DNA of 33,642 bases, from the NCBI GenBank assembly GCA_016194985.1, contig JACQAK010000110.1:1-33642 (forward strand). The letters run 5' to 3'. Shown piece after piece: positions 1-33,642 of the stretch. How positions within the stretch are numbered: the stretch's first letter is position 1; each line of letters opens with the position of its first letter. This DNA comes from Bacteroidota bacterium. GTDB taxonomy: Bacteria; Bacteroidota; Bacteroidia; B-17B0; Aurantibacillaceae. The notes below the pieces were generated by a model. The model did no database searches. It was not told where the DNA came from and saw only the letters and a list, made by a program, of their open reading frames with translations. The position numbers and the translations under genes are program-made.

Positions 1-1205
1 AATGTCGCCGCTTCTCTGAAAACGCCTCCTAAACGTGCACCGACATCTTGTCCGTACAATAAACATTCAGGATGCTTAGCCATTAATTCCCTTATCGCAA
101 ATAAAGCACTGTCCACCATAACGGTTTTCTCCTTGCCACTTGGCGCTCTGTTTCCTTTTTCCTCGGTAATAGGGGTTGGTGCATAATCATGTAAGAACAG
201 ATCTTCGGGGCGGGGATCTTCTTCCATTAAGGCTTTTTGATATTCTGATTCAACAAATATAATGGCTTCGTCTTCTATTTTTTTGATCTCAGCAGCATCT
301 ACTCCTGCAATGATTAATTGATTTCTTAAACGTGGTAAGGGGTCGCGTTTGGCCGCATCTTCGAGATCATGACGATACCATTCTTTACGAACACCTGATG
401 TATGGTGATTCAGTAAAGGTACTTTCGCATGAATTAACATCGGACGACGCTCTTTACGGATAATTTCCAAACACTCATTAACCGTGTTATAAGACGATAT
501 AAAATCTGTTCCATCGATTGTACGGGTTTCTAATCCTTTAAAACCCTTGGCGTAATCGGTAATATCCTGAGAACGGATTTCGCTGGCATGAGCAGAAATA
601 TCCCATTCGTTATCCTGTACTAAATATAATATTGGTAATTTTTTTAAAACTGCCATTTGAAAAGCTTCTGCTACTTCTCCTTCGGTACAACTGGCATCGC
701 CCAAAGAACACACCGAAACAGGGTTTTTACCTCCAAAATCTTTTTGCAGTTTATTCAATTCCAGATATTGTAATCCCATCGCAATACCGGTTGTAGGAAT
801 AGCCTGCATACCTGTAGCACTACTCTGATGGGGAATCTTTGGCATATCATCTCTTTTTAAACTCGGGTGAGAATAATATGTTCTTCCTCCTGAAAATGGA
901 TCATTCCGCTTGGCTAATAATTGTAACATCAACTCAAAGGGACTCATCCCAATTCCCAACAAAATACTATCGTCGCGGTAATACGGGCTCACAAAATCCT
1001 GAGGCAGGAGCTGTAATCCCAACGCTAATTGAATCGCTTCATGTCCACGCGATGTGGCATGTACATATTTAGCCGTAATCTCTTTATTAGCTTCATACAA
1101 CTCTGCCATGCTTTTGGCTGTGCACATTAAGGTGTATGCTTTTTTAAGGGTATCAACCGATATTTTAGTTTTCACTGACTTGGGATCTAGGATTGTAGTT
1201 GCCAT
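1..1205 (-). CDS. 2-oxo-acid (branched-chain type) dehydrogenase E1, fused alpha-beta, 3' end cut by window edge
   Basis: This is the thiamine-diphosphate E1 component that decarboxylates 2-oxo acids in the branched-chain (2-oxoisovalerate) dehydrogenase complex. The start is the ATG at 1205 (MATTILDPKSVK), and 401 codons are visible before the left edge. Residues about 40-340 read as E1 alpha: HATSRGHEAIQ, SPYYRDD, then the ThDP/Mg motif GDASCTEGE (near residue 167) ending in QDNEW (near 194). From about residue 355 the text VMVDSALFAIREL and YGQDVGARLGGVFREA is the start of an E1 beta domain, so both subunits lie on one chain, as is common in Bacteroidota. The rest of the beta domain is outside the window. 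The strong terminator at 1258-1286 separates it from the PLP-enzyme gene upstream, so it is probably transcribed on its own; TACATTTA about 20 nt before the start is a weak promoter candidate. Exact 2-oxo-acid preference cannot be read from this part. Confidence 0.9.
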   Translation of the reverse strand, partial: MATTILDPKSVKTKISVDTLKKAYTLMCTAKSMAELYEANKEITAKYVHATSRGHEAIQLALGLQLLPQDFVSPYYRDDSILLGIGMSPFELMLQLLAKRNDPFSGGRTYYSHPSLKRDDMPKIPHQSSATGMQAIPTTGIAMGLQYLELNKLQKDFGGKNPVSVCSLGDASCTEGEVAEAFQMAVLKKLPILYLVQDNEWDISAHASEIRSQDITDYAKGFKGLETRTIDGTDFISSYNTVNECLEIIRKERRPMLIHAKVPLLNHHTSGVRKEWYRHDLEDAAKRDPLPRLRNQLIIAGVDAAEIKKIEDEAIIFVESEYQKALMEEDPRPEDLFLHDYAPTPITEEKGNRAPSGKEKTVMVDSALFAIRELMAKHPECLLYGQDVGARLGGVFREAAT

Positions 1206-1257
1206 TTAAATTATGTACTTAAAGTACTAAATGTATAAAATTTACTCTATTCTGCAT

Positions 1258-1286
1258 AAAAAAACATCCCAAAAAATGGGATGTTT
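1258..1286 (-). terminator. Rho-independent terminator after the PLP-enzyme gene
   Basis: A perfect 10-bp stem (AAACATCCCA, 1262-1271, with TGGGATGTTT, 1277-1286) encloses a 5-nt loop. Read on the minus strand, the stem runs into seven T residues (complement of A 1258-1264). It lies 38 nt after the stop codon of the gene ending at 1324. Confidence 0.85.
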
Positions 1287-1323
1287 GTCTAATTTATAAA
1301 GGAAAAGTATCCTTTTTCTGATA

Positions 1324-2622
1324 TTATAATTCCAAACCTGCATTTAGGGCGTCGCTGATTGTACTAAACCCTTCTACTCCGATTGATAAACGCACTAAAG
1401 AATTTGTAATACCGCGAACACATCTGTCTTCTTCAGGAATCACAGAATGTGTCATGCTCGCCGGATGCTCAATATAACTAATAACAGAACCCAAACTTAC
1501 GGCCAATTCCATTGGTGTATCAGGACGTGCGAAATAGTTCATTAATTTTACTCCGGCATCAAACCCACCTTTTACTTCAAAGGAGATCATGCCGCCTCCA
1601 TTACGCATTTGTTTTTTACAAATCTCATAGTGTGGGTGGCTTGGCAATCCCGGATACCATACTTTTTCAATTTTTGGATGTTTCTCTAGAAACTCCGCTA
1701 CTTGCTGGGCCGTTTTACATTGATGCTCCATACGTACCCCCATTTCCTGTATCGTTAAACTGTTTAACCAACTGTCAAACGGAGAAGGTGTGGGCCCGAA
1801 ATCTTTGTATACCGGATACACCTCTTTACTAAAAAATTCATAAGGCCCCATTGCTGCACCGGCAATAGAAGTGGAGTGACCACTTACATATTTTGTTAAC
1901 GAATGAATAACGACATCTGCACCTAAACGGAAAGGCTGTTGTAAGTAAGGAGAACAAAATGTATTGTCTACAATCAACATGGCTTCATGCTGCTCTGTAT
2001 ATTTTGAAATGGCTTCTATATCACATAATTGCAATGTAGGATTATCAGGCGTTTCAATCAATACCGCGCATACATGAGGATGTGCATTTAGTGTGTCTCT
2101 CACATTATCAGGATTAGTTGCATCTACAAAATATACATCAATACCAAAACGTTTTTGCAAAAACCGCATTAATGAATCGGTACAACCATACACATTACCA
2201 ACAATGATCCCATCACCCGGCTGCACAAAGCCCATGATTACTGTTGATATAGCGGCCATTCCGGATGCAAATACCAGAGAAGCAATGGTTGGCGTTTTCT
2301 CGTCCGATTTCAAAGCATTATCAATGATATGCTGACACTCTAACTGAAATAATACTTTTTCTAAATACTCGGTATTAGGATTTCCCAAGCGTGTATAAAT
2401 ACGCGCAAATGGTTTTTCACCGGAAGGAGAATTACCAACGAAACGGGAAGCGCCATCGGCTACGTCTTTAAATTTAAATGTTGACTTTTGGTGAATATTT
2501 GGCAAGCCTGTTCCCGCGCAGATAGCATTGAATTTATCTGAATTTAATTGCTTTTCGGTTGCAGTAGCATATTTATGTTTACGCTCCATCCATTCGTTCC
2601 ACCAGTAAAATCTACCTTTCAT
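1324..2622 (-). CDS. Cys/Met-metabolism PLP enzyme, methionine gamma-lyase-like
   Basis: This is a fold-type I PLP enzyme of the trans-sulfuration family (432 aa). The pyridoxal Schiff-base lysine is K244 in HSLTKYVSGHS. D219 in VDNTF should bind the pyridine nitrogen, and Y76/R78 in YTRLGNPN match the phosphate-contacting YSR-NP signature. Residues 145-148 read YGCT. In the family this Tyr-Gly-Cys is typical of methionine gamma-lyase, while cystathionine synthases and lyases usually carry Gly at the Cys position, so gamma-elimination of methionine (giving 2-oxobutyrate, methanethiol and ammonia) is the favoured reading. Cystathionine gamma-lyase/synthase activity remains possible. An N-terminal extension of about 40 residues rich in Trp and Lys precedes the fold. 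The E1 dehydrogenase gene lies downstream beyond a terminator and could use 2-oxobutyrate. Confidence 0.88.
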   Translation of the reverse strand: MKGRFYWWNEWMERKHKYATATEKQLNSDKFNAICAGTGLPNIHQKSTFKFKDVADGASRFVGNSPSGEKPFARIYTRLGNPNTEYLEKVLFQLECQHIIDNALKSDEKTPTIASLVFASGMAAISTVIMGFVQPGDGIIVGNVYGCTDSLMRFLQKRFGIDVYFVDATNPDNVRDTLNAHPHVCAVLIETPDNPTLQLCDIEAISKYTEQHEAMLIVDNTFCSPYLQQPFRLGADVVIHSLTKYVSGHSTSIAGAAMGPYEFFSKEVYPVYKDFGPTPSPFDSWLNSLTIQEMGVRMEHQCKTAQQVAEFLEKHPKIEKVWYPGLPSHPHYEICKKQMRNGGGMISFEVKGGFDAGVKLMNYFARPDTPMELAVSLGSVISYIEHPASMTHSVIPEEDRCVRGITNSLVRLSIGVEGFSTISDALNAGLEL

Positions 2623-2700
2623 GTTTACAGTTTTAAAAAATTTCGCCTAATATACACGAATTTATAAAACCGTAAAGGAACTTTTGTTACAAAAAGAATT

Positions 2701-3105
2701 TTATTTGATCAACACGCCTTTTTTATTGATAACAGGTACATTTACAAAATTAGACTCAACTATTGTTTCGGGCAAAAACACAAATTTTTTATCCAATAAT
2801 TGTCCATTCATTGTAAAACTTATCCAATATTCATTACTTAAACCAAACACCTCTTTAGTAATAGGTTCAATTATCATAAAATCATGCTGTTTAATAACTT
2901 CAAAATAATGGCGTAAAGTACTGGTTTTTTTATGCTCTTCATTAATCACGCCATAACCTGTAGATGTAATTAAAACATTAGATATATCGGCAAATTTTAA
3001 ATTAATCAAATAAACATTATACTCATCCAGTCCTTCTACTTCCTGAACAACAGCCACTGCTATATCTTCTACTTCGGGGAAAACGATGTCTTTAATCATA
3101 ATCAA
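2701..3105 (-). CDS. Conserved hypothetical protein, small Bacteroidota family, downstream of tyrS
   Basis: This is a 134-residue soluble protein with no signal peptide or membrane segment. It resembles a small Bacteroidota family of unknown function (IKDIVFPEVEDIAVAVV near the start, YNVYLINLK, TSTLRHYFE, EVFGLSNEYWISF, KKFVFLPETI near the end), recalled from memory and not searched. The alternating hydrophobic pattern suggests a mostly beta fold. The gene starts 9 nt after the tyrS stop, so it is almost certainly co-transcribed with tyrS. The start could be the first ATG (3105) or the ATG two codons later. The 78-nt gap before the next gene contains no clear terminator. No function is proposed. 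Confidence 0.75.
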   Translation of the reverse strand: MIMIKDIVFPEVEDIAVAVVQEVEGLDEYNVYLINLKFADISNVLITSTGYGVINEEHKKTSTLRHYFEVIKQHDFMIIEPITKEVFGLSNEYWISFTMNGQLLDKKFVFLPETIVESNFVNVPVINKKGVLIK

Positions 3106-3114
3106 ATTAATATA

Positions 3115-4449
3115 TTATTTTCCGGTTAGCAGGATGTAATATTTACGCTTATCATCATCCTCATCAATAAGTTTAACCAAATAATTTTCTTTCTTGCCTT
3201 TGCTTACTAATAAATATTTACCGCCACTAAACGCTTCTAAATTAATAGTGGCGTTCACATCTGTTACTTTAGCTTTACTAATACTTACTGCATTACCCGT
3301 AAACATTTTACGGGCCTCTGTTTTACTAGGAAACACAGCCGCTTTATCAACTAATAAATCAACCACATTTATCCCTTTAGCAACATCTGCTTTATTTACT
3401 TCAAAGGTATCAATACCGCCCAACATTTTTTCGAACGCATCCGGATTTAAATTAGCTACATCTTCTGCTTTGGATTTGAATAAAAATTCAGCGGTTTCAA
3501 TTGCCTGAAGATAATCTGCTTCGCTATGCACTCTGATCGTTACTTCTTTTGCCAAAGCTTTTTGTAAATGCCGCTCGTGAGGAGCCGCAGCATGTTTTGC
3601 TTCCAACTCCTGTATTTCCGATTGGCTTAATAACGTAAAGATGCGTATATACGATTTGGCGTCTTCATCACTCACATTCAACCAGAACTGATAAAATTTA
3701 TAAGGAGATGTTTTTTCTCTGTCTAACCAGATATTTCCTCCCTCCGTTTTTCCGAATTTAGTCCCATCTGATTTTTTAATTAATTGAGTAGTTAAGGCAA
3801 AGGCTTCTCCACTCGCCTTACGGCGTATAAACTCCGTACCGGTAGTAATATTTCCCCACTGGTCAGAGCCTCCCATTTGAATTTTACAATTCTTTTCTTT
3901 CCATAAATGATAAAAATCGTAACCCTGAATTAATTGGTAACTAAACTCAGTAAAAGACATTCCGGAATCTCCATTGATACGGTTTTTTACCGAATCCTTT
4001 GCCATCATGTAATTCACCGTAATGTGTTTTCCTGCATCACGAATAAAATCCAGAAAAGAATAATTCTTAAACCAATCGTAGTTATTTACCAACTCTGCGC
4101 TATTTGCTCCACAATCAAAATCCAGAAACTGACTTAATTGTTTTTTAATTCCCTCAACATTTTTATTTAAAGTATCGGCATCTAATAAATTACGCTCTGC
4201 TGATTTTCCACTAGGATCACCAACCATGCCTGTTGCACCACCAACCAAAGCCAAAGGTTTATGACCTGCTAATTGAAAACGCAACAAAGTCATAATTTGA
4301 GCTAAACTCCCTACATGTAAACTATCGGCTGTTGGGTCAAATCCAATATATCCAGTAACTACTTCTTTATTCAGTAATTCTTCTGTCCCAGGCATCACAT
4401 CATGCAGGATACCGCGCCACTTTAATTCCTCTATAAAATTTGTTTTCAT
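3115..4449 (-). CDS. tyrS: Tyrosyl-tRNA synthetase
   Basis: This class I aminoacyl-tRNA synthetase charges tRNA-Tyr with tyrosine in the cytoplasm. At 444 aa it is a normal length for the bacterial TyrRS with a C-terminal S4 domain. The HIGH-class motif is HVGS (residues 45-48, in [14 protein letters not shown]). The KMSKS-class loop reads KFGKT (in [15 protein letters not shown], about residue 230). The tyrosine/tRNA region [13 protein letters not shown] and [10 protein letters not shown] are intact. The C-terminal part (about 370-444) contains the S4-like RNA-binding segment with [15 protein letters not shown]. The start ATG at 4449 lies 16 nt downstream of a good Bacteroidota -7 box, so the leader is short. 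The small gene at 2701-3105 follows 9 nt after the stop. Confidence 0.97.
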
Positions 4450-4465
4450 TCTAAAAATTGAGTCT

Positions 4466-4498
4466 CAAAAATAGAAATAATTGTTGAGGATTTTCAGA
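4466..4498 (-). promoter_or_regulatory. Candidate promoter for tyrS
   Basis: On the minus strand TATTTTTG (4473-4466) is a full match to the Bacteroidota -7 consensus TAnnTTTG. It is preceded after 21 nt by TCTG (4498-4495), a 3-of-4 match to the -33 TTTG. The start codon begins 16 nt after the -7 box. This is seen in the sequence only. Confidence 0.45.
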
Positions 4499-4511
4499 AA
4501 TACTGCGAACA

Positions 4512-4543
4512 TTTGCGGGTGGTAAAAATTTTAGGTAATTTAG
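4512..4543 (+). promoter_or_regulatory. Candidate promoter for the lipoprotein gene
   Basis: TTTG at 4512-4515, a 20-nt spacer, then TAATTTAG at 4536-4543 (one mismatch to TAnnTTTG). The geometry fits the Bacteroidota housekeeping promoter. It leaves a leader of about 40 nt before the ATG at 4588 and argues against translation from the TTG at 4513, which lies inside the -33 box. Confidence 0.5.
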
Positions 4544-4587
4544 TAACTAAAGAAGCTTTCACTGACTTATTTCTGAAATCAATACCT

Positions 4588-5328
4588 ATGAAAACAAAGA
4601 ATATTTTACTTTTATCAATAACCTTATTTTCAGTTTTAGTTTCTTGTAAAAAGGACACTACCACTCCTCAAAATACTCCTGATACTACTTCAACATCTGT
4701 TTCTCAAGGCATTGATGCAGAGATTTATGTTTTTAAGGAAATTTACCTGGATAATGTTGCGTCTCCTTATACCATGCATGCAGCTACTTTTTATGGTTCT
4801 TCTTTAACCTCTTCTACTGTTGCATCTGTATATGCAGGAACGGTAACGTTAAACGGTGTTGTTCTGAAAATGGATAATTCAAATACTCCCGGACCGATCT
4901 ATACAGACACAACATACGCTATTTCAGGAAACACATACCAAATGAATGTATCCGGATCTGGTCAATTTCCTGCAGCGAATATTCAATATGGACAAAATTT
5001 TCCAACGTTTAATGACACAGCACTTATTCCTTCCTCGGTGCAATTAAGTGCCGGTATTTCTAAACTATTTAATAATTGTGTTACAACTGATTCTGTTGAC
5101 GTTACTCTTGATGACAATAACGGACATACATTTTCTAAAAAGTATGCTGTATCCAATAACCAATTAAATTTAGTTGTAACTCCGGCTGAATTAAACGGGT
5201 TTATTCAAACAACAAACGGAAGTATCAGTATTGATATGGTAAAAATGGATCTTACTCCTGTTGGCGCAAAAAATTATTTCATTATTCTTGAAAAAAGATA
5301 CAACAAATTAAATATTCAGTTTAATTAG
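4588..5328 (+). CDS. Exported lipoprotein of unknown function
   Basis: This is a 246-residue protein starting at the ATG at 4588. The same frame is open back to a TTG at 4513, but a promoter overlaps that codon and the signal peptide begins at 4588. The N-terminus is a lipoprotein signal: KTK, a hydrophobic run, then the lipobox LVSC with the lipid-accepting Cys at residue 20 followed by KKD. A Thr/Pro-rich linker (residues 23-37) leads into a beta-rich, Gly/Ser/Thr-rich body with no recognised catalytic motif. The C-terminus (KNYFIILEKRYNKLNIQFN) is not a T9SS sorting domain. It is probably anchored in the outer or inner membrane facing the periplasm. Its last 8 nt overlap the end of the convergent hydrolase gene. 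No function can be assigned. Confidence 0.8.
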   Translation: MKTKNILLLSITLFSVLVSCKKDTTTPQNTPDTTSTSVSQGIDAEIYVFKEIYLDNVASPYTMHAATFYGSSLTSSTVASVYAGTVTLNGVVLKMDNSNTPGPIYTDTTYAISGNTYQMNVSGSGQFPAANIQYGQNFPTFNDTALIPSSVQLSAGISKLFNNCVTTDSVDVTLDDNNGHTFSKKYAVSNNQLNLVVTPAELNGFIQTTNGSISIDMVKMDLTPVGAKNYFIILEKRYNKLNIQFN

Positions 5329-6124
5329 TTGTTAAAAAGCCCTTTATAGCTGCTACCATTTGAGGAATTGCTTCCAAGTTAAGTGTATGACCAACAAAAG
5401 GTATCACAGATAATCGTGACCCAGGGATGGCATCAGCGACTTCTTTAGCCATGTGTACAGGAAATAAAGAATCTTTTTCGCCTTGTATTACCAGCGTTTG
5501 AACCTTGATCTTTTTTAACTCAGGCCTGTAATCGGGGCGTTCTTTAGTAGCGCGCATCAATTTAAATAATGCCTGCTTATCTTCATTCGCTTCCTGACGA
5601 GCCGCTTTCATCATATCAATGGGAATCAATGGATTCTTAAAATAACCTTCACTTAATACCGTTGGCAACATAATATCCAGCATCAAGCCATAACCGCCAA
5701 ACTCTAAAGCGCGCCACCACGACAACTCAATGGCTTCATAGTATGGTGTTTTAACTGCGAAGGTTGACATTAAAATCAATTTCGAAATCCGGCTACCATG
5801 GTTCACACCCAAATTTTGTGCGACCAAACTTCCGTAAGACAAGCCTGCTATAATGGCTTTGTCTATTTTCAAGTCATCCAAAACTCTTATCACATCATTG
5901 GCATGTGTATCAAATGTTCGCCATTCGCCGGTTTTATCGCTTTGCCCCTGAAATATAAAATCAATTAAAACAATTCGGTAATCAGTTTTAAAATGAGGAG
6001 TTGTTAAAACCCATGCTACAGTTGATTGAGAGAGTCCGTTTAAAAACACGATGGTTTCTTTGGCATTCACATTACCTTGTACTTCAAAGTAAATATTAAG
6101 GTTATCGGTTGTTTTACAAAACAT
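5321..6124 (-). CDS. Alpha/beta-fold hydrolase
   Basis: This is a 267-residue soluble hydrolase of the alpha/beta superfamily. The nucleophile elbow is GLSYGS with S96, the acid is D218 in QGEKDSLFP, and the base is H246 in FVGHTLNLE. All three are in the expected order and spacing. The oxyanion region is FLNGLSQS (residues 27-34). A cap region lies between about residues 125 and 195. The fold covers esterases, lactonases and C-C hydrolases, and substrate cannot be told from the sequence. The gene stands alone between a convergent lipoprotein gene (8-nt overlap) and the LD-carboxypeptidase unit. An intergenic repeat begins 31 nt upstream of its start, and its minus-strand reading contains TTGAC where a -33 box might sit (speculative). 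Confidence 0.9.
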   Translation of the reverse strand: MFCKTTDNLNIYFEVQGNVNAKETIVFLNGLSQSTVAWVLTTPHFKTDYRIVLIDFIFQGQSDKTGEWRTFDTHANDVIRVLDDLKIDKAIIAGLSYGSLVAQNLGVNHGSRISKLILMSTFAVKTPYYEAIELSWWRALEFGGYGLMLDIMLPTVLSEGYFKNPLIPIDMMKAARQEANEDKQALFKLMRATKERPDYRPELKKIKVQTLVIQGEKDSLFPVHMAKEVADAIPGSRLSVIPFVGHTLNLEAIPQMVAAIKGFLTTN

Positions 6125-6155
6125 GGTATATAGTTTAACGTGTTTAAAGTATCAT

Positions 6156-6179
6156 GTCAGTTCGAGCTTAGTCAAGAAC
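6156..6179 (+). repeat. Intergenic repeat, copy A
   Basis: The 24-nt unit begins GTCAGTTCGAGC and ends AGTCAAGAAC. It matches at 20 of 24 positions the complement of 24380-24403. Both copies are intergenic. It lies between the alpha/beta-hydrolase start (6124) and the LD-carboxypeptidase terminator. Confidence 0.6.
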
Positions 6180-6254
6180 AATAAGTTTCATTATACTTTC
6201 AATCCAGCCTTATTTAATTTACCTCTTATTTGCTTTTCCCTTGATGAAAAAGGC

Positions 6255-6290
6255 AAAAAATCAAGTCAAAACGCGATGGTGTTTTGACTT
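6255..6290 (-). terminator. Rho-independent terminator after the LD-carboxypeptidase gene
   Basis: A perfect 10-bp stem (AAGTCAAAAC, 6263-6272, with GTTTTGACTT, 6281-6290) has an 8-nt loop. On the minus strand it is followed two bases later by six T residues (complement of A 6255-6260). It lies 33 nt past the stop codon of the gene ending at 6324. A further inverted pair, TTGAT (6241-6245) and ATCAA (6260-6264), surrounds the T tract. Confidence 0.75.
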
Positions 6291-6323
6291 GCCGGCTCGC
6301 TGCTCCGAAAAAGCTTATTCTTA

Positions 6324-7214
6324 TTACAAAAATTTCAAAGTAGCAGTATCAGTCACATTCAATTCAACTTCTCTTCCAAAATACATGGCTAAATTTCGAT
6401 CGATATGCCCTGCCGGAAAATCAAAGCATACCGGATAATCATAGTCTTTAACTGCATCTAAAATGATTTCTTCCGGAAATTTCCCAAAAGGAATGGCATT
6501 GTCTTTCATATCCGTCATTCCGCCAACAATAAGCCCTTTCAGATGTTTTAATTTCCCTGACAATTTTAGCTGCATCATCATCCTGTCAATATGATACAGA
6601 TATTCATCCAGATCTTCAATAAATAAAATTTTCCCTTTGGTATCAATATCGTAAGGTGTTCCCGACAAAGCATACAGTAAGGATAAATTCCCTCCCACCA
6701 GCTCTCCCCTGGCTTTCCCTTCGATGTTCGAATAATTTTCTTCTGCCTTTAATTCTTTCCAATTTCCAAATAAGGCTTCTGTCAGGCTTTTGGTAGCCTC
6801 TGCATTTTTAGTAAAGTTTAAAGGCATGGTGGCGTGCAATGTTGCTACTCCAATAGCATGTATAGCACTATGCAGCACTGTTACATCACTGTATCCTACT
6901 ACCCACTTCGGATGCCTTATAAATTCTGTAAAATCAATATGTTCTATTAATCGTACAGAACCATAACCTCCACGGGCAATAATGACGGCTTTAATGGCAG
7001 GGTCATTTAATGCCCATTGCAGGTCTTCCGTTCTTTGAGCATCATTTCCGGCGTATTGGTTATTCGACTCAAATAGGTTTTTACCCAATACAACAGAAAG
7101 GCCATAGCTCTCAAAAAAAGCTATGGCCGGCTGTATTTCTTCTTTACTTACTTTACGGGCTGTAGCAATAATAGCTACAGCATCTCCCTTTTTTAAATAA
7201 GAAGGTATAATCAT
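6324..7214 (-). CDS. ldcA: LD-carboxypeptidase (muramoyltetrapeptide carboxypeptidase, peptidase S66)
   Basis: This enzyme removes the terminal D-Ala from tetrapeptide stems during peptidoglycan recycling. From the ATG at 7214 it has 296 residues, the usual family length. A start 16 codons upstream is possible in frame but adds only a basic stretch lying inside the preceding gene. The S66 triad is visible: nucleophile S109 in VVGYSDV, E200 in FIEDLDE, and H270 in DFPAGHIDRN. The motif ARGGYGS (residues 80-86) is also typical. There is no signal peptide, which fits a cytoplasmic recycling enzyme. The start codon lies one base after the stop of the HNH gene (TAA, C, ATG), so the two are translationally coupled. 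A strong terminator follows. Confidence 0.93.
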   Translation of the reverse strand: MIIPSYLKKGDAVAIIATARKVSKEEIQPAIAFFESYGLSVVLGKNLFESNNQYAGNDAQRTEDLQWALNDPAIKAVIIARGGYGSVRLIEHIDFTEFIRHPKWVVGYSDVTVLHSAIHAIGVATLHATMPLNFTKNAEATKSLTEALFGNWKELKAEENYSNIEGKARGELVGGNLSLLYALSGTPYDIDTKGKILFIEDLDEYLYHIDRMMMQLKLSGKLKHLKGLIVGGMTDMKDNAIPFGKFPEEIILDAVKDYDYPVCFDFPAGHIDRNLAMYFGREVELNVTDTATLKFL

Positions 7215-7215
7215 G

Positions 7216-7962
7216 TTATTTTTTCTTTCCTGTTTTTTTAACCGGCGCCTTTGTTTTAGCAACAGGCTTTTTTGAAGCTACTTTCTTAACCACTGCTTTT
7301 TTAACAGTTGCTTTCTTTGCAGCTGGTTTTTTAGCGGCGGCTTTGGCATGAAATTCAATGTTCTTTAACTGAGCCTTATATTTAGGGAAGATCGGTTCTC
7401 CCTCTACATGCACATGAAACCATAACTCGCCGTTTTTAATACGGTACAGGTTCATTTCAGCAATATCATATTTAGCTGCTAATTGCTTAAACGTCGCTTT
7501 ACGCTTAGGATTCCAGATCTCTTTTTTAAGCTGAATAACTTTTTTCTCGTTTAATTTTTTAGAAGTTGCGCCGGTATATACTTTACGGGCTGCCGCTTCC
7601 AAAACATAAGGGCTGTTTTTGCTATGTTCAATTTGCCCTGCTTTAGTAACCCATTTAAGGTTAGAAACGTGATTATTGGCTTTATTATGATCTAAATGAA
7701 TGATAGACACATGCTTTGGGCTAGGTTTTTTCAAAAAACTGTATGCTACGGCCTGATGCCCGAATAATGCCTTTGACTTGCCACCGGTGTGAATGGTAGC
7801 CATCGGAAATCCGCCATTCAGGTGTTGTTTTAAAATATATTTATCCTCTATCTTACTGTCGTAAGACGCTAAACGGCCATGAGAAGAGACAGCGTATCTT
7901 TTAGATGTCTTTTCTTTAATGTGAATTACTGGTTTCCAGGTTTCTTTGTCATTTGATGCCAT
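7216..7962 (-). CDS. NUMOD4/HNH endonuclease-like protein with H1-like Lys/Ala tail
   Basis: This is a 248-residue protein with four regions. Residues about 7-50 (WKPVIHIKEKTSKRYAVSSHGRLAS) are a NUMOD4-like DNA-binding segment. Residues about 65-110 are an HNH nuclease core with HQAVAYSFL (H69) and HLDHNKANNHVSNLKWV (D91, H92, N97, N101). Residues about 137-185 are a helix-turn-helix of the kind found in homing or phage HNH proteins (FKQLAAKYDIAEMNLYRIKNG). Residues 206-248 form a Lys/Ala/Pro/Val tail with KK at 211, 216, 221, 226 and 231, an exact 5-residue period like bacterial H1-type proteins. The nuclease residues appear intact. It precedes the LD-carboxypeptidase by one base and is divergent from metG. 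Free-standing homing-type nuclease, host nucleoid protein or repurposed regulator are all possible. Confidence 0.85.
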   Translation of the reverse strand: MASNDKETWKPVIHIKEKTSKRYAVSSHGRLASYDSKIEDKYILKQHLNGGFPMATIHTGGKSKALFGHQAVAYSFLKKPSPKHVSIIHLDHNKANNHVSNLKWVTKAGQIEHSKNSPYVLEAAARKVYTGATSKKLNEKKVIQLKKEIWNPKRKATFKQLAAKYDIAEMNLYRIKNGELWFHVHVEGEPIFPKYKAQLKNIEFHAKAAAKKPAAKKATVKKAVVKKVASKKPVAKTKAPVKKTGKKK

Positions 7963-8042
7963 AGGATTTTGGGTTTTAATGAATAAAAGTTAAATGTTAT
8001 CTTTACACAATTTTACAACATTTTAGTTATTTAATAAACACT

Positions 8043-9962
8043 ATGTCAGCTACTTATAAACGTACACTTGTTACTTCCGCTTTACCATATGCCAATGGTC
8101 CGGTTCATATTGGTCATTTGGCAGGATGCTATTTGCCATCCGATATTTTTGTGAGATATAAAAGAAGCAAGGGGGAAGACGTTATGTTTATTTGCGGAAG
8201 CGATGAACATGGCGTTCCTATTACCATTAAAGCAAAAAAGGAAGGGGTAAGTCCGCAGGATGTGGTAGATAAATACCATAAAATGATGGGGGATTCCTTT
8301 AAGGAATTTGGGATCTCCTTTGATATTTATTCGCGCACTTCCAATAAAATTCATCATGAAACAGCTTCCGATTTCTTTAAAACACTTTACGATAAAGGTG
8401 TTTTTACAGAAGAAATTACCGAGCAATACTATGATGAAGAGGCTAAGCAGTTTTTAGCAGATCGTTATATTACCGGAACCTGTCCTAAATGTGCCAATCC
8501 TAACGCTTATGGAGATCAATGCGAAAAATGCGGTTCTACCTTAAATGCAACAGAATTAATTGATCCAAAATCTACGTTAAGCGGTTCTAAGCCTGTTTTA
8601 AAAGAAACCAAAAACTGGTTTTTGCCTCTAGATAAATTACAACCAAAAATTCAGGCTTATTTGGATCAGCACAAAGACTGGAAAACCAATGTGTATGGCC
8701 AATGCAAAAGTTGGTTAGATAGTGGAGACGGCTTGCAACCACGGGCCATGACCCGTGATTTGGATTGGGGTGTGCCTGTTCCTGTAAAAGGAGCAGAAGG
8801 AAAAGTGTTATACGTTTGGTTTGATGCCCCTATTGGGTATATTTCGGCTACCAAAGAACTTAGGCCTAATGATTGGGAATTATACTGGAAAGACAAGGAA
8901 ACCCGCTTGATCCATTTTATTGGGAAAGATAATATTGTGTTTCACTGCATTATTTTTCCGGCCATGTTAATGGAGCACGGCGATTTTATTTTGGCAGATA
9001 ACGTACCTGCGAATGAGTTTTTGAATTTAGAAGGAGATAAAATCTCAACGTCCCGAAACTGGGCTGTATGGTTGCATGAGTATTTAATTGATTTTAAAGA
9101 TAAGCAGGATGTTTTACGTTATACTTTATGCTCTAATGCGCCGGAGACAAAGGATAATGACTTTACATGGGCAGATTTTCAGACCAAAAACAATAGCGAA
9201 TTAGTAGCTATATTAGGCAATTTTGTAAACCGAACATTAGTATTAACACACAAATATTATAACGGATCAGTACCATCTGCTGATACCTACACGAAAGAAG
9301 ATTTATTAATTCTGGAGCAGCTATCCGCTTTTCCTGATAAAATTTCGGCGGCTATCGAACAATTTAAATTCAGGGAAGCATTAGCAGAAATGATGAATTT
9401 AGCGCGTTTGGGAAACAAATACCTGGCAGAAACTGAGCCATGGAAGTTGATCAAAACAGACGAACAACGCGTGAAAACCATTATGAACATTGCCCTTCAG
9501 ATCACCTGCAATTTAGCTATCGTGTGTGAACCGTTTATACCGTTCACTTCCAATAAGTTATTTCATATGCTAAACATGCCTGTTTTAAAGTGGCATGCCG
9601 CTAAGACTGTAACCGTTATTCCTCCGGCTAAACCAGAAACCAGTTTTGACGACTTTAGTAAAATGGATATCCGAACCGGAACTATTTTAGAAGCGGAGCG
9701 TGTACCAAAGACGGATAAATTATTAAAATTAAAAATTGATACAGGTATTGATGTACGTACTGTGGTAAGTGGTATCGCCGAGTGGTATAAGCCGGAAGAT
9801 ATTATCGGGCAACAGGTAAGTATGCTGGTTAATTTAGCGCCTCGGAAAATTAAAGGTATTGAAAGTCAGGGAATGATTTTAATGGCATCCAACAGTAAGG
9901 GAGAATTAAGTTTTATTGCAGCAACTAAACCAGATTTTAATAATGGCTCTGAGATTAAATAA
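8043..9962 (+). CDS. metG: Methionyl-tRNA synthetase
   Basis: This class I synthetase charges initiator and elongator tRNA-Met. It has 639 residues including a C-terminal tRNA-binding domain. The HIGH motif is HIGH exactly (residues 22-25, in [14 protein letters not shown]). The zinc knuckle CPKC...CEKC is at about residues 145-163. The KMSKS loop reads KISTSRN (about residue 335). Residues about 530-639 form the EMAPII/Trbp111-like OB-fold ([17 protein letters not shown] ... [12 protein letters not shown]), which in this family helps dimerisation and tRNA binding. A possible -7 box TATCTTTA lies at 7998-8005 without a good -33 partner. The last 20 nt overlap the start of the next gene, suggesting coupled translation. 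Confidence 0.97.
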
Positions 9963-10794
9963 TATCATTTTTATTATCCTGTTTTTTTTAGGATTAACAG
10001 CTTTTGCTCAGGAGAGCGAAGGCCCCAAACCCCCTAAAGTAAAGGATCATAAAAGTGATTCGTCTTATAAGGACTTTGGGAGTTTGCGATTTAAAGTCGC
10101 CCGTGCTCAAATTAACCGATTAAAAAACGGAGGCGCTTTATTAGTGCGATTAAAAACCAATGCTAATACCATTTCAAGATTAAAGGCTGCCGGAAATATA
10201 GATTTAGCAACTCAGGTAGAAAGACAAACGTTATTAACCAATAAACTTATTGTTGCCTCTTATTTAAAGGAGTTTACATTTTGTCCGGTCTATTTTTTCT
10301 ATTCTAATTATTCTGATTCCGTAAAAAATAAAAAATTAGATGGCATTTTTATTGACTCTACTTTAACCGTTAATCCGGCTATTGTTTGTCATGCCGATTT
10401 TTATTTGGTAGCTGAAAGTGGAAAAGTCAATGATTCTTCCTTAGGTATTGTATCCTTATCTCAGGCACCTACAGCCATGGAGAGTGGTACGCCAACCAGA
10501 GAAGCTGCTATTGTGATCAAGAACAGGTATTTTATTCAGCTACACAAGCCTTTCCCTTATTTTCAAATCAAAAGCAGTAGCAATCCTCCTATCAGAGAAT
10601 CAAGCCAGGGAATGTATTTCGATTTGAATGCGATCAACAGTGAAATGAATAAAATCATTAATGATCCAAAAGAGTTAAAAGAGTTAAAGAAATTAAGAGG
10701 ATGTGTTCGTGCTCTAAACGAATCATTTGAATCCTTTTACGAAAAAAACAAAGGCTATACGATTCCTGTTGAATTAGCAGAGTATGTGTATTAA
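9943..10794 (+). CDS. Exported protein of unknown function overlapping metG
   Basis: The start chosen is the ATG at 9943 (MALRLNN...), 20 nt before the metG stop; an in-frame TTG at 9916 would place extra residues before the signal peptide. The first 23 residues are a signal peptide (hydrophobic [15 protein letters not shown], cleavage before QESEG), so the mature protein of about 260 residues is periplasmic or outer-membrane associated. The mature part starts with a charged Pro/Lys/Asp stretch, then a basic helix ([21 protein letters not shown]), and ends with a helical region ([27 protein letters not shown]). [11 protein letters not shown] and [17 protein letters not shown] look like conserved core segments. 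No known domain is recognised. It converges on psd with a 4-nt overlap. Confidence 0.78.
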
Positions 10795-11450
10795 AATTCT
10801 GCGATCACCGTTTGAGAGCCTTTCACTACATCGCCGATTTTTATTTTCAGTTTAGCATCTAATGGCAGATACAGATCGACACGGGAGCCAAATTTAATAA
10901 AGCCCATTTCCCCACATTGAGTAGCTTTATCTCCCTGTTTACTGTACATCACAATACGACGGGCCAACGCTCCGGCTACTTGTCTGAACAATACAGATTT
11001 TCCATTGGCAGCATGTTTTACAACAATCGTTGTACGTTCATTTTCTGTACTGGCTTTTGGCAAAGACGCTACTAAAAATTTACCGGCATGATATTGAGCA
11101 TAAGTCACTTCACCCGCAATAGGATAACGATTAACATGCACATTAATAGGCGACATGAAAATAGACACCTGAATACGTTTGTCTTTAAAGTACTCTCCCT
11201 CTTCCGTTTCTTCGATCACTACAACTTTACCATCCGCCGGAGCAATGATGGCATTGTCATTAATCGTATGCACCCGGCTGGGGTGTCTGAAAAACTGGAT
11301 TACCACGATCAACAAAAATCCGGATAACACATATGCAAACCAATGAGCAATGGCAAATTCAGGAAATGCCAGCTTAGCGATACTGATAATAATTGTACTG
11401 AATAATATGGTAACTAATAATGTAGGATATCCTTCTTTGTGAAATTTCAT
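10791..11450 (-). CDS. psd: Phosphatidylserine decarboxylase proenzyme
   Basis: This enzyme makes phosphatidylethanolamine from phosphatidylserine at the inner membrane. At 219 residues it is the short (PSD-A-type) form. Two hydrophobic segments (about residues 8-28 and 34-54) form the membrane anchor. PADGKV (71-76) and the PINVHVNRYP histidine region (101-110) are conserved. The self-cleavage site is the Gly-Ser in IKFGSRVDLYLP (G188-S189), where the Ser becomes the pyruvoyl group of the small alpha chain. Family members keep this GS pair. The gene ends inside the last codons of the convergent exported-protein gene. It is preceded by the ECF sigma/anti-sigma/cupin unit after about 100 nt, with no sign of coupling. 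Confidence 0.93.
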   Translation of the reverse strand: MKFHKEGYPTLLVTILFSTIIISIAKLAFPEFAIAHWFAYVLSGFLLIVVIQFFRHPSRVHTINDNAIIAPADGKVVVIEETEEGEYFKDKRIQVSIFMSPINVHVNRYPIAGEVTYAQYHAGKFLVASLPKASTENERTTIVVKHAANGKSVLFRQVAGALARRIVMYSKQGDKATQCGEMGFIKFGSRVDLYLPLDAKLKIKIGDVVKGSQTVIAEF

Positions 11451-11512
11451 ATACTTCTTGTTTCTATCAAGTAAAAATAAGACATTTTTACTAAAACATG
11501 ACTAAAGTCAAT

Positions 11513-11546
11513 AAAGGTTACTAAAAGATTATCCTTAATAACCTTT
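11513..11546 (-). terminator. Weak hairpin after the cupin ORF
   Basis: An 8-bp stem (AAAGGTTA, 11513-11520, with TAACCTTT, 11539-11546) has an 18-nt loop, about 10 nt after the cupin stop codon. The T tract on the minus strand is short, so termination would be weak. It could also be a leader structure of psd. Confidence 0.3.
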
Positions 11547-11556
11547 GGGAATTACA

Positions 11557-11817
11557 TCAGGCTGCAACTCTTTGTAGAATAACCTTGCAGGGAATATCAG
11601 AAGTAACGATCAAACTATGGCCTATATAAAGCGGAATAGCTATAAAATCGCCCGCCGACATATGATGAACTTCCTCACCAATAGTAATATCGCAGGTACC
11701 TTCCAAAATTAAAAAGCGTTCCAATTCATTATGATGAATTTCAAAAGGTGTCATTTTTTTAATCCATGCGATCGTAGTGGTTACTTCAGGAGTATAGCCA
11801 ATAATTTTAGCATACAT
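11557..11817 (-). CDS. Cupin domain ORF, apparent C-terminal half of a split ChrR-like anti-sigma factor
   Basis: The 86-residue ORF is a single cupin barrel: FEIHHNELERFLILEGTCD carries the first metal-site histidines and glutamate (HHNELE), and AGDFIAIPLYIGHSLIV gives the second cupin motif. It ends in CKVILQRVAA. Cupin C-terminal domains are known in ChrR-type anti-sigma factors, where they sense redox stress or metals. Its frame is -1 relative to the anti-sigma ORF and the two overlap by 37 nt. In the cupin frame DDAEE is readable before the first Met, with a TGA nine codons upstream of it. This suggests it was once fused to the anti-sigma part and lost a linker. It may still be made by reinitiation at the ATG at 11817. 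Confidence 0.7.
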   Translation of the reverse strand: MYAKIIGYTPEVTTTIAWIKKMTPFEIHHNELERFLILEGTCDITIGEEVHHMSAGDFIAIPLYIGHSLIVTSDIPCKVILQRVAA

Positions 11818-12002
11818 CTCTTCGGCATCATCGTATTTGCTGCGTCAATTTGTAATGCTCTTGTAATTTCTTCAATTTCAGTACGCACTTCTTCATGCAA
11901 AGAAGCCATTTTATTTACTTCGCTGGTTTCTTCGGGGCTTGTCATTCCCAAAACATACAGTTCCAGAATTCCGGAATTTATATAATCATTAATCTTATCC
12001 AT
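11781..12002 (-). CDS. Short anti-sigma factor N-terminal domain ORF
   Basis: The 73-residue ORF starts with KINDYINSGILELYVLGMTSPEETSEV, which matches the N-terminal sigma-binding helix region of Bacteroidota anti-sigma factors, followed by EEITRALQIDAAN. The last 15 or so residues (PKRCMLKLLAILLK) look out of frame, because the downstream reading frame shifts to the cupin. Its ATG overlaps the sigma stop by 8 nt, so the two are translationally coupled, as expected for a sigma and anti-sigma pair. Without the cupin or a membrane segment, the product would be a minimal soluble sigma-binding domain. It may be functional, or the remnant of a damaged gene. Confidence 0.65.
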   Translation of the reverse strand: MDKINDYINSGILELYVLGMTSPEETSEVNKMASLHEEVRTEIEEITRALQIDAANTMMPKRCMLKLLAILLK

Positions 12003-12579
12003 TTTTTGTTCTCAATTCAGTCATGTTAGCCGTTTCATTGGTCTGATTTCTTAACGTTAAAAGGGCCTGACGTACTTTTGTTTTCACTGTTCCTAAAGGC
12101 AGATTTAGTTTTTTAGAAATTTCATCTTGGGTATATCCCTGATAATAAGCCAAGTCAATAATTTCGCGTTGGTCATCCTTCAAATTATCCACCATTGTTT
12201 TTATTCCTATTGTCTCATGCGTATGATCTTCTACAAACAAATTATTCTTGTGATATACGGAATCCGAAGGCTCTTGGATTTTATTTTTAATTTTCTCGTG
12301 TTTTGATCGCGTACTATCTATTGCCATATTTCTGGCAATATTTAACATCCATGTATACAAACGTCCTTTATCAGTATCGTAACTATCAAAGTTGTTCCAT
12401 ATTTTCAGAAAAGTATTCTGCAACACATCTTCTGACTCTTCCTGATTATTTACTATAGAATCAATAATGCCAAATAATGCCTGTGAATAATTATCGTATA
12501 GATAAGCAAATGCCTTTTGATCGCGTTCTCTTATAAGAACAATCAAATCATCCTGATGATATATTTGTTTAGTTGCCAA
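11995..12579 (-). CDS. ECF-type sigma-70 family RNA polymerase sigma factor
   Basis: This is a 194-residue sigma factor with only regions 2 and 4, as in the extracytoplasmic-function class. Region 2 spans about residues 20-95 (YDNYSQALFGII, EDVLQNTFLKIWNN, GRLYTWMLNIARNMAID). Region 4 spans about 130-185 (QREIIDLAYYQGYTQDEISKKLNLPLGTVKTKVRQAL), with a clear helix-turn-helix. The N-terminus MATKQIYHQDDLI begins at a TTG, since no in-frame ATG lies nearby and the family usually starts at this point. It is the first gene of a unit with the anti-sigma ORF (8-nt overlap) and the cupin ORF. Partners of this kind usually respond to oxidative, light or metal stress; the target promoters here are unknown. 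Confidence 0.92.
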   Translation of the reverse strand: MATKQIYHQDDLIVLIRERDQKAFAYLYDNYSQALFGIIDSIVNNQEESEDVLQNTFLKIWNNFDSYDTDKGRLYTWMLNIARNMAIDSTRSKHEKIKNKIQEPSDSVYHKNNLFVEDHTHETIGIKTMVDNLKDDQREIIDLAYYQGYTQDEISKKLNLPLGTVKTKVRQALLTLRNQTNETANMTELRTKNG

Positions 12580-12611
12580 ACGATTTATGAAGATACAACA
12601 TTTAGAGAAAC

Positions 12612-12644
12612 AAAAAAACAGCTGAATTGTTTTCCAGCTGTTTT
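12612..12644 (-). terminator. Rho-independent terminator after the Trp-rich gene
   Basis: A perfect 10-bp stem (AAAACAGCTG, 12615-12624, with CAGCTGTTTT, 12635-12644) is followed on the minus strand by seven T residues (complement of A 12612-12618, sharing some bases with the stem). It lies 23 nt past the Trp-rich gene stop and 32 nt before the sigma gene start, so it isolates the sigma unit. Confidence 0.85.
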
Positions 12645-12667
12645 ATCGAATAATTTTTAAGTTGAAA

Positions 12668-13060
12668 TTAAGCAGTCCATAAATTCCAAGCAGAATCAAA
12701 TTTATACCATTTGCCATCTCCGCCTTCCCATTTCCACTCAGGCACATCCCCCCATGTTTTTCCGCCATCAGCTGACCATTTCAATGTTTTGTCAACGATC
12801 TTTAACCATTTCCCTTCTTTATCCTGCCACATACCGTCCTTTACGGCATCCCATTTTTTCCCGTCTTTCGACATCCAAACAGATGCATCTTTAGGATTCA
12901 GTTTATACCAGATTTTATTTAAACCCATCCAGGTTCCTGCTTCCGATTTTTTCCACATTGGTTCATTTATAGATGAAATCACCATGGTTGTTGAAGCTGT
13001 TTTTGCTTGCACGCTTAAGCCTAACGATAATAGAGCTGCCGCTAAAAATAATTGTTTCAT
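12668..13060 (-). CDS. Small exported tryptophan-rich protein with Asp-box-like repeats
   Basis: This is a 130-residue protein with a signal peptide (residues 1-19, cleavage after VQA) and a mature chain of about 111 residues holding 14 Trp. The Trp residues occur in spaced G-x-W or K-x-W units: GTWMG, IWYKLN, VWMSKDGKKW, MWQDKEGKW, LKWSADGGKTW, EWKWEGGDGKW. SADGGKTWGD is a textbook Asp-box (S-x-D-x-G-x-T-W) and SKDGKKWD is a near copy, so a small beta-hairpin repeat or partial propeller is likely. Charge is balanced, with Lys and Asp between the Trp. It is monocistronic, bounded by a terminator, and divergent from the HMA-like gene. Carbohydrate or surface binding is a guess from the Trp content. 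Confidence 0.8.
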   Translation of the reverse strand: MKQLFLAAALLSLGLSVQAKTASTTMVISSINEPMWKKSEAGTWMGLNKIWYKLNPKDASVWMSKDGKKWDAVKDGMWQDKEGKWLKIVDKTLKWSADGGKTWGDVPEWKWEGGDGKWYKFDSAWNLWTA

Positions 13061-13236
13061 AATTAAATGTTTTAAGGTTTAAATAATATACGATTCATTC
13101 TTTTTTTTGGATTTAAAAAACATGAATAAAATTTTAAACTACTGATAATTAGATTTTTAAAATAAATCCTGGTGCTTTTTTCATTAAATCAAATCCAATA
13201 TGTTTTAACTCTCGTAAATGGTCTAAACAAACCGTC

Positions 13237-13662
13237 ATGAAAACGTCATCATTAAAAAAATCAGGAAAAATAACCTTAGTGATTCTAGGAATAAGCCTTT
13301 TGAGTATTGTTGTTTGGGCCAATTGGAATGCTAAAACTTATACTGAGCGAAATGTAGCGGATACTGTATTTATTACCTATGATTTATCGGCCTATAATGA
13401 AACGCAGTCGATAGATATTGAAAAAGAAATTAGTCGTATTGAAGGTGTATCAACCTGCTCCTATAACAGTGCTAAAAAAATTGCCGGTATTATTTTTTAT
13501 ACATCCAAACTTTCTTCCGAAGAACTACAGAACAAAATAAAATCAGCACTTGGTTTCCCCATTTCAGAAAAAGCTGTTGAACAGGCCAAAAATGGCTGTC
13601 CGGTTGGAGGTATAAAATATGTTATACTCCACGTTAAAGAATTATTCCGCTTCAGATCCTAA
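13237..13662 (+). CDS. Membrane-anchored HMA-like (ferredoxin-fold) protein
   Basis: This is a 141-residue protein with one N-terminal membrane segment (about residues 12-30) after a short basic tail, so the rest faces the periplasm. Residues about 42-110 have the beta-alpha-beta-beta-alpha-beta pattern of heavy-metal-associated domains: DTVFITYDLS, a helix SIDIEKEISRIEGV, STCSYNS, AGIIFYTS, and a helix SSEELQNKIKSALGF. The CxxC metal loop of true HMA domains is missing; the loop is Leu-Ser-Ala-Tyr-Asn-Glu-Thr. Cys occur instead at STCSY and NGCPVGG. Metal binding is therefore doubtful. The truncated-haemoglobin lipoprotein gene starts 38 nt downstream in the same direction, so they are probably co-transcribed. 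Confidence 0.7.
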   Translation: MKTSSLKKSGKITLVILGISLLSIVVWANWNAKTYTERNVADTVFITYDLSAYNETQSIDIEKEISRIEGVSTCSYNSAKKIAGIIFYTSKLSSEELQNKIKSALGFPISEKAVEQAKNGCPVGGIKYVILHVKELFRFRS

Positions 13663-13700
13663 TTAATCCATATAATACAAATCCATAAAACATCAATCCT

Positions 13701-14189
13701 ATGAAAAAAATGAATTTCCTTTTAGCCGCAACCATTGCCGCTTCCCTAATGACTGTCGCCTGTAAAAAGAAAACTGAAACACAAACTGTCTATGTAGATA
13801 ATACACCTCCTGCGCCTGCGCCAAGTTTATATACCCGTTTAGGAGGTATAGGCCCGATAACGGCTGTTGTAGATAAATTTATCGGCAACTGTGCTACTAA
13901 CAGTTTCATTGGCCCTCGCTTTTCAGCAACTGCTGCAGATTCTTACCGCCTAAAGTATTTTCGATACAATTTGATTGATCAAATCTGTGCAGGTAGTGGT
14001 GGGCCTTGCCAATACAAAGGACAAACTATGTTAGCCGCACATACAGGCATGAATATCACAGGACCTGAGTTTGATACATTAGTTGTTCAATTAGTAAAAG
14101 CGATGACATTTTATAATGTTCCTGCTCAGGAACAAGGTGATTTAGCCAGTATTTTATTACCTATGAAAACAGATATCGTAGGACATTAA
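13701..14189 (+). CDS. Group 1 truncated haemoglobin-like lipoprotein
   Basis: This is a 162-residue protein with a lipoprotein-type signal ending MTVAC (Cys at residue 21) and then KKKTE, followed by a Pro/Ala linker (residues 35-41). The rest matches the truncated globin family: LYTRLGGIGPITAVVDKF (helix B start), SFIGPRF, LIDQICAG, then GPCQYKGQTMLAAHTGM with the proximal haem His at H114, and FDTLVVQLVKAM. Truncated globins bind haem and handle O2 or NO, usually in the cytoplasm; a lipid-anchored periplasmic form is less usual. The -3 position of the lipobox is Thr, so acylation is likely but not certain. It is the second gene after the HMA-like gene and ends before a strong terminator. 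Confidence 0.85.
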   Translation: MKKMNFLLAATIAASLMTVACKKKTETQTVYVDNTPPAPAPSLYTRLGGIGPITAVVDKFIGNCATNSFIGPRFSATAADSYRLKYFRYNLIDQICAGSGGPCQYKGQTMLAAHTGMNITGPEFDTLVVQLVKAMTFYNVPAQEQGDLASILLPMKTDIVGH

Positions 14190-14209
14190 TGTGTATCGTT
14201 TTAAAAATG

Positions 14210-14246
14210 AAAAAGGGCTGATATAACTACCAGCCCTTTTTGTTTT
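14210..14246. terminator. Bidirectional terminator between convergent genes
   Basis: A perfect 11-bp stem (AAAAAGGGCTG, 14210-14220, with CAGCCCTTTTT, 14231-14241) has a 10-nt loop. T-rich tracts follow on the plus strand; on the minus strand the run of T in the stem gives the same. It lies between the globin gene (stop 14189) and the PorP/SprF gene (stop 14258). Confidence 0.85.
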
Positions 14247-14257
14247 ATTGTGATTCT

Positions 14258-15181
14258 TTATTTAGAGTCCGCATCATCCTGCCAGTGTTTGGATTGTTGC
14301 TTGCTAAAACGCAATCCCAACATGAGCTCATGGGTCCCTGTAGAATACTTTTTCAGATTGGTTGTTGTAAAATCATAAGAATACCCAATCATTAAATAAT
14401 TTTTATACATAAAACCAATCAATGCCGTTACAGCATCATGATGCCTGTATCCTACCCCCAACCAAACCTGATCCTGATAAATGACGCGTGTACCCAGATC
14501 TATCTCCAACGGGGCGGGATTAGCATACTTTACAAGAAAAGAAGGTTCAACCTTAAAATCATCACTGACTTTGATTTTGTAACCACCATTTAATATGAAA
14601 TGTGTTACCAATGTCCCTTTAGCATCCCCATCCTTATACAATTTAATAGGGCTTTGATATAACTGCGGCGCACTAAATCCAATGTACCACTGATCGTTAT
14701 GGACATATAATCCTGCTCCAAAATCAGGAACTGTTTTTGTTTGATATTGAATTAAAAGGTTATCATCGCCCGCATCATGCAAATGCAGCTTATGTCCGTC
14801 AATACCCCACTGTTGTATTCCTGCACTGATTCCTAAGGATACATGTGTTTTCTCTGCTACTTTAATATGATAAGCATACGCCACACTGATTCCCACACGT
14901 CGTGTTGGCCCCACAATATCTGTATAAATTTGCGTTCCTAAGCCCATATGGCGATTTTTCAACGGACTGTGAAGAGTTAACATATAGGTTCTTGGGGCAT
15001 CTGTAATCCCTGTCCATTGATACCTGTTATTGGAGCGTACATCCGCATAGTTATCTTTCCCGGCTACAGCAGGATTAATAGCCATTTCATTGAGCATGTA
15101 TTGTGTGTATTGAGGCAATTGTTGTGCCTTTACTCCATTTACAAGCAATACGATAATTGTTATGTATAAAAGTTTTTTCAT
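14258..15181 (-). CDS. PorP/SprF family type IX secretion outer-membrane protein
   Basis: This is a 307-residue beta-barrel protein of the PorP/SprF family, which cooperates with particular T9SS cargo. A signal peptide of about 19 residues (MKKLLYITIIVLLVNGVKA) precedes QQLPQYTQYMLNEMAINPAVAG, the typical opening of the family. Further family features are RTYMLTLHSPL, HMGLGTQIYTDIVGP, YAYHI, the repeated amphipathic strands with IGFMYKNYLMIGYSYD, and the end ELMLGLRF. In Flavobacterium, SprF is needed for secretion of the SprB adhesin. Here the gene begins 2 nt after the stop of the giant SprB-repeat gene, so the two are co-transcribed and probably co-translated. It is likely the dedicated partner of that protein. 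Confidence 0.93.
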   Translation of the reverse strand: MKKLLYITIIVLLVNGVKAQQLPQYTQYMLNEMAINPAVAGKDNYADVRSNNRYQWTGITDAPRTYMLTLHSPLKNRHMGLGTQIYTDIVGPTRRVGISVAYAYHIKVAEKTHVSLGISAGIQQWGIDGHKLHLHDAGDDNLLIQYQTKTVPDFGAGLYVHNDQWYIGFSAPQLYQSPIKLYKDGDAKGTLVTHFILNGGYKIKVSDDFKVEPSFLVKYANPAPLEIDLGTRVIYQDQVWLGVGYRHHDAVTALIGFMYKNYLMIGYSYDFTTTNLKKYSTGTHELMLGLRFSKQQSKHWQDDADSK

Positions 15182-15183
15182 CT

Positions 15184-18100
15184 TTATCTAAATATCGTTA
15201 ATGGACTTGTATAAGCATTTGGATATGCCGGATGATTCAAATTAATGATATAATAGTATGTTCCCACCGGCAGATCTTTTCCTTTATACTGTCCGTTAAA
15301 CGGAACTGCATAGCCTTTCGAATAAAACAATCTTTCTCCCCAACGGTTATAAACCTCCACCTCACAATCAGGGAACTGATAAATAAAATCAATCTGCCAT
15401 ACATCGTTCTTACCGTCAGCATTAGGAGAGAATCCGTTAGGTATTGTAATTTCAGGATAAACTAATACAGTAACGGTATCCCAATTTGAGCAGCCATTTC
15501 CATCTACAACCGTTACAGTATACACTGTAGTAACAGTTGTGCCGGATGTTGGATTAGATCCTGCCGGATTATCCAGAGATGTAACAGGTGTCCAGCTATA
15601 GGTGCTTCCCGTTGGTCCGGTTGGATTACCGCCAATAGTTGCTGAAGATAAAAGCGGGATACTTACCATCGGCCCCGCATCTACATTTGGCAAGGCAAGA
15701 GATGTTACTGTTACCGAATCTCTGTCAATACAGGCGCCATTAGAAGCCACTAACACATAGGTACTGGTTCCGGTTGCAGGATTTACAGTTGTAATAAGCG
15801 TATTGGAAACAACTGTATTAGATGGCAATTCAAGCCATTGGTAATTGATACCTCCACTGGAGTTTGATCCATTTAACTGCAATGTTCCGTTTTGACAAAA
15901 CAGTGTATCGTTTCCTGCCACAGCGTTAACCGTTAATATCGAATTAATTCTAAATGATGAATCAATCGTACAACCAAAGTTATCTGTTAAGTTAATCGTG
16001 TAATTACCAATCGATAAATTTGATATATCTTCCGTGTTAAATGATCCAGGAGTCCAGGTATACGTGTATGGAGAAACGCCTCCGGAAACGGTAATATCGA
16101 TTGCTCCGTCTGACACCGTATTACAACTTGCATCTGTAATAGCAGCCGTCATTGTTAAGGTAGGAGGATTCGTTAACGAATATGATTCTGAAACAGGACA
16201 TCCGTTAGCATCACTTACCGTAACTGAATAAGCGCCTGAACATAATCCGTTAATAGTAGGAGTAGAAGGTTCTGTTGGTGTCCAGCTATAAGTATACGGC
16301 AATGTTCCTCCTATTGGAATAGTTGTTAATGACCCGTTACAGTTATTAGTACAGGTAGGGTTATCCAAATCAGGAGTACTAAACACTACCGGTGATATCG
16401 TATTTAAAGAGAAATTTGCAACAGCCTGACATCCCGCTGCATCTGTTACCATAACCGAATATACCCCGGCGCATAATCCGCTAACAACAGGTGCAGTTGC
16501 CCCATTCGACCATAGTGGTGTATAGCCCGGTGTGCCTGCAGAAATAGTAAGGCTTATTTTTCCATCGCAAATACCGTTACATGAAATGTCTTTTTTGGTA
16601 GAGGTAATCAAGGGGCCATTGATCGAATTAATGGCATACACCTGAGTTTGTGAGCAATTTCCATCTGATACCGTCAGTGTATAAATCCCCGGAGCCAAGT
16701 TGGTTACCGTTGCCGTGTTACCTGCTGGTAACCATGCATACGTATAAGTTCCGGTTCCTCCCGAAACATTAACTGTAATAGAGCCCGTACTGGATGTGCA
16801 GGAAGACTGGGTTACCTGTGGTGTGATGGTAAATGCCGTTGCGGCACCAATAACAACACTGGCAGTTCTGGAACAACCGTTGATATCTGTCATATTACAG
16901 AAATAAGTCCCGGCACAAAGTCCATTTAAAGTCTGTGATGAAGAACCATTGTGTACCCAATGATACGTAATAGGGCCGGTTCCTCCGATGGCAGTAACGG
17001 ATACCGTTCCATCGCAGGTTCCACCACAGGATACATCTGCAAATGTTACGGTTTCTCCCGTTATTGAAGAAGAGCTATTGATGATAACATTCGAATTAGA
17101 TTGACATCCATTACCATCGGTGATTTGAACCATATAAACACCGGCACACAAATTAGTAGCCGTATTACCCGTTTGATTATTTACACTCCATAAATAGGTG
17201 TATCCCGGCGTTCCTCCAATAGGATTGATAATGGCCGAACCATTGCATAAATCGCAACTTGGTTCAGTGATTGTAGGAGTAAATGTTATTTGAGCTGGGG
17301 ATGTAACTGCAGCCGGTAATGTATTAAAGCATCCGTTAGCATCTGTAATTGTTACAGAATATGTTCCGTTACATAACCCGATGGCTGAAGCTGAAGCCTG
17401 CCCAATTGGGTCGTTCCATGCATATGAATAGGGCGGCAAGCCTCCCGCTACATTAGTTGCTAATAATGTTCCGTTACAATTTCCAAAACATGTATTATTG
17501 GTGGCAAAAGTACTACTTGTAATGGTTGTAATGCTAGGAACAGTATATGTTGTTGCATATGTACAATTCAAATTATCTGTAATCACAATCGAAATTAGTC
17601 CAGGGCACAAGCCATTCACTGTTTGTGTTGTTGCACTGTTACTCCACGCATATGTATAAGTACCATTACCTCCGGTTGGATTCACAGAAATACTTCCGTT
17701 ACAATTCCCTGAGCAGGCGGCGCTCGTAATAATTTCGTTATCATCAATGAGTTGTGGCTCGCTGATGGTTACTGATTGAAAGAACAAACAATTATTGGCA
17801 TCTTCGATTTGTGCCGTATAAGATCCTGCGCATAAATTTGTAATAGTTGTAGCGGCCGAAACCGGATTGACCCAACTCAATGTATAAGGAGATGTTCCTC
17901 CCACAGGATTTGAAACATCCGCAGTACCATTACATAACCCATGACACGTTACGTTGGTAGATGTGATCGTAGCCCCGCTTGGCCCGTTCGAATTACTTAA
18001 AGGAATAGAAATAGTAGCCGAACAGGATGCGGCATCAGTGACAATAACCGTATAAACTCCGGCTCCCAAACTAGTAACCAATGAATTAGTAGCCTGAGCG

Positions 18101-21100
18101 CCCGGCACAGGTGGCAACCAATTGTAAGTATAAGGAGCTACTCCGGATGAGGCGGTTGCATTAATTGATCCATCATTAAATCCACAGGTAGCAGGAGTTA
18201 TCGCGGGATTCAAGGATATAGCCGGAGGATCAAGTAATGTAACTACCTGAACATTCTGACATAAATTTGCATCTGTTAATGTTAAAGTATAAGAACCCGC
18301 ACATAAATTGGTAACGGTTTGATTTAAATTAAGAGGGGTTTGCCATAAGTATGAGAAAGGTGCTGTTCCGCCAATTGGGTTAGCTGTAACAATACCATTA
18401 CATCCTGAATTACAGGTAGGATTCGTAAATGATATATTCGCAATCAATGCTGCAGGATCTGTTAATACAACCAAAGCCTGCCCTGTACATAAACTATCGT
18501 CTGTTACAATCACTGTGTAATTTCCGGCACATAATCCTGTAGGATTAGGAACAGGACCGCCGTTAGGTATCCAATTATAGCTATAGTTCGGATTACCGCC
18601 CGTTACTGTCGTTGCTACACTTCCGTTGCAGACAGCATTACATTTAGGATTACTAATAGTAGTAGTGACAATAATTGGTAAAGGCTCAGTGATATTAAAA
18701 TTATTGGAACTTACACAACCATTGGCATCAATGGCGCTACCCGTATATGTTCCTACACATAATCCTCCTATGGTTTGCGTAGGTGTAATAGGTGTTGTAT
18801 TATAGTTATAGGTATATGGAGCTGTTCCTCCGCTTGCATTAATAATAGCAGACCCATTACATTGCCCGTTACATTTCATATTCACCGAAGTGATCGTTGA
18901 AGTAAATACCGCCGGTTGTCCTATAGTTACTATTCCTGAAATGCTGCAGCCATTAGCATCCATAACGGTTACCGTATAATCGCCTGAACACAAATTCACC
19001 AGTGTATCTATATTAGCTCCTGCAAAAGATCCGAATGGAGTCCAGGTATAAGTATAAGGTCCTGTTCCTCCCCCTACTATAGCCCTCACGCCACCTGTAC
19101 AATTACCATTACACAACACATCTTTTTTATTAAAATTAAGTGTTAATGTTGCAGGCTGAGTTACAACAAAAGTATTTGTAATTAAACAGCCATTAGCATC
19201 TGCAATATCCACCGAATAACTTCCCGCACACAAATTAACCGGATCCTGGCCAGAACCACCGGAAGGGCTCCATGTATAACTATATGAAGGTATGCCGCCG
19301 GAAGGTGATAAATTAATGGATGCCGTGCATGCCGAGTTACAGGTTGCATTGGTCACCAAACCGGAAGACGTTAGTTGAGTGGGCTGAGCAATATTTACTG
19401 TTTGATTCGTAATACAATTATTAACGTCGGTAACAACAGGGATAAAAAGACCTGCACATAATCCTGTTACAACCGTATTGGTAGATGAAACCGGCGCAGG
19501 CCAGTTTACATTAAAAGGCCCTGAGCCTGAAATAGTAAGAGTAGCAGATCCTGTACATGATCCAAAGCAGGAAATAGAATTTGAAGTTACAGTAACAGTA
19601 GGTCCTGTAGGGTTGTTAAGCGTCGTAATAATTGTTTGGTTACAACCTGCAGCATCTATGACATTCAATGAATAAGTGCCGGCTGACAGATTGGTTAATG
19701 GGTTTGCAGAAGATCCGCCCGGTAACCAGGAAAGCGTGTATGTTGGTGTGCCTCCACTGATAGTCGCATTTATTGCGCCATTAGAGGAAGTACATGTTGT
19801 TGGATTGGTGAATGTAAAACTAGCTGTTAAAGAGTTGGCTTGAGTGATCGTAACGATTTGCGTTTGAGAGCAATTATTAGCATCTGTTGCTGTTACCGTA
19901 TAATCCCCCGGACACAGCCCATTGATAGAAGAGGTTGTTGCCCCTCCCGGTTGCCATTTATAAGAAATCGCACCGGTTCCTCCTGATGCATTGGCACTTG
20001 CAATACCATTACAAAGGCCATTACAGGTTACATTGGTTTGATTGACCGTTAAGGTAATTGCAGGTGGATTTACAAAATTTACGGTGCTGGTATTTGAACA
20101 GCCGTTTGCATCAGATACAACAACTGTATGTGTTCCCGCGCATAAATTAATTGCGGTTTGCGTATTTTGAACAGATGGTGTCCAGGTATAATTATAAGGA
20201 CCTATACCTCCCGAAGGATTAGCTGTTGCAATTCCCGAACAAACCCCGTTACATGTTAACGTGCTACCATTAGTTGTTGCCAATATAATAACTGTTTGAT
20301 TAATTTGAACCGTCTGAGTAGACGTACAACCTTTCGCATCTGTTACGATAACAGTTTGAACCCCTACGCAAAGATTATTTGCCGTTGGTGTGGTTTGTCC
20401 TCCCGGAGACCAGGAATAAGTATATGGTGCGGTTCCTCCGATGCCATTTGCTGTGGCCGAACCAATACAAACATTACAACTAGGTTGCACATTGCTTATA
20501 GACGCTGTTAATACTGCCGGCTGAGAAACGTTAGCTGCAACTGAAGCAATACATCCCTTGGAATCTGTAACGTTTGCCACGTAATTTCCTACACATAATC
20601 CACTGGCAGTAGCAGTAGTTTGAGCCGGTACCGAATTCCATGAATAAAAATATCCAGGAGTTCCGCCTGTTGGCGTAACCGTAACTATTCCATCGCATGA
20701 GCCTGCACAACTCACAGTTGCATTGGTAGCTGTTAATGTTATAGCAGGGGGTGTAACAATAGCCACCGTTTGTATTTTAGTACAGCCAAAGAAATCAGTG
20801 ACTGTTGCTGTATAAGTTCCCTGGCATAACCCGGAAATAATATTTCCTGTATTTCCATTATTCCAGTTAATGGCATAATTTGGGGTTCCACCACTCACCG
20901 AAGCTGTGGCAATACCTGTACATTGTGCGTTACAATTAGGATTTGTAGGAGTAATGCTTACAGTTAAATCAGGGGGAGCTGTAACCGTTGCCGTACCTAT
21001 TCCTTTACATCCATTGGCATCAGTAACCGTGGCTGTATGAACACCAACGCATTGATTGGTTAAAGAAGATCCTGTTCCTCCGGCACTCCACGTAAATGTA

Positions 21101-23667
21101 TAAAGCGGTGTACCTCCGTTTACAACAGTTGATATTGTAGCATTACATTGATTAAAACAATTAATAGGGGTAGTATTTAATGTAAGAATAATAGGATTAG
21201 GCTGGGTCAAATTAATTACCTGATTTTTTATACATCCTCTGGAATCTTTCACTATTAATGTATAAGAGCCGGCACATAAGTTCGTATAAGGAGGGTTTGA
21301 TGTAAGCGAACCGCTTGATGATTGAAGGGTAAATGTATAAGGTGTAGTTCCTCCTGAAGGATTAGAATTAATGGAGCCATTACATAATCCATTACATGTT
21401 GGTATAACAGAAGTGGCATTGGTTGTTATAGGGATAGGTTGAGTAATACTGACTGTATTCGTTATATTACACAAGTTAGCATCTGTTACTTTTAATGTAA
21501 ATGTTCCCGGACATAAATTGGTGATAGCTGCTGTACTTTGACCGGAAGGATTTCCAGGAGACCAGCTGTAAGTGTATGAGCCTGCTCCTCCACCCGGATT
21601 TCCGGCAGCTGTTCCATCGCAAGCGCCATTACAGGTAATACTGGTACTGGCAATCGTTAAGGTAAGAGCAGGAGGTTGTGTAATTGTAACCGTGTTTGTG
21701 AATTGACATCCTAAAAAGTCTGTGATCGTATAAACATAGGCACCGGCACATAAATTGGTTGCAATAGAACCTGATGATACTGCAGGAGTCCAGTTGTAGG
21801 TAAAGTTAGGAGTTCCTCCTGACGGATGTAAGTTAACAGATCCATTACACACAGCATTACATAATATGTTAGACTGAGTAGGACTAGCCGTTAATGTTGG
21901 AGGAGATAAAATTGCCACCGTAATTGTTTTTACACAATTTCCATTATTTGTAACTGTACAGGTATAATTTCCTGCACATAAGCCTGAAGCTGATGCTCCT
22001 GACCCTCCACTTGGTGCCCAGGAATACGAAAAGGCCCCAAGGCCACCTGTTGCAGTTACAGAAGCTGTCCCATTGCAGATACTACCACAATTCAAATCGG
22101 TTTTAGTAACCGTTAATGTAATAGCCGGAGGTTGAGTAATGTTAGCATTATAAACAGCTGTACAGGTTTTGCTATCGGTAACAGTCATCGTAACAATTCC
22201 GGGACATAAGTTAGCTATAGTAGCGGTTGTGGATGTAGAAGGGGTTGATGAAGCAGATAGCCATGAATAGGAATAGGGGCCAACACCACCCGTTGGAGCA
22301 ACTGTAGCTGATCCGTTGCAAGCTCCATTACAGGTCACATCTGTTGATGCACCATGTGGATTAATCAGCGCCGGTTGAGTCATTGTGGTTGTAAATGTTT
22401 TACTACAATTTTTACTGTCAGCTACTAAAAACGAATAAGTGCCTGCACATAAACCGGAAACCGAAGTTGTAGTAACAGCAGGAATGTTTGTATAAGTTGC
22501 AACCGTAGAACCCGACAATGCTGCAATCACAGAAATATTATATGGCGGCGAACCACCACTTGGGAAAATATTTAAAGCGCCGTCACAGTCACCAAAACAT
22601 CTGGGTTGTTTTAATCCCGAAAAAATAAGTCCCACAGAAGTCGGTGCCTGCGGAGTAGGCAATCCGTTTAATTGAGTAACAAATCCGCCGGCATCAAATA
22701 CAAATATATCCAATTGGCCATTACAGGAACAGATAGAATTTAGTGAATAAGTAGATGAGTTTATTCCGTTAGCACCACTGGGGAAACAACCCGAACTGTT
22801 ATTAAATAACATATCATATGGGCCTGTAGTACAGCTTGGATCAAAACCGATTGTTATGGAAGCGTCACAAGATCCCGCGCAAGAAGGGTTTGTAAAAGAA
22901 TAGGTAATAGTACATGCCTGGGGATTAGGATTTGTGTTAAAAATTTTCGGCTGCAAACCCAAATCAACTAAAGAATTTACTCGATACAAGGCGGGATTAT
23001 TTTTTTGAGCAATAACAATTAAATCGTTTGACTTAAAAGATACATTATCCTCTAAAACAATTCTATTCTTGATATATAAAACCGAGTGAATAGTTTTAAA
23101 AACTACTTTATCTGAAATGGCTTCAAGATTTCCGGCAATAATAGACGTATTGTTTAATGTATAATTGCCTTTATTGATTTTAAGTAAATAGTTGTCTGCT
23201 ACTTTAACTGATTGTAAATCCCAGTTTCCTTGCTCAAACAACACATCCGCTTTCACACTATTCTTGCAAAAATTAACGGTATGATTTTCTGAAGAACTAT
23301 TGGTGAAAACAAGCTTCGTATTTGCTTCAAAAAAGGTTTTCTCATTTAATATAAAATCCCCACCACAATTTAATGTCGACAGGTCACTTCCTCTGAAATA
23401 ATAATCGCTTTTAGTTTGGTTGAATTTGACAGATTTAATATGAATCAGTCCCGTTATATCAATCACCAATCCGTTAGAACTGGAATTGTCGTCAAAAACT
23501 AAATCAGTGCTCGGTGAAGGGCTCACTCCTACTGCTGTTCCACCGCTTGTATACGACCAATGATGTCCATCGTTTATATTTCCAGAGCCACCTACCCAAT
23601 ACAAGGTTTGTGATTTTGAAAAAAACGACAAAAATAAAGCGATAAAAAGTAGTAGCTTTTTGAACAT
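15184..23667 (-). CDS. Giant T9SS type B surface protein with about 30 SprB repeats
   Basis: This is a 2827-residue secreted protein. A signal peptide (residues 1-19) is followed by an N-terminal domain (about 20-240) starting YWVGGSGNINDGHHWSY, likely a beta-helix-type module. A degenerate repeat lies at about 250-345. Twenty-nine SprB-type repeats of about 77 residues follow (345-2579), typically T-C-N-G-x-C-N-G, GGTPxYTYSW, NLCAGTYTVTVTDANGC, and a QPPA-type linker. After them comes an Ig/PKD-like region (about 2580-2735), then the gliding-motility C-terminal domain (about 2740-2827: IPNGFSPNADGKNDVW ... VYNRWGERLF ... GTYYYIINL), a T9SS type B sorting signal. SprB of Flavobacterium is a cell-surface adhesin for gliding and has similar repeats; this may be its functional counterpart, but no motility role is proven here. 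The adjacent PorP/SprF gene supports T9SS export. Confidence 0.95.
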   Translation of the reverse strand: MFKKLLLFIALFLSFFSKSQTLYWVGGSGNINDGHHWSYTSGGTAVGVSPSPSTDLVFDDNSSSNGLVIDITGLIHIKSVKFNQTKSDYYFRGSDLSTLNCGGDFILNEKTFFEANTKLVFTNSSSENHTVNFCKNSVKADVLFEQGNWDLQSVKVADNYLLKINKGNYTLNNTSIIAGNLEAISDKVVFKTIHSVLYIKNRIVLEDNVSFKSNDLIVIAQKNNPALYRVNSLVDLGLQPKIFNTNPNPQACTITYSFTNPSCAGSCDASITIGFDPSCTTGPYDMLFNNSSGCFPSGANGINSSTYSLNSICSCNGQLDIFVFDAGGFVTQLNGLPTPQAPTSVGLIFSGLKQPRCFGDCDGALNIFPSGGSPPYNISVIAALSGSTVATYTNIPAVTTTSVSGLCAGTYSFLVADSKNCSKTFTTTMTQPALINPHGASTDVTCNGACNGSATVAPTGGVGPYSYSWLSASSTPSTSTTATIANLCPGIVTMTVTDSKTCTAVYNANITQPPAITLTVTKTDLNCGSICNGTASVTATGGLGAFSYSWAPSGGSGASASGLCAGNYTCTVTNNGNCVKTITVAILSPPTLTASPTQSNILCNAVCNGSVNLHPSGGTPNFTYNWTPAVSSGSIATNLCAGAYVYTITDFLGCQFTNTVTITQPPALTLTIASTSITCNGACDGTAAGNPGGGAGSYTYSWSPGNPSGQSTAAITNLCPGTFTLKVTDANLCNITNTVSITQPIPITTNATSVIPTCNGLCNGSINSNPSGGTTPYTFTLQSSSGSLTSNPPYTNLCAGSYTLIVKDSRGCIKNQVINLTQPNPIILTLNTTPINCFNQCNATISTVVNGGTPLYTFTWSAGGTGSSLTNQCVGVHTATVTDANGCKGIGTATVTAPPDLTVSITPTNPNCNAQCTGIATASVSGGTPNYAINWNNGNTGNIISGLCQGTYTATVTDFFGCTKIQTVAIVTPPAITLTATNATVSCAGSCDGIVTVTPTGGTPGYFYSWNSVPAQTTATASGLCVGNYVANVTDSKGCIASVAANVSQPAVLTASISNVQPSCNVCIGSATANGIGGTAPYTYSWSPGGQTTPTANNLCVGVQTVIVTDAKGCTSTQTVQINQTVIILATTNGSTLTCNGVCSGIATANPSGGIGPYNYTWTPSVQNTQTAINLCAGTHTVVVSDANGCSNTSTVNFVNPPAITLTVNQTNVTCNGLCNGIASANASGGTGAISYKWQPGGATTSSINGLCPGDYTVTATDANNCSQTQIVTITQANSLTASFTFTNPTTCTSSNGAINATISGGTPTYTLSWLPGGSSANPLTNLSAGTYSLNVIDAAGCNQTIITTLNNPTGPTVTVTSNSISCFGSCTGSATLTISGSGPFNVNWPAPVSSTNTVVTGLCAGLFIPVVTDVNNCITNQTVNIAQPTQLTSSGLVTNATCNSACTASINLSPSGGIPSYSYTWSPSGGSGQDPVNLCAGSYSVDIADANGCLITNTFVVTQPATLTLNFNKKDVLCNGNCTGGVRAIVGGGTGPYTYTWTPFGSFAGANIDTLVNLCSGDYTVTVMDANGCSISGIVTIGQPAVFTSTITSVNMKCNGQCNGSAIINASGGTAPYTYNYNTTPITPTQTIGGLCVGTYTGSAIDANGCVSSNNFNITEPLPIIVTTTISNPKCNAVCNGSVATTVTGGNPNYSYNWIPNGGPVPNPTGLCAGNYTVIVTDDSLCTGQALVVLTDPAALIANISFTNPTCNSGCNGIVTANPIGGTAPFSYLWQTPLNLNQTVTNLCAGSYTLTLTDANLCQNVQVVTLLDPPAISLNPAITPATCGFNDGSINATASSGVAPYTYNWLPPVPGAQATNSLVTSLGAGVYTVIVTDAASCSATISIPLSNSNGPSGATITSTNVTCHGLCNGTADVSNPVGGTSPYTLSWVNPVSAATTITNLCAGSYTAQIEDANNCLFFQSVTISEPQLIDDNEIITSAACSGNCNGSISVNPTGGNGTYTYAWSNSATTQTVNGLCPGLISIVITDNLNCTYATTYTVPSITTITSSTFATNNTCFGNCNGTLLATNVAGGLPPYSYAWNDPIGQASASAIGLCNGTYSVTITDANGCFNTLPAAVTSPAQITFTPTITEPSCDLCNGSAIINPIGGTPGYTYLWSVNNQTGNTATNLCAGVYMVQITDGNGCQSNSNVIINSSSSITGETVTFADVSCGGTCDGTVSVTAIGGTGPITYHWVHNGSSSQTLNGLCAGTYFCNMTDINGCSRTASVVIGAATAFTITPQVTQSSCTSSTGSITVNVSGGTGTYTYAWLPAGNTATVTNLAPGIYTLTVSDGNCSQTQVYAINSINGPLITSTKKDISCNGICDGKISLTISAGTPGYTPLWSNGATAPVVSGLCAGVYSVMVTDAAGCQAVANFSLNTISPVVFSTPDLDNPTCTNNCNGSLTTIPIGGTLPYTYSWTPTEPSTPTINGLCSGAYSVTVSDANGCPVSESYSLTNPPTLTMTAAITDASCNTVSDGAIDITVSGGVSPYTYTWTPGSFNTEDISNLSIGNYTINLTDNFGCTIDSSFRINSILTVNAVAGNDTLFCQNGTLQLNGSNSSGGINYQWLELPSNTVVSNTLITTVNPATGTSTYVLVASNGACIDRDSVTVTSLALPNVDAGPMVSIPLLSSATIGGNPTGPTGSTYSWTPVTSLDNPAGSNPTSGTTVTTVYTVTVVDGNGCSNWDTVTVLVYPEITIPNGFSPNADGKNDVWQIDFIYQFPDCEVEVYNRWGERLFYSKGYAVPFNGQYKGKDLPVGTYYYIINLNHPAYPNAYTSPLTIFR
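15931..22635 (-). repeat. Tandem array of 29 SprB-type coding repeats
   Basis: Repeats average about 77 codons (about 231 nt) and are diverged at the DNA level, so they are old rather than a recent expansion. Each has an invariant first Cys (before N-G) and last Cys (in T-D-x-x-G-C). Twenty-five also have a second Cys three residues after the first (two residues in repeats 10 and 24) and a third in the L-C-A-G motif. Repeats 13, 20, 26 and 29 lack both. Repeats are numbered from the N-terminus. Confidence 0.9.
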
Positions 23668-23709
23668 AACGATTTTTAACTTTTACGAATTTAAAGCAGT
23701 TTAGGTTTC

Positions 23710-23742
23710 TAAATTTAAGAAAATAACCCTAATATTAACAAT
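23710..23742 (-). promoter_or_regulatory. Candidate promoter for the giant T9SS gene and PorP/SprF
   Basis: On the minus strand TAAATTTA (23717-23710; one mismatch to TAnnTTTG) is preceded after 21 nt by ATTG (23742-23739; one mismatch to TTTG). It lies 42 nt before the start codon, a normal leader length. The region is shared with the divergent NUDIX gene. Confidence 0.45.
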
Positions 23743-23791
23743 TCAACTGTGTGAAACCCATGTTTAACTGATTGAAGTTAATTTTAAAAAT

Positions 23792-24364
23792 ATGATCAAC
23801 AAAAAAGACCCTTTGAATAGTTGGGAAACATTATCCTCCGAATTGGTTTATGAATCGGCATGGATAGCTGTTAACAAACACCAAACCATTAATCCGGCCG
23901 GAAATCCGGCCATATATAGCGTTGTTAATTTTAAAAATTTAGCCATTGGCATTGTGCCATTGAGTGAAGATGGTTATACCTGGCTAGTAGGTCAATGGAG
24001 ATATCCTTTAAATGCTTATAGCTGGGAAATTCCTGAAGGAGGTGGTCCGTTAGGAGAAGCCCCGATAGACACGGCTATAAGAGAATTAAAAGAAGAAACA
24101 GGAATTGTTGCGAAAAAATTTGAAGAGATCATGCAACTACACCTGAGTAATTCTGCTACGGATGAACATGCATTTGTGTTTTTAGCAACCGATTTAACAT
24201 TTGAAGAATCCGAGCCGGAAGAAACAGAAGATCTGAAAGTGAAAAAAATTCATATCAACGAAGTATTTGACATGGTAATGAAAGGTGAAATTACAGACGG
24301 TATAAGCGTAGCTGCTATTTTTAAAGTGAAATATTTGATCGACAGCGGAACATTAAAGATTTAG
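23792..24364 (+). CDS. NUDIX hydrolase, ADP-ribose pyrophosphatase-like
   Basis: This 190-residue hydrolase cleaves nucleoside diphosphates linked to another group. The Nudix box is complete: G83, E89, R97-E98-L99, E101-E102 and G104-I105 in the order G-x5-E-x7-R-E-U-x-E-E-x-G-U. WEIPEGGG just before the box and the beta-strand VVNFKNLAIGIVPLSEDG fit the ADP-ribose/ADP-sugar pyrophosphatase branch. No signal peptide is seen. It is monocistronic and divergent from the giant T9SS gene. It converges on kdsC, with an intergenic repeat between them. The natural substrate cannot be read from the sequence. Confidence 0.9.
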   Translation: MINKKDPLNSWETLSSELVYESAWIAVNKHQTINPAGNPAIYSVVNFKNLAIGIVPLSEDGYTWLVGQWRYPLNAYSWEIPEGGGPLGEAPIDTAIRELKEETGIVAKKFEEIMQLHLSNSATDEHAFVFLATDLTFEESEPEETEDLKVKKIHINEVFDMVMKGEITDGISVAAIFKVKYLIDSGTLKI

Positions 24365-24365
24365 A

Positions 24366-24417
24366 GTTCTTGACTTTCTGTTCCCGACTCCGCTCGAACT
24401 GACAGACATTCGAACTG
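24366..24417 (-). repeat. Intergenic repeat, copy B (partly duplicated)
   Basis: Read on the minus strand, this contains GTCAGTTCGAGCGGAGTC followed by GGGAAC, and ends in GTCAAGAAC. A second partial unit (CAGTTCGAA) precedes it. The core matches copy A (6156-6179) at 20 of 24 positions. It fills the gap between the convergent NUDIX and kdsC genes. Confidence 0.6.
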
Positions 24418-24436
24418 ATTATTATTTTATATCAAT

Positions 24437-24949
24437 CTACCAACCTGTTATTTCCCAGGTGCCCTGCGAACGCATCACCTGTTCAACAATATCACGTACA
24501 CAGCCCTGTCCTCCGTTTCTATTTGAAATATAAATACAAATATCTTTTATTTCATGTGCTGCGTCGTTAGGACTTGTTGCGATTCCCACACGCTTCATAA
24601 CCTCATAATCGGGTAAATCATCTCCCATGTATAAAATTTCTTCTTCTTTTAAATCATGTTCATTGATATAATCTTTATAGCATTGCAATTTATCATGCTG
24701 TGATAAAAATACATCTTCAATTCCCAAACCATGTAAGGCTTTTTTTACAATCTGGCTATTGCCTCCGGTAATAATACCTATACGATAGCCCTTTTTTACT
24801 GCTAATTGCAGCGCATATCCATCTTTAGAATTCAGGTTTCTGACAAACTCTCCACTCTCCATCAAAAAAACCTGACCATTCGTTAATACACCATCCACAT
24901 CAAATAATAAGGTTTTGATACGGGTTAATTTTTGTTTAAAGTTTTCCAT
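24437..24949 (-). CDS. kdsC: KdsC-like HAD phosphatase (3-deoxy-D-manno-octulosonate 8-phosphate phosphatase)
   Basis: This 170-residue capless HAD-family phosphatase dephosphorylates Kdo-8-phosphate in the Kdo/lipopolysaccharide pathway. The HAD motifs are D17-V-D19-G-V-L-T (nucleophile and acid), T61-G-G, K87 in HDKLQCYK, and G109-D110-D111-LPDYEVM. The tail GGQGCVRDIVEQVM is typical of KdsC. It begins 14 nt after the DUF2520 gene stop and is the last gene of the minus-strand series that includes the ccm genes. The convergent gap after it contains repeat copy B and no clear terminator. Related HAD phosphatases acting on other sugar phosphates cannot be fully excluded. Confidence 0.9.
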   Translation of the reverse strand: MENFKQKLTRIKTLLFDVDGVLTNGQVFLMESGEFVRNLNSKDGYALQLAVKKGYRIGIITGGNSQIVKKALHGLGIEDVFLSQHDKLQCYKDYINEHDLKEEEILYMGDDLPDYEVMKRVGIATSPNDAAHEIKDICIYISNRNGGQGCVRDIVEQVMRSQGTWEITGW

Positions 24950-24963
24950 TATATGTTGCAGAG

Positions 24964-25764
24964 TTATTTTGTGTGTTGTTGTTTAGCAATTAAATCAGAA
25001 AGCAGTTTATACACCTGAGTTAATTGTTTATTGTTCTCTAATAACTGCAAATGCTTTTTCATAACAACTGTATCATGCCTCATTGCCGGGCCTGTTTGTG
25101 CTTTTTTAGGATGAATTTTTTTCAGTTTTTGAAAAGAGTGCTCCATGATGGGCTGTAGCAATTCCGTATCTTTTTTGCCCAACTTAACTTCGATCATTTC
25201 ATAAGCCGATACATACATGGCATTTGTAAAGTTACAGGCAAATACCGCAGCTAAATGAAGGCTCAATCTGTCTTTCGAATGAACAACCTTTACTTTTCCG
25301 GAAACAGCTTTTGCTATCTGCTTCAGTTTAATTAAAGCTGAAGGGGTGTTCGCTTCTATCAATAAGGGTGTTGTTTTCCAGTTGATCGTAGCACCTTTGT
25401 AAAACGTTTCCAGAGGATAATAAACGCCTGTTGTACTTGATGCTGCTTTTAAAACAGAAACATCCATACTTCCGGATGTATGAACAACCAAGCCTTTTAA
25501 TTTTAGCGGTGTTAATTGCTTTATAACCTCAACAATGGCATCATCTTTCACAGCAATAATATACAGATCAGCGGTTTGAGCTATCGCTTTATAATCTGTT
25601 ATCAGATCAGTATCAAAGTGTTTCGAGAACTGCTTTGCCTCTTTAGAGATCCGGTGATTGAACACCTGAAGTAAATGAATATGTATATTATTCCTGAAAG
25701 AATCCGCTATATGCCAGGCAACATTACCGGTCCCTATCAACACTATGTTAAGTGATTTGCTCAA
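24964..25764 (-). CDS. Rossmann-fold DUF2520 protein, NADP-dependent oxidoreductase-like
   Basis: This 266-residue protein has an N-terminal dinucleotide-binding segment (NIVLIGTGNVAWHIADSF, residues 6-23) and DLYIIAVKDDAI, which match the Rossmann domain of the F420/NADP oxidoreductase-like group. The C-terminal half contains HTSGSM, GVYYPLETF and SLHLAAVFACNFTNAMY, the DUF2520 signature. The C-terminal domain resembles the dimerisation domain of ketopantoate/6-phosphogluconate-type dehydrogenases. The biological substrate of the family is unknown. It lies 10 nt after ccmF and 14 nt before kdsC, so it is in the middle of an operon-like series. Confidence 0.87.
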   Translation of the reverse strand: MSKSLNIVLIGTGNVAWHIADSFRNNIHIHLLQVFNHRISKEAKQFSKHFDTDLITDYKAIAQTADLYIIAVKDDAIVEVIKQLTPLKLKGLVVHTSGSMDVSVLKAASSTTGVYYPLETFYKGATINWKTTPLLIEANTPSALIKLKQIAKAVSGKVKVVHSKDRLSLHLAAVFACNFTNAMYVSAYEMIEVKLGKKDTELLQPIMEHSFQKLKKIHPKKAQTGPAMRHDTVVMKKHLQLLENNKQLTQVYKLLSDLIAKQQHTK

Positions 25765-25774
25765 TGTATACTAC

Positions 25775-28387
25775 TTAAGACGTGCTTTTCAATTTATTGA
25801 TTCTCCGCCTTTCAATGATAGCAACAACTGTTCCTATGATCATTACCAAACATCCCAACCACAATACATTGATAAACGGAAACATATATGCTTCCAGCAC
25901 CACAAAATCTTTTACATTACTCACTTTTTCACTCATCTGAATCTCCACACTTCCTTCGTTAGGATATATTTTCCAAAAAATAAATTTCAATCCCAATTCT
26001 TTCAATTCAAATTCATCAGGCATGACCATGTTATGTTTTAAAATATACCGTGGTGTGGCTCTGTAAATATTTCCATTAATATCAGTAGCTTTTAAAACGG
26101 CTGTTACAATCAAAAGGCTATCATTTTTGGAATATTGTTCTTCGGTAAGATTTGTTGTAATACTATCAATTCTGATAATGGCATTATCCGAAAAAATAGT
26201 GTCGTTCATGTGTCCAACAAAATTAGTTGGTTCTTTATAGGCATCTTTTTTAATTGTTTTATCATCACTTAAAACTCCATACGTTACATGGGTATAAATA
26301 TCATTACTCAAAAAATGTTTGGTATCCGGATGCGATGCAGTTCCCATTCTTGGGTTATCCTGAATCATTGGACTCAGATCAAATGCTTTTACCAACTTTC
26401 CATTTTCATCCTTCGTAAAATAATCCATATTAAAGAACACATCAATCCCTCTGCGTTCTTTACCCGTATAGGTTACAAGATAATTTCCTATTGGTAAGGT
26501 ATCGCCTTTGGTAAGTACCAGACTCTTTTTGGCATCAAAGTTTTCGCCCAGACTCGCTACATTTTTTTGAGAAGTGTTTTGAGAGATCGTTTGTTTTTTG
26601 GAAGTAGAAATCAATGCTCCCAACAAAATCAATGCAAATCCGATATGAGCAATAGACGATCCTGCATGCCTTGTTTTTCCTTTTAAAATTCGCATCCAAT
26701 AATCCAGATTACAGAACACGGCAAACAATGCCGAAATAAACAACAAAGCATATGAAACGAGATTCCATTTGTCAATAGGGCTCGCAGACGAATACTCTTT
26801 TAAAAAGTATAATGGAATAACCGCCGACATCCCAAACACAACTGCTAATACACCTGATAATGCAATATGTTTCAGGAATTGCTTTGGATTTGTTTTTTTG
26901 TACTTAAAATATTGAGTTACCGCTACCAATAATAAGGCAATAATTGTAAAAGGCACCATCCACAAATTATAATCGGCAATCTTAATCGGCGCTTTTTCGT
27001 TTTCATATAACCACCCCTGAAATAATTTATTCATAACAGGTATAGATGTAAAATAGGTAATAATCAATGATGATAATAAAAACACCAGTGATCCCACAAA
27101 CATCCAAAACTCCCGCGAATAAAGACTTTCCTCTTCTTCTTCTTTTGGGAAAAATTTGATGTATGAATAGATCGTCATTAAAAAACTAATCACTATCCAG
27201 GTTAACAGTAATGCTACTTTATGGCCAAACGTGATTCCTGCAAACAACATTAAAAAGGAAACCATCAGATAAGAGACACGAATCAATTTATCATGTATTA
27301 ACAACACAACACAAATCAACACAAAGGTCAATACATATACTACCAGCTGTGCCTGCATTCCCAAATCGGTGAAAGCATGCACCGAACTTTTTCCTAAAAT
27401 ACCGCTTCGGGTTAAGAAGGTAGAATACAAGACTAATAAGAAAGAAGCGATCGCCATTAAATGTGTCATAAATAAGGAGCCGCCCTTGTTTTTATTAATG
27501 ATCATTACATGTCCTGCACCCACCATTACCAACCATGGCACCAGAGATGAATTTTCCACGGGGTCCCATGCCCAGAAGCCTCCAAAACTTAAGGCTTCAT
27601 AAGCCCATGCGCCACCCATTAAAATCCCGGTCCCTAAAATCATGATGCTGAAAAAGGTCCATGTTAACGCTGGCTTTTGCCAGGTAGTAAAATCACGTTT
27701 CCATAAACCGGCAACGGCAAATACAAAAGGCACCAGAGTAGATGAAAATCCTAAGAACAAGGTTGGCGGATGAATGGTCATCCAGTAGTTCATTAACAAA
27801 GGGTTTAATCCTCGCCCATCAATCTTGGCCAAATAATTTTCGATTTGCAAAAAAGGCAAGTTTGCATATTGCGGATTTTCTCTCAATAAAATAAAGGGGT
27901 TAGAGCCCAATTTATAATCGCCGAAATACACACCCAATAACATACTGGCGATAAACACCTGTACTAACGCAAAAATAGCCATGGTTGGCGCTTCCCATTT
28001 AGCGTCAATGGTTTTACGTAAAATATTTCCCAGCACCACATTCCAAAAAGCCCATAATAAAAAACTTCCTTCCTGTCCTTCCCAAAAACACGACATAATG
28101 TATTGCATGGGCATTTCGTTATTGCTATGCTGGTATACATAGGAATACTCATAAAAATGATTAAACAACATAAAGAACAGCGTTGCTGCAATACCAATAA
28201 TTGAAATAGAATGAATAGTGAATGCTGTTGACGCAAATTTTTTCCATTCAGACGTAAGTGTTTCTTTAGAGTAGAAATAATACCCAACAGCAGAAAGCAA
28301 GGCTGCCACTAAAGATAGAATAACAAATCCATTACCTAGCTGACCAATCCACAAGCGTTCTGCAATATATTCTGTTGTATGATTCAA
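25775..28387 (-). CDS. ccmF: Cytochrome c maturation protein CcmF (haem lyase)
   Basis: This 870-residue multi-spanning protein joins haem to apocytochrome c outside the inner membrane. The haem-handling WWD motif is at about residues 261-286 (WAYEALSFGGFWAWDPVENSS). Conserved histidines include H206 in MTIHPPTLFLG, and NHFYEYSYVYQHS (about residues 76-88) is also typical. About 12 membrane segments are visible, followed by a periplasmic region (about 620-845) and a final membrane segment. The length is longer than the usual Ccm type of about 650, because of the extended C-terminal periplasmic part. It starts 29 nt after ccmE and ends 10 nt before the DUF2520 gene. Confidence 0.93.
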   Translation of the reverse strand: MNHTTEYIAERLWIGQLGNGFVILSLVAALLSAVGYYFYSKETLTSEWKKFASTAFTIHSISIIGIAATLFFMLFNHFYEYSYVYQHSNNEMPMQYIMSCFWEGQEGSFLLWAFWNVVLGNILRKTIDAKWEAPTMAIFALVQVFIASMLLGVYFGDYKLGSNPFILLRENPQYANLPFLQIENYLAKIDGRGLNPLLMNYWMTIHPPTLFLGFSSTLVPFVFAVAGLWKRDFTTWQKPALTWTFFSIMILGTGILMGGAWAYEALSFGGFWAWDPVENSSLVPWLVMVGAGHVMIINKNKGGSLFMTHLMAIASFLLVLYSTFLTRSGILGKSSVHAFTDLGMQAQLVVYVLTFVLICVVLLIHDKLIRVSYLMVSFLMLFAGITFGHKVALLLTWIVISFLMTIYSYIKFFPKEEEEESLYSREFWMFVGSLVFLLSSLIITYFTSIPVMNKLFQGWLYENEKAPIKIADYNLWMVPFTIIALLLVAVTQYFKYKKTNPKQFLKHIALSGVLAVVFGMSAVIPLYFLKEYSSASPIDKWNLVSYALLFISALFAVFCNLDYWMRILKGKTRHAGSSIAHIGFALILLGALISTSKKQTISQNTSQKNVASLGENFDAKKSLVLTKGDTLPIGNYLVTYTGKERRGIDVFFNMDYFTKDENGKLVKAFDLSPMIQDNPRMGTASHPDTKHFLSNDIYTHVTYGVLSDDKTIKKDAYKEPTNFVGHMNDTIFSDNAIIRIDSITTNLTEEQYSKNDSLLIVTAVLKATDINGNIYRATPRYILKHNMVMPDEFELKELGLKFIFWKIYPNEGSVEIQMSEKVSNVKDFVVLEAYMFPFINVLWLGCLVMIIGTVVAIIERRRINKLKSTS

Positions 28388-28416
28388 TGATGTAAAATTA
28401 AGTACTGATGAATTGA

Positions 28417-28800
28417 TTAAACTTGAGGCTTGCCATCATTATATTTACTTGGGCATTTCATTAAAATTTCGTTGGCATGAAATTCTTCTCCCTGCATTTT
28501 TCCAATCAACACAATTTGTTCGGATTTCTGAATATCCTGCGGAACACTTTTATGAAGCACTACTTTTTTCTCAACACCTTTATTATCAACCATCATAAAT
28601 GAACACTCATCCGCATTGATCTTTGGATCATATTGCACAGGGATCGATTTATCCAATTTTCCTACAACGTGGTACTCAGTATCAGGATTACCCGCCGCTT
28701 CCGTAAAATCAGAATAGGTGGCACTACTTTGAAGTGATGTAAATATAACGCCTATTGCAACCGCAATAACAACTATACCTAATATGTGGATCTTTTTCAT
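28417..28800 (-). CDS. ccmE: CcmE haem chaperone, Cys-type (CxxxY)
   Basis: This 127-residue protein carries haem to CcmF. A single N-terminal membrane segment (about 5-22) is followed by an OB-fold (VVGKLDKSIPVQYDP, VVLHKSVPQDI, QIVLIGKMQGEEFHANEIL). The haem-binding motif is C116-P-S-K-Y120 in LMKCPSKYND. Classical CcmE proteins have HxxxY there. The Cys form (CxxxY) is the variant known from archaea, some deltaproteobacteria and others, and binds haem by Cys instead of His. The ATG overlaps the ccmD stop by 4 nt (ATGA), and ccmF follows after 29 nt. Confidence 0.9.
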   Translation of the reverse strand: MKKIHILGIVVIAVAIGVIFTSLQSSATYSDFTEAAGNPDTEYHVVGKLDKSIPVQYDPKINADECSFMMVDNKGVEKKVVLHKSVPQDIQKSEQIVLIGKMQGEEFHANEILMKCPSKYNDGKPQV

Positions 28801-29021
28801 TTTCTATTTTCTAATTTTTTCAGTTTCATATCGATGTATATCAAATAGCCGATAAGACAGATAAACACAATGGATATTACGGCTATAACAACATAGATCT
28901 TCCCGTCGCTTCTAAAAGCATCTGCCATTTGCGGCTCCGATGACATTTCCTGAGCAAGTCCTATAAACGGAAGTAACAGACTCGCCAGTAGTAAACTAAT
29001 TTTATGCTTCATTTTTTGCAT
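28797..29021 (-). CDS. ccmD: CcmD-like small membrane protein
   Basis: This is a 74-residue protein. A hydrophobic N-terminal stretch ending in GLAQ looks like a signal peptide. One membrane segment (about residues 43-62) is followed by DMKLKKLENRK, a short basic cytoplasmic end as in CcmD proteins. CcmD helps release holo-CcmE from the CcmABC complex. Position between ccmC (20-nt overlap) and ccmE (4-nt overlap) supports the call more than the sequence does. The ATG at 29012 is an alternative start. Confidence 0.75.
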   Translation of the reverse strand: MQKMKHKISLLLASLLLPFIGLAQEMSSEPQMADAFRSDGKIYVVIAVISIVFICLIGYLIYIDMKLKKLENRK

Positions 29022-29664
29022 GAGTTAAAAAGGTTAAACGTTTTTTGATATCCAATATCCAAAGGCTTAATAGCACCCAACCAATAACGGCAGGGTAAAA
29101 CACCAACCGCATATTATTATCCAGATCATATTTCCCGAAAGCAGGATTTCCACCATTTCCGGGATGCAACGAATCTGTTAAACGTGGTAAAATCATGATG
29201 AATACAAACATCATCACAAAGGCAAAAATATTGTATACAGCAGCAATACGTGCACGCTTCTGCTCATCATCAATAGAACTTCTTAAGATAAAATAAGCCA
29301 GATAAATTAATACCGCGATTGCCACACCATTTAATTTCGGATCTTCAAACGTCCACCATGTACCCCAGGTAAACTTGGCCCACATACAACCGGTTAGTAA
29401 GCCCGGAAGTGCAAAAAACAAACCTGTTTGTGCTGCCTGATTACTGATCATATCGGATTGTATATCATTTTTTGATAAATGTTTGATAGCGAACACCACC
29501 GACAATCCCATTTGAAATAACATGGCAAACCAAATAGGAACATGATAAAACAAATTACGGATAGTTTCGTATAAAATATTCAAATGAGGAACAGGGGTTA
29601 ACATTCCCCATACTAAGGTATAGAGAATTAATAATGCAGCTGTTATTTTCCACCACTTTATCAT
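29002..29664 (-). CDS. ccmC: Haem exporter protein CcmC
   Basis: This 220-residue protein of about six membrane segments belongs to the CcmC/CcsA haem-handling group. The Trp-rich haem motif is WAKFTWGTWWTFEDPKLN (residues 95-112), like the WWD region. Conserved histidines are H41 in FYHVPIW and the one in SLHPGNGGNPAF (about residue 173). CcmC loads haem onto CcmE. It begins 4 nt after the ccmB stop. Its last 20 nt overlap ccmD. Confidence 0.93.
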   Translation of the reverse strand: MIKWWKITAALLILYTLVWGMLTPVPHLNILYETIRNLFYHVPIWFAMLFQMGLSVVFAIKHLSKNDIQSDMISNQAAQTGLFFALPGLLTGCMWAKFTWGTWWTFEDPKLNGVAIAVLIYLAYFILRSSIDDEQKRARIAAVYNIFAFVMMFVFIMILPRLTDSLHPGNGGNPAFGKYDLDNNMRLVFYPAVIGWVLLSLWILDIKKRLTFLTHAKNEA

Positions 29665-29668
29665 GTCG

Positions 29669-30328
29669 TTATTCTTTCCAAAGGTAACTAAATAATAGCG
29701 TTGCCAAAGCTACCACTACAAAATTTAGCATGATTAATATTAGTAAATATTTATAGCTTACGCTCCAAGCCAAACCATCCATGGCATGTTTACTCAATTT
29801 TACAGACACCAGTAATAATGGCATCAATACAGGAAAACTCAAAATAGCCATTAAACTGATATTATTATTGGCCTTGGAGGCAATGGCACTCATTAAGCTC
29901 AAGACCCCCGAAAAAGCCGAAGAACTAAAAACCAATGCCAGCAAAAACATGCCCATATCCTGAACCATACTTCCCACAAACCAGGAATAAAAGAAAAATG
30001 TGAGCAGACTTAACAAAGTCATTAACAACATATTATAAATGATCTTACTGAGAATAAATTGTCGCGGGTGGTAGTACAGGTAATTATATAAGCCTTTGCC
30101 TTTGGTTTCCTGCATAAAACTTTTACCTGATACGTTAACGGCAATAAACATAAAAATAGTCCAGAATAAGGCATTCCAAACCGTTGGATGGATAATCTTC
30201 TTGAAACATAATGCTGAAATGAAGACTGTCGCCACTATATAAACCAAAATTCCGGCAAGAGTTGACTTTTGCCGGAATTCTAGTAAAAATTCTTTCTTAA
30301 TAAGTTGAGATAGTAATTGAGTCGTCAT
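29669..30328 (-). CDS. ccmB: Haem exporter permease CcmB
   Basis: This 219-residue protein has six predicted hydrophobic membrane segments and belongs to the CcmB family, the permease partner of the CcmA ATPase. The start MTTQLLSQLIKKEFLLEFRQK with the basic E-F-R-Q-K segment, LFWTIFMFIAVNVSGKSFMQE, and YHPRQFILSK are typical. It is the first gene of the ccm series. A promoter-like element ends 8 nt before the start. No ccmA is present in the window. Confidence 0.9.
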   Translation of the reverse strand: MTTQLLSQLIKKEFLLEFRQKSTLAGILVYIVATVFISALCFKKIIHPTVWNALFWTIFMFIAVNVSGKSFMQETKGKGLYNYLYYHPRQFILSKIIYNMLLMTLLSLLTFFFYSWFVGSMVQDMGMFLLALVFSSSAFSGVLSLMSAIASKANNNISLMAILSFPVLMPLLLVSVKLSKHAMDGLAWSVSYKYLLILIMLNFVVVALATLLFSYLWKE

Positions 30329-30336
30329 TTGAGGCG

Positions 30337-30368
30337 CAAATTTACGCTCAAATCATGTAAAACGCAAT
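30337..30368 (-). promoter_or_regulatory. Candidate promoter for the ccm series
   Basis: TAAATTTG (30344-30337 on the minus strand) is a full match to TAnnTTTG, and ATTG (30368-30365) lies 20 nt before it. The -7 box ends 8 nt before the ccmB ATG. Overlapping it is an imperfect inverted repeat (TTGAG and CTCAA, 30329-30351). Transcripts would have almost no leader. Confidence 0.5.
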
Positions 30369-30369
30369 A

Positions 30370-33300
30370 TTATCTTAACACTTGAACAAATCCATCATAT
30401 TTTTTATCGTCAGGCACTTCCAGAATATAAAAGAATGTACCATCATTCAATCCTTCTGCTTTCCATTCGTTTGCATAATTAGTGCTCGTAAACACTTTTT
30501 TACCCCATCTGTCAAATATGCTCAAGGTTGAGTTTGGATGATATTCTATATTCTTAATTTTAAAATAATCATTTGCTCCATCTCCATTTGGCGTGATAAT
30601 ATTAGGAACTTCAACAGCACAAGGAGGCAATACAGTTATAACCTGCAAATCGGAATCCGTAAAGCCACAACTATCAGTGCTGGTAATCATATATACATAT
30701 GTTCCTTCTGTTGACGGAGCTGATATATTTAATGAAGATGAAGTCGAAATTGAATTCACATCAGGGAAAAGGGTCCAATTGTATGAATAGGAAGGTTTTC
30801 CTCCTGACGTCATCGTATTTAAGACTAAGGCTGTATTAGCACAAATAGCCGCTGAATCAACAATAGACACATTGATATCAGACGCATAATTAGTAACAAC
30901 AACACTGGCTGTAGCAGGGCTGGCACAAGTACCATTTACTGTCACCACAAATGTAGTGGTAACCGGAGTAGAAGTAACATATATGGAATTTGTACTCACC
31001 CCAACAGCCGGAGACCAGCTATATGAATAAGGTTGCGCCGGTGATGATGCCACATTAGCCGTTAATGTAACTGTACCATTTGCACATTTGTTAACATTAG
31101 CCATTGGTGCTATAGATAAATTTAACAAGCCACTCACGGCTACGCTGGCCGTATAAGTAGTAATTGGAGCACTACATGCCCCCTGAGCCTGTAAAGTATA
31201 AATATTCGTTCCAACAACCGCTGTATTAAATGTAACCGGACTATTTACCGAATTTGATATTGTTCCGTTATTATAGCTTATTGTATACGTTGCTAATGAA
31301 GACGGCGAAGAACCATTTGCCGTTAAGGTAACCGGTGTACCCACACAAACTACTGTTGGTGTAGCTACTAAAGTCGCGTTCGTGGTTCCCTGACGGATAT
31401 AGACTGTATTTGTAAATGCTGTCACCGGACCACTACAAGGACCTTCTGCAATTAAGGTATACGTATGAACTCCGAATACAGGATTAGATGTTGATGCCGG
31501 AGCAAAAGTTGCCGGAGCATTTACAGATACCTGGGAATTTCCATTTCCATCCACATAAGCAATCGTATAAGATGCCAACGATCCCAAAGCACTCAATGTA
31601 AGGTTACTACCCGGACAAAGTGTATCCGCTGAAAGCGATAAAGTACCCTGAGTGACTCCCTGAACCACATTAATTGTATTGGTAAAGGAAGCTAATGGCG
31701 CACCACATGGCCCAATAGCATTAAGCGTATATGTATACATACCAATAGTTGACGGAGCATTAAATGTTACCGGGCTAACTGTTGTGGTTTGTAAACCCGA
31801 TCCATCAACATATTGAATAGTATATGATGTTAGAGCTCCCTGAGCGGTTAATGTTACAGGTTGTCCTAAACAAACAGACGAATTATTTACCGCTAAAGTA
31901 CCTTGTGTCATACCCTGTGCCGTCGTTAAACAGATAACTGTGTCTTTAGCACAAGAACCAATAGGATTGATCAATGATACTGTATAGCAAGTTACACCGG
32001 CAGTTCCCGGTAATGGAAATTTAATAGAATCATGTGCTGTTGGAACAACAACTCCTGTTGAAGGTGTTACGACAACAGTAAACTGAGAACCTGACTGTTT
32101 AGCCAAACAGTTACCAAAAACAATATTAGGTCTTGTGGAGCTTGTTCCGCTTGTATTAGAACCACCACATAAAGAACCACTACCGGAATCATAGTCTCCC
32201 ACCACTGATGTAAATGGGGTAATTGAGCAAACTGCCTGGCTATTTGAAGGTATCCCGGATGTTACGCCATGACATACATCAATTAATATATTGGATGTTC
32301 CATCCCATAAATAAGGTTGGTTAAAATTCAATGTATTTAATCCCAGGTTAATAGTTGTATTTGCCTGATAAACAAGGCTTAACCCTGAATTATCAAATGA
32401 ACTTACTGAGTTAGCCGAAGTACATTTAATTTTAACTGTAAAACCAGGATATAATGTTTCCGTACTTAATGTTGCCAGGTTAATTCCGATACTTGATAAT
32501 TTCCCTGGTTGAACTCCTGCAGCAATTAATTCGGATGCTTTATATAAATACTGATGATGGCTGCTTTCCCAGAAACTCACAAAAGGATTTATAGTAGATG
32601 AAGTACCATTTGTTGAACCGGTTCCAACCAAAATAGTATTAGTAACCACACATGGAGAATTAGCTAACCCACAGGATGCACCAGCGGAACCTCCAAAATT
32701 GATAGCAATTCTTGCACTATCTGTTGAAACACAAAATACGGAACCATACATGGCATTGGCAGGCGTAAGCGTATAAACAGGGGTTTCGTTTATTGTAACC
32801 GTTGTTGAAGCTGCGGACACACAACCATACTGATTGGTTACCGTAACGGAATAAACGCCTGCATTTACATTCACTGTAGGCGATGTTGTAGAACTTAAAG
32901 TGCCAGATGGCGTTGACCAAGCATATGTATGAGGACCCTGGTTCGCCGGGTTTAATGTATTTGTTGCGGTTAAAACAGTTCCTGGACCACCATTGCAATA
33001 GCTTAATATACCACTTATATTAGCAACAGGTACCGGGTTAATATTAATATCACCAATAATCGTTTTTGAACATTGTCCGGAAGTTAGGGTAACAAATATC
33101 AATGAATCAGATGCAACAAAAGTTGTAAAGGTTGTACTGGCATTTACATTACCATTACTCCATAAATACGAATCCGGTGTGCCTCCACTAACAGATACAC
33201 TGGCCGTTACAACCCCACCAGGGCAAGCTCCAAGTGTTGGCGTTACAACAATAGATCCATTTAAATTATTAACAGAAACCTGATCTACATAAACAGTTAC

Positions 33301-33642
33301 CTGTTGTCCGTTTGTTAAAGCCGGTACACCATCATCTGTAGCTGAAATAGAAATTGTATGATACCCAGCAGGTGCAGTACTACCATCTATAATAATGTAA
33401 ATATCTGTACCCCCGTTAGGATTAATGGATGTTGAAAAAGAGAAAGAAGAGCCCAATGTTGGGGCGCTTGCTGTAACAGTCACTGTTTGTCCGGCTTCAG
33501 GTCCTAAAAAAGTATTTTTTATAAATATCGTATCATTACCACATACTTTTACTGAATCACAATAGCCCAATAAGGCCGATACCGGCTCGAAATTAGACCC
33601 GGCCGCTGGGCACAGGTCAAAGAAGAATTTTTTTCCATTCAG
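30370..33642 (-). CDS. Large T9SS type B surface protein, 5' end cut by window edge
   Basis: The frame is open through the right edge, so 1090 residues of a longer protein are visible (an internal TTG at 33570 is not the start). Regions, in visible numbering: a beta-sandwich segment (about 35-125) with Ig-like repeats, two further Ig-like domains (about 125-290), and a Bacteroidota surface module (about 335-515) with LVGTGST ... SSHHQYLYKASELIAAG. Three tandem repeats of about 85 residues follow (about 580-840). Then come Ig-like domains and the gliding-motility C-terminal domain (about 1012-1090: VPNIITPNGDGANDYFK, FDRWGKKVF, GTFFYILEV). The last part is a T9SS type B sorting signal. No PorP/SprF partner is next to it in the window. 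It ends 41 nt before ccmB. Confidence 0.92.
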   Translation of the reverse strand: MNGKKFFFDLCPAAGSNFEPVSALLGYCDSVKVCGNDTIFIKNTFLGPEAGQTVTVTASAPTLGSSFSFSTSINPNGGTDIYIIIDGSTAPAGYHTISISATDDGVPALTNGQQVTVYVDQVSVNNLNGSIVVTPTLGACPGGVVTASVSVSGGTPDSYLWSNGNVNASTTFTTFVASDSLIFVTLTSGQCSKTIIGDININPVPVANISGILSYCNGGPGTVLTATNTLNPANQGPHTYAWSTPSGTLSSTTSPTVNVNAGVYSVTVTNQYGCVSAASTTVTINETPVYTLTPANAMYGSVFCVSTDSARIAINFGGSAGASCGLANSPCVVTNTILVGTGSTNGTSSTINPFVSFWESSHHQYLYKASELIAAGVQPGKLSSIGINLATLSTETLYPGFTVKIKCTSANSVSSFDNSGLSLVYQANTTINLGLNTLNFNQPYLWDGTSNILIDVCHGVTSGIPSNSQAVCSITPFTSVVGDYDSGSGSLCGGSNTSGTSSTRPNIVFGNCLAKQSGSQFTVVVTPSTGVVVPTAHDSIKFPLPGTAGVTCYTVSLINPIGSCAKDTVICLTTAQGMTQGTLAVNNSSVCLGQPVTLTAQGALTSYTIQYVDGSGLQTTTVSPVTFNAPSTIGMYTYTLNAIGPCGAPLASFTNTINVVQGVTQGTLSLSADTLCPGSNLTLSALGSLASYTIAYVDGNGNSQVSVNAPATFAPASTSNPVFGVHTYTLIAEGPCSGPVTAFTNTVYIRQGTTNATLVATPTVVCVGTPVTLTANGSSPSSLATYTISYNNGTISNSVNSPVTFNTAVVGTNIYTLQAQGACSAPITTYTASVAVSGLLNLSIAPMANVNKCANGTVTLTANVASSPAQPYSYSWSPAVGVSTNSIYVTSTPVTTTFVVTVNGTCASPATASVVVTNYASDINVSIVDSAAICANTALVLNTMTSGGKPSYSYNWTLFPDVNSISTSSSLNISAPSTEGTYVYMITSTDSCGFTDSDLQVITVLPPCAVEVPNIITPNGDGANDYFKIKNIEYHPNSTLSIFDRWGKKVFTSTNYANEWKAEGLNDGTFFYILEVPDDKKYDGFVQVLR

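Follow-up and report, generated by a model that had tools for sequence, protein, structure and literature searches.

SprB of Flavobacterium johnsoniae, which combines repeats of the family PF13573 with a type B T9SS signal and has a PorP/SprF-family gene adjacent, is the natural point of comparison for the protein considered here. The repeats, the type B signals and SprF have all been described before. For the cysteines of SprB repeats, no description was found in the literature searched, among the matches listed, where the only disulfide paper of relevance dealt with SprF and GldK (PMC12635249). Isopeptide-locked pili are known covalently locked structures. Stalks of tandem Ig-like domains also occur in animals, in NCAM and the IgLON proteins, the disulfides of which lie inside one domain, between its two sheets. 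A further relative is GhpA, the grappling hook protein of Aureispira (PDB 9flp, 9flv, 9flw and others), on the structures of which no paper was found in the literature searched, among the matches listed.

The window, a stretch of 33,642 nucleotides from a Bacteroidota genome, contains a gene for a giant T9SS type B protein of this repeat family, P0001 (15184..23667, reverse strand, as are all features of the stalk gene given below), of 2827 aa with 123 Cys. Its non-repeat N-terminal domain of the YWVGGSGN..HWS type (residues 1-257; 22897..23667) was used as the query of the orthologue search. A degenerate first repeat, r01 (residues 260-353; 22609..22890), carries C1, C2, a C3-like Cys and further Cys, without C4. 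The array proper, r02-r30 (15907..22608), comprises 29 SprB repeats of 73-89 aa, and Pfam PF13573 matches P0001 in 28 stretches with 555 bits at a cut-off of 28. Two domains with approximate borders follow: the Ig-like r31 (15679..15906), with C1 at C2591 and C4 at C2646, and the last domain before the C-terminal signal (15454..15678), with the C4-like C2726 and without C1. The C-terminus (15187..15453) matches the CHU_C / TIGR04131 profiles of the type B signal with E values of 7.9e-22 and 1.1e-14. Among the best 80 of 543 related proteins, most are from uncultured Bacteroidia MAGs (e.g. UBA5697, UBA4416); Salibacter halophilus and Crocinitomix algicola have proteins with related C-termini.

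The gene next downstream of the stalk gene encodes P0002 (14258..15181, reverse strand), a PorP/SprF-family protein of 307 aa without Cys (PF11751, E 2.2e-84), and thus a PorP/SprF-like neighbour as found beside type B cargo. By analogy with the type B cargo and shuttles of F. johnsoniae, as the accessible part of PMC12618676 presents them, P0002 is probably the outer-membrane shuttle or anchor of the stalk. The SprF of F. johnsoniae forms a bond with GldK through twin cysteines in its C-terminal tail, according to the accessible part of PMC12635249; P0002 has none, and in this it differs from the partner of a SprB adhesin proper. Attachment of this stalk to the gliding track through a bond of the SprF-GldK type is improbable.

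Repeats r02-r30 correspond to repeats 1-29 of the earlier note, which had claimed that the second and third cysteines are gained or lost together. Translation and segmentation bear this out: 25 of the 29 repeats have C1-C2-C3-C4, four have C1 and C4 only, and none is mixed. The two-Cys repeats are those named before (13, 20, 26 and 29 of the array), namely r14 (19579..19803), r21 (17956..18195), r27 (16591..16809) and r30 (15907..16134). The same note had placed C2 where other repeats have D or N; this was wrong, as C2 (profile column 7) immediately precedes the D/N (column 8) in C-N-G-x-C-N-G. C3 and C4 are 14 residues apart in all 25 four-Cys repeats, and C1 and C2 are four apart in 23 and three in the other two. 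Under free assortment the pattern of 25, 4 and 0 has a chance of 1/C(29,4) = 4.2e-5. By eye, r14, r21 and r27 have in common a one-residue-shorter loop and a ..GP.. linker after the repeat. They look related, so the four two-Cys repeats are not four independent events and the window alone is weak evidence. A fifth Cys is present at column 46, in strand F, in r04 and r26. The coupling of columns 13 and 46 suggests that it faces the core, and it is probably a buried free cysteine.

The orthologue search by the N-terminal domain gave a match in 51 of the 61 genomes of the order, own genome included; 49 of these have one match each. The set used comprises 47 of the 50 other matching genomes (loci L114-L160; G097 and G117, with short open frames, and G125, with five matches, were left out) and the window protein, 48 in total. 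C2 and C3 agree in 1477 of the 1488 repeats in which all four columns are covered (1112 both, 365 neither, 10 C2-only, 1 C3-only). Of the 11 exceptions, nine fall in the degenerate first repeat, the one in L157 is explained by a shift of one residue, and the one in L137 is real. No column pair scores above C2-C3 by MI (z 22.6; the next pair has 9.4) or by DCA (38.8).

In the giant surface proteins of the class the SprB repeat is a very common module, found in 133 of the 149 genomes of a class sample; in a phylum sample it was found in 16 of 80 (the window's genome is included in both). The loci taken from these samples, 51 from 14 phylum-sample genomes and 40 from 39 class-sample genomes, and those of a hold-out sample, were hand-picked from the best-scoring matches listed and are not a random draw of repeats. 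The four-Cys form is present in 25 of the 40 class loci. Many single-Cys homologues would have spoken against a C2-C3 bond. Few were seen: of the 4404 distinct repeats pooled over all sets, orthologues included, 1936 have both cysteines, 2414 neither, 41 C2 only and 13 C3 only, and a part of these 54 singles are shifted cysteines or belong to other domain types. Genuine C3-only repeats were recognised by eye in L137, L222, L324, L321, L311, L313 and L312 (two repeats, residues 676 and 1562) and genuine C2-only repeats in L203 (two repeats); the C2-only repeats of L060 and L061 have an additional Cys in or near the linker. In the window's own genome, 136 repeat matches, among them the 25 four-Cys repeats of the window, comprise 33 CCCC, 82 CxxC, 1 CCxC, 1 CCCx and 19 other or incomplete forms, and in the single CCxC the C3 is shifted.

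Exactly 29 callable repeats are present in 26 of the 48 orthologues. The 22 without this number were left out of the tree, as were four of the 26 in which the degenerate first repeat had been counted, putting them out of register; the tree of the remaining 22 was built from the non-repeat flanks. The length of the array is strikingly constant, with the same 29 callable repeats in register in 22 of the 48 orthologues, window included. Identity to the window protein at the same position is 0.55-0.71 in close relatives, and 0.40-0.48 in distant ones vs 0.31-0.34 off the diagonal, so that positional homology is firm for close relatives and weaker for distant ones. On this tree, parsimony requires at least 23 joint changes of C2 and C3, and no mixed repeat occurs in the 22 proteins, which makes this a clean case of two cysteines switching together. 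The C2-C3 pair is absent at array positions 13, 26 and 29 in all 22 orthologues and at position 20 in 17 of them. Joint presence and absence, the top covariation and the joint changes strongly support the earlier proposal that C2 and C3 form a disulfide within the repeat, which is very probably correct.

Covariation between neighbouring domains was mapped by mean-field DCA on 3884 neighbour pairs (Neff 2920). Non-Cys couplings within the repeat outline the arrangement of strands: C with F (24-46, 22-48), F with G (43-61, 45-59, 47-57) and B with F (13-46). The pair V13-V46 has the same offset as the pair 7-40, and strands B and F are thus parallel. C2 and C3 appear to start strands B and F at one pole of the domain, the lower one, with C4 at the opposite pole. 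Couplings that do not involve cysteines are also seen at the lower pole (N4-A67, V1-I62), and the linker couples to the neighbourhood of C1 (4-67, 4-64). Towards the next domain, strand A, at column 70 of repeat i, packs on columns 48' and 56' of repeat i+1 as judged from the couplings, and the linker couples weakly to the next FG turn (P65-N52' and A67-A56', both 2.2). An AlphaFold2 model of r10-r12 is confidently all-beta (pLDDT 88.8, pTM 0.65), and its Foldseek neighbours are Ig-like tandems.

GhpA gives the best Foldseek matches (top E 1.4e-7) and is also the best profile match of a three-repeat alignment (E 2.7e-7, ~23% identity). Within the aligned residues 1206-1391, successive GhpA domains carry one Cys close to where strand B begins and another at the FG turn, and no C3-like Cys is present. 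The NCAM and IgLON stalks are neighbours by fold only (Foldseek); their bonds are intradomain, whereas one kind of bond in P0001 appears to cross from domain to domain.

The partner of C1 was sought by co-occurrence in the phylum and class samples under a strict reading of the columns. C1 of repeat i and C4 of repeat i+1 go together: 1111 neighbour pairs have both, 3 C1 only, 38 C4 only and 23 neither (phi 0.56). For C4(i) with C1(i+1) the counts are 1061/72/30/12 (phi 0.16). Permutation within chains gave a mean agreement of 1081 and a maximum of 1099 for C1(i)/C4(i+1), and none of 2000 permutations reached the 1134 observed. By DCA, C1(i)-C4(i+1) scores 7.3 and ranks second of 5776 inter-domain column pairs, below the same-column pair W26-W26'; C4(i)-C1(i+1) has some signal at 3.2. 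As C1 and C4 are near-invariant, the evidence is carried by a minority of arrays. One example is L217, which reads 'oC CC Co oC Co oC CC CC CC Co' when written as C4/C1 per domain, each C1 being closed by the next C4. L058, L062 and L085 are bracketed in the same way, and so are L083 and L066, which resemble each other; L066 has one exception.

A first broad table had contained 51 C4-only pairs in the phylum sample, of which 24 are left without partial alignments. The 41 exceptions of the strict count (phylum and class) were inspected by eye. In 19 of them C1 is shifted; a C1 shifted to about the C2 column is seen in L089, L198, L201, L227 and L210. In another 18 a Cys of the same domain at the end of strand G replaces C1 (L061, L060, L054, L090, L086, L196, L195), a place that adjoins C1 on the covariation map (N4-A67, N4-Q64). 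The rest are two shifted C4, one unreadable X (L219) and one rewired case (L099).

A widened rule, devised after the exceptions had been seen, allows such shifted or substitute cysteines and accounts for most of the exceptions; for some domain types it takes a Cys at the C2 column to be the one of the lower pole. Over the phylum, class and hold-out samples it gives 1563 pairs with both, 3 lower-only, 7 upper-only and 23 with neither for C1(i)/C4(i+1), compared with 1666/45/56/2 in the same repeat and 1494/45/32/10 for C4(i) with C1(i+1). The hold-out sample (20 loci), untouched by the making of the rule, gives 430/0/3/1, of low power with its one double loss; the 38 previously unseen chains of 62 give 727/0/1/0, likewise of low power with no double loss. 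These untouched samples are consistent with C1(i)-C4(i+1) and add little power.

The ends of the arrays were counted in chains of at least four domains, the remainder being not callable. The first domain has both C1 and C4 in 200 chains, C1 only in 28 and C4 only in 2; the genome_contigs set, in part the same as the orthologue set, contributed 7 of these 28. The last domain has both in 218 chains, C4 only in 23 and C1 only in none. The window has the same arrangement, with C1 and no C4 in its first repeat and C4 and no C1 in its last domain before the C-terminal signal, the latter as in 18 of 18 listed proteins. This is what bonds between domains lead one to expect, since a first domain can then do without C4 and a last one without C1.

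The earlier note implied that C1 and C4 pair inside one repeat, which would put both disulfides, C1(i)-C4(i) and C2(i)-C3(i), within the same domain. All four cysteines do lie in one sequence repeat and are present together in most orthologue repeats, and in the class sample alone C1 and C4 of the same repeat are weakly positively associated (phi 0.07 strict, 0.12 widened). Over phylum and class, however, they show no positive association (1150 both, 47 C1-only, 87 C4-only, 2 neither; phi -0.02), their DCA score is only 1.0-1.5, the array ends and the bracketed arrays speak against the pairing, and the Ig-like topology suggested by the couplings would put them at opposite poles. Pairing within one repeat was rejected on co-loss, array ends and DCA, by all of which C1 follows C4(i+1), and we regard it as unlikely. 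It is probable that C1(i) forms a disulfide with C4(i+1), from one domain to the next.

Taken with the secretion signal, these pairings suggest with good probability that P0001 forms a surface stalk of the T9SS type B kind, in which C2(i)-C3(i) and C1(i)-C4(i+1) disulfides hold about 32 Ig-like domains in tandem. The oxidation of the cysteines, the geometry and the mechanical role of the stalk are what we infer here. C2(i)-C3(i) would tie strand B to strand F where both begin, at the lower pole of one domain, and C1(i), also at the lower pole, would bond with C4(i+1) in the FG turn at the upper pole of the next. With both bonds in place, a continuous path would lead from C4 along strand F to C3, across the bond to C2, over three residues to C1 and across the second bond to C4 of the next domain. 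Strand F would be linked to the next strand F, and the whole stalk would be one covalent cable. The shortest covalent path would amount to about 18 residues per domain vs about 77, and a fully oxidised stalk would hardly be able to unfold or stretch. The earlier estimate of about 54 disulfides comes close in total, as the Cys positions allow 31 inter-domain bonds and 25 within repeats, about 56 by count; that all of them lie within repeats is not supported, as about half would be inter-domain.

In repeats without C2-C3 the path would be about 50 residues (48-54 in the window), and such repeats might serve as extensible links. Array positions 13, 20, 26 and 29 would be such weaker links, all but the first of them lying in the half of the array with the C-terminal anchor. 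The wider proposal, that SprB-type repeats are generally joined by C1(i)-C4(i+1), that C2-C3 completes the F-strand cable and that repeats without this staple are programmed extensible links, is tentative and somewhat short of an even chance. Compared with SprB, P0001 adds the C2-C3 pair, a contrast that rests on giant arrays sampled in the family of genome G021 (C2-C3 in 0 of 564 domains, C2 alone in 6) and not on the F. johnsoniae SprB sequence. If the model is true, the surface stalks of Bacteroidota would possess a mechanical device that matches the isopeptide-locked pili, with disulfides in the role of the isopeptide bonds. Should neighbouring domains be linked by disulfides, models of the flexibility of such stalks, of their unfolding under load and of their export must change.

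The cysteines might instead be paired for the binding of metal or as reversible thiols, rather than as stable disulfides. What favours this is the result of the oxidase search, in which the window's own genome (94% complete), rich as it is in probable disulfides, yielded neither VKOR nor DsbB, and a search of 13 genomes of the genus, the own one among them, found no VKOR. The set searched for was VKOR, DsbB and Thioredoxin_4; DsbB and Thioredoxin_4 were searched in the own genome only, where Thioredoxin_4 gave one weak match. The proposed bonds would interleave along the chain, and their formation would have to take place in the periplasm or after export. Against metal binding or reversible thiols, the T9SS signal indicates that P0001 is probably outside the cell, and cysteines have been gained in twos at several other places that are coupled on the covariation map, namely at columns 12-35 and 45-59, where the coupling may stem partly from those cysteines themselves. 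Counted over distinct repeats of the pooled sets, the 12-35 columns have both cysteines in 35 repeats and a single one in 3, and the 45-59 columns have both in 12 and a single one in 4. Pairing for metal or as reversible thiols is therefore considered highly improbable.

None of the 35 repeats with the 12-35 pair carries C2 or C3; examples are L138 (residue 1331), L143 (residue 1323) and L009 (residue 2406). It is probable from this pattern that some two-Cys repeats carry a different staple, 12-35, in place of C2-C3. At array position 13, where C2-C3 is absent throughout the tree, 8 of the 22 orthologues have the 12-35 pair, which weakens the idea of an extensible link at this position in those species. 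The window's own r14 is without it.

Co-variation of C2 and C3 could also arise with no bond at all, through the copying of whole repeats by duplication or gene conversion, as the common loop type and linker of r14, r21 and r27 and the tendency of neighbouring repeats towards the same C2-C3 state (pooled sets) would suggest; this explanation is the least probable of the three, as in 12 of 33 flip rows the identity to the same position of a relative in the opposite state is at least 0.1 above that to any same-state repeat of the own protein. The clearest of these is position 21 of L129/L138, which is 0.81 identical vs 0.35, evidently the same repeat with both cysteines exchanged. Two further flip cases were seen by eye between the paralogues L009 and L010 of the window's own genome. 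The remaining 21 rows do not tell copying from joint exchange. Whole-repeat gene conversion as the sole cause was rejected on the 12 rows.

Genes for cytochrome c maturation are located near the stalk gene (window 25775-30328). Their products are CcmB, a CcmC-like protein (Cytochrom_C_asm) and a CcmF protein whose ResB-like end scores below the cut-off. At 30370-33642 lies a second type B protein of the T9SS, its frame reaching the edge of the window, and it contains CHU_C, a PKD-like domain and two weak SprB-like domains. The size that proteins with SprB repeats may attain is illustrated by another genome of the class, in which an open frame of 11129 aa with such repeats was observed (G162:C34).
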